Shown: positions 1 to 64,000 of the stretch, in pieces
Position numbering within the stretch: the first letter of the stretch is position 1
How the letters are laid out: the number at the start of each line of letters is the position of its first letter
Source of the DNA: Pontibacter roseus DSM 17521
Lineage (GTDB): Bacteria; Bacteroidota; Bacteroidia; Cytophagales; Hymenobacteraceae
Reading direction: 5' to 3'
DNA length: 64,000 nucleotides
Assembly: GCF_000373265.1 (NCBI RefSeq)
Contig: NZ_KB890766.1
Location: forward strand, 280,594-344,593
Position numbers and translations under genes: made by a program
The notes under the pieces: model-generated
Seen by the model: only the letters and a program-made list of their open reading frames with translations
Databases searched by the model: none
What the model was told of the DNA's origin: nothing

Positions 1-1711
1 TCTGGAGCCGGTACTCCATGAGCTGGTGGAAATCGCGGCGGGCGATGTTGAACACATCCGGACTGTTGCCTACCTCGTTGAGCGAAATCAGCCGGTTATA
101 GTTGTAAAACGTGGTGTCTTCCACGCCTTTCGCTGCCAATGGCCCTGTGAACTGTTGGCTGCGCATCACAAAGTATAGCTTGTGGCGCCGGAGCTCCTCT
201 GAATCCTGGTCATCAGACTCAAACAGGCTGCGGAGGTGCTGCAACTCAGCTTTGGCCTCTGGCGCACGTCTGTTTGCTACTTTAAAGGCTTCCTCCACGA
301 CCTCCATGGCGGCAGGAGCCAGGGGGAAGGTATGGCCATAGATGCGGTATACCGGGAAGGAGGCCAGCAGTGCCGACAAGGCATCGGCCCATTTCTTTTC
401 GTCGGCGCCGCTAGGGAGCAGGTCTGAGTCGCGGAGTAGGCGCAGCAGGTTCTTCAGTTCGCCCTGCATGTGGTGCTCCAGAATGAAGAGTTTCTTCTCA
501 TACACCAGTTTCTCGTAGTCGATGGGGGCGTCGGGCACCAGGCGGCGGTACAGGCGTGTGAGCTTGCGTTCTCCTTCGGCATCGGTGTAGAGGTTGCTGA
601 CCCAGGCCAAGAAGTCGTAGCCGCTGTTGCCCTGTATGGGCCAATACTCAGGCATATTTTCTTCCCCTTCCAGGATTTTCTCGACGACCAGGTATACCTC
701 CTCACCCATCCGCTCGCGCAGGCGCTCCAGGTAAGTGTCTGGGTCGAAGAGGCCGTCCACGTGGTCTACCCGCAGTCCCTGCACCAGTTGGCGCACGCAA
801 AGTTCTTTGATGAACCGGTGGTAGTGTTCGAACACCTCCTGGTGCTCCATACCCAAGCATATGAGGTCGTTGACGGTGAAGAAGCGGCGGTAGTTGATTC
901 GCTTTTCGGTCTCCTGCCAATGACAGAGGAGGTAGTACTGCTGCTCCAATAGCTCAGTCAGCACCTGGGAATCTTGGTTGATGCCTTCCACCACCTGCTC
1001 TGCTGCCTTTTTCAGCTGTGCCTGCTGCTCCAGTGTCTGCCACAGGGAGTGCTTGAACTGCTGCCAGGCCTCGTGGTCGATTTCGTCCTGGGCTGTGTTG
1101 GTTAGCAACTGCTGCAGGAGCGCTTCGAGTTTATTTTTGGCTTCGTCTTGGCTTACCTGTTGGCTGATTTGCTGCAGCAGGTCCGCGTAACTGTCGATGC
1201 TGAGGGGATAGGCATTGTCGAAGTAGCTGATGTGAAAACCATTTTCGTCGAGAGACAGCTTCAGTTGCTGCTGTTGCACGACCTCTTCCAAGGGCTCACC
1301 CAGAAAGGGCACCATCACCCTGCCCTTGAAGTCCGGGTGGCCGAAGTTAATGTCGAAGAAGGTATAGAACCTGGATTTCTGGCCTTTCTCGAGCACATCC
1401 ATCAGCCAGAAGTTGTGCGGGTGAAAGGCCATGTGGTTGGGCACGATGTCCTGCAGCCAACCCATGCCATGGGCCTTCAACTCGTCGGCTATCTCTTGTA
1501 GCTCCTCCAACGTTCCCACATCGGGATTAATCTGATGTGGGTCCACCACATCATACCCGTGTTCGCTCTCTGGCCGCGCCGTGAAAAAGGGTGCTGCATA
1601 GACGGTGCTTATACCCAGTTCTTTCAGGTATGGGATAAGCTGCTTGACTTCGTTGAGTTTGAATTTAGGGGATATCTGTAGTCTGTAAGTCGACGAAGGG
1701 ATGTATACCAT
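1..1711 (-). CDS. treY: Malto-oligosyltrehalose synthase, C-terminus beyond left edge (partial)
   Basis: TreY converts the reducing-end maltose unit of an alpha-1,4-glucan into a trehalosyl unit, the substrate of TreZ. The reading frame starts at the ATG complement at 1709-1711 (MVYIPSSTYRLQIS) and stays open to base 1, giving about 570 residues; the rest lies outside the window. GH13 signatures are visible: the early YDVVDP and QDIVPNHMAF motifs, GLRVDHVDG with the likely nucleophile Asp316, and VVEKILEGEE with the likely acid/base Glu344. The long insertion between barrel elements is typical of TreY. The start lies 7 bp beyond the stop of the GH57/DUF3536 gene, so treZ, the GH57 gene and treY are very probably one minus-strand operon. 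Confidence 0.93.
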   Translation of the reverse strand, partial: MVYIPSSTYRLQISPKFKLNEVKQLIPYLKELGISTVYAAPFFTARPESEHGYDVVDPHQINPDVGTLEELQEIADELKAHGMGWLQDIVPNHMAFHPHNFWLMDVLEKGQKSRFYTFFDINFGHPDFKGRVMVPFLGEPLEEVVQQQQLKLSLDENGFHISYFDNAYPLSIDSYADLLQQISQQVSQDEAKNKLEALLQQLLTNTAQDEIDHEAWQQFKHSLWQTLEQQAQLKKAAEQVVEGINQDSQVLTELLEQQYYLLCHWQETEKRINYRRFFTVNDLICLGMEHQEVFEHYHRFIKELCVRQLVQGLRVDHVDGLFDPDTYLERLRERMGEEVYLVVEKILEGEENMPEYWPIQGNSGYDFLAWVSNLYTDAEGERKLTRLYRRLVPDAPIDYEKLVYEKKLFILEHHMQGELKNLLRLLRDSDLLPSGADEKKWADALSALLASFPVYRIYGHTFPLAPAAMEVVEEAFKVANRRAPEAKAELQHLRSLFESDDQDSEELRRHKLYFVMRSQQFTGPLAAKGVEDTTFYNYNRLISLNEVGNSPDVFNIARRDFHQLMEYRLQ

Positions 1712-1718
1712 AAGGATT

Positions 1719-4142
1719 TTAAGGAATCAGGTTTAAACTCTTGTACAACGCTTCAAATTTTTTACACCAATCGGTGGCATGCTCGTCTTGCTGGGCCATC
1801 TTCTCCTGGTACTCCTGGTATACCGTCTGACGCATGCGGAAAGCGATGTTCTGTGCCTGCCAGTACTCCGGCATCAGCATGGAGTCGTGCTGCAGCGTGA
1901 GCAGGTCTGTCAGGTACTCCATGCGCGAAGTGTCATCCGGCATGTTCTCCAGATACTCCATGGTAGACTCCACGTGAAGGGTGGCGGCGTAGTTCAACGC
2001 ATCTAGGTCCAGCTTCACGTTCATGCGCTCTACTTCCTTGAGCAGCCTCTGTATAGCATCCAGGTCTACAGTGGGCGCCTCCAGAGCCGCCAGCAGACGC
2101 GCGCTCACAATGTAGTCGATGGAGATTTGCAGGGGGCGTGGCAGTCGCATACCTACGCTTTTGATGGCTGCCATGAGCGGGTAGTTGTTATCGTATACCT
2201 GCTGGAAATCGTGCTCCAGAGCCTGGATGGTTTGTTCCATCACCTGGTCCAGTATTTTTTTCTGGTCGTCCCGGAAAAGGTGCCAGAAGGAGTAGTTGTG
2301 AGATTGGAAGTGCTTGTCGAACAACATGATGACCTCGGTGATGTTGCCTTTATCGAACGCGTTGGTCAGCTCGTGGTGCAGGGCAGCGAAGGCCTCTGCA
2401 CTCACATACTTGCGCACGCCGCCAAACAACTGGTGGTCACCGATGTGCAGCACGCTGAAAGAGACATCCACCTCCTCCCACGTGATGCGAGAGCGGATGA
2501 GCGCTTTGCCGATGGCTAGTTTCTGACGTCCTGCCTCCTGCAGCTCATAATACTCAGAGGTGGCTTTGTAACTGTACAAATCCAGATTTTCGGAGTGGTC
2601 TGAGAAAAGAGAAGAAACCGCATAATGGGCTCCTACCCGCAACAGGTCCAGCATGGTGGTCTTGACGACTTGGCGGTAGGCAGCTGCGGCGTCAGGAAAA
2701 TCGCGTGTGTTGCTCTTCGCCTCCCCCAGCAGCTCCAGGAAGTACTCCTCGTAATCTGTCCCGTTCAGGTCCTGTGCCAGTTGCAGCGCCCGCGCCGCAT
2801 AAAAGATGTCCTGCATAGTCTCTATACCTGTCACCTCGTCAAAGAACCAGCCGCAGCTCGTGTACATGAGCATGGCATGGTACTGCATCTCCAGCAGCTT
2901 CAGGAACTTGACCTGCTCTGAGTTACTCAACTCTCGATTGCAGTGTGTCCGGATGAACTCTAGCACTTGCTCCTCCGACCGGTCCATGATGACCTGTATG
3001 TAATTGTCGCGGGTCTGCCAAGGGTTGGCTCCCAGGGCATGCATTTCCTGCGCGTAAAGCGGCTCCAGCGTATCGCGTACCCAATCGAAGGCTTTGCGCA
3101 GGGGCGCACGCCAGGCCTGGTTCCATTCCGGGTGACCGCCTGTGTGGCAACCGCAGTCGCTGCGCCAGCGCTCCACCCCATGAAAGCAACTCCAGGAGGT
3201 GTCCTCTATGATTTCCGCCTCATATTGGGGAGGGTGCAGCTCCAGGTATTCGCCATAGATGGTGATTTTGGCCAGCTGTTCCTGTTCGATGTGGTGCAGC
3301 GCGTAGGAGAGGGCCATCTCCCCGAAGCGGTGGTGGTGGCCGTACGTCTCCCCATCCGTGGCGATGTGCATGAGTTGGGGTTCCTTACTGTCCTGGTCGA
3401 AGGTGCTGGTGAGACGCTGAGCAAACTTCTGGCCGCTCTCCAGCAATCCTTCAAAAGCAATGGCCTGTGACACGGGGGCGTCATAGAAGAAAAGTGTAAT
3501 GGTGCGTCCGGAAGGCAGATTACTGAGGTATGGCCTGCGCGGGTCTATCCTTGCCCCGGTGGCGTCTTGCCACTCCTTATCGTCTAGCTTCCGGAAGCGG
3601 AGCGCCTGGTAAGGCGACAGAATGGTGAACTTGATGCCGTGCTCCGCCAGTACCTCCAGGGTGGCAGTGTTGGCGGCCGTCTCGCCCAGCCACATACCTT
3701 CCGGGTCGCGGCCGAAGCGTTTCCTAAAATCATAGATGCCCCAGATGACTTGCGTGTGCCGGTCGCGCTCGTTGGCGAGCGGCATAATCATGTGGTTGTA
3801 TACCTGGGCCAGGGCAGAACCGTGTCCCGAGAAGCGCCTCTGGCTTTCCTTGTCCGCATCCAGTATGGACTGGTAGATGTCCGGGGCCTTCTTCTCCATC
3901 CACTCCAGCAGAGTGGCCCCGAAGTTAAAGCTCATGCGGGCATAGTTGTTCATGATGTCCACAATCTGCCCCTTGTCGTTCTGGATGCGGGAGGCGGAGT
4001 TTCGGGCATAGCACTCGGCTGTGATGCGCTCGTTCCAGTCGTGGTAAGGGCGCGCCGACTCCTGTAGCTCCACCTCATTTAGCCAGGGGTTCTCCCGGGG
4101 CGGCTGGTAGAAATGGCCGTGGATGCAGATGTACTGGTTCAT
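1719..4142 (-). CDS. Glycoside hydrolase family 57 protein with DUF3536
   Basis: An 807-residue protein that begins with the GH57 signature CIHGHFYQPPRENPW (H8-x-H10) and carries the GH57 motif TDGETYGHHHRF in its first half; the C-terminal half matches DUF3536. GH57 enzymes act on alpha-1,4-glucans as amylases, 4-alpha-glucanotransferases or branching enzymes, but the DUF3536 subgroup has no firmly assigned reaction that I know of. It sits between treZ (5-bp gap) and treY (7-bp gap), so a role in preparing linear maltodextrin for TreY/TreZ is a reasonable inference. There is no signal peptide, so it is probably cytoplasmic. The ATG at 4142 is the only reasonable start because the first residues are family-conserved. 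Confidence 0.9.
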   Translation of the reverse strand: MNQYICIHGHFYQPPRENPWLNEVELQESARPYHDWNERITAECYARNSASRIQNDKGQIVDIMNNYARMSFNFGATLLEWMEKKAPDIYQSILDADKESQRRFSGHGSALAQVYNHMIMPLANERDRHTQVIWGIYDFRKRFGRDPEGMWLGETAANTATLEVLAEHGIKFTILSPYQALRFRKLDDKEWQDATGARIDPRRPYLSNLPSGRTITLFFYDAPVSQAIAFEGLLESGQKFAQRLTSTFDQDSKEPQLMHIATDGETYGHHHRFGEMALSYALHHIEQEQLAKITIYGEYLELHPPQYEAEIIEDTSWSCFHGVERWRSDCGCHTGGHPEWNQAWRAPLRKAFDWVRDTLEPLYAQEMHALGANPWQTRDNYIQVIMDRSEEQVLEFIRTHCNRELSNSEQVKFLKLLEMQYHAMLMYTSCGWFFDEVTGIETMQDIFYAARALQLAQDLNGTDYEEYFLELLGEAKSNTRDFPDAAAAYRQVVKTTMLDLLRVGAHYAVSSLFSDHSENLDLYSYKATSEYYELQEAGRQKLAIGKALIRSRITWEEVDVSFSVLHIGDHQLFGGVRKYVSAEAFAALHHELTNAFDKGNITEVIMLFDKHFQSHNYSFWHLFRDDQKKILDQVMEQTIQALEHDFQQVYDNNYPLMAAIKSVGMRLPRPLQISIDYIVSARLLAALEAPTVDLDAIQRLLKEVERMNVKLDLDALNYAATLHVESTMEYLENMPDDTSRMEYLTDLLTLQHDSMLMPEYWQAQNIAFRMRQTVYQEYQEKMAQQDEHATDWCKKFEALYKSLNLIP

Positions 4143-4147
4143 ACAGA

Positions 4148-5977
4148 TTACTTACTTTGGAAAACGGTGAACGAAGCCGGAGGCAGCTCTATCTCCTGAT
4201 TGGTCTGGGATTCCTGCTGCACGCCCATACCTGTGCCGCCATACCTTGCATCAGATGATTGGAGCAGCAGCTTCCAGTGCGCCTCCACCTGCGTGTTCAG
4301 GATTGTTGTCTGCGGTTGGTCGCTTATGTTAAACAAGCAATAGGTATAGGGGTCTCCACCTGAGTGGATGAGATGCAGCACCTGGGAGTCTTTGTTCACC
4401 TCCACGTGCGGCCGCTGCTTGTCTGTTTTGGCCAGAGCCGTCTTTCTCAGTTGGATAAGGTCTTTGTAGAACTCCCGCAGCTGCCGGTGCTGCTCGTTAT
4501 GCTCGTAGCTGCGCGTCAGCCTGGATTGGATGAAGGTTTCCTCTGCCTGTGGGTCCGGTGCCTCGCCCTGCCAGGCGAAGGCGGAGAATTCCTCTTTGCG
4601 ACCTTTGCGTACCGCCTCCGCCAGTTCCTTATCGGTGTGGCTCACAAAGTACAGGAAGGGGTTCTCCTCCCCATACTCTTCGCCCATGAACAGCATCGGG
4701 GTGTAGGGCGACAGCAGCACCATTCCAGCCACCACTTTCAACATATCAAACGAGACCAGCTGTGTGAGGCGCTCGCCCAGCATGCGGTTGCCCACCTGGT
4801 CGTGGTTTTGGGAGCAGACCACGAACTGCCGGGCCAGGTTTGCAGAAGGATCGCTGCCGAAGGTGCGCTTGCGGTGCTCCGAGTACAGGCCATCGTACAC
4901 AAAGCCTTGCTGCATCACTTTCTGTAGTTGCTCCAATCTCCCAAAATCCTGGTAATAGCCGGTCTCCTCTTGTGTCACCAAAGCGTGTACGGCATGGTGA
5001 AAATCATCGCTCCATTGCGCTGTCAGTCCGTAGCCGCCCTTCTCCCTGGGGTTGATGATGCGCACATCGTTCAGGTCGCTCTCCGCTATGAGCAGGAAAG
5101 GTCGCCCGAGTTGCTGTTCCAGGTGCTCCACATGCTCTTGCAGTTCCTGCAGAAAATGCTTGGCTCCTGTGTCTAGGATGGCATGCACGGCGTCCAGGCG
5201 CAGGGCATCGAAATGGTAATCGCGGAACCACATTAGCGCATTTTGTATAAAGTAGTTGCGTACGTGGTCGCTGTGGGCGTCGTCAAAGTTGAGTGCCTTC
5301 CCCCAGGGGGTGTTGTACTTGTCGGTGAAGTAAGGGCCGAAGTCGTTGAGGTAGTTTCCTTCCGGACCAAGGTGGTTGTACACTACGTCCAAAATCACGG
5401 CTATACCTGCTGCGTGGCAGGCGTCCACCAGTTCCTTCAGCCCCAGCGGCCCGCCGTAGGAGTTCTGTACCGCCGAAGGGTATACCCCGTCGTAGCCCCA
5501 GTTGCGGCTGCCCGGAAACTGTGCCACCGGCATAATTTCGATAGCGGTTATGCCTAAATCCTGCAGCTCGGGCAGCTTTTGGATAATGCCCTGAAAGGTG
5601 CCCTCCTCGGTAAAGGTACCCACATGCAGCTCGTAAATGATGTACTGCTCCAAGGGCAGCGGGGCCCAATATTGGTCGGTCCAGCCAAAATCAGCGTGGC
5701 CGACTACTTCAGAGGCTTCGTGCGGCCCGTCGGGCTGCGAGTGGGAGGCAGGGTCAGGCCGCTCCGTCTCACCATCAAGGCGGTATAGGTAGCGGCTTCC
5801 CGGTCCTGCCTCCTCTGCCAGTGCCGTCCAGTACCCAAAAGCCTCCCGCTGCAGGGGGATTATCTTATCGTTATCTTTTATGACTACCTCGACCTGCTCG
5901 GCATCGGGTGACCACACGGTAAACGTGGTGCCACGGCCTGAGGTAAAGTGCGCTCCAACTTCACGGGTTATGCTCAT
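4148..5977 (-). CDS. treZ: Malto-oligosyltrehalose trehalohydrolase
   Basis: TreZ releases trehalose from the malto-oligosyltrehalose made by TreY. The 609-residue length is normal for the family. The N-terminal beta-sandwich (FTVWSPDAEQVEVVIK, residues 19-34) is followed by the GH13 barrel: ILDVVYNHLG near residue 195, DALRLDAVHAIL with the nucleophile Asp262, LIAESDLND with acid/base Glu299, and a later CSQNHDQVGNR with the third carboxylate. A C-terminal beta domain ends in ASFTVFQSK. It is the first gene of the minus-strand treZ-GH57-treY operon and diverges from glgE across 222 bp that must hold the promoters of both operons; no sharp promoter motif could be picked out there. Confidence 0.96.
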   Translation of the reverse strand: MSITREVGAHFTSGRGTTFTVWSPDAEQVEVVIKDNDKIIPLQREAFGYWTALAEEAGPGSRYLYRLDGETERPDPASHSQPDGPHEASEVVGHADFGWTDQYWAPLPLEQYIIYELHVGTFTEEGTFQGIIQKLPELQDLGITAIEIMPVAQFPGSRNWGYDGVYPSAVQNSYGGPLGLKELVDACHAAGIAVILDVVYNHLGPEGNYLNDFGPYFTDKYNTPWGKALNFDDAHSDHVRNYFIQNALMWFRDYHFDALRLDAVHAILDTGAKHFLQELQEHVEHLEQQLGRPFLLIAESDLNDVRIINPREKGGYGLTAQWSDDFHHAVHALVTQEETGYYQDFGRLEQLQKVMQQGFVYDGLYSEHRKRTFGSDPSANLARQFVVCSQNHDQVGNRMLGERLTQLVSFDMLKVVAGMVLLSPYTPMLFMGEEYGEENPFLYFVSHTDKELAEAVRKGRKEEFSAFAWQGEAPDPQAEETFIQSRLTRSYEHNEQHRQLREFYKDLIQLRKTALAKTDKQRPHVEVNKDSQVLHLIHSGGDPYTYCLFNISDQPQTTILNTQVEAHWKLLLQSSDARYGGTGMGVQQESQTNQEIELPPASFTVFQSK

Positions 5978-6199
5978 TGATTCAATTTTAGTAATGCAGA
6001 ATTTTTAACTCCCTTCCCGTGGTTAAGGTTGTTCTTTTCTGGTAGAATGTAGGAGGTATAGCTTGCAAGTCAGGCGGTAACAGAGCGTAAAGCCGTTTTT
6101 CCAGTTTCTCCGGAGGCTGAGGCGCAGGTCCGTCCGTAACATAATACCGGCCCTTTCAGTACCTATTAGCTATCATAAATAACTCAGGAAAAACCATAC

Positions 6200-8221
6200 A
6201 TGGAAGCACTGGAAGGAACCAAACGGGTCATCATCGAAAATGTGAAGCCGCAAGTGAACTGTGGGCAATACCCCATTAAACGGGTGGTGGGGGAAGAGGT
6301 AACGGTGACCGCAGATGTGTTCGGGGATGGCCATGATGAGGTGAAGGCCGTGCTGCTTTACCGCCACTCCAAAAAGAAGAAATGGAACGAACTCCCGATG
6401 CAGTTCCTGGGCAACGACCGCTGGCAGGTCAGCTTTACACCGGAGAGCATGGGCAGCTACGAGTATACCCTGCAGGGTTGGATTGACCATTTCTATACCT
6501 GGCAGAAAGGCCTCAAGAAGAAGTTTGAAGCCAACCAGGACATCACCGTAGAACTGCAGATTGGCGCGCAGCTGCTGCAAGAGTCGGCGGCCACGGCTAA
6601 GCCTGGACAGCAGAAGCGCCTGCGCAAGTGGGCCGAGCAGTTGAACCATCCTGGCTCCGTTGCCGATGCCGTGGCGCTAGCCACTAGCGAGGATGTTTCA
6701 GACCTGATGCATGCCTGCTGCGACCGCCAAAACGTGACTACCTACCACAAAATCCTACAAGTAGAAGTAGAGCGTCAGAAGGCGCTTTTCAGCACCTGGT
6801 ATGAGTTTTTCCCGAGGTCGGCGGCGCAGGAGGCCGGGCGGCACGGCACCTTCCAGGATTGTGAGCGCCTGCTGCCTCGCATCGCCGAGATGGGCTTCGA
6901 CACCATCTACCTGCCGCCTATCCACCCCATTGGCTACGCTTTCCGCAAGGGCAAGAACAACTCTGTCACCTCACAGCCGGGAGAGCCTGGCTCCCCCTGG
7001 GCCATTGGCGCCGAGTCGGGAGGGCACAAAGCCATCCTGCCGGAACTGGGCAGTCTGGATGACTTCCGTCGCTTTGTGCATGCCGCACGTGAGCATGGCA
7101 TTGAGGTCGCGTTGGATTTTGCCATCCAATGTTCCCCGGACCACCCTTATGTGAAAGAGCATCCAGCTTGGTTCAAGTGGCGGCCAGACGGGACGGTGCA
7201 GTATGCCGAGAACCCACCCAAGAAGTACCAGGACGTGCTGCCCGTCAACTTCGAGACAGAGGACTGGCAGAACCTGTGGCAAGAGTTGAAGAGCATCGTC
7301 CTGCATTGGATAGAGCAGGGGGTATACGTGTTCCGAGTGGACAACCCGCACACCAAGCCGTTCCATTTTTGGGAGTGGCTCATACGTGAGGTGCGGCAGC
7401 AGTACCCGCAGGTGATTTTCCTGGCGGAGGCCTTCACGCGTCCGCGCGTGATGGAGCGGCTCGGCAAAATCGGCTTCACGCAATCCTATTCCTACTTCAC
7501 GTGGCGCAACACGGCCGATGAGATAAAGGAGTACATGCGCGAACTCACCCAGACCGAGATGCGCGACTTCTACCGGCCTAATTTCTGGCCCAATACGCCC
7601 GATATCCTGCCGCATGAGCTGCAGACGGGTGGCGAGCCGGCACACATCACCCGCGTGGTGATGGCGGCTACGCTGTCTTCCAACTATGGACTTTATGGGC
7701 CTGTGTATGAGTTCGGCATCAACACGCCGGTGCAGGGCAAGGAAGAATATTGGGACTCGGAGAAGTACGAGGTCATGCAGTGGGACTGGGGAAGGCTGAC
7801 CAAAATACGGGAGGTCATTACCAAAATCAACAAGATACGCCAGGTGAACCCTGCTTTGCAGACCACCTGGAACATCGCCTTCGGTGACACCGACAACCCG
7901 CAACTGCTCTGCTACGCTAAGTGGGACAGCAGCTTCCGCAACAAGATGCTCATGGTCGTGAACCTGGACCCGCACAACACGCAGGCAGGCTGGGTGCAGG
8001 TGCCACTGCAGGCGCTCGGCATGCAGGACCAGCAGCAGTACATGGTGCACGACCTGATGACCGAGCACAAATACACCTGGGCAAACGAATGGAATTACGT
8101 GGAACTGCGGCCGCATGAGATGCCGGTACACGTATTCCGCATTGAGGTGGCCACACCGGGTATGGGCCATGACAGCCTCGACGATACCTGGTTACCTGAA
8201 GACCACGGCACACACGCATAA
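6200..8221 (+). CDS. glgE: Alpha-1,4-glucan:maltose-1-phosphate maltosyltransferase
   Basis: GlgE transfers maltose from alpha-maltose-1-phosphate to a growing alpha-1,4-glucan. The 673-residue protein has the family layout: an N-terminal beta-domain (residues 1-120), a helical insert, then a GH13_3 barrel. FRVDNPHTKPFHFWEWL contains the nucleophile Asp381 and VIFLAEAFTRPRVM the acid/base Glu410; YEFFPRS near residue 201 and the PPIHPIG segment near 240 are also typical. It leads a plus-strand operon: treS-maltokinase begins 15 bp downstream and supplies the maltose-1-phosphate substrate. The pathway is best studied in actinobacteria; its presence here with TreYZ gives a closed trehalose-to-glucan-to-trehalose loop. 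Confidence 0.96.
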   Translation: MEALEGTKRVIIENVKPQVNCGQYPIKRVVGEEVTVTADVFGDGHDEVKAVLLYRHSKKKKWNELPMQFLGNDRWQVSFTPESMGSYEYTLQGWIDHFYTWQKGLKKKFEANQDITVELQIGAQLLQESAATAKPGQQKRLRKWAEQLNHPGSVADAVALATSEDVSDLMHACCDRQNVTTYHKILQVEVERQKALFSTWYEFFPRSAAQEAGRHGTFQDCERLLPRIAEMGFDTIYLPPIHPIGYAFRKGKNNSVTSQPGEPGSPWAIGAESGGHKAILPELGSLDDFRRFVHAAREHGIEVALDFAIQCSPDHPYVKEHPAWFKWRPDGTVQYAENPPKKYQDVLPVNFETEDWQNLWQELKSIVLHWIEQGVYVFRVDNPHTKPFHFWEWLIREVRQQYPQVIFLAEAFTRPRVMERLGKIGFTQSYSYFTWRNTADEIKEYMRELTQTEMRDFYRPNFWPNTPDILPHELQTGGEPAHITRVVMAATLSSNYGLYGPVYEFGINTPVQGKEEYWDSEKYEVMQWDWGRLTKIREVITKINKIRQVNPALQTTWNIAFGDTDNPQLLCYAKWDSSFRNKMLMVVNLDPHNTQAGWVQVPLQALGMQDQQQYMVHDLMTEHKYTWANEWNYVELRPHEMPVHVFRIEVATPGMGHDSLDDTWLPEDHGTHA

Positions 8222-8236
8222 TCACTAAAAAGCAAT

Positions 8237-11200
8237 ATGGCAGAGGACAACACCCTTCTAGACGACAACATTCACTGGTACAAAGACGCCATTATTTACG
8301 AGCTCCACATCAAGGCCTTCATGGATGGCTCCGGCGACGGCATAGGCGATTTTAAAGGCCTGATGCAGAAGCTGGACTACCTCGAGGACCTCGGAGTGAC
8401 GGCTATATGGCTCCTCCCTTTCTATCCGTCACCGCTCAAAGACGATGGGTATGACATAGCGGATTACTACAGCATCAACCCGAGCTATGGTAACATGCAG
8501 GATTTCAAGCTGTTTGTGAAGGAGGCGCACCGCCGCGGGCTCAAGGTCATCACCGAGCTGGTTATTAACCACAGCTCCGACCAGCACCCCTGGTTCCAGC
8601 GGGCGCGTCGTGCCAAGAAGGGCTCCAAGTACCGCAACTACTACGTCTGGACCGACGACCCGAAGCAGTACAAGGATGTGCGTATCATCTTCACCGACTA
8701 CGAGCCCAGCAACTGGACCTGGGACCCGGTGGCCGGTCAGTACTACTGGCACCGTTTCTTCCACCACCAGCCCGACCTGAACTTCGACAACCCGGACGTG
8801 CAGCAGGAGGTGTTCAAGATGCTGGACTACTGGTTCGACATGGGCGTGGACGGCTTCCGCCTGGACGCCGTGCCGTACCTGTTTGAGCGCGACGGCACCA
8901 ACTGCGAGAACCTGCCTGAGACGCACGACTTCCTCAAGAAGCTGCGGGCCCACGTAGACAGCAAGTATACCGGAAAGCTGCTGTTGGCGGAGGCTAACAT
9001 GTGGCCAGAGGATTCGGCTTCTTACTTCGGCGATGGCGATGAGTGTCACATGAACTACCACTTCCCCATCATGCCGCGCCTGTTCATGTCGGTGAAGATG
9101 GAGGACCGCTACCCCATCATCGACATTTTCGACCAGACACCGGCTATACCTGAGACCTGCCAGTGGGCCATGTTCCTGCGGAACCACGACGAACTGACGC
9201 TGGAGATGGTGACCGACGAGGAGCGCGACTATATGTACAAGGTATACACGCGCGACCCGATGGCCAAAATCAACCTGGGTATACGCCACCGCCTGGCCCC
9301 GCTGCTGGGCAACGACCGCGCCAAGATAGAGCTCATGAACGTGCTGCTCTTCTCGATGAAGGGTACGCCGGTGGTATACTATGGCGACGAGATAGGCATG
9401 GGCGACAACTACTATCTGGGTGACCGCGACGGCGTACGTACTCCCATGCAGTGGAACGACAACCGCAACGCGGGCTTCTCCACGGCCAATCCCCAAAAGC
9501 TATACCTGCCGGTCATCATCGACCCAGAGTACAAGTACGAGTCAGTGAACGTGGAGACGCAGCAGCACAACAGCAGCTCGCTGCTCTGGTGGATGCGCCG
9601 CGTCATCAACATGCGCAAGCGCTACAAGGCCTTCGGGCGTGGTACTATGCAGTTCCTGAACCCATCCAACTCCAAGGTGCTGGCCTTCATCCGCTCTTAC
9701 CAGGACGAGAACATTTTGGTGATTGCCAACCTATCCCGCTTCCCGGAGGCGGTGGAGCTGGAGTTGCCGGAGTTCAAGGGCTTTGTGCCGGTAGAGGTGT
9801 TCAGTAAGAACAAATTCCCGCAGGTAAAGGACGATAAATACCTGTTCACGATTGGAGCCCATGGCTACTACTGGTTTGAGTTGCAGCCACAGGAGGCATC
9901 CGGGGGAATCGCCCTGGATATGCAAAAGCCGGCCATGCAGCTGCCGTCCCTGTACAACCCCATTCCGCCGCGCGCACTCAAAACACTAGAGTCGAAGGTG
10001 CTGCCACCTTACGTGCTGAATAGGCGCTGGTTCGGAGGCAAAGCACGCACCATACAACGTATGCAGGTGGTCAACAACATCCCGATGCCTGCCGGAGAAA
10101 ACGGAGCTTCCCTGTTGTTCATCGAGGTGAGTTACAATGAGGGCCTACCGGAGCTTTACCAACTGCCGATAGCCTTCGCATCCGGTGAGGAGGAGCAGGA
10201 GTTAATCAGCAGCCAGCCCAACAGCGTGATTGCCCGAGTGACGATGGACGGTCAGGAAGGCATCCTCTACGATGCTGTATATTCTGAGGAGTACCGACAG
10301 CTGCTGCTGCAGCACGTAGCCAAGCGGAAGCGCCTCCACATAGACGGTGCCGAGTTGGTGGGGTATAGCAACCGCTCCGTCAATGCGCGTCTGCGGGAGG
10401 TAGGGCAACCGCTCTCCTCCAAAATACTGGGGGCGGAGCAGAGCAACACGTCCGTAATCTATGACAACCAGTTCTTCCTGAAGGTATACCGCAAGCTCGA
10501 CCGCACTCTGAACCCCGATGTAGAGGTGGTGCAGGCGCTGACGGAGCGGGTGAATTTCCCGAACGTGCCGATGTTCCTGGGCGCCATTGAGCATCAGGAA
10601 ACAGGCAAGAACCCAATGGTGCTAGTGATGCTGCAGGACCTGGTGCCCAACCAGGGCGATGCCTGGGTATACATGGAGGATTCCCTCAAGCGCTTCTTTG
10701 AGAGGCTGCAGACGCACCGGGACCACGAAATCATAACGAGCACCATCGGGACGCTGGCACGGCCTGTGGCCTTTGCCGATGCGCCGGAGCACATGCAGTT
10801 GCAGTTGGGTGGCGCCTCCGTGGAGCGTATAGAGCTGCTGGGACAGCGCACGGCTGAGATGCACCTGGCCCTGGCCTCCATCACCGACTCCAAGGATTTC
10901 ACACCAGAGGACTTCTCGCTGCACTACCAACGCTCGCTCTACTCGTCGCTCACCTCCCTGGTGCGCAGCAACTTCGACAGCCTGCGCAAGCATCTGCCCA
11001 ACCTGCCCGATACCGTGCGGGCCGAGGCAGAGGAGGTGTTGCAGATGCGGCAGGAGATTCTGGAACGACTCAAGCGAATTTTCAGCCGCAAGATAGATTC
11101 CATGAAAATCCGTACGCACGGCGATTACCACCTGGGGCAGGTGCTCTTCACCGGCCGCGACTTCATCATCATCGACTTTGAAGGGGAACCGGCTCGCTCG

Positions 11201-11572
11201 TTCAGCGAGCGCCGCCTCAAGCGCTCCCCGCTGCGCGATGTGGCCGGTATGATTCGCTCTTTCCACTACGCCGCCTACAACGCGCTCTTCCAGCAGGACA
11301 GCTTCCGCAAAGAAGACAGCGCCTACCTGGAGCAATGGGCCGAGCAGTGGTACCACTACGCCAGCGGCTTCTTCATGCATACCTACCTGGCTAAAACCCT
11401 GGGAACAGGCGTGGTGCCGCAGAAGGAGGAGGACTTTGAAATACTGATGGAGACCTTCCTGCTGGAGAAGGCGATTTATGAACTGGGATATGAATTGAAC
11501 AACCGTCCGGATTGGGTGCTCATCCCAATCAGAGGTATAAAGTACATCATGAGGAAGTATCAGAATGGCTAA
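8237..11572 (+). CDS. treS: Trehalose synthase / maltokinase fusion
   Basis: A 1111-residue two-domain enzyme. Residues 1 to about 560 are a GH13_16 trehalose synthase that interconverts trehalose and maltose: [13 protein letters not shown] (nucleophile Asp210), [11 protein letters not shown] (Glu252) and FLRNHDELT (Asp318). After a linker, residues from about 585 ([13 protein letters not shown]) form a Pep2-type maltokinase with an aminoglycoside-phosphotransferase-like catalytic loop [12 protein letters not shown] near residue 960 and the metal-binding IIIDFEGEP near 980. Fusion of the two activities channels trehalose to maltose-1-phosphate for GlgE, encoded just upstream. The stop codon overlaps the glgB start by 8 bp (11565-11572), indicating translational coupling. 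Confidence 0.96.
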
Positions 11573-13859
11573 GAAAAAGCAACAGGACAACACTCAGGAA
11601 AACATACAGCCGGTAGCAGGTATAGGAATGGACACCGGAACGGGTTCAGAGGATGGTATGACTGCCAGTAAGCCGGGTACCCGCAAGACGAAGAATAAAG
11701 CAGAAGCCAAAACCACTGTAGAGTTGCAATCCGGCGCGGCTGTTCCAGCTAAGCGTGGCCGTCCCAGAAAAACCACGACAACAGAAATGGGAAGCACCGC
11801 TCAGGAGATGACAACCCAACCCAAACGTGGCCGGTCCTCGCAAAAGAAGACCGATACGCTGGCACAGGCACCCGTAGAGGCTCAAGGACTTTCCATAGAG
11901 CCGGCTCCGGTGGCAGCTCAACCTGCCCAGGAACAGACCGGCCCGGTGTACTACGACATCAGCCGGTTCTCCGAATTCGATGTATACCTGTTCCGGGAAG
12001 GCCGCCATTACAACCTCTACGACAAGTTTGGGTCGCACCTGATGGAGCGCCAGGGCAGCCAGGGAGCTTACTTCGCGGTATGGGCACCCAATGCCGAGCT
12101 GGTATCGGTGATGGGCGACTTCAACTCTTGGAACCGCGAAAGCCACCAACTGCAGGCGCGTGGAGATAATTCTGGTATATGGGAAGGTTTTGTGCCGGAC
12201 GTGCAACAGGGTATGCTGTACAAATACCACATCCGGTCCCGCTACCACCTCTACCACGTCGAGAAAAGTGACCCCTTCGCCTTCCGCCGGGAGAAGCCGC
12301 CGCAAACCGCCTCCGTGGTACAGGGCCTGAGCCATACCTGGGGCGACAGTGATTGGATGCAGCAACGCAAAAGCAGGCAGGGGCAGCCGCAGCCTTACTC
12401 GGTGTATGAGCTGCACGTGGGCTCCTGGCGCCGTAAGCCTGAAGACAACAACCGGCCGCTCACCTACCGGGAACTGGCCGAGGAGCTGCCTGCCTATGTG
12501 AAGAATATGGGCTTCACGCATGTGGAGTTCATGCCGGTGATGCACCACCCGTTCAACGGCTCCTGGGGCTACCAGATAACGGGCTACTTCGCGGCGGCCA
12601 GCACCTATGGCTCACCCGAGGACCTGATGTGTCTGATAGATGCCCTGCACAAGGAAGGTATAGGCGTCATCATGGACTGGGTGCCTTCGCACTTCCCTTC
12701 CGATGAGCATGGCCTGGCCTACTTCGACGGCACGCACTTGTACGAACACGCTGACCCACGCAAAGGCTACCACCCGGACTGGAACAGCTACATTTTCAAT
12801 TACGGGCGCAACGAGGTGCGGTCTTTCCTGGTCAGCAATGCTTTGTTCTGGCTGGATAAGTACCACGTGGATGGACTGCGGGTGGATGCTGTGGCCTCCA
12901 TGCTATACCTGGACTACAGCCGCAAGCACAACGAGTGGATTCCGAACGAGCACGGAGGTCGGGAGAACCTGGAGGCCATCTCGCTCCTCAAGGAGTTCAA
13001 CCAGGCCGTGCACGAGCGCTTTCCGGACACGCTGACCATTGCCGAGGAATCGACGGCCTGGCCAGCCGTGACCGGAGCGGTAGAGAATGGCGGACTTGGG
13101 TTTGACATGAAGTGGATGATGGGCTGGATGCACGACACGCTCACCTATTTCTCCAAAGACCCCATCTACAGACGCTTCCACCAGGGCGATATCACGTTCA
13201 GCATCATCTACGCTTTTACCGAACGCTTCATGCTGCCGCTCTCGCACGATGAGGTGGTGCACGGTAAAGGCTCCCTGATTCGCAAGATGCCAGGCGATGA
13301 GTGGCAGGCCTTTGCCAACCTGCGGGCACTGTACGCTTACATGTATGCCCACCCAGGCGCAAAGCTGCTGTTCATGGGCGGTGAGCTTGCGCAGTCAACT
13401 GAATGGAACCACGACAGCAGTCTAGACTGGCACTTGCTGCAGTTCAGGAACCACGCAGGTATACAGGAACTGGTGCGACAACTGAACCATGTATACAAGC
13501 AGGAGCCTGGCCTTTATGCCCGCAGCTTTGACCAGAGCGGCTTTGAGTGGATAGATTTCGCCGATGCCCACAACAGCGTCATCAGCTTCATGCGGAAAGG
13601 CGACCGGCCCGAAGACCAGATACTGGTGGTTTGCAACTTCACGCCGGGCGTGCATGAAAACTACCGTTTGGGTGTGCCACTTGGAGGAAACTGGGTAGAG
13701 ATTTTCAACAGCGACGACAGTCACTATGGAGGCAGTAATTTCCATAATCATGGCATATTGCAATCCGTGGCGGATTCCTTCCACGGGCGGGATTACTCGC
13801 TCGTGCTGAAGCTTCCGCCTATGGCTGTGGTGTATTTCAAGTTCCAGCCGGTGGGGTAG
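11565..13859 (+). CDS. glgB: 1,4-alpha-glucan branching enzyme with AT-hook-like N-terminal extension
   Basis: Makes alpha-1,6 branches in glycogen. The catalytic part is standard: CBM48 ([19 protein letters not shown]), [11 protein letters not shown] with nucleophile near Asp440, [11 protein letters not shown] with Glu near 494, and [15 protein letters not shown] with Asp near 562. The first ~125 residues are unusual: a low-complexity Lys/Thr/Ala/Pro/Gln-rich tail holding KRGRPRK at residues 63-69, a match to the DNA-minor-groove AT-hook, and a related KRGR stretch at 87-90. Whether this tail binds nucleic acid or polyanionic glucan or is only a linker cannot be told from sequence. It is the last gene of the glgE-treS-glgB operon and is followed by a strong terminator. 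A start inside the tail would remove it, but the ATG at 11565 fits the coupled overlap with treS. Confidence 0.94.
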
Positions 13860-13878
13860 AGTTGATAGATTGAAATGA

Positions 13879-13913
13879 AAAAGGTCTGCCTAGGCATAGG
13901 CAGACCTTTTTTT
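13879..13913 (+). terminator. Rho-independent terminator after glgB
   Basis: A GC-containing hairpin with arms 13881-13891 (AAGGTCTGCCT) and 13898-13908 (AGGCAGACCTT) is followed by a run of T. It ends the glgE-treS-glgB operon 20 bp after the glgB stop. Confidence 0.85.
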
Positions 13914-13990
13914 ATGTAAGTTTTTGAGGCTGCTACAGTTGTTGTAGCGTAGCTGTTGCTTCCTTGTTGTTCGCCCGCTGAGTTGTTCCA

Positions 13991-14210
13991 TAGCCTGCCC
14001 TGGCCGGGCGAGCCTCACTTTTTGTCTTGACACAAATCGAGGGCCCCTACCCCCAAAGTAAGCAAAAAAGTCAAGACGCTTTTGAACTCGCTGACCGCTC
14101 GAGCAAAAAAATCGTCATGGGTGAATAGGGCTGATGTCTTTGCTCCGTGACTGCTGTGGATACTCTCCCCTTGAGGGGAGTCAGAGGGATGTTAAGGCCA
14201 TACCTGCCAG
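13991..14210. repeat. Dispersed repeat A, copy 1
   Basis: About 220 bp that match 58459-58658 closely: both contain CTTTTTGTCTTGACACAAA, then AAGTAAGCAAAAAAGTCAAG, CTTTTGAACTCGCTGACCGC, and a hairpin CTCCCCTTGAGGGGAG followed by a CAGAGGG(A/G)TGT(T/C)AAGG segment. Copy 1 carries about 18 extra bases (around 14038-14056) relative to copy 2. Both copies lie in gene-free DNA after a plus-strand alpha-glucan gene. No convincing protein is encoded; the inverted CTTGAC/GTCAAG parts suggest a structured intergenic repeat. Confidence 0.8.
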
Positions 14211-14260
14211 TGTTCATGTAGGCTACAATGCTTCGAAGTGACGAACAATCACGGCTGAAC

Positions 14261-14326
14261 CTCTCCCTTTGAAGGGGCAGGGGGATGTCAATCGTTCCCG
14301 ATTCCCCTCATGGGGGAGGGGCAGGT
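14261..14326. repeat. Dispersed repeat B, copy 1
   Basis: Roughly 65 bp similar to 20054-20120: a CTCCC-TTTGAAGGGGCAGGG hairpin-like start, then GGGATGT-AATCGTTCCC, ATTCCCCT and GAGGGGCAG. It follows repeat A copy 1 after 50 bp. It contains short self-complementary purine/pyrimidine tracts and no gene. Together, repeats A and B fill most of the 470-bp gap between glgB and the DUF2179 gene. Confidence 0.6.
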
Positions 14327-14385
14327 GTAGTTGGACCCGGTACAGTGGCCGGAACAGTAGAGACGCACAGCTGGCCGCAGCATAC

Positions 14386-14985
14386 CTACTTTCCCTTCCG
14401 CAGCGGGAAGAATTTCCCGAAGGCTATTTTGCGCTCCACTTCCTCTTCCGGAATCTGCGTCTCGGAGACAGACCGCACGTCCTCGATGGAGTAGAAGGCG
14501 TTGGGGTTGTAGTCACGGATGATGCCAACGACTTCCTTCAGCTTCTTGCGCTTGACTATCATGAAAAGCAGGTTTACCTTGCCTCGGGTCCCTTTGGCGT
14601 CCACACTTGTGAGGCGGTAGCCGCGGCCTGCCAATCGCTCGATGAGCGCATCTGCTGATTCCACCGTGATGACACGGACTACCATCTGCCCAAGGGCCAG
14701 TTTCTGCTCGATGCGTAGCCCCAGAAAGTTGCCCGTCGCGAAACCAGCGGCCCAAGCAAAATAGGAGGCGAAGTTGCCTAGGTTCTGCATCACCTGCGTG
14801 ATGGCTACCAGCCAAATCAGTACCTCCAGGAAGCCCAGGAGAGGCGCTATCAGTTTGTCGCCCCGAGCAATGAACACGATGCGCAGCGTGCCTAGTGTTA
14901 CGTCACAAATGCGCGCCAGAAATATGAGTAGAGGTATAATGACCCAGTTTACTATCTGTGGGTCAATTCCTTCGAAGTAATCCAT
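14386..14985 (-). CDS. UPF0316-type membrane protein (DUF5698/DUF2179)
   Basis: A 199-residue inner-membrane protein. About three hydrophobic segments lie in residues 14-100 (WVIIPLLIFLARICDVTLGT, LIAPLLGFLEVLIWLVAITQ, ASYFAWAAGFATGNFLG); a soluble DUF2179 domain follows, with VITVESADALIERLAGRGY and FMIVKRKKLKEVVGIIRDY. UPF0316/YebE-type proteins have no established function; DUF2179 domains are thought to bind small ligands. It is monocistronic, convergent with glgB across the repeat-filled gap and divergent from otsAB. The ATG at 14985 places the first membrane segment at the usual distance. Confidence 0.88.
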   Translation of the reverse strand: MDYFEGIDPQIVNWVIIPLLIFLARICDVTLGTLRIVFIARGDKLIAPLLGFLEVLIWLVAITQVMQNLGNFASYFAWAAGFATGNFLGLRIEQKLALGQMVVRVITVESADALIERLAGRGYRLTSVDAKGTRGKVNLLFMIVKRKKLKEVVGIIRDYNPNAFYSIEDVRSVSETQIPEEEVERKIAFGKFFPLRKGK

Positions 14986-15518
14986 AGTTGGTTGTTGCTT
15001 TGGCTATGCATGTAAATTTAAGCAGTAACGAAATGATGGTATGGTTGCTGATTTTAGGTATACATTTTCTGCAACAGTACCAGCTACTGCTTCTCATATA
15101 AAGGTACTAAGATTATCCCGGACATGGCGGCTCCAACAACAGACATAACATCCTTGCGGTAGTTGAGGCCTATATCACTCCTTTTAATCGTTCTTACAAC
15201 TGCTGTACTGGAGGACGTCGGGCAGGGCAATGCGTTTTGCCACAAGCTTTGCGGTACGCAGGAGTGAGACCGGGTGTTGTGCCTTGTTTATACCCAAGGC
15301 CGTTCCCACATTAACTCCAAGCTCTATCTGGCTGGGAATACAGCATTTATATAATTAGCGCTATATATAGAAAACGTGCGGGTAATTATTGCGTATGATA
15401 AGGAAAACTGCCTGCTAAACCTTAACCGATTGAAAACTTTTATACCTGTGTCTGGCCGTGATGCGATTGTCCCCCTCTATGCGTTGCCACAGATGCCCGG
15501 TTTTAGTTATAATAACAC
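14986..15518. other. Intergenic region between the DUF2179 gene and otsAB
   Basis: No gene is apparent in these 533 bp. The part from about 15340 to 15420 is AT-rich and contains the palindrome CTATATATAG at 15361-15370. Promoters for the two divergent genes must lie here, but no clear Bacteroidota -7 element (TAnnTTTG) was seen at a convincing position. Confidence 0.5.
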
Positions 15519-17726
15519 ATGGCGAAATTGATCATTGTATCAAACAGACTTCCTATCAAACTTCAGGAAAAGGAGGGGAGGCTTGACTTCAAACCCAGTG
15601 AAGGCGGACTCGCCACAGGCTTGGGATCTATTTACAAACAGAAGGACAACCTTTGGATTGGATGGCCTGGTATGGTGGTGGAGGAAGAAGCCGAACAAAG
15701 AAATATAGTAGAGAATCTGCAGCAGCAGAACATGCACCCCGTGTTCCTGACGGAAAAGGAAATCAAAGAATTTTACGAAGGCTTCAGCAACGAGACCCTC
15801 TGGCCTACCTTTCACTACTTCAGCCAGTATGCCGTCTATGACCAGCAGCTCTGGGAGACGTACGTGGAGGTGAACAAGAAGTACTGCGAGGAGGTGGTGA
15901 AGCTGGCCGGTCCGGATGACACCATCTGGGTGCACGATTACCAGCTGCTGCTGCTGCCCTCCCTGTTGCGCGAAAAACTGCCGGAGAGCACCATCGGCTT
16001 CTTCCAGCACATCCCTTTTCCGTCTTACGAGGTGTTCCGCCTGCTGCCTTGGCGCAAGGAGCTCCTGGAAGGTATGCTGGGCTCCGACCTGATTGGGTTC
16101 CATACCTACGACGACATGCGCCACTTCCTGAGTTCGGTGAACCGGCTGGTGGGCCACGGCAGTACGCACGGCTGGATTAACACCGGCAACCGCTCCCTAC
16201 TAGTAGACTCGTTCCCGATGGGCATCGACTACGAGAAGTACGCCGAGACCGCTGATAGCGAAGAGGTGAAGAAGCGTGAGAAGATGTACCGCAACAACCT
16301 GCAGTCCAAGAAAATCATCCTGTCGATTGACCGTTTGGACTATTCCAAAGGTATACCGCAGCGCCTGCAGGCTTTCGAGCTGTTTCTCAAGAAGTACCCT
16401 GAGTTCCACGAGAAGGTGACGCTTGTGATGCTGGTGGTGCCTTCCCGGGATGCCGTGGAGAAGTACAAGGAACTGAAGGAAGAGGTGGATGAACTGGTGG
16501 GGCGCATCAATGGGGAATACAGCCACATGAACTGGAACCCGATACAGTACTTCTACCGTTCTTACCCGCTTGAGACGCTTTCCGCTTTCTACCGCATGGC
16601 CGATGTGGCCCTGGTGACACCCATGCGCGACGGTATGAATCTGGTGTGCAAGGAGTACGTGGCCAGCAAGCTGGACCAGAAAGGCGTGTTGATTCTGAGT
16701 GAGATGGCCGGCGCATCCAAAGAACTGTCGGAGGCTTTGCTCATCAACCCCAACGACCTGAACCAGATGGTGGAGACGCTGCATACCGCCCTTACCATGC
16801 CTGAGGACGTGCAGAAACAGCACATGCAGCACATGCAGGATTCCTTGCGCAGGTATAACATACACCATTGGGTGAGCATGTTCATGGACCGCCTTTCCTA
16901 TGTGAAAATCAAGCAGCTGTCCATGGCGACCACTTACCTCGACGAAGCTACTTTCCAGGAACTCAGCAACTCCTATACCACGTCCAGCACGCGGCTGTTC
17001 TTCCTGGAGTATGACGGCGCGCTGGTAGATTACCACAACAGACCCCTAATGGCCGCCCCAGACGAGGACCTGCTGGAACTGCTTCAGGTGCTGAGCAATA
17101 ATCCCAAAAACCGGGTGGTGGTTATCAGTAGCCGCGAGAAGGACAACATGCAACGCTGGCTAGGCAGCCTGAACATCGATTTGATAGCCGAGCACGGCGT
17201 CTGGATAAAGCAACGCGGCACCGGCTGGCAGACGATGACCAGCCTCATCGACGACTGGAAGAACGACATCCGCCTGATTCTGGACCTATACGTGGACAGA
17301 ACACCGGGTTCCTTTATAGAGGAAAAAGAGTACTCGCTGGTATGGCATTACCGCCGCGTAGAGACCGGCCTGGGTGAACTGCGTGCCCGTGAGCTGGTGA
17401 GCCACCTCAACTTCCTGGCCACCAACAGCAACCTGCAGGTGCTGGACGGACAGATGGCCGTGGAAATAAAGGCGCAGGAGGTAAGCAAGGGCAAAGCCAC
17501 CAGCTACTGGCTCAACATGTATCCGCACGACTTCGTGCTGGCCATAGGCGATGACTGGGGCGATGAGGATATCTTCAAGGCAATGCCGCGCGACGCCTAT
17601 ACCGTCAAGATTGGGAATACCCACTCCGTGGCTAAGTACCACCTCGATACCTGCGAGGAAGCCCGCCGCCTGCTCTCGCGGCTGGTGAAGCTCAAGCAGA
17701 AAAAGCTGCCAGAAGAGTTGTTATAA
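15519..17726 (+). CDS. otsA: Trehalose-6-phosphate synthase fused to a degenerate trehalose-phosphatase domain
   Basis: A 735-residue fusion. The GT20 synthase half (residues 1 to about 470) looks intact: SNRLPIK, GGLATGLGS, IWVHDYQLLLLP, FFQHIPFPSYE, DRLDYSKGIPQRL and TPMRDGMNLVCKEYVAS. It should make trehalose-6-phosphate from a nucleotide-glucose and glucose-6-phosphate. The HAD phosphatase half (about 490-735) keeps the late motif AIGDDWGDEDIFKAM and the Lys region VEIKAQEVSKGKA. However, motif I, normally DxDGT, reads FLEYDGALVDY: the nucleophile Asp is Glu497 and the Thr is Ala. Motif II reads VVVISSREKD. The phosphatase may therefore be inactive or regulatory. The gene stands alone with a strong terminator downstream. 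Confidence 0.93.
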   Translation: MAKLIIVSNRLPIKLQEKEGRLDFKPSEGGLATGLGSIYKQKDNLWIGWPGMVVEEEAEQRNIVENLQQQNMHPVFLTEKEIKEFYEGFSNETLWPTFHYFSQYAVYDQQLWETYVEVNKKYCEEVVKLAGPDDTIWVHDYQLLLLPSLLREKLPESTIGFFQHIPFPSYEVFRLLPWRKELLEGMLGSDLIGFHTYDDMRHFLSSVNRLVGHGSTHGWINTGNRSLLVDSFPMGIDYEKYAETADSEEVKKREKMYRNNLQSKKIILSIDRLDYSKGIPQRLQAFELFLKKYPEFHEKVTLVMLVVPSRDAVEKYKELKEEVDELVGRINGEYSHMNWNPIQYFYRSYPLETLSAFYRMADVALVTPMRDGMNLVCKEYVASKLDQKGVLILSEMAGASKELSEALLINPNDLNQMVETLHTALTMPEDVQKQHMQHMQDSLRRYNIHHWVSMFMDRLSYVKIKQLSMATTYLDEATFQELSNSYTTSSTRLFFLEYDGALVDYHNRPLMAAPDEDLLELLQVLSNNPKNRVVVISSREKDNMQRWLGSLNIDLIAEHGVWIKQRGTGWQTMTSLIDDWKNDIRLILDLYVDRTPGSFIEEKEYSLVWHYRRVETGLGELRARELVSHLNFLATNSNLQVLDGQMAVEIKAQEVSKGKATSYWLNMYPHDFVLAIGDDWGDEDIFKAMPRDAYTVKIGNTHSVAKYHLDTCEEARRLLSRLVKLKQKKLPEELL

Positions 17727-17745
17727 GTACTGATTTAATTCACAT

Positions 17746-17787
17746 AAAGAGCCCCTGCCGGTACATGTATCAGCAGGGGCTCTTTGT
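17746..17787 (+). terminator. Rho-independent terminator after otsAB
   Basis: Perfect 13-bp arms AAAGAGCCCCTGC (17746-17758) and GCAGGGGCTCTTT (17773-17785) with a 14-base loop. Its A/T flanks would let it work for both otsAB and the convergent minus-strand gene that ends at 17810. Confidence 0.88.
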
Positions 17788-17809
17788 ATACCCTTGGTTC
17801 GCACTTGTG

Positions 17810-17998
17810 CTATCGTACTCTTCTGGAGTAGCTCATGTAAGTCAGAACCACAGAGAGTAGAATCATCAGGTTGCCGGCCAGGTTGATGTAGATGCGCTGG
17901 TTCGGCACTGAAGTCAAGGCTGAAAAATCAATCTGGGATAGATTGTACCCCAGCATACAAATGATGAGGACTATCAGGATAAGCGCGAATTTCTTCAT
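17810..17998 (-). CDS. Small two-helix membrane protein, unknown function
   Basis: 62 residues: a hydrophobic N-terminal helix (FALILIVLIICMLGY), a short polar loop (NLSQIDFSALTSVPNQRIY), a second helix (LAGNLMILLSVVLTYMSY) and a basic end (SRRVR). I recognise no family. It lies 18 bp downstream of xseB on the same strand and may be co-transcribed with xseA-xseB. Its clean ATG and two well-formed membrane segments argue that it is real. Confidence 0.6.
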   Translation of the reverse strand: MKKFALILIVLIICMLGYNLSQIDFSALTSVPNQRIYINLAGNLMILLSVVLTYMSYSRRVR

Positions 17999-18016
17999 AC
18001 CGTTTCCCTGCTGAGG

Positions 18017-18280
18017 TTATTGAAAAAGTGTTCCGCCTCCCGCGCTGCCTTTGTCAGACTTGGCGGGTTCTTCGCAGTTCTCCTCGTTGAACACCTGGTT
18101 GATGGCGTTTTCGGCGCTGCGCAGTTTGTCTTTGCAGAATTTGATGAGCAGCGAGGAGCGCTGTACTTTCAGCGTGAGTTCATCCACGTCCACGGCGTCA
18201 CTTTCTATGGCCCGCAGAATCTCCTCCAGCTCCTGGGTGGCTTCGCGGTAGGTCATTTGGTTTATGTCTTTATGCGTCAT
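18017..18280 (-). CDS. xseB: Exodeoxyribonuclease VII small subunit
   Basis: 87 residues with the typical small-subunit pattern MTYREATQELEEILRAIES followed by VDVDELTLKVQRSSLLIKFC and a helical ERL-like region (KDKLRSAENAINQVF). XseB coats the coiled-coil arms of XseA to form the single-strand-specific exonuclease VII. Its start overlaps the xseA stop by 11 bp; an internal Met at about 18256 is an alternative start closer to the family's usual N-terminus. The acidic, Gly-rich C-terminal tail is not conserved. Confidence 0.93.
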   Translation of the reverse strand: MTHKDINQMTYREATQELEEILRAIESDAVDVDELTLKVQRSSLLIKFCKDKLRSAENAINQVFNEENCEEPAKSDKGSAGGGTLFQ

Positions 18281-19835
18281 TTGCGTCTTTGTTTACAACT
18301 ATACTATGCACCCGTCCATCCTGCAGGCGGGTTTCAATCACATCACCTTCGTTCACCTGGCTTAGGTGCTTGATGATTCTGCCGTTGACCAGCGTCAAGG
18401 TATAGCCACGCAGCAGCAGCTTCTCGGGGTCATTTGCCTGGATGCGCATCTCAAGCAGGTCGAGGCGGTGCGCGCTGCTGCTCAGGTTCTTCTGGGCGCT
18501 GTACTGTATCCGGTCGGTGCACTTCACGAACTGGAGTTGGCTGCGCTTGAGTCTGTCCTTCGCCTCGGTCTCCACACAGTGCACTAGCTTGTTCAGGTCG
18601 TGTTCCTTCATGTGGAGCCAGCGCTGGCTATACCCCTCCACACACACCGATAGTTCCGTGAGCCGCTTGCCGCGCAGGTGCAGCAAATCTTTAGTATTGG
18701 CCTTTATCTCGAGTTCCAGGTCGCGCACCAGGTGCTTCTGGTTGTCCAGGAAGTTCTTGGGTTTGAGTAGCAGGCTCTTGGAGAAGAGCTCCAGCTTTTC
18801 CCGACCCTTTTGCAGGTAGCCGTTGGTGAGGTTCGACAACTTGAGGCTTTGCCGTTCCAATCTATCTGACGACAGCCGCAAGTACTGGGCTGACAAGGTA
18901 TAGATGCTGTCGAACAGACTCTCCACCTGCACCTCCACCTCACGGCAAAGGTCAATCAGGAAGCCGGCCACAGCGGTTGGTGTTTTCTGGCGGGTGTGCG
19001 CCACCAGGTCGGCAATGCTCTCATCGCGCTCATGTCCTATACCTGTGAGCACAGGCAGGGGGGAGTGGCCGATGGCAGCCGCAACCTTGTAATCATCAAA
19101 GCAGCTCAAATCCGTCTGGGACCCGCCGCCCCGTATCACCACGATGGCATCGAACAAGTGGCTATACCTGGCAATCAGGGACATGGCTTTGGCTATGGAA
19201 GCAGGCGCCTCGTTGCCCTGCACGATGGCCGGAAAAAGCCTGGTATCAAAGGTATACCCATACCCATTATGCTGGAGTTGGTGGATGAAATCCTGGTAAC
19301 CGGCGGCCGTAGCCGATGAAACAACGGCCAATCGCTGCGGAGCCAGAGGCAGTTCCAGTTCCTTGTTAGCCGTAAGTAGCCCCTCCGCTTCCAGCCGCTT
19401 CAAAGTCTCCTGCCGCTGCCGCGCCAAATCCCCTATGGTATAGTTGGCGTCGATGTTCACAATGTCGAGGCTCAGGCCATACAGCTCGTGAAACCGCACG
19501 TTGGCCTGGAAGAGAATCTTGAGTCCGGCCTTGAGTTGCTGCCCCGTCTTCTCCTCGAAGTAGCGCCCCAGCATCTGGTAACGCGCACTCCAGATGGTCG
19601 CCCGCGCCTGTGCCTGCACAGCCCCTCTGGGGTCATCGCCTTTGTCCACCAGGTTGAGGTAGCAGTGGCCCTTGCGCTTGTCCGGCGACACCTGCGAAAT
19701 CTCCGCCACCACCCAATAGCTTTCTGGAAACGCCACTTCCAGCTCCTCCCGAATCTGCTGGTGCAGCTCGAAGAGCGAAAGTGGAGCCTGAAACTCCTGT
19801 TGGACGGTGGTCTGGCGGAAAAAAAACTGGGCCAT
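18270..19835 (-). CDS. xseA: Exodeoxyribonuclease VII large subunit
   Basis: About 521 residues from the chosen ATG at 19835 (MAQFFFRQTTVQQEFQ). The N-terminal OB-fold region (VVAEISQVSPDKRKGHCYLNLVD) binds DNA. The catalytic domain shows VVSSATAAGYQDF, VVIRGGGSQTDLSCFDDY and TGIGHERDESIADLVAHTRQKTPTA, and a long coiled-coil follows. The enzyme degrades single-stranded DNA in repair. An upstream GTG at 19922 would add 29 residues (HPCAIAFRSKYPIFGFR...) with no family resemblance, so it was not chosen. Operon: xseA-xseB, perhaps with the small membrane protein at 17810. Confidence 0.95.
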   Translation of the reverse strand: MAQFFFRQTTVQQEFQAPLSLFELHQQIREELEVAFPESYWVVAEISQVSPDKRKGHCYLNLVDKGDDPRGAVQAQARATIWSARYQMLGRYFEEKTGQQLKAGLKILFQANVRFHELYGLSLDIVNIDANYTIGDLARQRQETLKRLEAEGLLTANKELELPLAPQRLAVVSSATAAGYQDFIHQLQHNGYGYTFDTRLFPAIVQGNEAPASIAKAMSLIARYSHLFDAIVVIRGGGSQTDLSCFDDYKVAAAIGHSPLPVLTGIGHERDESIADLVAHTRQKTPTAVAGFLIDLCREVEVQVESLFDSIYTLSAQYLRLSSDRLERQSLKLSNLTNGYLQKGREKLELFSKSLLLKPKNFLDNQKHLVRDLELEIKANTKDLLHLRGKRLTELSVCVEGYSQRWLHMKEHDLNKLVHCVETEAKDRLKRSQLQFVKCTDRIQYSAQKNLSSSAHRLDLLEMRIQANDPEKLLLRGYTLTLVNGRIIKHLSQVNEGDVIETRLQDGRVHSIVVNKDANDA

Positions 19836-20053
19836 GGGCGGGGAATGTAATCTAAACCCGAAGATAGGATATTTTGAGCGAAAGGCTATGGCGCATGGAT
19901 GTTTTGTTACGGCGACGCTCACCCTGAATGTAATGCACTAAGCAATGCAACCGCCTTGCTTCTGTTTGATAGCTGCTTGCAGGAGGGTATATCTACCATA
20001 CCTGCCAGTAATCCATGCTATAGCGCCTATACCTTTGAAGATGCAAGGGCAGA

Positions 20054-20120
20054 AACTCCCCCTTCGAAGGGGGCAGGGGGATGTAATCGTTCCCAATTCC
20101 CCTATTGAGAGGGGCAGAGG
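20054..20120. repeat. Dispersed repeat B, copy 2
   Basis: Similar to 14261-14326: ACTCCCCCTTCGAAGGGGGC, then GGGGGATGTAATCGTTCCC, AATTCCCCT and GAGAGGGGCAGAG. The first part is itself a hairpin (CCCCCTTCGAAGGGGG). Confidence 0.6.
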
Positions 20121-20180
20121 TGAGTCAATCGTGAGCAGGTGCTATATCTGCTCACGATTCTGCCATTCCTCAACCCATTT

Positions 20181-20362
20181 CTGTCATTCCGACGAAAGGA
20201 GGAATCTTTTACATTATAGACCACTGGTTCAGGCGCAGCGGGAACGGGCCGGTGGAAGATGCGAACCGGTTACAGAAAGTGCCTGCAGAAAAGCCGCATC
20301 TGCTCTGGCGCTGGATGTGCGGCCGGAAGGGCGTGAGATTCCTCCTTTCGTCGGAATGACAG
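20181..20362. repeat. MITE-like element, copy 1, with 27-bp terminal inverted repeats
   Basis: The 182-bp element is bounded by perfect 27-bp inverted repeats: 20181-20207 (starts CTGTCATTCCGACGAAAGG) and 20336-20362 (ends TCGTCGGAATGACAG). Its inner part, including CAGAAAAGCCGCATCTG at 20286-20302, recurs in inverted orientation in the copy at 58735-58933. It encodes no transposase. This is a non-autonomous, structured, mobile-looking repeat. Confidence 0.85.
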
Positions 20363-20538
20363 GTGAAGAAACAACCTCCTTCCCAAGAGGGGGAACAGTT
20401 ACATCGCCTGCGGCTTGAGCGCTCAAACCAATGCTATGAAGTGACAGGTAAGGGCATTAGAACGGCGGCAGCTATGAAACTATGACAGAATAGCGTATAG
20501 CAACATACACCAGCAGCATACCTAGCAAAGGAGCGAAA

Positions 20539-22020
20539 TTACCCCTTCAACCCCTCCAGCGTCTGCATCACTTGCTCCTGCCACAGCTGTTTCTCCAGAA
20601 TAACGGGAAGTGCGGTGCGCTCGAGGCAATCGAGGGCGGGGCAGCGCTCGCAGGTTTCATTCACGAGGCGGTGCAGGATGGCCGGGTCGTCCAGAAAACG
20701 GACCTTGCGTCGCAGGTTCTCATTGATTAGTAGGCCGATGCTGATGGTGCCGTTCTGGCTTTCGGAAGGCTGCGCCAGTGCCATTACCAGGTACTCGTTG
20801 GTAGAGTTGATGTAGGAGGAACGCTGTATACCTACCAGTGGCTGCTCCAGGTTACCCACTTGCTTGCGCCGCTCCATCTCCCCGAAAAGCGTGAGCGATA
20901 TCCAGCGGCGGCAGTAGTGTTCATTCAAAAAGGAGGCATGCGGATTGTGCAGTCCGGCTAGGTGCAGTTCCTTTGTCAGGGAATAATGGTCTAAGGCAGG
21001 GTCGTGGTGGAAGCGCAGGAAAAACAGCTGCTTGATGTTGAAGAAGCGGGGGAGCAGCGAGGTGATGCGGTGTAGGAAGGTTTCGGGAGAAGTGCGGTAA
21101 TTCTCCATAATCTGTAGCAGGTACTGCGGCTGCCAAGTGGGTAACTCAAAAAAGGTCTGCAAATCCTGCACCAGCCGGTCGCGGTTCAGTAGCAGCGCAC
21201 CCGCAAAATAAGAGGCCTTGAAGTTGTTCAGCACTTCCTCAAAAGAACCCACCCGCACCCAGGTGGAGGTATAGGGCCGCTCCTGCAACTGCAGCACCTG
21301 GAAACCAATCTCCCGCGCCACGGCAAAGGCACTCTGCTGCTCGGTCAACCCCGTGCTGAGGAGCAACCGGGGAGCAGCACCCGGAAGGAAGACCGATCGG
21401 AGTGGAGCCAGTTCCGGATGTTGGTTCAGTGTCTCTGTTTCAATTGTTATGTTAAATGTGTTTTGGAGTATAGCTGCCAATTGGCCATAGGAGGGTGTCT
21501 GTTCCGGACTTATCTGGTGTAGTTCCAGGAAACGCTCCACTTCCAGTTCCAGCTCCTCGAAGTAGTTGTCGTGCAGCTCCTGGTAGGAGCGGAGGGCAGA
21601 GAAGTAGAACTGCTCCACCCGTAGGTCAAACGCCCGAGAAATTTCCAGCAATGTATTGATGAAGGCGCTCAGCTTGGCCGGTGCCGTGGCAAAAAGGTCG
21701 AGCAGACGGCTGATGTCCAGACCAAAGTGCTCTAGCGGCAGCTCAGACAGAATGTTGGATCGCAGCAGCTCCCCTACGGGTTGCAGGCGCTTGCTCAGCT
21801 GCAGCGACACCAGGTAATCATAAGTTACCCCAAGCACATCGGCGATGACAGCGATTTTGCTGGGCTTCGGATGCTTTTTGCCTTTCTCTATCTCATTCAG
21901 GTATGAGACCGATATACCTGTCGCAACAGCCAAATCAGTTAGCGAGATATTTTTCTCGCTCCGCAGCTGCTTGATTTTCAGTCCGAGTATAAGCCGGATA
22001 ACGTCTTCCTGTAGCCTCAT
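20539..22020 (-). CDS. ScfR/RamB-type helix-turn-helix regulator of acetate/short-chain fatty acid metabolism
   Basis: About 493 residues from the ATG at 22020. An N-terminal XRE HTH (KIKQLRSEKNISLTDLAVATGISVSYLNEIEKGKKHP) is followed by an IrrE-like middle domain (FAVAREIGFQVL, FKASYFAGALLL) and a C-terminal ScfR-type region with a cysteine cluster CERCPALDCLERTA. This architecture is that of RamB in Corynebacterium, a regulator of isocitrate lyase and malate synthase. Its divergent position next to aceB-aceA, with a strong palindrome between, supports the same role here. An upstream TTG would add 19 residues with no similarity to the family and run toward the palindrome, so it was rejected. 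No HExxH motif is visible, so it is probably not a peptidase. Confidence 0.88.
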   Translation of the reverse strand: MRLQEDVIRLILGLKIKQLRSEKNISLTDLAVATGISVSYLNEIEKGKKHPKPSKIAVIADVLGVTYDYLVSLQLSKRLQPVGELLRSNILSELPLEHFGLDISRLLDLFATAPAKLSAFINTLLEISRAFDLRVEQFYFSALRSYQELHDNYFEELELEVERFLELHQISPEQTPSYGQLAAILQNTFNITIETETLNQHPELAPLRSVFLPGAAPRLLLSTGLTEQQSAFAVAREIGFQVLQLQERPYTSTWVRVGSFEEVLNNFKASYFAGALLLNRDRLVQDLQTFFELPTWQPQYLLQIMENYRTSPETFLHRITSLLPRFFNIKQLFFLRFHHDPALDHYSLTKELHLAGLHNPHASFLNEHYCRRWISLTLFGEMERRKQVGNLEQPLVGIQRSSYINSTNEYLVMALAQPSESQNGTISIGLLINENLRRKVRFLDDPAILHRLVNETCERCPALDCLERTALPVILEKQLWQEQVMQTLEGLKG

Positions 22021-22089
22021 GTACCACCTGTTGTTTGGAGATGTATCAAGAAACGTGCTTTTGCGATTATTTCCCAAAAAGAATAAAAA

Positions 22090-22119
22090 ATTATTTTAGC
22101 GAAAATTCGCCAAAATAAT
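22090..22119. promoter_or_regulatory. Candidate ScfR/RamB operator palindrome
   Basis: Two 14-bp arms, ATTATTTTAGCGAA (22090-22103) and TTCGCCAAAATAAT (22106-22119), separated by AA, match with a single mismatch. The site lies between the divergent regulator (start 22020) and aceB (start 22173), where a repressor or autoregulator would act. A further TTTTGCGATTATTT segment at about 22055-22068 could be a weaker half-site. Confidence 0.7.
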
Positions 22120-22172
22120 AATGTTCGCGTATATGCTTAAAAGTTATAGTATAACAATTTAAAATTATAGTT

Positions 22173-23771
22173 ATGTTAGCAGAGAGCACCACCACCGCCC
22201 GCTTAGTTGGAAAACCTGTGAAAGGTATGGAAGAGATTCTTTCACCTGAGGCAATCGATTTCCTGGAGATGCTGCATCACAAGTTCAACGCTACCCGCGA
22301 GGAGCTGCTGCAAGCGCGGACCGAGCGGCAGAAGCGGATTGACGACGGGGAACGGCCGCAGTTCCTGCCAGAGACAGCCTCAGTCAGAGCGGGTGATTGG
22401 AAAGTGGGGGCTATACCTGTGGACCTGCAGCTGCGCCGGGTAGAAATCACGGGTCCCGTGGACCGCAAGATGGTCATCAATGCCCTTAACTCTGGAGCAG
22501 ATGTGTTCATGGCCGACTTTGAGGATGCAAACGCCCCTACGTGGGAGAACGTGGTGGAAGGACAGCTAAACCTGCGGGACGCCGTGCGCCGCAACATAGA
22601 ATACCAGAACGGCAAGGTATACCGCCTGAAGGAGAAGGTGGCCGTGCTGAAAGTGCGTCCCAGAGGCTGGCACCTGCCAGAGAAACACCTGCTAATGGGT
22701 GACAAGGCCATCTCGGCATCACTTTTTGACTTTGGGCTATACTTCTTCCACAATGCCAAGGAACTGCTGGCTCGTGGCACAGGTCCCTACTTTTACCTGC
22801 CCAAGCTGGAAAGCCACCTCGAGGCCAGGCTCTGGAACGAAGTGTTTGTAGCGGCGCAGGAGGCATTAGGCATACCCGTTGGCACTATCAAAGTGACCGT
22901 GCTGATTGAGACCATACTGGCCGCCTTCGAGATGGAGGAGATATTGTACGAACTGCGGGAGCACATCGTGGGGCTGAACGCAGGCCGGTGGGACTACATC
23001 TTCAGCGCTATCAAGAAGTTCCGGAAGCAGCCTGACATCGTGTTCCCGGACCGGACGGCAGTCACCATGCAGGTGCCTTTCATGAAAGCCTATACTGACC
23101 TGCTCGTGAAAACCTGTCACAAACGCGGTGCCCATGCCATGGGAGGTATGGCAGCATTCATCCCGAACCGGCACGACCCAGCGGTGAACAAGGCAGCCTT
23201 CGAGAAAGTAAAAGCGGACAAAGACTTCGAAGCCAAAAACGGCTTTGACGGTACCTGGGTAGCGCACCCTGATTTGGTGAGCGTGGCACGCGAGTCATTC
23301 GACAAGGTGCTGGGAGACAGGCCGCACCAGAAAGATGTGCTGCGTCAGGAGGTGGATGTACAAGCAAAGGATTTACTCAATTTTACTATGGCCGGCAGCC
23401 ACATCACCGAAGCCGGGCTGCGACTCAACATCAACGTGGGCATCCTCTACATTGGCAACTGGCTGTGCGGCACGGGTGCCGCCGCCATCCATAACCTCAT
23501 GGAAGACGCCGCTACCGCCGAAATATCGCGTGCTCAGGTATGGCAGTGGCTCCACCACTCCAATACCCGCACCACCGACGGGGAATTGATTTCGGAAGAG
23601 CGGGTGCTGCGGCTGATTCAGGAGGAGACCGAGATCATCAAGGAGGAGGTTGGACTGGCGAAGTTCAAGAACTGCCACTTCGAGCGCGCCTCCCATCTTT
23701 TCTCAGAGCTGGTGCTTTCCACCTGCTTTGTGGAGTTCCTGACATTACCGGCTTACAAATACATAGACTAA
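22173..23771 (+). CDS. aceB: Malate synthase A
   Basis: Condenses glyoxylate with acetyl-CoA to malate in the glyoxylate shunt. The 532-residue length is normal for isoform A. Visible signatures include the family motif [23 protein letters not shown] region (residues 111-133), [33 protein letters not shown] with catalytic-region carboxylates, and [12 protein letters not shown]. The gene is first in an aceB-aceA operon (13-bp gap) and diverges from the ScfR-like regulator with a palindrome in the promoter region. Regulation by that protein in response to acetate or acyl-CoA level is inferred. Confidence 0.97.
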
Positions 23772-23784
23772 AACCCCATACGCC

Positions 23785-25065
23785 ATGAACAAGACAGAAC
23801 GAATCCAGGCTATCCAGAATGATTGGTTAGTGAACCCACGCTGGGAAGGCATCAAAAGACCATACACTGCCGATGAGGTGGTGAAGCTCCAGGGCTCGGT
23901 CAAGATTGAGTATACCTTGGCCCGAAATGGTGCCGAGAAACTCTGGAGACTGTTGCACACCGAAGAATACGTGGCGGGTTTGGGTGCCATGACCGGCAAC
24001 CAGGCGGTGCAGGAGGTGCAGGCGGGCCTCAACGCCATCTACCTGAGCGGCTGGCAGGTGGCTGCCGACGCCAACCTGGCTGGACACATGTACCCCGACC
24101 AGAGCCTATACCCTGCCGACAGCGTACCGAACGTCATCAAGAAGATAAACAACGCGCTGCTGCGGGCCGATCAGATTCAGAGTGTGTCCGGCGAGGGCGA
24201 GGTGGATTGGCTGGTACCGATTGTGGCAGATGCGGAAGCCGGCTTCGGAGGAAACCTCAACGCCTTTGAACTGATGAAAATGATGATTGAGGCAGGCGCC
24301 GCCGGCGTGCACTACGAGGACCAGCTGTCCAGCGCCAAGAAATGTGGTCACCTGGGCGGCAAGGTGCTGGTGCCAACGCAGGACGCCATCAACAAACTGG
24401 TGGCCGCCCGGCTGGCCGCAGACGTGATGGGCGTTCCAACGTTGCTGGTGGCCCGTACCGATGCCGACGCAGCCAACCTCATCACCAGCGACATCGACCC
24501 ACGCGACCACGCTTTCATTCTAGACCAACCCCGCACCAGCGAGGGCTTCTTCCATGTTCGCTGCGGTCTGGAGCAAGGTGTAGCACGGGGCCTGGCCTAC
24601 GCTCCTTACGCGGACCTCATCTGGATGGAGACCTCCAAGCCTGATTTGGAGCAGGCGCGTCAGTTTGCGGCGGCCATACATGCGGAGTTCCCAGGCAAGC
24701 TACTGGCCTATAACTGCTCGCCTTCCTTTAATTGGGCAGCCAAACTGAGCGTGGAGGAGATGGAGACATTCCGGGAGGAACTGGCCAAGATGGGCTACAA
24801 GTTCCAGTTCATCACACTGGCCGGTTTCCACGCACTCAACACGAGTATGTTTGAATTGGCGAAGGCTTATAAGGCACGCGGTATGGCTGGCTATTCTGAG
24901 TTGCAGGAGCGGGAATTCGGTTTGGTGAAGGATGGCTTTAAAGCTGTGAAGCACCAGTCATTTGTAGGCACTGCTTACTTTGATGCCGTGCAGCATACCG
25001 TGACTGCCGGCACAGCCTCCACCGCCGCACTGGTGGGTTCCACAGAAGAGGAGCAGTTCCACTAA
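23785..25065 (+). CDS. aceA: Isocitrate lyase
   Basis: Cleaves isocitrate to succinate and glyoxylate. 426 residues, the bacterial length. The signature [13 protein letters not shown] includes the catalytic Cys187; [20 protein letters not shown] and GVHYEDQL supply metal and substrate contacts, and YNCSPSFNW is the second active-site segment. It follows aceB by 13 bp and is closed by a strong terminator, so the operon is just these two genes. Confidence 0.97.
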
Positions 25066-25080
25066 GAAGCAACACTGTTT

Positions 25081-25136
25081 ACAGCAGAAAGAGCCGCGCC
25101 CGCAGGTATAGTTCCTGCGGACGTGGCTCTTTCTGT
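25081..25136 (+). terminator. Rho-independent terminator after aceA
   Basis: Long hairpin: ACAG-AAAGAGCC-GC-CCGCAGG on the left pairs with CCTGCGG-GGCTCTTT-CTGT on the right, beginning 16 bp after the aceA stop. The loop holds an AGGTATAG octamer. Confidence 0.8.
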
Positions 25137-25333
25137 GAGTAAAATCTTTTGCTCAATCTAATAATCAGCCTGTCTCATCTGCGCTGTTTCCTCTGGGCGT
25201 TTATGCCTGAGTGGGAGGTGCTAAGCAAAACGGGAATGAACAAGGTATAGCATCAATTAAGTCCTGCCGCAGGTATAGCGGGCAGGTATACCAGTAGAAG
25301 ATTAGGGTCAAATTACCTTAGAGGTATAGCGGA

Positions 25334-25729
25334 TTAATGGACTACGCGCAGTACCGGCTCGTTAAGCGTCACGCGGGTATCCGGGTCTACGGTGAAGTAA
25401 CCTACCTGGCTCGGACCATAGCCCAGATTCAGTTCCACAAACTTGTTTTTTTCGGGAAGCATCGCGATGACCTCATCCTGTAGTTTTCTATACTGCTCCA
25501 ACAACTCCACCATCTTCTGCTCTTTGTCGTTGAGTGAGCTGTCGCGTTGCCCATCTTCTATGCTTTGCTCCAGGCTGTGCTGCTCCGGATTGAAATCAGG
25601 CTTAATGCTCTGCAGCGAAAGCAGCTCCACCTCCAACAGCCGTATATCGCGCTCAATGTGCAAATATTCCTTTACTTTCTCCTCCAGCGGAATCAACGAT
25701 TCATCCAGATATTCTATCAGGTTTTCCAT
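25334..25729 (-). CDS. Hypothetical coiled-coil protein
   Basis: 131 residues, rich in Glu and Leu, with helical heptad-like segments at residues 10-45 (EEKVKEYLHIERDIRLLEVEL) and 70-95 (KEQKMVELLEQYRKLQDEVI). The C-terminal 35 residues look folded (VELNLGYGPSQVGYFTVDPD). I recognise no family. It is soluble with no signal peptide. It stands alone between the aceA terminator and the aldehyde dehydrogenase gene; both the composition and the length of open frame support a real gene. Confidence 0.65.
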   Translation of the reverse strand: MENLIEYLDESLIPLEEKVKEYLHIERDIRLLEVELLSLQSIKPDFNPEQHSLEQSIEDGQRDSSLNDKEQKMVELLEQYRKLQDEVIAMLPEKNKFVELNLGYGPSQVGYFTVDPDTRVTLNEPVLRVVH

Positions 25730-25836
25730 CTTTTAGTCTTGTAGTGTCCTGCCCTCATATACGGAGCCAGGGCCCATTTATATGCACTGGATTAGCGCTA
25801 AGTAGACCAGCAGTAAACCTGTAAGGGTAAAGAGGC

Positions 25837-27267
25837 CTATAACCACCTGAAAAACTTTCGGATAAACTCCAGCTTGTTGCCGTAAGGCGGGTAGCGCAAG
25901 GGTATGTCAACCCAGGTGCCGCGACGCACCACGCTCTTCTGGTTGGAGAACAGGTCAAAGCTGGACTGCCCATGGTAGCTGCCTACGCCGCTCTCGCCCA
26001 CACCACCGAAGGGCAAGTTGGGGTTGATAAGATGCGAGATGGTGTCGTTGATGCAACCGCCTCCGAAGTGTGCCTGCTCCAGCACCTGGTCCTGCTGCGC
26101 CCGGCTGCCCGAAAAGAAGTATAGTGCCAATGGCCTTGGACCAGCGTTCACCTGCTCAATCGCCTCGTCGAGCGTATCGTAGGTGAGCACAGGCAGTATA
26201 GGTCCGAATATCTCTTCCTGCATGACGGGGTGGGTCCAGGTTACCTGATCCAGCACGGTGGGGGAGATGAAGCGGGTGTCGGCGTTGACCTGTCCGCCTA
26301 TTCGCACCAGCCCATCCTGCAGGTAGGAGCGCAGGCGGTTGAAATGCCGCTCATTGACGATGCGGGCAAAGTCGGGGCTGTTTTCAGGCACCTCCCCATA
26401 GAACTGCTGTATGGCGATTCGCAGCTGCTCCAGCAACTCATCTTTCACCTGCTCCTGCACCAGCAGGTAGTCGGGTGCTACGCAGGTCTGGCCGGCGTTC
26501 ATGAACTTGCCCCAGGCGATGCGTCGGGCGGTCAGGCCCAAGTCTGCGTCCTCGGCCACGATGGCGGGGCTCTTGCCGCCCAGTTCCAGCGTGACAGGAG
26601 TGAGGTGCTCCGCAGCGGCCTTCATCACGATACGACCCACTTGGGTGCTGCCGGTAAAGAAGATGTAGTCAAAGCGTTGCGCCAGCAGGTGTTGCGTGGC
26701 AGGTACCCCACCCTGCACCGCCGCCACATACTCCGGCTCAAACGTGGTGTTGATTAATTTGGTGATTACTGCCGAAGTGGCCGGCGTAAGCTCAGAAGGT
26801 TTCACAATGGCGCAGTTGCCAGCGGCCAGGGCACCAATGAGCGGGTTCAGCACCAGTTGCAGCGGATAGTTCCAGGGACCGATGATGAGCGCGATACCAA
26901 ACGGCTGAGAATAGATGTAGCTGCTGGCCGGGAAGTTGAGCAACGACTCCCGCACCCGCCGTGGCCGTGCCCACTTGTGCAGGTTCTTCAGTACCAGGCG
27001 CAACTCCTGTTCCACAAAGCCAATCTCGGTGGTATAGGTCTCAAAGGCCGGTTTGCGAAAGTCGGTGTGCATGGCTTCCAGCAACTCCTGCTCATGGCTT
27101 TTGATGGCATTCAATAAAAGACGCAGCTGCTCTTCCCTGTAGCTGACTTCCAGCGTCCTGCCGCTGGCAAAATACGTGCGTTGCCGCTGGAGCAGGTGCT
27201 CAATCTCTTCAGGCCGCGTCTCCGGAACAGCAGGAGCCTGTGGCTGCAAGGGTTTTGGTGTGTTCAT
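25837..27267 (-). CDS. Aldehyde dehydrogenase (class 3-like)
   Basis: 476 residues from the ATG at 27265-27267. NAD(P)-dependent oxidation of an aldehyde to the acid. Catalytic residues are present: LELGGKSPAIV with Glu228 and NAGQTCVAPDYLL with Cys262, plus the cofactor motifs PWNYPLQL and GNCAIVKPSELTPAT. The compact N-terminus and C-terminal region resemble ALDH3-type enzymes acting on fatty or aromatic aldehydes. The start overlaps the stop of the upstream SDR gene in an ATGA arrangement (27264-27267), so the two are translationally coupled and may oxidise the same substrate in sequence. An earlier GTG lies deep in the SDR gene and was not used. Confidence 0.94.
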   Translation of the reverse strand: MNTPKPLQPQAPAVPETRPEEIEHLLQRQRTYFASGRTLEVSYREEQLRLLLNAIKSHEQELLEAMHTDFRKPAFETYTTEIGFVEQELRLVLKNLHKWARPRRVRESLLNFPASSYIYSQPFGIALIIGPWNYPLQLVLNPLIGALAAGNCAIVKPSELTPATSAVITKLINTTFEPEYVAAVQGGVPATQHLLAQRFDYIFFTGSTQVGRIVMKAAAEHLTPVTLELGGKSPAIVAEDADLGLTARRIAWGKFMNAGQTCVAPDYLLVQEQVKDELLEQLRIAIQQFYGEVPENSPDFARIVNERHFNRLRSYLQDGLVRIGGQVNADTRFISPTVLDQVTWTHPVMQEEIFGPILPVLTYDTLDEAIEQVNAGPRPLALYFFSGSRAQQDQVLEQAHFGGGCINDTISHLINPNLPFGGVGESGVGSYHGQSSFDLFSNQKSVVRRGTWVDIPLRYPPYGNKLEFIRKFFRWL

Positions 27268-28121
27268 AGCTTCTCGGGAAGATTTGTTCCTGTTCGTGAA
27301 TGTTCTGGTGCTGTGCGTCCGGTAAAGCCGCTCATGGAGGTATAGACGCCAAACCACTTGCCTGCGATGGTGTCAAACATACGCGTGGGCAGCAGGCCCC
27401 GGAGCAGGGGGAGGAGGTTGACGATGAACGGCTTACGGAGGAGTATCTGGTTCTGCTCCACTGCCCGCAGGATGGCATCGGCAATGGTGTGGGGTTGCAG
27501 GATGGGCGTAAGGAACGGAGCCTTCACACCGGCGAACATACCTGTATCGATGTAGCTAGGGGTGACCGTGGTGACGTGCAGCCCAGGGGCTATTTGCTCC
27601 AGCTCCAACCGCAGACTTTCGGACCAGCCCAGCACGGCCCATTTGCTGCCGGCGTATACGCTCATGCGCGGGTTGGGGAGCATGCCGGCCGCCGAGCCGA
27701 TGTTGACGAAGTGCCCTTGCCTGCGTTCCAGCATGGCCGGTAGAAAGGCATGTGTCACAGCCATCATACCTAGTACGTTCACCTGCAGGGTGCGCTCAAT
27801 CTCCTGCATGGTATGCTCCACAAACGGCTTACCCACCACGATACCCGCATTGTTGATGACGATGTTAGGGGCTCCGAATTCCTGCAGCACCTGTTGCGCT
27901 GCTTGCTGTACCTGTGCTGTGTCGGCTATGTTGACCAGGTAGGGGTGCACCTGATGCTCCGCTGCCGAAAGCTCCTCCGTGACCGCCTGTAAACTGACCG
28001 GGTCAACATCCCAGATAAGAAGGTGTGTAGCGCCCTGTTGCAGGCACTTCTGCCCCATGAGTTTGCCTATGCCGGATGCGCCTCCCGTTATCAACACGAC
28101 ACTCTCTTTTATCCTGGTCAT
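27264..28121 (-). CDS. Short-chain dehydrogenase/reductase
   Basis: 285 residues with the classical SDR hallmarks: TGGASGIGKLMG for NAD(P) binding, NNAGIV, and the catalytic YAGSK after GSAAGMLPNPRMS. SDR enzymes of this type oxidise or reduce alcohols and ketones, often long-chain ones. It is coupled to the class 3-like aldehyde dehydrogenase, suggesting alcohol to aldehyde to acid conversion, which is inference. It diverges from the HMG-CoA lyase gene. Confidence 0.92.
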   Translation of the reverse strand: MTRIKESVVLITGGASGIGKLMGQKCLQQGATHLLIWDVDPVSLQAVTEELSAAEHQVHPYLVNIADTAQVQQAAQQVLQEFGAPNIVINNAGIVVGKPFVEHTMQEIERTLQVNVLGMMAVTHAFLPAMLERRQGHFVNIGSAAGMLPNPRMSVYAGSKWAVLGWSESLRLELEQIAPGLHVTTVTPSYIDTGMFAGVKAPFLTPILQPHTIADAILRAVEQNQILLRKPFIVNLLPLLRGLLPTRMFDTIAGKWFGVYTSMSGFTGRTAPEHSRTGTNLPEKL

Positions 28122-28234
28122 AAGAGGCTCATTTTACGTTTTACACGTTATCGCACCCTTAATATATAAGTTTGGTTTCAGATAATAAAATCTTCAGCCA
28201 GCCATGTGACAAAGCCGGGTAGCGTAGTAATTTG

Positions 28235-28242
28235 TATATTTG
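28235..28242 (+). promoter_or_regulatory. Possible Bacteroidota -7 promoter element
   Basis: TATATTTG matches the Bacteroidota housekeeping -7 consensus TAnnTTTG and lies 25 bp before the HMG-CoA lyase start. No good -33 TTTG/TTG partner was found, so the call is weak. Confidence 0.35.
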
Positions 28243-28266
28243 GCGATAGCTGTTATACCTATACCT

Positions 28267-29112
28267 ATGAAGATTATCGAATGCCCGCGCGATGCCATGC
28301 AGGGACTGAAGCAGTTCATACCCACCGAAACGAAGATTGAGTACATCAACCTGTTGCTGCAGGTGGGCTTTGACACCATCGACTTTGGCAGCTTTGTGTC
28401 GCCCAAGGCCATACCGCAGATGAGCGACACGGCCGAGGTGCTGGCGAACCTGGAACTGGAAAAAACTTCTTCCAAACTGCTGGCTATCATCGCCAACGTG
28501 CGGGGCGCGGAAGAGGCGGCCTCTCATAAACAAATCGATTACCTAGGTTTCCCTTTGTCCATGTCGGAGACGTTTCAGCAGCGCAACACCAACAAAAGCA
28601 TCGCGGAGGCCATGACCCAGCTGGCACACATCCAGGACATCTGCGGCCGGCACGACAAAACCTTGGTGACCTACATCTCCATGGGTTTCGGCAATCCCTA
28701 TAATGACCCGTGGGATGCCGAAACCGTGATTCGCTTCGTGGAAGACCTGGACAAACTGGACCTGAAAATCATCTCTTTGTCCGATACCATTGGCGTGTCC
28801 AACCCCGAGAACATCACCTACCTTTTCAGCGAGCTCATACCTGCTTTCCAGCACATCGAGTTTGGGGCCCACCTGCACACCACCCCCACCACCTGGCAGG
28901 AGAAATTAGAGGCTGCCTATAAAGCCGGCTGCCGTCGCTTCGATGGGGCCCTGCGCGGGTATGGCGGTTGCCCTATGGCCAAGGACGAGCTGGTAGGCAA
29001 CATGGCCACCGAAAATTTGGTCGCCTACTTCGAAAATAATGGCTTAAATTTGGGCCTCAACAAGCAGGCCTTTGCCGCTGCCCTGGCAGCCTCAGGCGCT
29101 GTTTTCTCCTGA
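28267..29112 (+). CDS. Hydroxymethylglutaryl-CoA lyase
   Basis: 281 residues from ATG 28267 (MKIIECPRDAMQGLKQFIP). It belongs to the HMGL-like TIM-barrel family, which cleaves HMG-CoA to acetyl-CoA and acetoacetate at the end of leucine breakdown. Metal-binding and catalytic regions are visible: IECPRDAMQG at the N-terminus, EFGAHLHTTPTTW for the HxH metal ligands, and the signature GALRGYGGCPMAKDEL carrying the active-site Cys. An upstream TTG at 28240 would add a low-quality N-terminus made of octamer sequence. The LutA-like gene starts 2 bp after the stop, so the pair is an operon. Confidence 0.9.
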   Translation: MKIIECPRDAMQGLKQFIPTETKIEYINLLLQVGFDTIDFGSFVSPKAIPQMSDTAEVLANLELEKTSSKLLAIIANVRGAEEAASHKQIDYLGFPLSMSETFQQRNTNKSIAEAMTQLAHIQDICGRHDKTLVTYISMGFGNPYNDPWDAETVIRFVEDLDKLDLKIISLSDTIGVSNPENITYLFSELIPAFQHIEFGAHLHTTPTTWQEKLEAAYKAGCRRFDGALRGYGGCPMAKDELVGNMATENLVAYFENNGLNLGLNKQAFAAALAASGAVFS

Positions 29113-29114
29113 TT

Positions 29115-29855
29115 ATGGCAAGAAGAACAATCGTAGATATTTTTATTCCCTGCTTCGTGGACCAGCTGCACCCCGAGACGGGCATGAGCATGGTGAAGGT
29201 GCTGGAGCGGCTCGGCTGCGAGGTGAACTACAACCCCAACCAGACCTGCTGCGGACAGCCCGCGTTCAACGCCGGTTTCTATGACGAGGCCCGCGAAGTA
29301 GCTAACAAGTTCCTGGACGATTTCTCCAACGACACCTCTCACTACATCGTGGCGCCATCGGCCTCCTGTGTGGGCATGGTACGGAACGCCTACCAGGACA
29401 TCTTTGTGAAATCATCGAAGCTGGTGAAGTACCGCGCCATGCAGAAGAAGGTATACGAACTGACCGAATTCCTGACGGACGTGCTGAAGGTGACGGAGGT
29501 GCCGGGAGCCTCGCTGCCTGGCAAGGCCACTTACCACGACTCCTGCAGCGCCCTGCGCGAGTGCCACATCAAAGAAGGTCCGCGCGCCTTGTTGCAAGGG
29601 GTAGAAGGCCTGGAGCTGATTGAGATGGAAGACACCGAGACCTGCTGCGGCTTTGGCGGCACCTTCGCCGTGAAGTTCGAGTCTATCTCAGTTGCGATGG
29701 CGGAGCAGAAAGTGGAGAATGCTCTGGCTACCGGCGCCGACTACATCATCTCGACTGACAGCAGCTGCCTCATGCACCTCAACGGCTACATCCAGAAGCA
29801 GAAGAAGCCGATAAGAACCATGCACATTGCCGATGTACTGGCCAGTGGCTGGTAA
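29115..29855 (+). CDS. LutA/YkgE-type (Fe-S)-binding protein (CCG domains)
   Basis: 246 residues with two cysteine-rich CCG domains: NQTCCGQPAFNAGF near residue 40 and TETCCGFGGTFAVKF near residue 177, plus DSCSALRECH. LutA is one of three subunits of the lactate-oxidising LutABC complex. No lutB or lutC gene lies near it here, so it either works with distant partners or is a stand-alone paralogue. It is tightly coupled to HMG-CoA lyase (2-bp gap). Confidence 0.9.
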   Translation: MARRTIVDIFIPCFVDQLHPETGMSMVKVLERLGCEVNYNPNQTCCGQPAFNAGFYDEAREVANKFLDDFSNDTSHYIVAPSASCVGMVRNAYQDIFVKSSKLVKYRAMQKKVYELTEFLTDVLKVTEVPGASLPGKATYHDSCSALRECHIKEGPRALLQGVEGLELIEMEDTETCCGFGGTFAVKFESISVAMAEQKVENALATGADYIISTDSSCLMHLNGYIQKQKKPIRTMHIADVLASGW

Positions 29856-29882
29856 GGTATAGCTATCTAGGTATAGCACAAA

Positions 29883-29924
29883 AGCAGCGGCCTCACTCTG
29901 GAAAGGGTGGGGCCGCTGCTGTTT
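29883..29924 (+). terminator. Rho-independent terminator after the LutA-like gene
   Basis: Arms AGCAGCGGCC (29883-29892) and GGCCGCTGCT (29911-29920) with an inner CTC/GGG extension, followed by GTTT. It separates this operon from the convergent beta-barrel gene ending at 29940. Confidence 0.8.
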
Positions 29925-29939
29925 CAGGGCTTGCTATAC

Positions 29940-30668
29940 CTATCTGCCGATGAAATAGGTCAGGCCAAAATTGAGGTTCATGCTGGAGAAGTCAAGTTCG
30001 AGAACATTCGATTGGTGCTTGCCCTCATACTGCTGCGGTTCGTAGTTCAGGGAAGTGCTCTTGCGTACCGCTTCAAAATCGCGTCGGCTATACCTGAGTG
30101 CCCCCAGATGAACGGAAATCCCTACTTTTTCGGAGGCGAAGAATGAGAGGCCAGGGGAAATGGCGATAGTAGAGAAGATGGTCTTTTCGAGGTTGTCATG
30201 GGTGTTGGAATAAGAAGACTGATTGTAGCTGGAGTTGACAGTTTCGCTCCTCGAACTGCCTAATCCTGCCGAAAGGGTGACATGCGCAGCGAACCTCTGC
30301 GTCAGGAACTTATACTGCCTGGCATACACGCCAGCATGCTTTTCCCTGGTATCTTCCTGATGAGAGCTGGTATAGGTGCCGGGATAAGATGGCTGCTCGT
30401 TTGAATGCTCATATTTATAACTGTTCAGGGATACAGAAGCCCCTATTTCCAAATTATCCTTCACAAAAACACCAACCCCCGGGGCGAAGGTATAGCTGTG
30501 GTTTTCAGAGTTGTTTGTGTAAGCAACTTTCTCCGCTTCACTCGCTACCTTATTGTGGGTATAGCCCAACTTGCCTGTCAGTGCAACGGTTCCTTTGGTG
30601 GTCTGTGCCTGTGCGCCGCAGGCCAGCAGGGCGGCTACAAACGCAAATGTGAGTCTCTTTAACTTCAT
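29940..30668 (-). CDS. Outer-membrane beta-barrel protein, paralogue 1
   Basis: 242 residues: an Sec signal peptide (MKLKRLTFAFVAALLACGAQAQ) then AQTTKGTVALTGKLGYTHNK and alternating aromatic/polar strands typical of a small OmpA/porin-like barrel, ending with an aromatic-rich strand (NFGLTYFIGR). The start of the mature part and the strand order resemble the upstream neighbour at 30673 (AQTSQGTIAVSGSVSL), so the two are tandem duplicates. Function unknown; such proteins are often surface or stress-induced in Bacteroidota. Confidence 0.82.
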   Translation of the reverse strand: MKLKRLTFAFVAALLACGAQAQTTKGTVALTGKLGYTHNKVASEAEKVAYTNNSENHSYTFAPGVGVFVKDNLEIGASVSLNSYKYEHSNEQPSYPGTYTSSHQEDTREKHAGVYARQYKFLTQRFAAHVTLSAGLGSSRSETVNSSYNQSSYSNTHDNLEKTIFSTIAISPGLSFFASEKVGISVHLGALRYSRRDFEAVRKSTSLNYEPQQYEGKHQSNVLELDFSSMNLNFGLTYFIGR

Positions 30669-30672
30669 CGGC

Positions 30673-31326
30673 TTAGCGCGTTAAGTAATACCCGATTCCG
30701 ATGCTCACACTGCTGGTCGATAAGTCAACCGCGAAGGAATGACTGTCTGTCGGATAGACGTATTGTCGGTCATCTTTTGGTGTCTCTTTGCCTCTGGAGT
30801 AGGAGAGCGCGCCGAAAGAGGCCGTGAAACCCAGCTTTGGCGTGGCAAAATAGGTGAGGCCAGGATAGAACCCGATACCGTACGTGTATGAAGTGGCAAA
30901 CACCTCGGCAGAGGCACCCTCCTCATTGCCTTTGGAGGTGCGGTTGCCCAAGCCAACAGACAAGTAACCCGTTCCGTGCAACTGCAGTTGCTCCGTAAGC
31001 GCTACATACTTCCGGGCATAGGGACGTAGGCTGATTTCGTTGCTTCTGATGTAGCTTTTCCCATCATCCCACTTGTACATGTTGGTAGACCGGGACAGGC
31101 CAAGCCCGACACCCAGCTCCAAGCCATTCTGGACGAAGTACCCGACATGAGGGTTCAGGTTGATGCCGCGGTAACCATTTTTGCCTCCTGAGGTGTCTTC
31201 CAGCGCTTTACTGACCTCGTGCCGCAGGCTGACCGACCCTGACACGGCAATAGTGCCCTGGGAAGTTTGTGCAAATGCGCTGGTACCAAGCAAGGCCAGT
31301 AAGGCTGTGGTAAAAATTCTCTTCAT
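30673..31326 (-). CDS. Outer-membrane beta-barrel protein, paralogue 2
   Basis: 217 residues from the ATG at 31324-31326 (MKRIFTTALLALLGTSAFAQ), giving a clean signal peptide; an earlier in-frame ATG at 31368 adds 14 residues before it and is less likely. The mature protein has repeated beta-strands (HVGYFVQNGLELGVGLGLS, FYPGLTYFATPKLGFTASFG) and ends in YYLTR. It lies 4 bp upstream of its paralogue at 29940, in the same operon. Together they probably form surface barrels of unknown role. Confidence 0.82.
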   Translation of the reverse strand: MKRIFTTALLALLGTSAFAQTSQGTIAVSGSVSLRHEVSKALEDTSGGKNGYRGINLNPHVGYFVQNGLELGVGLGLSRSTNMYKWDDGKSYIRSNEISLRPYARKYVALTEQLQLHGTGYLSVGLGNRTSKGNEEGASAEVFATSYTYGIGFYPGLTYFATPKLGFTASFGALSYSRGKETPKDDRQYVYPTDSHSFAVDLSTSSVSIGIGYYLTR

Positions 31327-31373
31327 GATTTTGTCATTTGATTTAGCCTCAGCAGGTACAATAAACATACCAG

Positions 31374-31391
31374 TATATGGAAAACCATATA
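31374..31391. promoter_or_regulatory. Short inverted repeat upstream of the beta-barrel pair
   Basis: TATATGG and CCATATA separated by AAAA form a perfect 7-bp palindrome, 48 bp upstream of the chosen start at 31326. It could be an operator for the beta-barrel pair; nothing else supports this. Confidence 0.3.
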
Positions 31392-32029
31392 TTATTGGAA
31401 CTGAATATTTATAGGTCAGGCTGCGGTTACGCTTACTGCCTAACTTGAACCTGGCGGAAGCAGTATGAAATGGGCTTTTGAGGTGGCTTTGGTGTACCGC
31501 GTAGAAATACGGGGGCAGGTTGGACGAATACTGAAAATAGCGGATTAACGCCTAAATAGGCACATTGCCTACCACTAACGCAGATAGGCCGCCGTATAGA
31601 TGAACATGAAACAGAACTAGTGCAGCAGAGAAGTAGGTGGTTTTAGGTTGGTTGAGTCGCCTCTTTATCAAAGCCTTTGGGTTTTGCCTGCTGTAACATC
31701 AAATCCTGTTTATAAAACATGGCCGTGCTGCTTTCGTGGGTGCGGATAGCAGTCTAGGCCATGCTTAATAAGGGAGCCGGTAATATAACATATTTGCAGG
31801 CGGTTGGAGCCGGCTCCCTATTTTGCTCTCAGAGCAGCCTACTTATACTTCTCTCAGCCTTTCTCTTAGACGGATTCTCCTCACTCATGCAGTACTGACA
31901 TGGGTGGGTGACGCTTGCATTTGCAATGCCTATAGGGCGTAATGCCCTCAATATAGGTATAAAACTGTATTCAGATGAGAATACGCACCTGTAGGATGGG
32001 TGTAGCGTATAAGGCGCAAACGCTACACA
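31392..32029. other. Gene-free region between divergent outer-membrane protein genes
   Basis: About 640 bp with no convincing coding frame on either strand and no recognised RNA. It must contain promoters for the beta-barrel pair (minus) and the outer-membrane protein gene at 32030 (plus). Confidence 0.45.
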
Positions 32030-32827
32030 ATGCCTGTGAGACAAAATTCTAAAATATACCTCTTGTGTCTGCTGGTTCTGTTGCTGTGGGGAGTGTGCGA
32101 ACCTCAGCAGGCAATGGGGCAGGGAGAAGAGGAAAAGATAAGTTCAGACCGACCGGACCAGTCGCAGGGGCCTACCTTGGTTCCCCGGCATACGCTGCAG
32201 TTCGAGGCAGGCTACCTGTACCAGAGACGCAGGCAGGATGGGCTGGACATCAGGACAAGCGCTTACCCTACCGCATTGCTGCGTATTGGGTTAGCCGAAA
32301 AAGTGGAGCTGCGATTGCAGGGAGCCATGAAGGACTCGGTCATCGAAAATGGCGCGCGGCGCAGACTTGAAGGGTTCGGGCCGTTGAGCATAGGAGCCAA
32401 AATACACCTGTGGGAGGAAAGCGGTTGGCGCCCGGAAGCCGCCTTGGCGGCGATGCTGGCCTTACCAGTAGCCAGCCGCATTTTTCGGCCCGACAACGTG
32501 GAGCCACAGTTCAACCTGGGTTTGGCGAATGCACTGAGCGAGAAATTAGACCTTACCTACAACCTGGGGTATGGCTGGACAGGCGGAAACCCAGTGCCTT
32601 CTTACGGAGCCAATATTGAGCGAGAACTATCAGATAAGCTGACGGTATACCTGGAGGCCTTTGGCAGCAAAGAGAAAGGGGAACCGGCAGAGCACATGGC
32701 CGATGTGGGACTGCTCTTGCTGGTGTTACCCAACTTGCAGTTAGACCTGGCAGCTGGCCGGGGACTAAGTAAAGCGGCGCCCGATTATTTTGTGACGGCA
32801 GGTTTTTCAGGCCGGTTGCCGCGCTAA
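32030..32827 (+). CDS. Outer-membrane beta-barrel protein of the phenol-degradation/MetA-like family
   Basis: 265 residues: signal peptide (YLLCLLVLLLWGVCEPQQAMG), then ISSDRPDQSQGPTLVPRHTLQFEAGYLYQR, the typical N-terminus of the PF13557-like outer-membrane family whose members begin with a short 'DRPD' segment before the barrel. Strands alternate to the end (LQLDLAAGRGLSKAAPDYFVTAGFSGRLPR). It may be a porin or transporter; substrate unknown. The TIGR02587 membrane protein begins 13 bp downstream, so an operon with 32841, 33742 and cyanophycinase is likely. Confidence 0.8.
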   Translation: MPVRQNSKIYLLCLLVLLLWGVCEPQQAMGQGEEEKISSDRPDQSQGPTLVPRHTLQFEAGYLYQRRRQDGLDIRTSAYPTALLRIGLAEKVELRLQGAMKDSVIENGARRRLEGFGPLSIGAKIHLWEESGWRPEAALAAMLALPVASRIFRPDNVEPQFNLGLANALSEKLDLTYNLGYGWTGGNPVPSYGANIERELSDKLTVYLEAFGSKEKGEPAEHMADVGLLLLVLPNLQLDLAAGRGLSKAAPDYFVTAGFSGRLPR

Positions 32828-32840
32828 TCAGGGAAAGAGC

Positions 32841-33722
32841 ATGGGAAGCAACTACCAGAAAAGGCCCGTCAGAAAGTCGCTGCAGGAGTATGCCCGGGGT
32901 ATAGCCGGCGGCTTGCTTTTCAGCTTTCCGCTCCTCTACACCATGGAGGTGTGGTGGTCAGGCTTTACGGCCACTCCGTTGCAGCTGCTAATCATGGTGA
33001 CGGTGACCTACCTGCTGTTGTTGGGCTACAACCGCTACGCCGGCATGCGGGCCGATGCCTCCTGGCGCAGTGTCTTTATTGACTCGGTGGAGGAGATGGG
33101 ACTGGGCCTGGTCATCGCGTTCGCCGTGCTGTTTGTGCTCAACCGCATCGAGCTGCAGCAAATGGCGCTGGACGAGGTGATGGGCAAAATCATCATTGAG
33201 GCGATGGCCGTCTCCATCGGGGTATCCATCGGTACGGCGCAGCTCGGTGCCGGCGAAGAAGACATGGAGGAAGAGGAGACGGAGGCCCAGGTGGAGGCCA
33301 AAGAAGCCGGCATCCGGACGGGGTGGCGGAGTAAAGTAAGTCTGGTGGTACTGGCGCTTTGTGGCAGTGTGGTAGTGGGAGGCAACGTGGCTCCTACGGA
33401 GGAGGTGATTATGCTGGCAGTGGAGGCGGATTCCTACCACATCCTGCTGATGGCGCTGCTTTCACTCGGCCTGAGCGTGCTGGTAGTCTACTTCAGCGAC
33501 TTCCGGGGCACGGCCAAGCACATGAATAAGCGCGGGATGGCCTTCGCTATCACCGTAGATACCTGCCTGAGCTACCTCACCGCCCTGGCTACCTCTGCTT
33601 TTCTGCTGTGGTTCTTCGGGCGTTTTGAAGGGGTGAATTTTGAGGTGGCCTTTGCCCAATGCGTTGTGTTGGGCGTGCTGGCGAGTCTGGGTGCCTCTGC
33701 CGGCAGGTTGTTGATAAAGTAA
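32841..33722 (+). CDS. TIGR02587-family integral membrane protein
   Basis: 293 residues with about seven hydrophobic segments (for example GGLLFSFPLLYTMEVWW, LLIMVTVTYLLLLGY, LGLVIAFAVLFVLNRI, ILLMALLSLGLSVLVVYF, AFLLWFFGRF). The acidic loop EEDMEEEETEAQVEAKEAG lies between segments. TIGR02587 proteins have no known function but are usually encoded beside a TIGR02588 protein, as here. The motif GNVAPTEEVIML in the middle is notable because conserved acidic and Asn residues sit inside a membrane region, as expected for a channel or transporter; this is inference. Confidence 0.83.
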   Translation: MGSNYQKRPVRKSLQEYARGIAGGLLFSFPLLYTMEVWWSGFTATPLQLLIMVTVTYLLLLGYNRYAGMRADASWRSVFIDSVEEMGLGLVIAFAVLFVLNRIELQQMALDEVMGKIIIEAMAVSIGVSIGTAQLGAGEEDMEEEETEAQVEAKEAGIRTGWRSKVSLVVLALCGSVVVGGNVAPTEEVIMLAVEADSYHILLMALLSLGLSVLVVYFSDFRGTAKHMNKRGMAFAITVDTCLSYLTALATSAFLLWFFGRFEGVNFEVAFAQCVVLGVLASLGASAGRLLIK

Positions 33723-33741
33723 ATAAAGGTATAGCAACACC

Positions 33742-34167
33742 ATGAACGACGATAAAAGCCAACAGGGCCATAGCCGCGCAGGCGACGGCGACGACAAGAA
33801 TGCACTGGAATGGACGGTGTTTGCCATCAGCCTGCTGCTGGTGCTGAGCATACTGGCATACCTGGGTTACCAGGTTTATACCGACAAGCCTTCCTCACCC
33901 GACCTGGTGGTGGAACATTACCACGACCCCTCCGAAAACGCACCACAGCGCTACCGCGTGCTGGTGCACAACAGGGGAGGTGAGACTGCCGAGGAAGTAC
34001 AGGTGGAGCTTGCCCTGCAAAGGGGAGGAGAGGAACTGGAGACAGCGGAGCTCAGCATTGGGTTCGCACCGAAAGATTCGAAACGGGAAGGCTGGGTGAG
34101 TTTCAAAAACGCTCCTGGGAAGACCGATACGCTGGTGGCCCGGGTGATGAGCTACAAAAGACCTTGA
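33742..34167 (+). CDS. TIGR02588-family membrane-anchored protein
   Basis: 141 residues: a charged N-terminus, one membrane helix (WTVFAISLLLVLSILAYLGYQVY) and a periplasmic beta-sandwich-like domain (RYRVLVHNRGGETAEEVQVEL). It is the regular partner of TIGR02587 proteins and follows that gene by 19 bp. Function unknown; a single-pass protein that assists the multi-pass partner is the simplest idea. Cyanophycinase follows 36 bp later on the same strand. Confidence 0.82.
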   Translation: MNDDKSQQGHSRAGDGDDKNALEWTVFAISLLLVLSILAYLGYQVYTDKPSSPDLVVEHYHDPSENAPQRYRVLVHNRGGETAEEVQVELALQRGGEELETAELSIGFAPKDSKREGWVSFKNAPGKTDTLVARVMSYKRP

Positions 34168-34203
34168 ATCTGACACGATACCCTACACAAAACAAACAAT
34201 CTT

Positions 34204-35100
34204 ATGGCAAAGAAGAAAGTCTCTGACCGCGCAAAGCATCACAGTGAGTCCCCTGTTCCCAAAGGTATACTGTTGGCAATAGGAGGAAAGGAAGACAAGA
34301 ACAACGGAGAAAAAAGTGAGGAGCAGTCAAAGAACGTGGACTTTGAAAGTGATGAGATACTCAAGTATTTTGTAGGCGAACTTAAAGGTAATGACCCGAT
34401 GGTGCTGGTCGTGCCAACGGCCTCCACCGTGCCCGAGGATATTTCCAAAGACTACATAGAGGAGTTTCATAAACTGGGAGTGAAGCGTGTGGAGGTGCTG
34501 GATATCAGGAACCGGATGGACGCCCGAAACCCCGATTTCTGCAAGCTGGTGGAAGAGGCTGCAGGCATCATGTTCACTGGCGGGGACCAGCTGCGCCTCA
34601 CGGCCATACTGGGTGGTTCGCCCGTGCTGCAGCTCATGAAGGAGCGCTATACCTACGACGAGAACTTCATTGTGGCGGGTACCAGCGCCGGAGCCACCGC
34701 CATGTCCACCCCTATGATTTACGAAGGGGAGACGGCTGGGGGGTACATCAAGGGAGATGTGCGCATCACCACCGGGTTGGAGTTCCTGAAGAACGTGGCC
34801 ATCGATACGCACTTCATACAGCGGGGCCGCATCATACGGGTGTCACAGTGTATTGCCACCAACCCCGGCTGCATCGGCATAGGCCTGGAGGAGGACACTG
34901 CCATCTGTGTCACACAGGGCAACGAACTAAGGGTGCTGGGCTCAGGCCTGGTCACCATAGTAGACGGAATGGGCATCACCGACACCAACATCTATGAAAT
35001 CAAGACGGGCGAACCCTTTTCGGTGCGCGACATGCGGGTGCACCTGCTGGCAAATGGCGACACCTATACCTTGCCAATCTACGACCAACTGCACATCTAA
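34204..35100 (+). CDS. cphB: Cyanophycinase
   Basis: Serine exopeptidase of family S51 that cuts cyanophycin (multi-L-arginyl-poly-L-aspartate) to beta-Asp-Arg dipeptides. 298 residues. Signatures: ILLAIGGKED at the start, VVPTASTVPEDISKDY, GIMFTGGDQLRL and the nucleophile motif VAGTSAGATAMS with Ser161. No signal peptide, so it is intracellular and acts on stored polymer. The polymer-making enzyme CphA is encoded 14.5 kb away at 49575-52214 on the other strand. The gene is last in the run starting at 32030. Confidence 0.94.
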   Translation: MAKKKVSDRAKHHSESPVPKGILLAIGGKEDKNNGEKSEEQSKNVDFESDEILKYFVGELKGNDPMVLVVPTASTVPEDISKDYIEEFHKLGVKRVEVLDIRNRMDARNPDFCKLVEEAAGIMFTGGDQLRLTAILGGSPVLQLMKERYTYDENFIVAGTSAGATAMSTPMIYEGETAGGYIKGDVRITTGLEFLKNVAIDTHFIQRGRIIRVSQCIATNPGCIGIGLEEDTAICVTQGNELRVLGSGLVTIVDGMGITDTNIYEIKTGEPFSVRDMRVHLLANGDTYTLPIYDQLHI

Positions 35101-35126
35101 AACGGCCACAAACAGCCAGAGCCGTG

Positions 35127-35168
35127 GCCCGGAAGTGACTCAGTCGAGTCTCACCTCCGGGCTTTTTA
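35127..35168. terminator. Possible bidirectional terminator between cyanophycinase and Nudix genes
   Basis: An imperfect hairpin with arms around 35127-35140 (GCCCGGAAGTGACT) and 35149-35163 (ending CACCTCCGGGC) is followed by GCTTTTT. It overlaps the last codons of the convergent Nudix gene ending at 35140. Confidence 0.55.
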
Positions 35169-35685
35169 ATGTGAAGCCTTTGCGTGCGGCCAGCCACTGC
35201 AGCCCAATGATGGTTTTGGCATCAGCCAGGTTCAGTTGCAACACCTGCTCCAGCGATAGGCTGACGGTTTTCACCTCCTCGTGCTCTTCCTCCAGCCCAC
35301 CGCCCTCGTCCACTTTCCTGCTCACCTCGGCATAGAACAGGTATATCTTTTCGGTGCAGGCGCCGGGAGAGGTATAGAAATCCCAGATGTGCTCCAGTTT
35401 GTCCACAGTGTAGCCTGTTTCCTGTTCTATCTCCTGCCGAATGGTCTTTTCGGGGTCGTCGTCTTCCAGCACCCCGGCCACAGTCTCCAGCAGCTCCCCA
35501 CCGATGGGGTAGCGGTACTGCTTCACGAAAATGTACTCCTCCCGTTGGGTGTCATACACCAGCGCCGCCACGCCGTTGCCACTCTCAAACTGCTCCCGCA
35601 CAAAGGTCTCGCCCTTCTCCTCGACCAGCAGTCTCTTGAAGGTATAGAAACCTTCGTATACCGTCTCTTCCTTTTTTATCTTCAT
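35140..35685 (-). CDS. Nudix hydrolase (NudK/ADP-ribose or GDP-mannose pyrophosphatase-like)
   Basis: 181 residues from the ATG at 35685 (MKIKKEETVYEGFYTFKRLLVEEK). The fold and layout match the NudK/ADP-sugar pyrophosphatase group: EYIFVKQYRYPIGGELLETVAGVLEDDDPE followed by the Nudix helix IRQEIEQETGY, then IWDFYTSPGACTEKIYLFYA. The Nudix box is slightly degenerate: the usual REUxEE reads QEIEQE, with Gln in place of one Glu. Metal-binding Glu residues remain, so activity is likely. Substrate is not certain: NudK acts on GDP-mannose, others on ADP-ribose. A TTG 20 codons upstream was rejected. Confidence 0.87.
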   Translation of the reverse strand: MKIKKEETVYEGFYTFKRLLVEEKGETFVREQFESGNGVAALVYDTQREEYIFVKQYRYPIGGELLETVAGVLEDDDPEKTIRQEIEQETGYTVDKLEHIWDFYTSPGACTEKIYLFYAEVSRKVDEGGGLEEEHEEVKTVSLSLEQVLQLNLADAKTIIGLQWLAARKGFTLKSPEVRLD

Positions 35686-35818
35686 GTTGTTGCGTCTGTT
35701 TTCGGACCAAAAGTGCTTATACCTTACGACAGAAGGCGGGGGCAAGGTATAGCTAACGCCTTATTTGAAGCTAAAGAAAGGACTATGCGTATAGGTTCAG
35801 AAATGTGAAATAGCCGCT

Positions 35819-36202
35819 ATGGACAGAGCAGGACTCATTGCAAAACTGCAGGGCGCGTATTGGGCTATTACTGGTGTGTGGCCGCTGCTGCACATGCCCA
35901 GCTTCCTGTGGGTGACGAGCCCGAAGGAAGACCTGTGGCTGGTACGTACAGTAGGTATTCTCATTGCCGTCATAGGCCTGGTGCTGCTCTTTGCGGGCGT
36001 TTACAAAAGGGTGACGCCGGAGGTGAAATGGCTAGGTATAGGCGGGGCGACCGGCATGGCTTTCATTGACTTTTACTACAGCCTGAACGACGTCATCCGG
36101 AACGTGTACCTGTTGGATGGCGTGGCGGAAATCCTGCTTATCCTGCTGTGGATTTGGGTAGGTCAGAAAGGTATAGCCAGGGTGCACCCTGGCGAGAAAT
36201 AG
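35819..36202 (+). CDS. Small four-helix membrane protein, unknown function
   Basis: 127 residues with four hydrophobic segments (GAYWAITGVWPLLHMPSFLW, TVGILIAVIGLVLLFAGVY, WLGIGGATGMAFIDFYY, LDGVAEILLILLWIWVGQ). I recognise no family with certainty; the layout resembles small conserved integral membrane proteins of bacterial stress operons. It is monocistronic and convergent with the TPR protein at 36215. Confidence 0.65.
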   Translation: MDRAGLIAKLQGAYWAITGVWPLLHMPSFLWVTSPKEDLWLVRTVGILIAVIGLVLLFAGVYKRVTPEVKWLGIGGATGMAFIDFYYSLNDVIRNVYLLDGVAEILLILLWIWVGQKGIARVHPGEK

Positions 36203-36214
36203 CCAATGCGACGG

Positions 36215-36775
36215 CTACTCCTGGAAGTATACCGGGTAAGGCTGCAATGAATCGGAGGAGGTTCTCAGGGCATGCTGCAAATCTGCTGAAGCCTCTTTCT
36301 CCTGACCCAGCTTGTAGTGTGCGGCGCCTCTGCTGTAATAGACGTCCGGCAGGTATGGGAAGTCCTTGCTTATGTCTATCACCTGGTTGTAATCCGATAT
36401 GGCAGGCGCGTATTGCTGCAGCTCCAGCCGCGTTTCCGCCCGCTGGTACAGGAAATCCACGTCGTTCGGGTACTCTTCCAGGGCATCGGTCATCGTTATC
36501 TCAGCCTGGGCATGGTCATCGTCGTAGCGGTAACTCCAGTACAGCAAATCGTAGGTGTCGCGGTTGCCGCGCCCTTGCTTTATGAGGGAGCTGAAGTAAT
36601 GGGAGGCTTGCCGGAAGGCGGCCTTGTTGCCCAGGATGCCTTCCTCCAGCTTGGCCTCGCCCGTCTTCTGTATTTTCCGGGAGGAGGTAAAGAAGTAGGG
36701 GTCAGACAGAATCAGGACCAGAAAGGCGGCTGCCGCAACGGCCAGTACAATGGTGATGATTTTGGAGATGTTCAT
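36215..36775 (-). CDS. Membrane-anchored tetratricopeptide-repeat protein
   Basis: 186 residues from the ATG at 36775 (MNISKIITIVLAVAAAAFLVLI), which gives a clean N-terminal membrane helix. The rest is helical TPR-like: AAFRQASHYFSSLIKQGRGNRDTYDLLY, AEITMTDALEEYPNDVDFLYQRAETRLEL, DVYYSRGAAHYKLGQEKEASADLQHAL. TPR proteins scaffold other proteins; the partner is unknown. It lies 26 bp downstream of the DUF3037 gene on the same strand, so it may share the kinase/DUF3037 transcript. An upstream ATG at 36847 would overlap DUF3037 and lacks the membrane start. Confidence 0.72.
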   Translation of the reverse strand: MNISKIITIVLAVAAAAFLVLILSDPYFFTSSRKIQKTGEAKLEEGILGNKAAFRQASHYFSSLIKQGRGNRDTYDLLYWSYRYDDDHAQAEITMTDALEEYPNDVDFLYQRAETRLELQQYAPAISDYNQVIDISKDFPYLPDVYYSRGAAHYKLGQEKEASADLQHALRTSSDSLQPYPVYFQE

Positions 36776-36800
36776 GCAGGTATAAGGTATAGGCGCTTCC

Positions 36801-37184
36801 TCACAACACCAGTTGCGCATGCAGGTGTTCCAGCGTCTCCCTGGCATCGGAGCAAAGGCCGGGGTGCACTGGCGATACCTGCACCATGGTGCTGCGGTTG
36901 GCGGTGAGCCAGCGGAAACGGGAAGCGGTACCTAACTGGCCGATGGGGCCACCCTCCTTGCGGCCGGCGCATACCTTGGTAAAGGCCTGTAGCCGCTGCT
37001 CTATCTCCTCCAAATCAATATGGGGTGAGAAGGCGCGCAGACGCTTTTCGTCCAGGGTATACAGCGTCTGCAGGAAGCCCTGCGAGGAGCAGAACAGAAT
37101 CACGCCTACATTGAGAAACTCCTCACGCTCCACCCGCGGCACCACCCGGATGACGGCGTACTCAAATAAGTGTTTCTCTGGCAT
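36801..37184 (-). CDS. DUF3037 protein
   Basis: 127 residues from ATG 37184 (MPEKHLFEYAVIRVVPRVEREEFLNVGVILFC); the family core YAVIRVVPRVEREEFLNVGV is clear at residues 9-28. DUF3037 has no defined function but is repeatedly found next to a HipA-like kinase, as here. Its start overlaps the kinase stop by 23 bp (37162-37184), a strong sign of coupled expression. A TTG at 37202 is an alternative start. Confidence 0.85.
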   Translation of the reverse strand: MPEKHLFEYAVIRVVPRVEREEFLNVGVILFCSSQGFLQTLYTLDEKRLRAFSPHIDLEEIEQRLQAFTKVCAGRKEGGPIGQLGTASRFRWLTANRSTMVQVSPVHPGLCSDARETLEHLHAQLVL

Positions 37185-37962
37185 GCTGGGCTGCTTTGAC
37201 AAAAGTTAGGGAATGGGCGAGTCGGGTCTCCAGGAAATGGGCATAGGCCTGCCGGTGCTCCGCCGCCGATTCAAACGGTGAATCCACACCCGTCAGCCAC
37301 TCATCCGGAATGGCGGCCAGTATGGCGTGCAGGCGCTCCGGTGTCAGGATGGGGCGGAAGGCGGCATCCACCTCCTCCAGTTCCGTGGCCTGCTGCAGCA
37401 GCACGTGGTCCTTTATCTGCGGGAAGGGGCGCTTGGCCTGCTCTTCCCAGTTCTGCCAGGAGTGGTGGAAGTACAGGGCGGCGCCGTGGTCTATCAGCCA
37501 GAGTTCCTTCTTCCAGAGGAGCATGTTGGTGTTGCGGGCGGTGCGGTCCACGTTGGTCACCAGGCAGTCCAGCCAGACAATCTGGGAGGCGAGCGTGGCA
37601 TCCAGTGTGGTGACAACCGGGTCGAAGGTGATGGCTTGCGAGAGGTAGTGCGAGCCGAGGTTGAGGCCCTCGCTGGCACGCAGCAAGTCCTGTATCTCCT
37701 CGTCCGGCTCGGTGCGGCCAAAGGCCTCGTCAAGATGCATGAACACAATCTCCGGTACCCGGAAGCCGAGGGCCCGGGCAATCTCCCCCACTATCACTTC
37801 CGCTATAAGCACTTTGATGCCCTGCCCAGCGCCCCGGAACTTGAGCACATACAGGAACTCGTCGTCGGCCTCCACAATGGCAGGCAGCGAGCCGCCCTCG
37901 CGCAGGGGCGTGACGTAGCGGGTCACGTTGACGGTCCGTATCTCGGGTTGGTGTGGATTCAT
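37162..37962 (-). CDS. HipA-like protein kinase (HipA_2 family)
   Basis: 266 residues with a minimal kinase-like fold: VLKFRGAGQG with Lys41, VIVGEIARALGF with Glu60, a catalytic loop VTNVDRTARNTNML (Asp139, Asn144) and WLIDHGAALYF for the metal-binding Asp158. It is much smaller than HipA toxins and lacks their N-terminal lobe insertions. The protein is paired with DUF3037 by a 23-bp overlap. HipA kinases phosphorylate tRNA synthetases, but this branch has no proven target. It could be a toxin-antitoxin-like or regulatory pair; that is inference. Confidence 0.85.
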   Translation of the reverse strand: MNPHQPEIRTVNVTRYVTPLREGGSLPAIVEADDEFLYVLKFRGAGQGIKVLIAEVIVGEIARALGFRVPEIVFMHLDEAFGRTEPDEEIQDLLRASEGLNLGSHYLSQAITFDPVVTTLDATLASQIVWLDCLVTNVDRTARNTNMLLWKKELWLIDHGAALYFHHSWQNWEEQAKRPFPQIKDHVLLQQATELEEVDAAFRPILTPERLHAILAAIPDEWLTGVDSPFESAAEHRQAYAHFLETRLAHSLTFVKAAQHARETLI

Positions 37963-38024
37963 AGCTGCAACATACGAAATTTGAGGGTATAGGGCCGCGC
38001 GCCAAGCTGCAAAATCAGCCTCTG

Positions 38025-38702
38025 TTACCCTTTCACCTTCCGGAAAGAGAAGGTTTTCTTACGAATCCACAGCGTGTCCACTTCGGTGAACTGCTGGTAG
38101 AGCGCCTTGTCCTGGTCGTTGTTTCTGGTGTAGGTTGTAATGGCCCCTCCGTTCCAACGCATGCGCTGGAAAACCTGCTCGTACTGCGTGATTGTCAGGA
38201 GCGTGTCCTGCTGCGCCTGCACAAAAAGCTGCTTCTCCTTGGCAACCACGGTCGGGTCGGTCACCAGCTCGTACCCGCTGGAGGCCTCGGGAGCCAGCCG
38301 GATGATTTTGCTCAGGTTGTAGGGGTGGAGCACGATGTCGGTGGGGGTGTACTCGCTCCGGTACTTGAAACGGTGATGTTCCGATTCCGAGTAAGGCCTG
38401 TCATATCTGTATGCTGCAATGACGGTATCGGGCTTTACGAATTCTAACTCCGTGGTGGTGGATACGATGTTGTTGAAGTAAAAGGCGCTTCCTCCCATGT
38501 GCGTGGCCTTCGCGCCCGTCACCTTGCCGTCTTTGGTGTAGACTTCCACGGCGCCTGTCTCCGTTTTGGCCAGCTTGAATGTGGCAGGGGCCTGGATGCG
38601 GGGTTGCGTGACTTCTATCTCGTCAGCCTCTTTGGTGCCGCAGCCAGTGAGTAGGGTGATAGCACCCACAAAAAAGAGGGTATAGCGTAAGCCTTTTGTC
38701 AT
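38025..38702 (-). CDS. Hypothetical lipoprotein
   Basis: 225 residues. The N-terminus MTKGLRYTLFFVGAITLLTGCGTKEADEI contains a lipobox LLTGC, so it should be lipidated at Cys21 and sit on a membrane in the envelope. The mature part is beta-rich and polar (GGSAFYFNNIVSTTTELEFVKPDT, QQFTEVDTLWIRKKTFSF) and of unknown family. It is monocistronic, with no clear functional neighbour. Confidence 0.72.
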   Translation of the reverse strand: MTKGLRYTLFFVGAITLLTGCGTKEADEIEVTQPRIQAPATFKLAKTETGAVEVYTKDGKVTGAKATHMGGSAFYFNNIVSTTTELEFVKPDTVIAAYRYDRPYSESEHHRFKYRSEYTPTDIVLHPYNLSKIIRLAPEASSGYELVTDPTVVAKEKQLFVQAQQDTLLTITQYEQVFQRMRWNGGAITTYTRNNDQDKALYQQFTEVDTLWIRKKTFSFRKVKG

Positions 38703-38875
38703 GTTTTGTTTTCAGTTAGGAGTCTGTGGCTATACCTAGCTAGTGAGAGTAGGACGTATTTATTCTTGTCTATACCGCTTCAGCCTCCAGCGGTGGATGT
38801 AATGGGGCCGTTAATATACTTTAAAAGGTATGTCTCACAAACCTAGGTAGTGCAGTTGCTCAAAAAAATAGGTGG

Positions 38876-39412
38876 TCAGGTCTCCTCGGCCAGTTCGATT
38901 AGTTTAGACAAGGTATTGTAGTTGCGCGTAGTGGCCGACACACCCAGCTTCTTTTCCAGGAAGTTGTTGCTGAGCTTGCCGCTGCTATAGACAGCTGGAA
39001 TGTACATATAGGCTGCGTTCTCTGTTACTGTGAGCTTTTCAGGAGAAAAATCCTGTGCCAGCAGCGCTTGTACTTTGTCAGCAGGTGGTGGCTCCTGGAA
39101 TGACACATAAAACACCCGCGCACTGTCATGGCCGTCCAGATATGGGTTGCCCTGAATCACCTGCCTGATTTCATCGGCCGTCCGGGCCACAATGGCCAGT
39201 GTGGGGCCGATGTGTTCTTTAATCAAGGCATGCACCCGATGCTCCAGCTCTTTGGGCGCCAAATCAGATTGCAGGATGACGTTGCCGCTCTGAATCCAGG
39301 TGCGGACACGGCCGAAGCCGGCGTCGCTCAGCACCTGCCGGAGCTGCGCCATCGGCACCCTGTTCTTGCCAGTCGGCATCACGCCTCTCAGGAGTAGGAT
39401 GTAGGTTTGCAT
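38876..39412 (-). CDS. DUF1697 protein
   Basis: 178 residues from the ATG at 39412 (MQTYILLLRGVMPTGKNRVPMAQLRQ). The DUF1697 pattern is clear: LLRGVMPTGKNRVPMAQLRQVL at the N-terminus, RTWIQSGNVILQSD and ARVFYVSFQEPPP, then YSSGKLSNNFLEKKLGVSATTRNYNTL near the end. Function unknown; cytoplasmic. An upstream ATG at 39451 adds 13 residues with no similarity and is rejected. Confidence 0.87.
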   Translation of the reverse strand: MQTYILLLRGVMPTGKNRVPMAQLRQVLSDAGFGRVRTWIQSGNVILQSDLAPKELEHRVHALIKEHIGPTLAIVARTADEIRQVIQGNPYLDGHDSARVFYVSFQEPPPADKVQALLAQDFSPEKLTVTENAAYMYIPAVYSSGKLSNNFLEKKLGVSATTRNYNTLSKLIELAEET

Positions 39413-39492
39413 GGGTGTTTGTTGTGTTGCCAGACGGCCGCGTGCATGCAAAGCCCGAAACGTAGTGAGGGTTTAGTATGCATTGTGTTGGG

Positions 39493-39882
39493 CTATCGTG
39501 TTTTTTTCAAATACTCTTCTACAGCGCAATTAAATTCATCTGCAGGGAATTCAGGTGTACTTATCGCTTTTCCAGGCTTTTGACAACATTTATCCAGGTA
39601 GCATAATAACTCCGAGTTCTCCTTTTGAAAGTTGAGCTTCTTTGGAAGACTCACTCTCCAGCTTTTGAAAGAATTAGTTGTCTTTAGCTTTCCTCCCTGT
39701 ATTTTTATCAAACCGCAATCTTTAGCTGATTCTATACTTTCAGCAAATTTTTGATATGATATGATGGAGTGGTTCACATAGTCAACAAAGCCTATTAGAT
39801 TCACCAATGATACTCCTTCTTCACCTTTTTGAGAGTGATAAACAGCTTGAATTAGTAAGGCATTAGTGTTACTGAATTTCAT
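39493..39882 (-). CDS. AT-rich orphan hypothetical protein
   Basis: 129 residues of unknown family; a helical, Lys- and Ser-rich protein (ALLIQAVYHSQKGEEGVSL, YQKFAESIESAKDCGLIKIQ, KLNFQKENSELLCYLDKCC). The DNA is clearly lower in GC than its neighbours, which suggests recent transfer. A winged-helix-like reading of residues 25-75 is possible but weak. It has no partner gene. Confidence 0.6.
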   Translation of the reverse strand: MKFSNTNALLIQAVYHSQKGEEGVSLVNLIGFVDYVNHSIISYQKFAESIESAKDCGLIKIQGGKLKTTNSFKSWRVSLPKKLNFQKENSELLCYLDKCCQKPGKAISTPEFPADEFNCAVEEYLKKTR

Positions 39883-40209
39883 TCTTCATAAATAATACAT
39901 GCAGCCCAACTACTGTGTAAGCGTTACTGTCACGTTTATCTGCGTTATATGTGAAGGTGATATTTTCTGTATTCATTCGTTTTGAGCTGTGCAGCACCGC
40001 ACGCACCTCCCATTGTATATAGTTAAGCTAATATAGGTGAATGTCACAGATTTTCAACTAGTCTCGTGATTTATCAAGCGCGTAGCTTGTCACATGGGTG
40101 TAAAGCTCTGTTATCTTACTGCTTCTGTGCCCGAACAGGGTCTGAGTATATCTAAAGTGTGCTCATCGTCAACTGGCAGCCGTACATGGAGCAGAACAAG
40201 GTATAGCAC
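39883..40209. other. Gene-free, AT-rich region
   Basis: About 330 bp with no coding frame worth naming. It is AT-rich like the orphan gene beside it and may be the flank of a transferred segment. One AGGTATAG octamer is present near 40200. Confidence 0.4.
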
Positions 40210-40244
40210 AACAAAAAAGCCATACCCGCTACAGGTATGGCTTT
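40210..40244 (-). terminator. Rho-independent terminator after the ferredoxin operon
   Basis: Arms AAAGCCATACC (40216-40226) and GGTATGGCTTT (40234-40244) are exact complements. Read on the minus strand the hairpin is followed by a run of six T, as expected for the ferredoxin-reductase/ferredoxin operon ending at 40272. Confidence 0.75.
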
Positions 40245-40271
40245 CTGGTTTTCAGGTAAAAGGTATAGCGC

Positions 40272-40595
40272 TTATGCTTCCGGCATCAGACGCACCACCA
40301 GTCCGTCCAGGTAGGGGTTGATGCGCAGCTGACAGGAGAGGCGGCTGGTGGCAGTGGCGTGCGGCAAGGTCTCCAGCATGTAGGCCTCATCGTCACTTGG
40401 TTCAGGGAGCTCACCACTTTGCAGCACCTCCACGTGGCAGGTGGCGCAGATGGCCATACCGCCGCAGATAGCAGGTACTTCCAGCTCGTTGGCCTTCATC
40501 ACTTCCATCACCGAGAGGCCCATGTCGGTGGGTGCTTCCAGTGTTACGCGGCTGCCGTCATGCAGCTCCACGTGTATGTTCACGGTTCCTTCCAT
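40272..40595 (-). CDS. [2Fe-2S] ferredoxin, adrenodoxin type
   Basis: 107 residues with cysteines spaced as Cys44-x5-Cys50-x2-Cys53 and a distal Cys88 (PAICGGMAICATCHVEV, then RLSCQLRI), the adrenodoxin-type pattern. It carries electrons between the flavoprotein reductase and acceptors. Its ATG overlaps the stop of the reductase gene at 40595 (TAATG), so the two are coupled and likely a reductase/ferredoxin pair. Confidence 0.93.
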   Translation of the reverse strand: MEGTVNIHVELHDGSRVTLEAPTDMGLSVMEVMKANELEVPAICGGMAICATCHVEVLQSGELPEPSDDEAYMLETLPHATATSRLSCQLRINPYLDGLVVRLMPEA

Positions 40596-41608
40596 TAGCT
40601 GAGCTCCTGTATGCCGTTCACGGTGGTGTATTTCAGCACGAACTTCTTGTCCGGGTAAATAATATTATAGGCACTTTGGGCCATCAAAGCCGACTCATGG
40701 AAACCGCACAGAATAAGCTTGAGCTTGCCCGGGTAGGTGTTGATGTCGCCGATGGCGTATACGCCCGGTATGTTGGTGGAGTAGTCGAAGGTGTTCACCA
40801 CGATGGCGCCTTTCTCCAACTCCAGCCCCCAGTTCTCCAGCGGCCCCAGCTTCGGCACCAGCCCGAAGAGCGGGATGAAGTAGTCGGCCTTTATCTGGTG
40901 TTCGGTCTCGTTATCAATCAGCACCTTCACCGAGTCCAGTTTTCCGTTGCCGCTCACGTCGGTCACGTTCGACTTCAGCAGCAGTTTTATCTGGCCTTCC
41001 TCGGCCAGGGCCAATACCTTCTCGGCTGATTCCGGTGCTCCCCTGAAGGTAGAGCCGCGGTGTACCAGCGTCAGTTCCTCGGCCAATCCGGCCAGGAAAA
41101 TGGTCCAATCCAGGGCAGAGTCGCCGCCGCCAGCCAGCACAATGCGCTTGCTACGGAACAGTTCCGGGTCGCGCACCATGTAGGTCACGCCTTTGCCCTC
41201 AAAGTTCTCCAGACTTTCAATGGCCGGCTTGCGCGGCTCAAAGGAGCCAAGGCCACCGGCTATCACCACCACCTTGCAGGCAATTTCAGTGCCTTCGGAA
41301 GTGCGTACGATAAAGGAGTCGTCTTCCTGCTTGTCGAGTTCCTCCACGCGCTCACCTAAGGTGAAGGTCGGGTGGAAAGGCTCAATCTGTTTCATCAGGT
41401 TATCTACCAGCTCACCTGCCAGAATAGAGGGGTAGCCGGGTATGTCATAGATGGGCTTCTTGGGGTAGATTTCAGCCAGTTGGCCTCCCACCACAGGCAG
41501 GGCGTCTACCACGTGGCAGCGCATCTTGAGCAGGCCAGCCTCAAACACGGCGAACAAGCCTACCGGGCCTGCGCCTACAATGCATATATCAGTTGTTATA
41601 CGTTCCAT
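40595..41608 (-). CDS. Ferredoxin-NADP reductase, thioredoxin-reductase-like
   Basis: 337 residues. FAD and NADP motifs are visible: DICIVGAGPVGLFAVFEAGLL, IPGYPSILAGELVDNL, VVIAGGLGSFEPRKPAI and IVLAGGGDSALDWTIFLAGL, and later YAIGDINTYPGKLKLILCGFHE. There is no CxxC redox pair, so it is a TrxR-like ferredoxin reductase, not a thioredoxin reductase. It is the first gene of the reductase/ferredoxin operon, passing electrons from NADPH. Confidence 0.93.
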   Translation of the reverse strand: MERITTDICIVGAGPVGLFAVFEAGLLKMRCHVVDALPVVGGQLAEIYPKKPIYDIPGYPSILAGELVDNLMKQIEPFHPTFTLGERVEELDKQEDDSFIVRTSEGTEIACKVVVIAGGLGSFEPRKPAIESLENFEGKGVTYMVRDPELFRSKRIVLAGGGDSALDWTIFLAGLAEELTLVHRGSTFRGAPESAEKVLALAEEGQIKLLLKSNVTDVSGNGKLDSVKVLIDNETEHQIKADYFIPLFGLVPKLGPLENWGLELEKGAIVVNTFDYSTNIPGVYAIGDINTYPGKLKLILCGFHESALMAQSAYNIIYPDKKFVLKYTTVNGIQELS

Positions 41609-41744
41609 TTACTTTTGTTTTTTCTCACAAATTGGTACTGCAAAGATACAGTCACCAACCAAGCATCCATAGCAATTTCTGCTATTCTTCCCCTTAACAA
41701 ACAATTGGGCAAAAAGGCTTCGTTGGCTCCACCATTTCCTGAGT

Positions 41745-42494
41745 TTATACCGGTTGCGACTGTTTCTCGTGCACGAGCTCCTGCAGGCGCCGGGCGTTGA
41801 AGGCGGCGTAGCCCAGCTGGTCGTTGTCGAAGTACACATACACATCCAGCCCCTGCTGCTGCCAGCCGAGGCACTGTACGGCCCAGTGCTGCAGGGCTTC
41901 TTCTGAGTAGCTGCCGGCATACCTCGTCTCCGGCCCGTGCAGGCGCACATACACAAAATCAGCGGTCACCTCCAGCGGCGAAAGGTGGTACTCCAGCTCG
42001 TAAATGCAGAAGGCGGCGTTATACCTGCGCAGAAGCTCCAGCACGCCGGGCGTGTACCAGCTGGGGTGGCGGAACTCGAAGGTATAGCGGTAGTAGGGTG
42101 GCAGCACTGCCAGGAAGGCAGCCAGCCGCTCCTCGTTCACGGCCCAGCCCGGTGGCAGCTGAAACAGGATGGGCCCCAGCTTTTCCTCCAGCGCGTTCAC
42201 GTTCTCTAAAAAGCGCTGTATGCTCTCCTGCGGGTCCTTCAGTTTTTTCATGTGCGTGATGAAGCGGCTGCCCTTCACGGCAAAAACGAAGTCATCGGGT
42301 ACGGAGGTGCGCCAGTTGGCGAAGGTGTCGCGGGAGGGCAGCTTATAAAAGGAGTTGTTGATTTCGACGGTACGGAAGAAGCGGAGGTAATGGCTGGTAA
42401 AGTCCTTAGGCTTGAGACCCTCTGGGTAGAAGGTGCCCATCCAGTGTTTGTAGTGCCACCCCGAGGTGCCGATGTAGATGTTGCGCTGCTCCAT
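41745..42494 (-). CDS. DUF72 family protein
   Basis: 249 residues with the DUF72 TIM-barrel-like start IYIGTSGWHYKHWMGTFYPEGLKPKDF and later TIEINNSFYKLPS-type and RLHGPETRYAGSYS segments. The family (YecE-like) is widespread with no proven activity; several members are tied to nucleotide or cofactor chemistry by neighbourhood only. It is cytoplasmic and convergent with nothing nearby; the gene at 42561 lies 66 bp upstream on the same strand. Confidence 0.9.
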   Translation of the reverse strand: MEQRNIYIGTSGWHYKHWMGTFYPEGLKPKDFTSHYLRFFRTVEINNSFYKLPSRDTFANWRTSVPDDFVFAVKGSRFITHMKKLKDPQESIQRFLENVNALEEKLGPILFQLPPGWAVNEERLAAFLAVLPPYYRYTFEFRHPSWYTPGVLELLRRYNAAFCIYELEYHLSPLEVTADFVYVRLHGPETRYAGSYSEEALQHWAVQCLGWQQQGLDVYVYFDNDQLGYAAFNARRLQELVHEKQSQPV

Positions 42495-42560
42495 GCTGTG
42501 TCGTCGGTTTTGGAATCAACACAGGTATACTGCGCGGGCGCAACTTGGGTTAAGGTACGG

Positions 42561-43274
42561 CTACCACTCGTAGAGCAGCTCATTGCCGCGTTTGCCTGTC
42601 ACCACGATGGCGTCCATCTTGCGGAGGCAGTAGGTGATTTGGCGGCAGCGGTGTAGGGGCAGTCCGGTGGCTTGGGCCAGGCACTTGGTTGAAAAAGGCT
42701 GGGGTAGGGAAGGAGGCAGGAAGGAAAGAAAATCGAGGTTGCTGCGGAAGACCCTGGAGTCCAGTACGCCCACCAGTCGGCGGTCTTTCAGGCTTTCGCG
42801 TTTGCGGCGCTTGCTGCCTTTGCCGTCTTTGCAACGCACCTCTTCCTCCTGTATCAGAGGGAACTCGATGCTGAAGTTCGCGTGGCTGATTAGCTCCGGT
42901 TTACGCACCAGTTCCTCAAACAAATCGGTTAGCCTTCCCTTGGAAGTGGACTTGCGGCGGGAGAGCGTGGTGGAACCTTTCTTGTCTACCTGCACGACCC
43001 ATTTCTCCAACGTGATGGGGTGAACCAGGTGTACGCGGTGCTCCTGCACCAGCGTCTGCAGCTTCTGGCGGATAGCCGAGAAGTTGCGCGTCTGTATCTC
43101 GACCAGCTGCCCGTCCCGCACCAAGTCAATCACATACCCATTGAGCGGCACCTCAAAGCAATCGCCGGGCTGGGCGTACCATTGCTTCAGGGCAGCGTAA
43201 AGCGAGCGCTCGTTGCGTAGGCCAATGCCGTTGCTCTGTGTGGGAGTGATTTCGTCTGTGGGGGAATCCTGCAT
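42561..43274 (-). CDS. Hypothetical protein, possible PD-(D/E)xK-like nuclease with winged helix
   Basis: 237 residues with no family I can name. Near the N-terminus, NERSLYAALKQWYAQ is followed by NGYVIDLVRDGQLVEIQTRNFSAIRQKL, in which Asp50, Glu59 and Gln61 fit the spacing of the PD-(D/E)xK nuclease core. A basic middle (KGSKRRKRESLKDRR) and a C-terminal winged-helix-like end (STKCLAQATGLPLHRCRQITYCLRKMDAI) suggest DNA contact. Activity is unproven. It is upstream of the DUF72 gene. Confidence 0.6.
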   Translation of the reverse strand: MQDSPTDEITPTQSNGIGLRNERSLYAALKQWYAQPGDCFEVPLNGYVIDLVRDGQLVEIQTRNFSAIRQKLQTLVQEHRVHLVHPITLEKWVVQVDKKGSTTLSRRKSTSKGRLTDLFEELVRKPELISHANFSIEFPLIQEEEVRCKDGKGSKRRKRESLKDRRLVGVLDSRVFRSNLDFLSFLPPSLPQPFSTKCLAQATGLPLHRCRQITYCLRKMDAIVVTGKRGNELLYEW

Positions 43275-43282
43275 ACCTGCCG

Positions 43283-43307
43283 CCTATTTTCTGACTCGCA
43301 AAATAGG
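43283..43307. promoter_or_regulatory. Inverted repeat upstream of the possible nuclease gene
   Basis: CCTATTTT (43283-43290) and AAAATAGG (43300-43307) are exact complements with a 9-base gap, just upstream of the start at 43274. It could be an operator bound by the gene's own winged-helix product; this is guesswork. Confidence 0.35.
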
Positions 43308-44021
43308 TATTCATGATAACATTTGGGACAGATTCCACTCATTAAATCCAGCAGGTAAAACAAGCGGCTGGCGCTCAAGGGGTATAGGCTATACCTACAA
43401 CGCGCCTAGCTTTGTCACATAGGGCAAGTAAGTGGACGAGTTAAGTGAAGCTAGCATGTTCCATTTCTAATGGTTCGTTGTGCTATGTACTAAAGCGAGT
43501 GTGTGCGTCGCTTGCGTGGCGTCAGACAGGATCAGGTGCAGGTTCACCCGTAGAGCATGCTCCCGTTGCAGTTTCCAGTTGCCAAATCCGTTTGGTACTG
43601 AATGTCTTGTTGATACTCAATCACTTGCAGGAGTCCTCTTTCAGGCTGCAACAGTAATTACGTACTTCCTCTTAGCTAAAATCAGTACAAGTACGAGGGC
43701 TGTGCAGCGCAGGATGCCGTCAGGTTTTGACGCTTGATACAATTCAATTAATACTGCTCTGGAGGCTGGAAATGGCACATGTAGTGCGTATGGGCAAAGA
43801 AGTCCTTTCGCTCGCTGTTATTAGGAGTGTTCCTTTAGAACTTATTATTATACAAGCGGTGCAACTAGGAGTGGGTATAAGAACGTAAGCTAATCGGTGT
43901 TATTCTCCTGCTGTGTTTTTTCGAAACCCCATAGATAGAAGACCGACACAAAGCTTCGCCAAGAGGAGAAACAGCGCCTCAGCGGCAGAAGTGAATCCCA
44001 ATCCTATTTATAGCACCAAAC
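43308..44021. other. Gene-free region upstream of the polysaccharide cluster
   Basis: About 710 bp without a convincing gene or known RNA. A TAGCTTTG match to the Bacteroidota -7 element lies at about 43407-43414, but no gene follows closely. It must contain the promoter of the glycosyltransferase gene at 44022. Confidence 0.4.
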
Positions 44022-45281
44022 ATGTTCAAAACAAACTCAGACTCTGCATCTTTTGAGCCGGAAACGTCCGGAGAAAGCAACACCATAACTGCACCCACTA
44101 CAACAGGGAAGGCAGCAAAAAAATCAAGTGACACCGCAGGTATAGAAACCTTTCTGCAGCACCTGCCGGACGTGGTCTGCCTGTCACACCTACGCTGGGA
44201 TTTTGTCTACCAGCGGCCGCAGCACCTGCTCTCACGCTTCGCCAGATATGGCCGCCTGTTCTTTGTGGAAGAGCCCGTGTATGCCGATTGCCAACAACCC
44301 TACCTGCAGCTCTCGGAGCGGGAGGCAGGCGTGCAACTCGCCGTGCCTTGTCTGCCACATGGCTTCCCGGCAGAGCGGGTGGAGGAGGCGCAGCGCGCGC
44401 TGCTCGACAAGCTGTTCGCGGAGCAATCCATTGACCGGTACCTTTTCTGGTATTACACGCCCATGGCGCTGAGTTTCACCAGTCACTTCAATCCAGTGCT
44501 CACAGTGTATGATTGCATGGATGAACTGGCAGCATTCAAGTTCGCACCCCCGCGCCTGAAGGAGTTGGAGTTGGAACTGTTCCAAAAAGCTGACCTCGTT
44601 TTCACGGGCGGGCAGAGTCTGTACGAAGCGAAGAAACAGCAGCACCAGCAGGCCTATGCCTTCCCGAGCAGCATCGATAAGGCGCACTTCGCGCAGGCAC
44701 GCAAAGCCCTGCCCGAGCCAGCAGACCAGGTATCCATTCCGCAGCCTCGCATCGGCTTTTTCGGGGTGATAGACGAGCGTATGGACATCGACTTGCTAGG
44801 TGATTTGGCGGCGGCCAGGCCGGAGTGGCAAATCGTGATGATTGGTCCGGTCGTGAAGATTGACCCCGCCTCGCTGCCGCAGCACCCTAACATCCATTAC
44901 CTGGGTGGCAAATCGTACAAGGAACTGCCTGCCTACCTGAGTGGCTGGAACGTGGCGATGCTCCCTTTCGCCATCAACGAATCGACCCGGTTCATCAGCC
45001 CGACTAAAACACCCGAGTACCTGGCGGCCGGCAAACCCGTCGTCTCCACGGAAATACGGGATGTGGTGCATCCTTACGGAGATGCAGGCCTGGTCCACAT
45101 CGCTGACACAGCCGATGGCTTTGTGCAAGCAGTGGAAAAAGCCATGGCCCAACAGGAAGATGACCAGTGGCTGACTGCGGTGGATACCTTCATGGCCGAC
45201 CAATCCTGGGATAAGACCTGGCGTGGTATGGTGGAACTGATGGCCAAAGCATTGCATCAGAAAAATCAGTACCAGGACTAA
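44022..45281 (+). CDS. Glycosyltransferase (GT4-like)
   Basis: 419 residues. After a polar, Ser/Thr-rich N-terminus, the protein has DVVCLSHLRWDFVYQRPQHLLSRFARY, VFTGGQSLYEAKKQ and the sugar-nucleotide-binding end region ISPTKTPEYLAAGKPVVSTEIRDVV, typical of GT-B retaining glycosyltransferases. Donor and acceptor are unknown. UDP-galactopyranose mutase follows 37 bp later, so a Galf-containing surface polysaccharide is a reasonable idea. Confidence 0.88.
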   Translation: MFKTNSDSASFEPETSGESNTITAPTTTGKAAKKSSDTAGIETFLQHLPDVVCLSHLRWDFVYQRPQHLLSRFARYGRLFFVEEPVYADCQQPYLQLSEREAGVQLAVPCLPHGFPAERVEEAQRALLDKLFAEQSIDRYLFWYYTPMALSFTSHFNPVLTVYDCMDELAAFKFAPPRLKELELELFQKADLVFTGGQSLYEAKKQQHQQAYAFPSSIDKAHFAQARKALPEPADQVSIPQPRIGFFGVIDERMDIDLLGDLAAARPEWQIVMIGPVVKIDPASLPQHPNIHYLGGKSYKELPAYLSGWNVAMLPFAINESTRFISPTKTPEYLAAGKPVVSTEIRDVVHPYGDAGLVHIADTADGFVQAVEKAMAQQEDDQWLTAVDTFMADQSWDKTWRGMVELMAKALHQKNQYQD

Positions 45282-45318
45282 GCCTCACACCCTACTCACC
45301 TTTTTAATATATCATTAT

Positions 45319-46512
45319 ATGTTCGATTACCTGATAGTAGGGGCGGGCTTTGCCGGCAGTGTCCTTGCCGAGCGCCTGGCTTCACAGCTGAATAAGAAAG
45401 TCCTCATCATTGATAAACGTCCGCACATTGCGGGCAACGCCTTCGACCATTACAACGAGTCAGGTATACTGGTGCACAAGTACGGGCCGCACATCTTCCA
45501 TACCAACTCCCGGGAGGTATTCGAGTACCTGTCGCAGTTCACGGCCTGGCGCCCTTACGAGCACCGGGTGCTGGCCAGCGTGGACGGGCAACTGGTTCCC
45601 ATGCCCATCAACCTGGATACCATCAACAAACTCTATGGCCTCAGCCTGACCTCCTTTGAGGTGGATGATTTCTTCAAGTCGGTGGCGGAGGAGGTGTCGC
45701 CGGTGCGCACCTCCGAGGATGTGGTGGTGAGCAAGGTGGGGCGCGAGCTGTACGAGAAATTCTTCCGGAACTATACCCGCAAGCAGTGGGGCATGGACCC
45801 GTCGGAACTGGACAAGTCCGTGACGTCTCGGGTGCCTGTGCGCACTAACCGCGACGACCGTTATTTTACCGATACTTTCCAGGCCATGCCGTTGCACGGC
45901 TTTACCAGTATGTTCGAGAAGCTGTTGGCGCACCCCAACATCAAAATCATGCTCAACACCGATTACCACGACATCCTGGACATGATTCCTTTCCGGGAGA
46001 TGATTTATACCGGTCCGGTGGATGAGTACTTTGATTTCAGGTATGGCAAGCTGCCCTACCGCTCGCTGGAGTTCAAGCACGAGACGCTGGACAAGCCGGT
46101 GCACCTGCCGGTGGCGGTGGTGAACTACCCCAACGAGCACGCCTATACCCGCATCACAGAGTTTAAATACCTGACTGGGCAGGAGCATACCAAGACCAGT
46201 GTGGTCTATGAGTATCCGCAGGCGGAAGGGGATCCCTACTATCCGGTGCCACGGCCGGAGAATGCTGCGCTTTACAACCAGTACAAGAAGCTGGCCGATG
46301 CCACGCCGGGCGTGCACTTCGTGGGCCGACTGGCGACCTATAAATACTACAACATGGACCAGGTGGTGGCCCAGGCGCTCACGCTCTTCAAGAAACTATC
46401 GGTGCAAGAGGAGCCGGCGCTACTCGATGGCGCAAAGCTGAAAAGCAACGGTTTCAAGCAGGTTGATGTTGGGGTGAACCTTGGCAAAGGCGGCTACGGA
46501 AACGCCATCTGA
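45319..46512 (+). CDS. glf: UDP-galactopyranose mutase
   Basis: 397 residues. Converts UDP-galactopyranose to UDP-galactofuranose, using reduced FAD. The N-terminus FDYLIVGAGFAGSVLAERLASQLNKKVLIIDKRPHIAGNAFD is the FAD-binding site; KYGPHIFHTNSREVFEYLSQF, RNYTRKQWGMDPSEL and YTGPVDEYFDFRYGKLPYRSLEF are further family motifs. The GT at 44022 lies upstream and two glycoside hydrolases downstream, suggesting a galactofuranose-containing polymer. Confidence 0.96.
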   Translation: MFDYLIVGAGFAGSVLAERLASQLNKKVLIIDKRPHIAGNAFDHYNESGILVHKYGPHIFHTNSREVFEYLSQFTAWRPYEHRVLASVDGQLVPMPINLDTINKLYGLSLTSFEVDDFFKSVAEEVSPVRTSEDVVVSKVGRELYEKFFRNYTRKQWGMDPSELDKSVTSRVPVRTNRDDRYFTDTFQAMPLHGFTSMFEKLLAHPNIKIMLNTDYHDILDMIPFREMIYTGPVDEYFDFRYGKLPYRSLEFKHETLDKPVHLPVAVVNYPNEHAYTRITEFKYLTGQEHTKTSVVYEYPQAEGDPYYPVPRPENAALYNQYKKLADATPGVHFVGRLATYKYYNMDQVVAQALTLFKKLSVQEEPALLDGAKLKSNGFKQVDVGVNLGKGGYGNAI

Positions 46513-46566
46513 CCCTAAATCTTCCTGGCCGGGTGGTTGGGACGAGAAAGTACCTATACATTGCGC

Positions 46567-47793
46567 ATGACAAAAAAAGCGGCCATACCATTTACCAATA
46601 CACTTCAGGAGAGCCCGTTCCACTCATTCTGGATGGCAGGGTTTGAATGCACTGACAAGCTCAACGCCTTTGGAAACAGAGTGGACTTTCTGTTGCTCAC
46701 CGGCCATTTGCAGCAATTACAACAGGATTACCAGAACCTGCTGGCATTTGGCATACGGACCGTGCGGGAAGGTATACGCTGGAGCCAAGTGGAGAAGCGC
46801 CCGTACGAATACGACTGGTCAACGGTGAGGCAGATGCTGCGCCAGGGCAAGGCGCTGGGCATACAGCAGGTATGGGACCTGTGCCATTTCGGTTTCCCGG
46901 ATGATTTGACACCCCTGCACCCTATGTTTGCCAGGCGCTTTGCGGCCATGTGCCGTGCCTTCGTCACGTTTTACCGTTCCAGTTACCCGGATGATATCCT
47001 GGTGATGACTCCCATCAACGAAGTGAGTTTTCTGTCCTGGCTTGGCGGTGATGTAAGGGGTACCTCCCCTTATTGCATGGGCCAAGGGTGGGAAGTGAAA
47101 TATGCCCTGATGCGCGCTTATATTGAGGGCGTGGCAGCCATGCGTGAGGTAGACCCTTCCGTGTTGATTATGACGACAGAGCCGTTGGTGAATGTGGTGG
47201 CACCGTTGGATGCGAATCTGGAGCAATTGGCCGAGGCACAACGCGCGCACGAGCTCCAGTACCAGGCAGTGGACATACTGTGCGGCCGCATCTGCCCGGA
47301 GTTAGGCGGTTCACCGGATTACCTGGACATAATTGGAGCCAATTATTATTATGACAACCAGTGGGAGGTAGGCACAAATGCCACCCTCAGTTGGGTGAAA
47401 GAGCACGCCGATGAGCGGTGGCGGGGTTTGAGGGATTTGCTGTCAGAGGTATACCATCGCTATGGCAAGCCCCTGGTACTGGCAGAGACAAGCCATCCAG
47501 GTATAGACCGTCCGCATTGGGTTCGCTTTGTGACGGAAGAATGCGCAGCCGTGGTTCAGGAAGGCATCCAGTTCTGGGGCATTTGCCTGTATCCAATCAT
47601 CGACCGCCCGGATTGGGACCGATTGGATTGCTGGCACAGGGCGGGACTCTGGGATGCGGAACAAGAACCTGGTGACAAGCCACAACGCATTCTGTGTGAG
47701 CCCTATGCCGAGGCGCTGCGGAAGGCGCAGGAAATAATGCGCAGGACGACACTTTCCGAAAGCTTATCTTTGCGACAGGCGCCTGTCACTTAA
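46567..47793 (+). CDS. Family 1-like glycosyl hydrolase
   Basis: 408 residues from ATG 46567; a TTG at 46537 would add 10 residues. The protein looks like a beta-glycosidase-type (GH1-like) barrel: TVREGIRWSQVEKRPYEYDW, WDLCHFGFPDDLTPLHP, the likely acid/base in TPINEVSFLSW (Glu152) and a likely nucleophile in LVLAETSHPG (Glu307). No signal peptide is seen, so it may act in the cytoplasm or have a different role. It sits between glf and a GH5-like gene, in a cluster of polysaccharide genes. The exact substrate is unknown. Confidence 0.75.
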   Translation: MTKKAAIPFTNTLQESPFHSFWMAGFECTDKLNAFGNRVDFLLLTGHLQQLQQDYQNLLAFGIRTVREGIRWSQVEKRPYEYDWSTVRQMLRQGKALGIQQVWDLCHFGFPDDLTPLHPMFARRFAAMCRAFVTFYRSSYPDDILVMTPINEVSFLSWLGGDVRGTSPYCMGQGWEVKYALMRAYIEGVAAMREVDPSVLIMTTEPLVNVVAPLDANLEQLAEAQRAHELQYQAVDILCGRICPELGGSPDYLDIIGANYYYDNQWEVGTNATLSWVKEHADERWRGLRDLLSEVYHRYGKPLVLAETSHPGIDRPHWVRFVTEECAAVVQEGIQFWGICLYPIIDRPDWDRLDCWHRAGLWDAEQEPGDKPQRILCEPYAEALRKAQEIMRRTTLSESLSLRQAPVT

Positions 47794-47914
47794 CTCAAAA
47801 AGGAGGCGAGCGACAGGCATCGATAGCATCATTTTAAATTTTATTGATTACCGCTAGTTTTGAATTCAGGATGATTCCCGGACGGAAACTAGAGCCGGGA
47901 GTCCATAGGTAGGT

Positions 47915-49459
47915 ATGGAGTACAAGCAGCTAAAATCAGAAGTTCCAGTAAAGTTAAAAGATAATGAAGCCATTAACGGCCTACTAACCCAAGAACTGGG
48001 ACTAGCGGGTAGCCACACCAAAACCACACAGGCTGAAGCCCACCAACACCATCTCCCCTGGATACAGGTTGCACCCGACGTACCTTATTTCATGACCGAG
48101 CACGGCAGAAGCTGGACACCCATTGGTCAGAACGACGCCATCACCTGGCCGGATTTTGCTAAGGCCTTTCGGCGCAAGGACCTGGCGCAGGTGGACGGGC
48201 ACCTGGCTTGGCTGGCGCAGCACGGAGTAACCTGCCTACGCTTCATGCTGGAGTACGCCCAGACCGAGAACAGGTATATTGAGCGGCCTATAGGAAAATT
48301 TGCACCCAACATGGTGCGACTCTGGGACGATTTGTTCGCCCTCTGTGCCAAGCACGGCCTGCGCATCCTGCTCACCCCCGTGGATACCTTCTGGATGTGG
48401 ATTAGGTGGAAGCACCACCCCTACAACCGGAAGAATGGCGGCCCCTGCGCTAAGCGCTCCGGCTGGCTCACCTGCCCCGATACCTTGCAAGCCATCAAAA
48501 GCCGTTTCACGTTCGCCATTGAGCGGTGGGGCGGCAGCGGCGTGCTCTTTGCATGGGACCTCTGGAACGAGATACACCCCGCCCATGCCGGTGGCCGCAC
48601 CGATGTGTTCACTGATTTCATCACTGAGCTGAGCACGCACGTGCGGGAAACGGAGCTGCGCCTCTATGGCCGGTCACACCCGCAGACCGTCTCCATCTAC
48701 GGTCCTCTGCTGCACGAGCGCCCCGATGTGGCCGATGCCATTTTCCGTCACCCGCTGCTGGACTTCGCCAGTACCCACTTCTACGATGCGGCCACCATCA
48801 ACCATCCTAAAAACACCGTGGCATCTGCCATCTGTACGGGCAAACTCACTCGAGAGGCGCTTCAGCACCTGCAGGACAGTCGCCCTTTTTTTGATAGCGA
48901 GCACGGACCCATTCATGCCTTCAAAGATTTGAAGCGCACGCTGCCGGAGCACTTCGATGACGAGTATTTCCGTCACATGCAGTGGGCGCACCTGGCTTCG
49001 GGCGGGGCCGGTGGCGGTATGCGTTGGCCTAACCGCCACCCGCACGTACTCACGCATGGCATGCGACTGGCCCAGAAAGGTATGGCGGCGTTTGTGAAAC
49101 TCATTGAATGGACCACTTTCCGAAGAAGGAACCTGAATGAGGAGATACGGGTGAGCGAGCCTGCCTTCGCGCCATTTGCCTGCGCCGACGATAGGCAGGC
49201 GGTGGTGTGGCTGTTGCGCCAGCAAAACCTGCGCAAGGACCGCACCATAAATCAGGAGGCAACTCCGTTACCGGTTAACATCACACTGCCAGGTATGGCG
49301 ACCGGTACCTATACCCTCACCACTTGGCATACCCACGAAGGCCGCGCTATCGCCACTCGCACCTTTACCCAGGATTCTGCAGGAGACATGCAGCTTGATT
49401 TGGGTATGGTGCAGGCTGATGTGGCTGTTGCACTGCGGCAGGTGTCGCCATTTGTATAG
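47915..49459 (+). CDS. GH5-like glycoside hydrolase (cellulase/mannanase-type barrel)
   Basis: 514 residues. After a polar N-terminus the barrel shows RFMLEYAQTENRYIERPIG, LLTPVDTFWMWIRWKHHPY, the acid/base in AWDLWNEIHPAHAG (Glu219) and a likely nucleophile in PFFDSEHGPIHAF (Glu329), a layout seen in GH5-like enzymes. A C-terminal beta-domain follows (TLPGMATGTYTLTTWHTHEGR). No signal peptide is visible. It ends the cluster 44022-49459 and shares a hairpin terminator with the convergent cphA gene. Confidence 0.78.
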   Translation: MEYKQLKSEVPVKLKDNEAINGLLTQELGLAGSHTKTTQAEAHQHHLPWIQVAPDVPYFMTEHGRSWTPIGQNDAITWPDFAKAFRRKDLAQVDGHLAWLAQHGVTCLRFMLEYAQTENRYIERPIGKFAPNMVRLWDDLFALCAKHGLRILLTPVDTFWMWIRWKHHPYNRKNGGPCAKRSGWLTCPDTLQAIKSRFTFAIERWGGSGVLFAWDLWNEIHPAHAGGRTDVFTDFITELSTHVRETELRLYGRSHPQTVSIYGPLLHERPDVADAIFRHPLLDFASTHFYDAATINHPKNTVASAICTGKLTREALQHLQDSRPFFDSEHGPIHAFKDLKRTLPEHFDDEYFRHMQWAHLASGGAGGGMRWPNRHPHVLTHGMRLAQKGMAAFVKLIEWTTFRRRNLNEEIRVSEPAFAPFACADDRQAVVWLLRQQNLRKDRTINQEATPLPVNITLPGMATGTYTLTTWHTHEGRAIATRTFTQDSAGDMQLDLGMVQADVAVALRQVSPFV

Positions 49460-49464
49460 AAAGC

Positions 49465-49480
49465 AGGTATAGCTATACCT
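49465..49480. repeat. Perfect palindrome of the AGGTATAG octamer
   Basis: AGGTATAGCTATACCT is an exact 16-bp palindrome, made of two octamers facing one another, directly after the GH5-like stop. Confidence 0.7.
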
Positions 49481-49497
49481 AAACTTGGTCCGAAAAG

Positions 49498-49540
49498 AAA
49501 AAAGCTGCACCTCCCGGAGCGGGAAGCGCAGCTTTTTCTC
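49498..49540. terminator. Bidirectional terminator between the GH5-like gene and cphA
   Basis: Arms near AAAAAGCTGC (49499-49508) and GCAGCTTTTT (49528-49537), with a CTCCCGGAGCGGGAAG loop that folds further. It can serve the plus-strand GH5-like gene and the minus-strand cphA. Confidence 0.75.
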
Positions 49541-49574
49541 AAACATAAACTTATGGGTGCGAAGGCAGTTGCTA

Positions 49575-52214
49575 TCAGGCTCCGTTCTGGTCCACAGGTT
49601 CCTGGCGGTGCTGGATGATGCGGAAGCTTTCCACCATCCTGATGGAGCCCGGTATATCCTCTGAGAAGAGGGCGATGAAAGCACCTTCCGGGGCATATTC
49701 CAGCGCGTGGGCTAAGGCTCTGGTCTCCTGCTGTATCTCCATCACCTTCATATCAGGTTTAACGGACATGATGCCTTGCTTCAACAGGTTGTTCAGCTCC
49801 TGTCCATCCTTGCCCCGCAAATCCTTGTCTTGCCGGATGATGATTTCATCAAAGGTCCTAGCCGCTATCCGTCCAAGTTCAATGGTGTCTTCATCCAGTC
49901 GGTCGCCTACACCTGCCACAATGCCTATTTTGTAGGTGGCCTGCACATTGGCCACAAAGTCGGCGATGGCCTCCATGCTGGCAATGTTGTGGGCGTAGTC
50001 TATGAGCACTTCGTAGCGTGGCAGTTTGAACAGGTTCATGCGGCCTGGTGTGGTCTCGGCAGAAGGCAGGAACGTGCGTAACGCTGTTTTGATTTCGGCA
50101 ATCTCGAAGTGGTTGATGTAGCCGGTGAGTGTGGCCGCCAACACGTTTTGTATGTTGAACCTGGCGCGCCCCCCAAAGGTCAGCGGGATATCAGCCACCC
50201 TGTCCACGCGTATTTTGTAGGTGTTCTTGAAGATGGAGATAAAGCCGTTCTCGAACACGGCAGCCAGCCCGCCCTTGGCGATGTGCTTGAGGATGCGCGG
50301 GTTGTTCTCGTCCAGGCTGAAGAATGCGACTTTGCAGTTGAGGCCTGTCGCCATGTCATATACCAGGTCATCGTCCGCGTTGAGTATGGCATACCCATTG
50401 GAGCACACCGTTCTGGGCACAACGGCTTTCACCTGCGCCATGTCGTCCACGGTATAGATGTCGCCGAGGCCCAGGTGGTCGGCCGACACGTTGGTCACGA
50501 TGCCGATGTCGCATTGCCTGAAAGCGAGTCCAGAGCGCAGCATACCGCCACGGGCGCACTCCAGCACGGCGTAATTCACGGTGGGGTCTTTGAGCACGAA
50601 CTCGCTGCTGTAGGAACCGGTCGTGTCGCCTTTGATGATTTTGTTGTCCTGTATGTAAATGCCATCCGTGGTGGTAAAGCCTACCTGGAAACCCTTGAAT
50701 TTGAGCATGTGGGCGACGAGTCGCGTGGTAGTGGTTTTGCCGTTGGTGCCCGTAATGGCCACGATAGGTATACGCGAGGGAGTGCCATGCGGGAAGAGCA
50801 TGTTGATGATGGGCTCTGCCACGTTGCGCGGCAGTCCTTCGGTAGGGGAGATGTGCATGCGCAGACCCGGCGCGGCGTTCACCTCAATCACGGCTCCCCG
50901 TGTCTCTGTCAAAGGTATGGCAATGTCGGTGGTCATCACATCAATGCCACACACATCCAAACCAATGATGCCAGCTATACGCTCGGCCATGAGCACGTTG
51001 TACGGATGCACTATATCAGTCACATCAGTGGCCGTGCCGCCTGTGCTGAGGTTGGCCGTGCTCTTCAGGTATAGCACCTCGCCGGCAGGCAGCACCGACT
51101 TCAAGGTGAGGCCCCTGTCTTTGAGTATGCTGCGGGTCTGCTTGTCTACCTTAATGTGTGTGAGTGCCTTTTCGTGGCCTATACCTCGGCGTGGGTCCTT
51201 GTTTACTTGCTTCACCAGCTGCTGTATGGTGGAAACCCCATCGCCGATGACCAGTGCCGGTGTGCGCTTGGCAGCGGCCGTGAACTTGCCATTGATGACG
51301 AGCAGGCGGTAGTCATCACCAACAATGAATTGCTCCACCATGACCTCGCGGGAATAGCGTTGCGCCTCTGCGAGGGATTTCAGGGAGTCTTTGCGGCAGC
51401 GTACGTTGATGCTGGCGCCCTTACCCTGGTTGCCACTCAGGGGTTTGATGACGACTGGAAATCCCAACTGCTCAATCGCCTCCTCCAACTCCTCTGGGTT
51501 AGTAACGATGCTACCCTGCGGCACCGGTATACCGGCTTCTTCCAATATCAGTTTGGTGGAGTTTTTATTACCGGCGTTCTCCACCGCGAAGAACGAGGTT
51601 TTGCTGGTCATAGCCGCCTGTATATGCTTCTGGTGGATGCCGTAACCAAGCTGAATCAGGCCACTGCGGTGGTTGTTGATGTAGGGTATGTTACGGCTGA
51701 CCGCCTCCGTCACGATGGCCTCGGTACTTGGTCCGAAGTATTCGTCTTCGCGAATCTGGTGCAGGCGGGCTATATCCTGCACGATGCTTGGCTTCTTGCC
51801 ACGTGAGAGCGCCTCGGTGATTCGGACGGCGGCATGGGCGGCAAACTCTCCCGCACGTTCCTGCTGGTAAGAGAATATCACGTAGTCGGTGCCCGTCTCC
51901 GGACCAGGGTATCGGCGGCCGTAGCCGCTGTCCATACCTGCCAGCGTCTGTAGCTCCAGGGCGATGTGCTGCACCACCTTGCTAAACGGCGTGCCTTCGC
52001 GCACAAGCTTAAAGAAGCCTCCTGGTGTACCGGTAGAGGAGCGGTGCTCATACATGCCTGGGAAGAGTTTTTCTAGGCGTTCCGGAAACTGCGGTACCTC
52101 ACTGGTGAGCACATCCTGCAGGTTCTCCAGGTCGAGCTTCATCACGATGATTTTAGGATGCTTGATGGACCAGTAGTTTGGCCCACGCATTATTCTTAGC
52201 TCTAATATTTTCAT
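49575..52214 (-). CDS. cphA: Cyanophycin synthetase
   Basis: 879 residues. Builds cyanophycin by adding Asp and Arg alternately, each step using ATP. The N-terminal half is an ATP-grasp domain (EEAGIPVPQGSIVTNPEELEE, VVIKPLSGNQGKGASINV, VEVNAAPGLRMHISPTEG near residue 450). The C-terminal half is a Mur-ligase domain with the P-loop VAITGTNGKTTTTRLVAHML near residue 490 and DYAHNIASMEAIADFV near 735. Its size and order fit CphA1. Cyanophycinase is at 34204, so the cell can store and recover nitrogen. It is monocistronic here. Confidence 0.95.
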   Translation of the reverse strand: MKILELRIMRGPNYWSIKHPKIIVMKLDLENLQDVLTSEVPQFPERLEKLFPGMYEHRSSTGTPGGFFKLVREGTPFSKVVQHIALELQTLAGMDSGYGRRYPGPETGTDYVIFSYQQERAGEFAAHAAVRITEALSRGKKPSIVQDIARLHQIREDEYFGPSTEAIVTEAVSRNIPYINNHRSGLIQLGYGIHQKHIQAAMTSKTSFFAVENAGNKNSTKLILEEAGIPVPQGSIVTNPEELEEAIEQLGFPVVIKPLSGNQGKGASINVRCRKDSLKSLAEAQRYSREVMVEQFIVGDDYRLLVINGKFTAAAKRTPALVIGDGVSTIQQLVKQVNKDPRRGIGHEKALTHIKVDKQTRSILKDRGLTLKSVLPAGEVLYLKSTANLSTGGTATDVTDIVHPYNVLMAERIAGIIGLDVCGIDVMTTDIAIPLTETRGAVIEVNAAPGLRMHISPTEGLPRNVAEPIINMLFPHGTPSRIPIVAITGTNGKTTTTRLVAHMLKFKGFQVGFTTTDGIYIQDNKIIKGDTTGSYSSEFVLKDPTVNYAVLECARGGMLRSGLAFRQCDIGIVTNVSADHLGLGDIYTVDDMAQVKAVVPRTVCSNGYAILNADDDLVYDMATGLNCKVAFFSLDENNPRILKHIAKGGLAAVFENGFISIFKNTYKIRVDRVADIPLTFGGRARFNIQNVLAATLTGYINHFEIAEIKTALRTFLPSAETTPGRMNLFKLPRYEVLIDYAHNIASMEAIADFVANVQATYKIGIVAGVGDRLDEDTIELGRIAARTFDEIIIRQDKDLRGKDGQELNNLLKQGIMSVKPDMKVMEIQQETRALAHALEYAPEGAFIALFSEDIPGSIRMVESFRIIQHRQEPVDQNGA

Positions 52215-52635
52215 GTGCTTTTATCATCAACTCAACGGGTGCCAAGTCGGTGCTGGCATCAGACAGTGCAGGAACAGGCACCCATTGCCCTGGACCTCAG
52301 GGATTGCGCTAAGAGTTTTTTACGAGTAAGACCGAAGTTTGGGAATGCCTGTGCCGGCTATTTTGGTTGAGGCTTTTATAAAATAAGTATTTAACCTGTG
52401 TGGCTGGTCAGGTTCGGTTGTTTAGGCCAGTATATACACCTACCAGCGGCTGCCAGATTGATTATGTATAGCAGTAGTGTTATATATAACTTATTGATTT
52501 ACTACAGGTTGTGTTATGTGTTGTGGGAAAATATAAGCTATAGGATATGCCTGTTTTTCTAAACCTGATGGGTGATAAAGCGTTTAATGACCATACGATT
52601 TGTTAAAATTTATCAACCTATTTAAACATAAAGCT
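52215..52635. other. AT-rich intergenic region upstream of the low-complexity protein gene
   Basis: About 420 bp, AT-rich towards its right end, with a perfect palindrome GTTATATATAAC at 52479-52490. It must contain the promoters of cphA and of the low-complexity protein gene. No gene or known RNA seen. Confidence 0.45.
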
Positions 52636-54126
52636 ATGGCAAGAGACTATCAGCGTAATTACGACGAAGGTGATTATGGTTCTTACAACCGCGACCGCTC
52701 CAACGATGAAGACAGAGGCTTCTTCGGCAGAATTGGCGAAACAATCAGCCATGCCTGGGAGAGAGTGACTGGTGGCGAAGAAGACAATGACAGAGACAGA
52801 AGAGAAGGTTCATACAGAAACTACAGTGGTGGCTCATCCAATTCGGGTAACTACGACAGAGGCGGCTACGGCTCCTCAAGCTATGGTTCTGGCTCTACAG
52901 GAGGCAGTGACTACAGCAGCCGGGGCTCCTCGTATGGTGGAGGCGGCAGTGGCCAGTATGGCAGCAGCTCTGGCTACGGCCAGTCAGGCAGAGAGCGCTA
53001 CGGCTCACAGGGCAGCAGCTACAGCGGCTCTGGCTCCATGGGCGGTAGCTCATACGGAGGCGGATATGGCTCCGGCTCTCAGGGTGGATATGGAAGCTCC
53101 CAAGGAGGATACGGTTCCTCACAAGGAGGTTATGGTTCAGGTTCACAAGGAAGCGGCTACGGCTCTGGCTCTATGAGCGGCTCCGGTAACTATGGTTCGT
53201 CCGGCTACGGCTCATCTGGTTATGGCTCGTCTGGCTATGGCTCCGGCTCACAGTCCGGTATGTCAGGCAGAGGCAGCTCAGGTGGTTATGGCGGTTCCTC
53301 ACAAGGAGGTTATGGCTCATCGGGTTATGGTTCCGGCTCGCAAGGCAGCAACTATGGTAGCTCCGGCTCCATGGGCGGAAGCCAGAACTACAGCGGCCGT
53401 TCCGGTTCTATGGGCGGAGGCTCAACTGGTGGCTACGGCTCTGGTTCACAAGGAGGCTACAGTGGTTCCGGCTACGGTGGCTCCAACTATAGCTCACATG
53501 GCGGTTACGGCGGCTCAGGCAGCTACGGCTCCATGAGTGGCGGCGATTACGGTTCAATGGGCGGTGACCAGGGCTCAAGAGGCAGCTCTTATGGTGGCTC
53601 GTCTTCAGGTTACGGCAGCGGCTCTATGGGCAGCGGCGGTTCCGGCTCCATGGGCGGTGGCTCCTTTGGCAGCGGTGCCGGTTCCTTTAGCGGCGGCACC
53701 TACAGCAACACAGGCTCAGGCGGCTACGGCTCCTCTCAAGGCAACTACGGTTCTTCGCAGGGAGGCTACGGTTCATCCGGTTCTATGGGCGGTGGTTATG
53801 GCTCGCAGAGTGGCTACGGCAGAAGCGGCTCCGACTATGGCTCGTCTGGCTATGGCCAGGGTTCTCAGTCCGGTATGTCAGGTAGAACCAGCTCTATGGG
53901 CAGCTCAGGTGGCTATGGTAGCTCCCAAGGCTATGGCAGCTCCTCACAAGGAGGCTACGGCTCATCCGGCTACGGTTCACAAGGCAGCTACGGTGGCTCT
54001 TCACAGGGCAGCTATGGCTCCTCTTCCGGCCGTGGCAGCAGCAGCCGTTCCCACAACGATGACAGCAACGAAAGAGCGCTGTTCTCACGCAACCGCCGCA
54101 ACGAAGGCAGCGATTATGACAGATAG
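52636..54126 (+). CDS. Gly/Ser/Tyr-rich low-complexity protein with FUS-like prion-like domain
   Basis: 496 residues from ATG 52636 (MARDYQRNYDEGDYGSY). A charged head (1 to about 58) includes an amphipathic stretch DRGFFGRIGETISHAWERV, reminiscent of the short SWFGD-type segment of small bacterial stress proteins. From about 59 to 465 the sequence is nearly all Gly, Ser and Tyr in GYGSS/GGYGSG units with occasional Gln, Met or Arg: each Tyr is flanked by Gly or Ser and the domain has almost no aliphatic residues and no Cys, as in the FUS/EWS low-complexity region. The last ~30 residues are charged (RSHNDDSNERALFSRNRR). No signal peptide is seen. A strong terminator follows. Function unknown; an in-frame TTG at 52600 was rejected as start. 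Confidence 0.85.
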   Translation: MARDYQRNYDEGDYGSYNRDRSNDEDRGFFGRIGETISHAWERVTGGEEDNDRDRREGSYRNYSGGSSNSGNYDRGGYGSSSYGSGSTGGSDYSSRGSSYGGGGSGQYGSSSGYGQSGRERYGSQGSSYSGSGSMGGSSYGGGYGSGSQGGYGSSQGGYGSSQGGYGSGSQGSGYGSGSMSGSGNYGSSGYGSSGYGSSGYGSGSQSGMSGRGSSGGYGGSSQGGYGSSGYGSGSQGSNYGSSGSMGGSQNYSGRSGSMGGGSTGGYGSGSQGGYSGSGYGGSNYSSHGGYGGSGSYGSMSGGDYGSMGGDQGSRGSSYGGSSSGYGSGSMGSGGSGSMGGGSFGSGAGSFSGGTYSNTGSGGYGSSQGNYGSSQGGYGSSGSMGGGYGSQSGYGRSGSDYGSSGYGQGSQSGMSGRTSSMGSSGGYGSSQGYGSSSQGGYGSSGYGSQGSYGGSSQGSYGSSSGRGSSSRSHNDDSNERALFSRNRRNEGSDYDR

Positions 54127-54153
54127 AACATAATGTTTGAGTATATTTGAAGG

Positions 54154-54186
54154 AAAAAGGGCCGCAACTAGCGGCCCTTTTTTTGT
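54154..54186 (+). terminator. Rho-independent terminator after the low-complexity protein gene
   Basis: AAAGGGCCGC (54156-54165), loop AACTA, GCGGCCCTTT then a long T run. About 30 bp after the stop. Confidence 0.88.
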
Positions 54187-54217
54187 ATTAGCTCAGTAAA
54201 TGGTGTAGGTATGGCTG

Positions 54218-54565
54218 CTACTTCACTACCAGCTGTTTTGCCTCCTCTACTGTGGCGGCCGATTTGATGATGCGGTCCAGCCCCAGAATCTCGAACACGT
54301 TCCGGATTTTCGGTTTCATGTCCACCATCACCAGTTGTTGGTCTTTGAGGTTGCAGGCCTGAAAAGCGGCCAGCAGCACGCCTAACCCGGCAGAGGAGAT
54401 ATAAAGGAGACCGCTGCAGTCAATCAGGACATAATCCTTTTCTGCTGCGATGGCTTGTTCCAGTGCATGGTCTGCGTAAACGGATGAACTGGCGTCAAGC
54501 TCCCCCTCAAACTTCAGGATGGTGCCGTCATGCAGTTCAGTCGTGGTAACATGGAATGTTTTCAT
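54218..54565 (-). CDS. STAS-domain protein (anti-sigma factor antagonist-like)
   Basis: 115 residues forming a single STAS domain: TILKFEGELDASSSVYADHALEQAI, VLIDCSGLLYISSAGLGVLLAAF with the likely phospho-Ser57/58, and LVMVDMKPKIRNVFEILGLDRII. STAS proteins of this kind bind anti-sigma kinases when unphosphorylated. No kinase or phosphatase gene is nearby. A second STAS gene lies 65 bp upstream on the same strand. Confidence 0.92.
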   Translation of the reverse strand: MKTFHVTTTELHDGTILKFEGELDASSSVYADHALEQAIAAEKDYVLIDCSGLLYISSAGLGVLLAAFQACNLKDQQLVMVDMKPKIRNVFEILGLDRIIKSAATVEEAKQLVVK

Positions 54566-54630
54566 AACGTAGGCATTTTACATCAATCACTTCCGCCTTC
54601 TAATGGCGGCTCACTAAATCAACCCGCATT

Positions 54631-54972
54631 TCACCTGTGCTTGTAGTGCAGGTAAGCCTCTTTGATACCGGGTACTATTTTCAGATGCGGGGTAAGCCCA
54701 GCCTGCTCCAGTTTTTGCTGTACCACCGGCTGCAGGTTGTAAAGCACTAAACTGATACCAAGTGTATCTATAGTGCCTAAATACGAAAGTATTGACCGCA
54801 TGGCTGAGGTAGAGATGGAGGTGATTCCCGCACAGTCTACCCAGATGTTGTGGTGAGAGGAGAAGTTCGCCTTTTGAATCGCCTCATCAAACGAGGCTAC
54901 AACGTGTTGGTCCAGTTCTCCCTGGCACTGGATGACTACACTCTCCGGCATTTCCTGTATCGAAATTCCCAT
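54631..54972 (-). CDS. STAS-domain protein, divergent phospho-site
   Basis: 113 residues; QCQGELDQHVVASFDEAIQKANF and IWVDCAGITSISTSAMRSILSYL are STAS-like, but the usual SSAG/DSSG site reads STSAM (Ser54-Thr55-Ser56), so phosphorylation may fall on Thr or be altered. It precedes the STAS gene at 54218 in a two-gene operon. One member may be a modified competitor of the other; that is inference. Confidence 0.87.
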   Translation of the reverse strand: MGISIQEMPESVVIQCQGELDQHVVASFDEAIQKANFSSHHNIWVDCAGITSISTSAMRSILSYLGTIDTLGISLVLYNLQPVVQQKLEQAGLTPHLKIVPGIKEAYLHYKHR

Positions 54973-55445
54973 AACTCGCTTATTTAAGACCTTTTAGCAT
55001 ATCAGAGCATCAGGTATGACTGCCTTGTTTCGAAGGCCGAAGGTATAGCTTTAAAGTGTTGCCTATACTCAGATTTGAAGTAGAAAAAATGTCAGCTAGT
55101 TAAGAATCAGGCCAATACAAATCTAACCATAATTAAGGTTCTACCAGATGATATAAACACGTATAGTTATATAGTAGAAAATACTTAAATGTTCGGGGCA
55201 AGCCTTGTTTTTTAACGAAGAAACCCACCTGCCATTGCAGTTTTGGTTTTTATCATGAAAATTACCCATTCTTTTGGACCTTGGACGCGTCTTAGAGGCC
55301 AGGGGATAGGAGTTACACCGCACTAGGTGGCAACGCTCCTGAAAGGCTTTTACGATAACAATATAAAGGGAAAATTGAGAACCAAAGGACTGCACTATTT
55401 ATCCCAAATGGCTTCATCAGCTAATTTGTACACGACATCTATAGC
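54973..55445. other. Gene-free region upstream of the response regulator
   Basis: About 470 bp with no convincing gene, AT-rich in places, with one AGGTATAG octamer near 55041. It should hold the promoters of the STAS pair (minus) and the response regulator (plus). Confidence 0.45.
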
Positions 55446-56105
55446 ATGATTGATGTAATAATCACGGACGACCACACAATTATCCGGGATGGGGTAAAGG
55501 CCCTGTTGAACGGGCATCCCTCTATCAGAATAGTGGGTGAGGCCGCAAATGGAGACCAACTCTTGAACTTGCTGGCTACTGTGCATGCCGATGTGGTGCT
55601 AATGGATATTGGTTTGCCTGGCAAGGATGGCTTTGAACTGACCAGAGAGATAGTGGAGCAATATCCGAACGTGAAAGTGTTGGTGCTCTCGGTGCTCGAC
55701 GACATAAGCCATGTGAAAAGGATGATGGAAATCGGGGCCTCAGGCTACATGCTCAAAACCGTAAGCAGGGACGAACTTTGCCACGGGCTCCTGCTTGTGG
55801 CTTCTGGGAGCCGGTATATCTGTTCTGACATAGCGCTGCACCTCCTCCGCAAGGTACAGTCTTATAACTTGGCCCAACCAGTGCTGCAGCCAACCGCTGA
55901 GCAGCAACGGGAGCTTTCGAAGCGAGAGCTGGAGGTGCTGGCGCTCATCGGCGAGGGCTTCACGAATGCCGAAATTGCTGAACGGTTGTTTACCAGCAAG
56001 CGTACTGTAGAAACGCACCGACAGAACCTGCTGGAGAAGACCAGCTCACGCAATACCGCTATGCTGGTAAGGTATGCGCTGCAGCGAGGGCTCATCAACA
56101 GTTAG
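55446..56105 (+). CDS. NarL/FixJ-family response regulator, orphan
   Basis: 219 residues. The receiver domain starts MIDVIITDDHTIIRDGV (acidic pair Asp8/Asp9) with phosphoacceptor Asp54 in VVLMDIGLPGKDGF. The C-terminal LuxR-type HTH is complete: LSKRELEVLALIGEGFTNAEIAERLFTSKRTVETHRQNLLEK. No histidine kinase gene lies nearby. It should bind DNA as a dimer when phosphorylated. Targets are unknown; its neighbours are the STAS pair and the glucan phosphorylase gene. A terminator follows. Confidence 0.94.
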   Translation: MIDVIITDDHTIIRDGVKALLNGHPSIRIVGEAANGDQLLNLLATVHADVVLMDIGLPGKDGFELTREIVEQYPNVKVLVLSVLDDISHVKRMMEIGASGYMLKTVSRDELCHGLLLVASGSRYICSDIALHLLRKVQSYNLAQPVLQPTAEQQRELSKRELEVLALIGEGFTNAEIAERLFTSKRTVETHRQNLLEKTSSRNTAMLVRYALQRGLINS

Positions 56106-56130
56106 GGTTAAGACAAATATATTTGATACA

Positions 56131-56157
56131 AGCGCCGCCTCCCAGCGGCGCTTTTTC
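56131..56157 (+). terminator. Rho-independent terminator after the response regulator
   Basis: Arms AGCGCCGC (56131-56138) and GCGGCGCT (56145-56152), loop of six bases, then TTTTTC. Confidence 0.85.
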
Positions 56158-56655
56158 ATTTTCCGCTTGTCTACCAAATATGCTAGGCAACTGGTCAGGA
56201 GACTAATTCTTTGGCGATAGTTTAGATGAAGGAGGGTTACACTAACGGAACTCAAATGGAGACAGTCTGGGCATCGGGTCGAGAAACCTATACTTGGCAC
56301 CTGGGCTCACCAAGAAGGCCGGCCGTGTAAGTATAAGCCAAACTGGGTTCAAAACCAATACAGCAGCAGGACGGGTAGGGACAGGTTTTTAGTACTATAT
56401 CGTTAACAAAAAGGGAGTGAAGCTTGTATAGGAACTTTGGTTGTCTCAAATTGCAGGTTGAAAGCAGCGAGACAAATACGGATTTTACTATACGTACAAG
56501 ATACGTTGTTTTATATAAATCGAGATTTGGGGCGCTGTTATAGGAGGGGAATTGAATTATCGCAAGTTCAGGTATGGCCTGTGCGGATACTGGAGAGGCG
56601 TGCAAACGAACTGCATTCAGGCCCTCATTTATGATTAAATTTAGGTTTTTAGATT
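56158..56655. other. Gene-free region upstream of the glucan phosphorylase gene
   Basis: About 500 bp with no coding frame worth naming and no recognised RNA. AT-rich towards 56400-56530. Confidence 0.4.
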
Positions 56656-58302
56656 ATGACAATTTACAGTAAGTGGTACCATCCTTACGAGATTAATGAG
56701 AAGTATCAGAAACGCGTAGCGTATTTCAGCATGGAGTACGGCATTCACCAGGCGCTCAAAGTCTACTCAGGGGGTTTAGGTTTCCTGGCCGGGTCGCACA
56801 TGCGCAGCGCCTATGACCTGCGTCAGAACATGGTGGGAATCGGCATCCTGTGGAAGTACGGCTATTATGACCAGACCCGCAACGACGACCAGACCATGCG
56901 GGTGCAGTTTCAGAAGAAATACTATACCTACCTCGAAGACTCTGGCATCAAAGTAACAGTCAATGTGAATGGCCACCCGGTGGTAGTGCAAGCGCTGGTG
57001 CTGCGGCCTGAGGTTTTCGGCACGGTGCCTATGTACTTCCTCACGACTAACCTCCCTGAGAATGATTACTTGGCCCGCACCATTACATACCATTTATACG
57101 ACAAGGAGCAGACCACTCGCATCGCGCAGAGTATTGTGCTGGGTATAGCCGGTGCCAAAGTAGTAGAGGAGCTCGGTGGGGCAGACATTTATCACATGAA
57201 CGAGGGTCACGCGCTGCCGCTGGCTTTCCACCTGCATGAGAAATATGGCAGTGCGGAGGAGGTCAGGAAGCGCCTGGTATTTACCACGCATACCCCGGAA
57301 AAAGCCGGTAACGAGGTGCACGATATCCAGCTGCTCAACAGGATGTCGTTCTTCAATGATACGCCACTGGAGGAGGCCAGAAGAATGACCGGCATGCACG
57401 GCAACTACTTCGACTATACCTTGGCGGCGCTGCGGCTGGCCAAAGTGGCCAACGGGGTGTCGCAGTTGCACGGGGAGGTGTCCCGGCGCATGTGGTACGG
57501 CAACGAGGGAATCTGTGATATAAAAGCCATCACCAATGCCCAAAATGTGCCCTTCTGGATGGACAAGACCCTGCGACAGGGCCTGGAGCACGACGACAAC
57601 CAGGCTATGATACAGCGCAAAGCTGACATGAAGCGGGATTTGTTCGAGATTGTGGCAGACCAGACAGGTAAACTCTTCCGGCCCGACGTGCTCACCATTG
57701 TGTGGGCGAGGCGCTTTGCCGCCTATAAGCGTGCCGACCTGCTGGTGCATGACATTGAGCGTTTCTTCGACATGCTTTCGCAGGAGGCGCGGCCGGTGCA
57801 GGTGATATGGGCAGGCAAACCTTACCCGTTTGATGAGGGCGCAGTGAGCGTTTTCAACAGCCTGGTGAGCCTGTCGTACCAGAAGTCGAACTTTGCTGTG
57901 CTGACGGGATATGAGATTGGCCTTTCCAAGAAGCTGAAGCAAGGAGCGGATGTGTGGCTTAACACGCCACGCCGCCCACGCGAAGCATCCGGCACCAGTG
58001 GCATGACGGCGGCTATGAACGGAGCAGTCAACCTGTCGGTGTTGGATGGCTGGCTGCCAGAGTTTGCGCGCCACGGCGAAAACAGCTTCGTGTTACCTGT
58101 TGTGGACACCAACCTCCCTGACCCCATGCAGGATGAGATTGACCACAAAAACCTGATGAATATCCTCGAAAAAGAGGTGATTCCGACCTACTACAGCGAC
58201 AGAGCCAAGTGGATGAATATTGTGAAGCAAGGCATGCGGGACATCATCCCACGTTTCGACTCCGACCGTATGGCGCATGAGTATTATGATATGATGTACT
58301 AG
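56656..58302 (+). CDS. Short alpha-glucan phosphorylase-family protein lacking the PLP lysine
   Basis: 548 residues of the GT35 type (short, TIGR02094-like): VAYFSMEYGIHQALKVYSGGLGFLAG at the start, DIYHMNEGHALPLAF, FTTHTPEKAGNEVHD and a C-terminal EASGTSGMTAAMNGAVNLS. Phosphorylases normally release glucose-1-phosphate from glucans with the help of PLP, covalently held by the Lys in the GTSxMK motif. Here that Lys is Thr451 (codon ACG at 58006-58008). If the reading is right, the protein cannot bind PLP as usual and may be a transferase or regulator. It stands apart from the glycogen block at 1-18 kb. Confidence 0.88.
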   Translation: MTIYSKWYHPYEINEKYQKRVAYFSMEYGIHQALKVYSGGLGFLAGSHMRSAYDLRQNMVGIGILWKYGYYDQTRNDDQTMRVQFQKKYYTYLEDSGIKVTVNVNGHPVVVQALVLRPEVFGTVPMYFLTTNLPENDYLARTITYHLYDKEQTTRIAQSIVLGIAGAKVVEELGGADIYHMNEGHALPLAFHLHEKYGSAEEVRKRLVFTTHTPEKAGNEVHDIQLLNRMSFFNDTPLEEARRMTGMHGNYFDYTLAALRLAKVANGVSQLHGEVSRRMWYGNEGICDIKAITNAQNVPFWMDKTLRQGLEHDDNQAMIQRKADMKRDLFEIVADQTGKLFRPDVLTIVWARRFAAYKRADLLVHDIERFFDMLSQEARPVQVIWAGKPYPFDEGAVSVFNSLVSLSYQKSNFAVLTGYEIGLSKKLKQGADVWLNTPRRPREASGTSGMTAAMNGAVNLSVLDGWLPEFARHGENSFVLPVVDTNLPDPMQDEIDHKNLMNILEKEVIPTYYSDRAKWMNIVKQGMRDIIPRFDSDRMAHEYYDMMY

Positions 58303-58368
58303 TTAATGGATAATGATTTCTGCTAAGGCCTCGGAAAAGTGAGGTGATGATTCGCAGCAACGATTGAA

Positions 58369-58406
58369 CCAAGGGCTGTCCTGATTTAGGGCAGCTCTTG
58401 GTGTTT
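58369..58406 (+). terminator. Probable terminator after the phosphorylase gene
   Basis: CCAAGGGCTGTCC (58369-58381) and GGGCAGCTCTTGG (58389-58401) can pair with two imperfect positions and are followed by TGTTT. Confidence 0.65.
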
Positions 58407-58458
58407 AAGTAGGTAGCTTCGTAGTTATTGTTAGCTTCTTCCTTCTGCTTTTATTGTA

Positions 58459-58658
58459 TAGCTTGCCCTGGCCGGGCGGGCCTTACTTTTTGTCTTGACA
58501 CAAAAAGTAAGCAAAAAAGTCAAGACGCTTTTGAACTCGCTGACCGCTCGAACAAAAAATCGCCATTGGCGCACCTGGCCGATGTCTTTTCCTTTTAGCT
58601 GCTGTGGAAACTCTCCCCTTGAGGGGAGCCAGAGGGGTGTCAAGGCTATACCTGTCAG
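58459..58658. repeat. Dispersed repeat A, copy 2
   Basis: About 200 bp closely matching 13991-14210, lacking the extra ~18 bases found there. It contains the CTTTTTGTCTTGACACAAAA stretch, the GTCAAG complement and the CTCCCCTTGAGGGGAG hairpin. Confidence 0.8.
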
Positions 58659-58734
58659 CTATACCTATACCTGGTCTTCGCCTGCTATATCTGCTCACGC
58701 TCCCGCCACTCTTGTACCCTTTCCCATACACTCT

Positions 58735-58933
58735 CTGTCATTCCGACGAAAGGAGGAATCTCATGCCCTACTGGCAGAGCATCCAGCGTCAGCGCAGATG
58801 CGGCTTTTCTGAGGGGAAGGGAACAGAGGGAACGCCAGGTGCATATTGGCCGGCATGTCTCACCGCCGGTTCCCGCTGCGCTCGCACCGGCGGCAGGCAG
58901 CGTAACAGATTCCTCCTTTCGTCGGAATGACAG
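58735..58933. repeat. MITE-like element, copy 2
   Basis: 199 bp bounded by the same perfect 27-bp inverted repeats as copy 1 (58735-58761 and 58907-58933). The inner part includes a reverse-complement counterpart of copy 1's interior (58776-58813) and a CCGCCGGT/ACCGGCGG hairpin. No transposase is encoded. Confidence 0.85.
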
Positions 58934-59071
58934 AAAGGGCGAGGTATGAAAGTTAGAGCAGGAGTACAGCTCCTGCAGGAGGAGTCCCACTGCTCGGAGG
59001 GGAGGGTTCAGGAATGAGATGTAACACCAGACACCACCTACACACAGAAGCAACCGGTATCGGTACTATCT

Positions 59072-59115
59072 AAACACAGCGAGCTGCCCTGAAATCAGAG
59101 CAGCTCGCCGTGTTT
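59072..59115 (-). terminator. Rho-independent terminator after the M28 peptidase gene
   Basis: AAACACAGCGAGCTGC (59072-59087) pairs with GCAGCTCGCCGTGTTT (59100-59115) except for one internal A/C position. It follows the minus-strand gene ending at 59133. Confidence 0.75.
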
Positions 59116-59132
59116 AGGTATGATACTACTTT

Positions 59133-60779
59133 CTACTGCACGAACCGCGTTCCGAAGAAGTCGCCTGGCTTCCAGGTGGGTCGTTGCGGGTTATTGGCTA
59201 CTTGGTAACTAATAAGGAAGTTGAGCTGTACGTATTTTTTGCCGGCGTCGAAGTCGAAGGTGCCGTTTTCGAAGCCATCCTGCGGCTTGTGGTAATGGAC
59301 GGCGCGCCAAGCCTCCACTTGCTTGTTCAGGTTGTTCTGTCCGTCTTTGGTCTTGTTGCCATACTTGATGTGCAGGGCAGGTATTCCTTGTGTCACGAAG
59401 CTGTATTGGTCACTGCGGATGAAGCGCATCTGCTCCGGCTCCGGGTCTTCTTCCACTGCCAAACCCAGGTGCTGCGCCGCAGCAGCCACCTCATTCTCCA
59501 GCGTAGAATGGTTGGCACCCAGTCCTACGACAGAAAGCAACGGCGCGATAATAGTCGGCATGTCGGTGTTGATATCGGCTACGATGCTCTGTACCGGCAC
59601 TGTTGGGTAGCGGGCGAAGTATGCGGAGCCTAGCAGGCCCATCTCTTCGGCGGTCACCATCACGAACAGTACGGAGCGTTTCGGTTTTTCAGGCAGGCGG
59701 GAATAGATTTTAGCTATCTCCAGCACACTGGCCACACCCGAGGCATTGTCGTGGGCTCCGTTGTAGATAGAGTCGCCATTTACCGGTGCGCCTATGCCGA
59801 CGTGGTCGAGGTGGGCGCTGTGCACTACGTACTCGTTCTTCAGTTGCGGGTCTGATCCAGTGATTTTGCCTATCACGTTTTGGCTCTCGAAGTCCTGGTA
59901 AGTAGAGTTGTAGCTGGCGCGCAAGGTATAGCCGAGCGGGGCAGAAGCCGTTGTTCCTTTTTTCAGTCCGGGCACTACCTGGGCAGTGTCCAGGGCAGCG
60001 CCCTGCAGGAGCTGGTGGAACGTCTTAGCGTCTATATTGGCTAGCACTTTGATTTTTTCAGACACATAGTTCCGCGATACGGCTACTTTTCCGTTTGCGT
60101 CCATCACGCTGTAGGTGCCACGCTGCAGGTTTGGCACGCGGCCTTTCGGATTAGCAGTGGCTACCACCACTCCCACGGCGCCTTTGTCAGCGGCCGTCTG
60201 CAGCACCGTCATCATGTCGCGGCTGTAGGCTGAAACAGTAGAAGGGAAACTGGCAGGAGCACCGCGCAGCACCACCACGATTTTACCCGTCACGTCTATA
60301 CCTGCGTAGTCATCGTAGCCCAAGTCAGGGGCGCTGATGCCGTATCCGGCAAATACCAGCGGCGCGTTGATGCTCACCTGTTGCTCCTCAGCATGGGGGT
60401 AGATAGAGAACTCCTTTCCATCTGTGAGTTTCATCTCATTTCCCTGCGCGTCCAGCACGCTGAGGGCGGCATCTTTTCCGATGAAGGATTTACGCAGGCG
60501 CACCAACTGCAGGTAGGTCCCGTTTTCACCGGCTGGCTCCACGCCTGCCTTCTTGTAATGGTCGACTACATAATCTACGGCCATCTGATAGCCGGGCGTG
60601 CCGGGCTGGCGACCCAGAAGGCGGTCATCGGCCAAGTATTTCACATGGGCCTTAATATCCTTCGGTTTTACCTTGTTCAGCGATTTGGCTGTGGGTTTAT
60701 CTAGTGTGAGCGATTGGGCCAACGCGCTTTCGTGCAGCAGCACACCGCAGGATAGCAAAAGGAGCAGGAAGCGTTTCAT
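59133..60779 (-). CDS. M28-family metallopeptidase with PA domain
   Basis: 548 residues. Signal peptide MKRFLLLLLSCGVLLHESALAQ, so it is exported. A PA-domain insert (about residues 130-270; DYAGIDVTGKIVVVLRGAP) precedes the zinc-peptidase core: YVVHSAHLDHVGIG, NGAHDNASGVASVLEIA, VTAEEMGLLGSAYFA and VADINTDMP, which supply His/Asp/Glu metal ligands. It should be an aminopeptidase acting outside the cytoplasm. It is monocistronic. Confidence 0.93.
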   Translation of the reverse strand: MKRFLLLLLSCGVLLHESALAQSLTLDKPTAKSLNKVKPKDIKAHVKYLADDRLLGRQPGTPGYQMAVDYVVDHYKKAGVEPAGENGTYLQLVRLRKSFIGKDAALSVLDAQGNEMKLTDGKEFSIYPHAEEQQVSINAPLVFAGYGISAPDLGYDDYAGIDVTGKIVVVLRGAPASFPSTVSAYSRDMMTVLQTAADKGAVGVVVATANPKGRVPNLQRGTYSVMDANGKVAVSRNYVSEKIKVLANIDAKTFHQLLQGAALDTAQVVPGLKKGTTASAPLGYTLRASYNSTYQDFESQNVIGKITGSDPQLKNEYVVHSAHLDHVGIGAPVNGDSIYNGAHDNASGVASVLEIAKIYSRLPEKPKRSVLFVMVTAEEMGLLGSAYFARYPTVPVQSIVADINTDMPTIIAPLLSVVGLGANHSTLENEVAAAAQHLGLAVEEDPEPEQMRFIRSDQYSFVTQGIPALHIKYGNKTKDGQNNLNKQVEAWRAVHYHKPQDGFENGTFDFDAGKKYVQLNFLISYQVANNPQRPTWKPGDFFGTRFVQ

Positions 60780-60831
60780 TCAGATATGACTCGGTTTATT
60801 TCTCCAAATATAAGAGAAATGTCAATATAGT

Positions 60832-60866
60832 TCCCGGCTATACCTGCTGCCTAGGTATAGCCGGGA
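60832..60866. terminator. Hairpin made of two inverted octamers
   Basis: TCCCGGCTATACC (60832-60844) and GGTATAGCCGGGA (60854-60866) are exact complements; both arms contain the octamer core. It lies between the peptidase start and a small minus-strand ORF and could stop transcription, but no T run follows. Confidence 0.5.
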
Positions 60867-60877
60867 GCCAAAACAGT

Positions 60878-60973
60878 TTATTTGGAGTTTCGTTTCCGGC
60901 GCTCCTGACGCCTCAGGAATAAGGTAAGGGCAGTGAGGAACAGCAGAAAAAGCAACAGGCTGAATATTTCCAT
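60878..60973 (-). CDS. 31-residue membrane microprotein
   Basis: A 96-bp frame from ATG (60971-60973) to TAA (60878-60880) encodes a protein with one hydrophobic helix (IFSLLLFLLFLTALTLFL) and a basic tail (RRQERRKRNSK), a Lys/Arg-rich positive-inside anchor. It is too short for usual gene finding. It lies downstream of the gene at 61014 on the same strand, 40 bp after its stop. Supported only by composition and clean frame. Confidence 0.45.
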   Translation of the reverse strand: MEIFSLLLFLLFLTALTLFLRRQERRKRNSK

Positions 60974-61013
60974 CGGATGCGCTTGCAGGTATACTGTGGA
61001 ATGCAGATGTTTC

Positions 61014-61646
61014 TTACTCAGGTTTTGCCTCCTCCTGGTGCACCAGATAGCTGGTCAGTTTGTCCCACTGCAGCGCTTGGAAACCAGCCCAGCCGCCTTC
61101 GGCTACCAAGGTGTTGAGGATTTTGCGCCCACCGGATTCCTTCCCTTTGTTGTTGATGTACTCATTCTGGCCAATCTCAGAGGCTATTAACCGTGTACCC
61201 TGTAGCTCCACCCGGAAGGTGCTGCTAGCCTCTTTTGTAAAAAAGTGTTGTGTCACTTCCTCCTCATCGGCAGGCGGATTTGGTTTTTCGCTGGGATGTA
61301 CGGTGAACTCGGCCAGATTTTCATCCTGTACGATATTTGATATGTTGACCCAATTCTCCACGTTGGAGGCGGGCAGCGTTATTTTCACATAGTAGCCCAC
61401 TTTAGGTGTCTCGGCTGTTGTTTTCAGGCCTCGCTCATCGTGCAGCTCAAAGGTGGAGTTGATGCCTTCCAGGTTGGACCACAGGTTCACGTTGAACAGC
61501 TTGCGCTTCGATTCCTCAAACGCCTCCTGAGCGCTGGCCACATCCGGAAAGGTTTGCTCGTTCTGGTATAGCTTGTCTTTGGGCTCTTCGCCCTGCACTA
61601 CCTTTACCTCTTCCTTTATCTTATCGACTATCTTTTTTATACCCAT
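61014..61646 (-). CDS. Hypothetical protein
   Basis: 210 residues from ATG 61646 (MGIKKIVDKIKEEVKVVQGEEPK). A charged helical start is followed by a mixed alpha/beta domain (LWSNLEGINSTFELHDERG, GYYVKITLPASNVENWVNISNI, STFRVELQGTRLIASEIGQNEY). I recognise no family. Soluble, no signal. It lies between the qNOR gene and the microprotein on the same strand, but a 220-bp gap from qNOR makes a shared operon doubtful. Confidence 0.65.
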   Translation of the reverse strand: MGIKKIVDKIKEEVKVVQGEEPKDKLYQNEQTFPDVASAQEAFEESKRKLFNVNLWSNLEGINSTFELHDERGLKTTAETPKVGYYVKITLPASNVENWVNISNIVQDENLAEFTVHPSEKPNPPADEEEVTQHFFTKEASSTFRVELQGTRLIASEIGQNEYINNKGKESGGRKILNTLVAEGGWAGFQALQWDKLTSYLVHQEEAKPE

Positions 61647-61786
61647 GACTCTGTTTGTTTTCGGCGTTTTATGAAGACTGCTGTTACAAGAATGCCATCC
61701 CACAACATGCTTTGTCAACCTCTGCTTTACGATTTGGGGTGCTTGATGTTGGCTATACCTGTGGCTATTCTCAGGTATAGTCTCCC

Positions 61787-61828
61787 CAAAAAAACAGCCC
61801 CTCCAGCTATAGAGCCGAAGGAGCCGTT
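61787..61828 (-). terminator. Possible terminator after the nitric oxide reductase gene
   Basis: On the minus strand AACGGCTCC and GGAGGGGCTGTT can pair with a bulge, followed by a run of T (61788-61794 complement). Weakly paired. Confidence 0.45.
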
Positions 61829-61865
61829 CAGGAAAACAGGAAATAATGTATGCGTCAGGTATAAC

Positions 61866-64000
61866 TTAGGCGTGTTTGCTCGTTTCCCTTTCCTCTTCTA
61901 CATACGGTACCACGTCCTCATCCTCTTCCAAAGACCAGCCGGTTTTCAGGCCGATGATGAACCAGGCCAGCGCCAGCACACCGCCCGCAAAGATGGTGTC
62001 ACCCACCACGCGCAGCCAGCGCAGGATGTTCATGGTGTCGGTCTGCATGAACTCCATGGAGCGGGCGTACCACAGACCGTACTCCACACTCGCCCAGGTC
62101 TGCATGAGGCCAATCGGCAGCACACTGATAAGCACCATGAGAATCAGGCCGATGTTGATGGACCAGAACGCAAAGCTGATGACACCGTCTTTCCAGCGGC
62201 GGCGGGCCGAGAGGCCTTTCAGCACGAACAGCATAAGGCCGATGCCCAGCATACCGTATACTCCGAACAGGGCTGTGTGGGCATGCACCGGCGTTGTGTT
62301 CAGTCCCTGCATGTAGTAGAGTGCAATCGGCGGGTTAATCACGAAACCGAACACACCGGCACCAATCAGGTTCCAAAAGGCCACCGCCACGAAGGAGTAG
62401 ATGGGCCACTTGTAGGCTTTAATCCACTGCGTGAGCTTGCTGATTTGCAGATTGTGGTAGGCTTCGAAACCAATCAGCACCAATGGCACCACTTCCAGCG
62501 CACTGAAGGTAGCACCCAGCGCCATCACCGCAGTCGGCGTGCCACTGAAGTATAGGTGGTGGAACGTACCGATGATACCGCCGAACAGGAAGATAATGGT
62601 CGAGAAGAGCACCGTTGCCGTTGCCATTTTGGTATCCAACAGGCCCATGCGCACGAAGAGGAAGGCGATGACCACCGTGGCGAACACCTCAAAGAAGCCC
62701 TCTACCCACAGGTGGACTACCCACCAGCGCCAGTACTCGGCAATGGCCAGGTTGGTATGCTGTCCCCACATCAGGCCAGAGGCATAGAAGATGGCGATGG
62801 CAGCCGACGAAATGAGGAACATGCCCAGCAGGTGGCGTCCCTCCACATCGTTACGGAAGGCAGGCAGTATAGCACGTACCATCAGCGCCAGCCACAGGAA
62901 CAGGCCTACCAGCAGGAAAATCTGCCAGAATCGACCCAGGTCCACATACTCATAGCCCTGGTGCCCGAACCAGAAGTTCTCGGTATAGCCCAGCTTCTGC
63001 ATGATGCCGTACCACTGGCCGGCCAGTGAACCGGCCACGATGATGAGCAGGCAGACGAACAGGAAATTCACCCCCAGTTTCTGGAACTTCGGCTCATGGC
63101 CCGACACGGCAGGCGCTATGTACAGACCGGTAGCCAGCCAGGAAGTAGCAATCCAGAAGATAGCCAGCTGCACGTGCCAGGTACGGGTGATGGAGTAGGG
63201 GAGGTACTCGGCTAGCGGGAAGCCGTACAGTGCCTGTCCTTCCACACCGTAATGCGCCGACACGACACCCAGGGTCACCTGCACGAGAATCAGCGCCGTC
63301 ACAATCCAGAAGTATTTCAAGGTCGCTTTCATGGAAGGCGTGGCTGTCAGTCCCAGCAGTGGGTCCTGCTTCGGTAGTTTAGAGTGGTCAATCTCCTCTT
63401 CTTTGTTAGAGGCATAATAGTATGCCAGCATACCTACACCCGCAATCAGGATAATCACGCTGAAGCCGGTCCAGATGATGAGGTCGGAGCTGGGCTCGTT
63501 GGCTACCAGTTTCTCGGCGGGCCAGTTGTTGGTATAGGTGATTTTCTTGCCCGGACGCTCCGTCACGCAGGCCCAGGAAGTCCAGAAAAAGAAAGCGTTG
63601 AGCTTCTCCATCCGCACCGGGTCTTCCACGGTGTTGTCTTTCATGGCGTAGGCATCACGGTACTTGGCCAGGGCAGGGTCATCCATGAACAGGCCGGTGT
63701 AGTGCTTGCTCACATCGGCAATCGCCTCGGCGCGCAAATCCGAAATGGTGAGTATACCTGTCTCGGCATCATAGGTGTTGGCCCGGATTTGCTTCTGCAG
63801 GCGCGCCTCCAGCATGGCTTTAATCTCTTCATCCAGTTCGTCGTAGGTCATGCCTTTTTCCTGCTGCGCCCAATAGTCCAGGAAGTACATGGCCTCTTTG
63901 TGCAGCCAGTCGGCGCTCCAGTCAGGCGCAATGTAGGCGCCGTGGCCCCAGACAGAGCCCAGCTGCTGCCCGCCAGTGGACTGCCACACATTCTGTCCGT
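61866..64000 (-). CDS. norZ: Quinol-dependent nitric oxide reductase, N-terminus beyond right edge (partial)
   Basis: The frame runs from the stop at 61866 to the right edge without interruption, about 711 residues; the protein start is outside (the last readable in-window residues are GQNVWQSTGGQQLGSVWGHG). This is the one-subunit qNOR: a long N-terminal periplasmic domain precedes about twelve membrane helices. Haem and iron ligands are in HLWVEGFFEVFATVVI, HHLYFSGTP and HAHTALFGVYGML. It reduces NO to N2O with quinol and may protect from NO. No regulator or partner gene is visible on this side. Confidence 0.95.
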   Translation of the reverse strand, partial: GQNVWQSTGGQQLGSVWGHGAYIAPDWSADWLHKEAMYFLDYWAQQEKGMTYDELDEEIKAMLEARLQKQIRANTYDAETGILTISDLRAEAIADVSKHYTGLFMDDPALAKYRDAYAMKDNTVEDPVRMEKLNAFFFWTSWACVTERPGKKITYTNNWPAEKLVANEPSSDLIIWTGFSVIILIAGVGMLAYYYASNKEEEIDHSKLPKQDPLLGLTATPSMKATLKYFWIVTALILVQVTLGVVSAHYGVEGQALYGFPLAEYLPYSITRTWHVQLAIFWIATSWLATGLYIAPAVSGHEPKFQKLGVNFLFVCLLIIVAGSLAGQWYGIMQKLGYTENFWFGHQGYEYVDLGRFWQIFLLVGLFLWLALMVRAILPAFRNDVEGRHLLGMFLISSAAIAIFYASGLMWGQHTNLAIAEYWRWWVVHLWVEGFFEVFATVVIAFLFVRMGLLDTKMATATVLFSTIIFLFGGIIGTFHHLYFSGTPTAVMALGATFSALEVVPLVLIGFEAYHNLQISKLTQWIKAYKWPIYSFVAVAFWNLIGAGVFGFVINPPIALYYMQGLNTTPVHAHTALFGVYGMLGIGLMLFVLKGLSARRRWKDGVISFAFWSINIGLILMVLISVLPIGLMQTWASVEYGLWYARSMEFMQTDTMNILRWLRVVGDTIFAGGVLALAWFIIGLKTGWSLEEDEDVVPYVEEERETSKHA

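Follow-up and report, generated by a model that had tools for sequence, protein, structure and literature searches.

A Tyr-rich Gly/Ser low-complexity protein of Pontibacter and a putative ECF-type promoter shared with a ribosome hibernation factor

The locus analysed here raises the question of what role a bacterium may have for a long chain built almost entirely of glycine, serine and tyrosine, which recalls the FUS-type Tyr sticker proteins studied mostly in eukaryotes. The gene lies in a window (the whole stretch of DNA that was analysed) of 64,000 nucleotides from Pontibacter roseus DSM 17521, and the features of the locus are collected in Table 1. An initial annotation, made from the sequence, had described a 496-residue frame dominated by Gly, Ser and Tyr over residues ~59-465, with a charged head containing an amphipathic helix and a charged tail, and this description held up. 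Residues 59-465 consist of 38.8% Gly, 32.4% Ser, 12.0% Tyr and 5.4% Gln (G+S+Y 83.3%), the head (residues 1-58) carries 10 positive and 16 negative charges and the tail (residues 466-496) 7 and 6, respectively, and the hydrophobic moment reaches 0.58 for the 18-residue stretches starting at residues 27, 28 and 29. As had also been proposed, no signal peptide is visible when the charged N terminus is read, and the protein is probably cytoplasmic. A secreted or surface-layer protein was considered and rejected, as on the same reading the charged N terminus gives no hint of secretion.

Table 1. Features of the locus and of related P. roseus genes (positions in the window unless another locus is named).
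Feature	Position	Strand	Basis
Divergent neighbour, cyanophycin synthetase cphA-A, without promoter motif	49575..52214	-	TIGR02068, 1168 bits vs cut-off 850
Putative ECF-sigma-like promoter AACC-N15-CGTTTAA, 74 nt 5' of ATG	52562..52587	+	conserved upstream of orthologues
Gly/Ser/Tyr low-complexity protein, 496 aa	52636..54126	+	ORF; orthologues in 21/50 genus genomes
Conserved amphipathic module, residues 27-46 (RGFFGRIGETISHAWERVTG), remote SWFGD-module relative	52714..52773	+	profiles, helix prediction
Gly/Ser/Tyr low-complexity region, residues 59-465	52810..54030	+	composition
Low-complexity stretch, residues 255-300, with island GGYGSG..GGYSGSGYGGSNYSS.GGYGG common to part of orthologues	53398..53535	+	alignment; codon positions
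Second island, residues 322-353 (GSGSMGGGSFGSGAGSFSGG), in many but not all orthologues	53599..53694	+	alignment; codon positions
Charged tail, residues 466-496	54031..54123	+	composition
Intrinsic-terminator-like hairpin and T run	54152..54184	+	-22.4 kcal/mol, z -5.16
Convergent neighbour, STAS protein, anti-sigma factor antagonist type	54218..54565	-	PF01740; TIGR00377 72.6 bits vs cut-off 53.45
Second STAS protein	54631..54972	-	PF01740
LuxR-type response regulator, conserved neighbour	55446..56105	+	PF00072 + PF00196; 13/15 other loci
P. roseus ribosome hibernation factor	L145 / L040:883-1188, C5:211882		PF02482

Overlapping ORFs are present in other frames at 52636-54126. Across all pairs of 17 orthologues, variation at the first, second and third codon positions was 0.31, 0.21 and 0.55 in the head, and 0.37, 0.36, 0.62 and 0.29, 0.30, 0.61 in the two low-complexity islands; the third positions being the most variable throughout, the 496-aa frame is supported despite these ORFs. 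The initial annotation had made its reading depend on the frame being kept between close relatives, and it is kept in 21 of 50 genomes of the genus. The strong terminator-like hairpin after the gene suggests a single transcription unit. Neither the Pfam search (E<=10) nor the search of PDB chains by sequence matched the 496-aa protein, NCBIfam (E<=10) gave no match for the whole protein or for its first 70 residues, and Rfam gave none over 51500-56500. By a simple charge-hydropathy index all 17 orthologues fall in the disordered class.

A head profile run against 204 genomes of the family, a homologue search that the initial annotation had suggested, brought up the orthologues (17 profile rows match by construction). 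The profile recovered 20 same-genus genomes at E below 1e-19, and one further genome (G214) has a degenerate orthologue of 285 aa recognised by its place beside cphA-A, giving 21 of 50 Pontibacter genomes, P. roseus included. Among them are Pontibacter vulgaris and P. beigongshangensis, whose proteins read identical to those of G217 and G025. By these comparisons the gene is a real and conserved one of Pontibacter; as 29 of the 50 genomes have no detected orthologue, the genus can do without it. The 17 compared orthologues range from 278 to 496 aa in length and from 49.7% to 76.5% in G+S+Y, and Tyr stays at 8.3-11.8% while length and G+S shift. In one genome (G029) a second low-complexity gene (L037:10883-11530) directly follows the orthologue, and its GYSGAAFGGSNYSAHGGFGG stretch resembles an island of the window protein.

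Conservation within the protein is highest in an amphipathic module of 20 residues close to the N terminus, GFFxRIGxxISxAWERVTG. Six head residues are invariant in the 17 orthologues (M1, G28, F29, G34, S38 and W41), five of them within the module, and AlphaFold2 predicts a helix at residues 29-45 with low confidence (mean pLDDT 58.4; mean 70 for residues 31-40). A second protein of P. roseus, 311 aa long and likewise rich in Gly, Ser and Tyr, has two SWFGD domains (NF033157, 92.9 bits; G000:C5:220716-221210, L002). This family was found in 37/37 genus genomes searched and in 0/22 genomes of other families of the order, and a phylum-wide draw of 148 genomes returned it once, in P. roseus itself. 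Counterparts with the ends of the SWFGD protein (MRN... and ...PPY.YG) occur in two other genera (L066 in g24; L069, L070, L072 and L073 in g26), where they carry, for example, GFFDRIGSGIKEAWNSITGDDD in place of the GFFDRAGDEVKSWFGDEE of the Pontibacter SWFGD protein. The out-of-genus comparison was made with these five proteins, matches in g23 being left out. In hhalign, the head module matched the C-terminal modules of the five counterparts at 99.2% (score 78.4; maximum 16.4 in 150 column shuffles) and 46 SWFGD modules at 90.6% (score 28.7; maximum 15.9 in 150 column shuffles). As both scores lie above all shuffles, we take the head module for a diverged form of the SWFGD-type module placed at the N terminus. 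The 496-aa protein lies below the 35-bit membership threshold of NF033157, with no match at E<=10. From these alignments we conclude that it is a remote relative of the NCBIfam SWFGD proteins and, by the curated cut-off, not a member of NF033157. This gives SWFGD-type proteins, on which a search of open-licence literature found nothing relevant, a first evolutionary context. Gly/Ser/Tyr composition is itself a poor guide to ancestry.

The pairing of a -35 AAC with a -10 CGT box is typical of ECF sigma factors, and a candidate promoter of this kind precedes the gene (Table 1). The motif AAC-N16-CGTT was present 68-89 nt 5' of the ATG in 20/20 orthologue upstream regions (one with a second site at 134) and also upstream of the G214 gene, so that what reads as the fixed-spacing -35 AAC/-10 CGT promoter feature of ECF-sigma regulon members precedes the orthologue in 21/21 genomes; the expected frequency is 0.019 per 300 nt. 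When the upstream regions were aligned, it was among the few stretches common to all, the intergenic region being otherwise mostly poorly conserved. Its exact form, AACC-N15-CGTTTAA, has two sites in the P. roseus genome and the reversed control one. The motif was found in 0/35 regions upstream of SWFGD-type genes (Pontibacter supplying 30 of these), and at cphA-A none of 25 loci had it within 300 nt upstream (30 taken, 25 with a recognised start). ECF factors are described as typically stress-induced and as recognising -35 and -10 motifs (PMC10880074).

The P. roseus genome contains 15 AACC-N15-CGTTWA sites against 15 of the reversed pattern and G002, another genome with the gene, 14 against 29, so that there was no genome-wide enrichment over the reversed control in either; since the reversed pattern is at least as frequent, the number of sites alone proves nothing. 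We then asked what lies behind them, counting a gene as downstream when it had a sufficient coding score (trained on the P. roseus genome) and a start 25-250 nt downstream. A scored gene followed 11/15 P. roseus sites (one site also lying inside another ORF) and 5/15 reversed sites (two inside ORFs), a difference that is only moderate. Low-complexity ORFs are judged by a looser threshold, without which the window gene and its orthologue in G002 would fail (scores 0.03 and 0.04); the six remaining disordered proteins clear the general one. In G002, 5/14 sites have a scored gene and 9/14 have none, the five genes being the orthologue of the Tyr-rich gene, the hibernation factor and three disordered proteins. 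Two of these three, L163 and L168, share clear islands with P. roseus L147 and L146 when the sequences are read, and can be recognised as their counterparts. The P. roseus sites likewise precede three further disordered proteins (L139:1562-2266, L146:689-1459 and L147:1562-2233), which are rich in Tyr, Arg, Asp and Asn (Tyr 8.7-9.4%, GRAVY -1.6 to -2.04) and match no Pfam family at 0.001. Other P. roseus sites lie before a PF02482 protein, a DUF892 protein, a TerB protein and a fatty-acid hydroxylase, before proteins named by eye as secreted-looking, metallo-beta-lactamase-like and small lipoprotein-like, and, by the plain ORF rule only, before an FGE-sulfatase-type protein. A further motif site, at L037:15634, is followed by a small ORF of 74 aa, predicted to be of a membrane type.

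The PF02482 protein, which we take to be a ribosome hibernation factor by function, has matches in 41/50 genus genomes. AAC-N16-CGTT lies 70-109 nt before its ATG in 30/30 loci checked, in genomes with and without the Tyr-rich gene, and we read this as a conserved regulon containing a dormancy gene of known function. The case for the regulon rests on conservation of the motif at two genes together with the identity of the genes downstream, and sharing of a promoter type by the Tyr-rich gene and the hibernation factor is well supported by the conserved sites. The gene of the hibernation factor is found ~9 kb from that of the SWFGD protein, an arrangement that coordinates also show for G008, G009 and others. 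A desiccation or stress role had been guessed initially, and the guess gains support from the promoter. The cyanophycin neighbour has no motif before it.

The neighbours named in the initial annotation, a cyanophycin synthetase, STAS proteins and a response regulator, were verified by TIGR02068, PF01740, and PF00072 with PF00196. Of 15 loci from other genomes, 12 include cphA-A, 12 a STAS gene and 13 the response regulator; going by coordinates, 18 of the 21 genomes that carry the gene have cphA-A as its divergent neighbour. The anti-sigma factor antagonist score of the conserved STAS neighbour would fit a sigma-switch locus, and proves nothing about the sigma factor acting at the promoter. 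P. roseus has a second cyanophycin synthetase copy (G000:C2:119700-122315), 69% identical to that in the window, and 37/50 genus genomes have two matches. Further off, 46537-47793 and 47915-49459 look glycoside-hydrolase-like by eye, with no Pfam match at 1e-5.

To see how far the likeness to FUS and EWS extends, we compared Tyr context and spacing with composition-preserving shuffles. Within residues 59-465, 35 of 49 Tyr stand in (G/S)Y(G/S), for which shuffles average 24.9 and 12/2000 reach 35, and the Tyr are more evenly spaced than in 1998/2000 shuffles. Counts of 26, 35 and 41 such motifs occur in three of the 17 orthologues (window protein included); each of the remaining 14 has 7-16, at a G+S+Y content of 49.7-64.9%. 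The FUS/EWS-type Tyr pattern noted initially therefore stands for the window protein in both context and spacing, but not as the defining trait of the family, with three of 17 orthologues rich in the motif and Gln at 5.4%. Steady Tyr content together with the small number of motif-rich orthologues indicates that the family trait is scattered Tyr in a disordered chain; the near-pure Gly/Ser/Tyr form is an extreme within a lineage. For FUS itself, Tyr in (G/S)Y(G/S) are described as promoting phase separation, their number setting the effect on the threshold (PMC5704491).

Our working proposal, tentative and put at a little under an even chance, is a disordered protein of a stress or dormancy regulon whose Tyr-mediated self-association would form protective assemblies. 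An ECF-type sigma factor, inferred from the promoter, would respond to a presumed stress and switch on the Tyr-rich gene together with the genes of the ribosome hibernation factor and of further disordered proteins rich in Tyr and charge. The amphipathic helix, short and close to the N terminus, may act as a targeting or oligomerising handle or anchor, and the long Gly/Ser chain with about 50 Tyr could behave as a sticker-and-spacer polymer that forms a condensate or gel on drying or entry into dormancy, so shielding the cell contents. A bolder form, which we consider quite unlikely, would be a bacterial counterpart of stress granules, in which one ECF-type regulon supplies the hibernation factor and at least four Tyr-rich low-complexity proteins that would jointly turn the cytoplasm, with its hibernating ribosomes, into a reversible protective gel when the cell dries or becomes dormant, with FUS-like Tyr chemistry that evolved independently.

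The same regulon could instead supply a soluble, hydrophilin-like protectant, a hydrated and non-condensing filler or water-retaining shield in which the Tyr are not stickers. Hydrophilins are defined by Gly above 6%, GRAVY below -1 and mean hydrophilicity above 1 (PMC4190154). The window protein agrees on two of these three (Gly 33.9%, GRAVY -1.14), GRAVY is below -1 in 17/17 orthologues and the promoter is of a stress type. Its mean Hopp-Woods hydrophilicity, however, is 0.09 where above 1 is asked (Hopp-Woods being assumed to be the intended scale), although the hydrophilin set of the paper that gives these criteria is by its own account also below 1 (PMC4190154), and evenly spaced Tyr at 11% would be unusual for a pure hydrophilin; we regard such a protectant as unlikely, if well short of negligible. 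A different use of the head would be to lay the amphipathic helix on the inner face of the membrane, where the low-complexity part as a brush or gel would stabilise the membrane during drying. The hydrophobic moment, the invariant residues and the predicted helix speak for such a coat, as does the fatty-acid hydroxylase behind one motif site, but this is a short helix with Gly within it and acidic residues behind it, and the confidence of its model is low, which leaves this reading improbable.

Adjacency to cphA-A suggests a protein that coats or nucleates cyanophycin granules, with Tyr touching the arginine side chains of the polymer, as a phasin does on PHB. Besides the neighbourhood in 18/21 genomes, two genomes in which the other cphA copy alone turned up, G033 and G006 (the latter 87% complete), have an Asparaginase_2 gene in the divergent position. 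Its G033 copy matches PF01112 and scores 260.6 bits with the beta-aspartyl-peptidase model NF007589, under the cut-off of 567. By coordinates, however, an asparaginase-type gene sits just downstream of cphA-A in 12 genomes, so that loss of cphA-A accounts for the adjacency in G033 and G006, which does not count as independent evidence. The gene is moreover kept without cphA-A (G033, G006) or away from it (G029), the promoter motif is missing from all cphA-A loci scored, and cphA is found in 50/50 genomes against 21 for the Tyr-rich gene. Among the open-licence literature matches listed, no title concerned a cyanophycin granule coat protein, and we hold this role to be rather improbable. The Gly/Ser/Tyr part might also be a drifting tract, expanded near-neutrally by repeat slippage, with only the head module mattering. 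The spread of length and composition among the orthologues would agree with this, but two islands within the tract have third codon positions as the most variable (0.62 and 0.61 vs 0.29-0.37), Tyr content is steady, codons for Gly, Ser and Tyr are mixed, and DNA repeats are weak (TRF gives 5 rows for the whole window, every one within the Tyr-rich gene, with a best score of 73 and at most 3.6 copies), so that drift seems very improbable.

Both disordered stress proteins and SWFGD-type proteins belong to kinds already known. The open-licence literature contained, among the matches listed, no SWFGD-related Tyr-sticker protein sharing a regulon with ribosome hibernation, no description of an ECF-type regulon in Pontibacter, and nothing on ribosome hibernation under ECF control in Bacteroidetes stationary phase or on glycine-rich BON domain proteins in desiccation. 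By title, the matches for ECF, glycine-rich or desiccation work in Hymenobacter were off the subject, and those for Pontibacter intrinsically disordered proteins concerned amyloid/curli or biofilm. The findings point to an ECF-type regulon in Pontibacter, and a bacterial family with FUS-like grammar, linked by its conserved promoter to ribosome hibernation and to further disordered proteins, would offer a genetically simple setting in which to study a survival role of such sequences.

Compared with hydrophilins and bacterial desiccation proteins, of which those of A. baumannii were reportedly described by Green et al. in 2022, the protein is similarly disordered and Gly-rich with GRAVY below -1 and probable induction by stress, but it is Tyr-rich and its hydrophilicity of 0.09 is under the criterion. 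With the SWFGD proteins (NF033157) it shares Gly/Ser/Tyr-rich low complexity and a short GFF-x-R-xG module followed by acidic residues; it differs from them in having neither the SWFGD motif nor an NF033157 match, in the place of the module, which here lies close to the N terminus and in SWFGD proteins mid-chain and towards the C terminus, and in its promoter, as AAC-N16-CGTT was found in none of the 35 SWFGD-type upstream regions. The counterparts in g24 and g26 come close to its head module with their C-terminal GFFxRIGxxIKxAWNSI.GDDD (in the g26 proteins), but their module lies near the C-terminal end and both of their ends are those of the SWFGD protein. In relation to the FET prion-like domains (FUS, EWS), Gln is low here (5.4%), FUS being much richer in it, and the window protein has no Pfam RNA-binding domain and no PDB sequence match. 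No homology to FUS was found by Pfam or by PDB sequence search and none is indicated, so the likeness may be taken as a fair analogy: what the two have in common is a Gly/Ser/Tyr sticker-and-spacer composition, here with 35 (G/S)Y(G/S) motifs.
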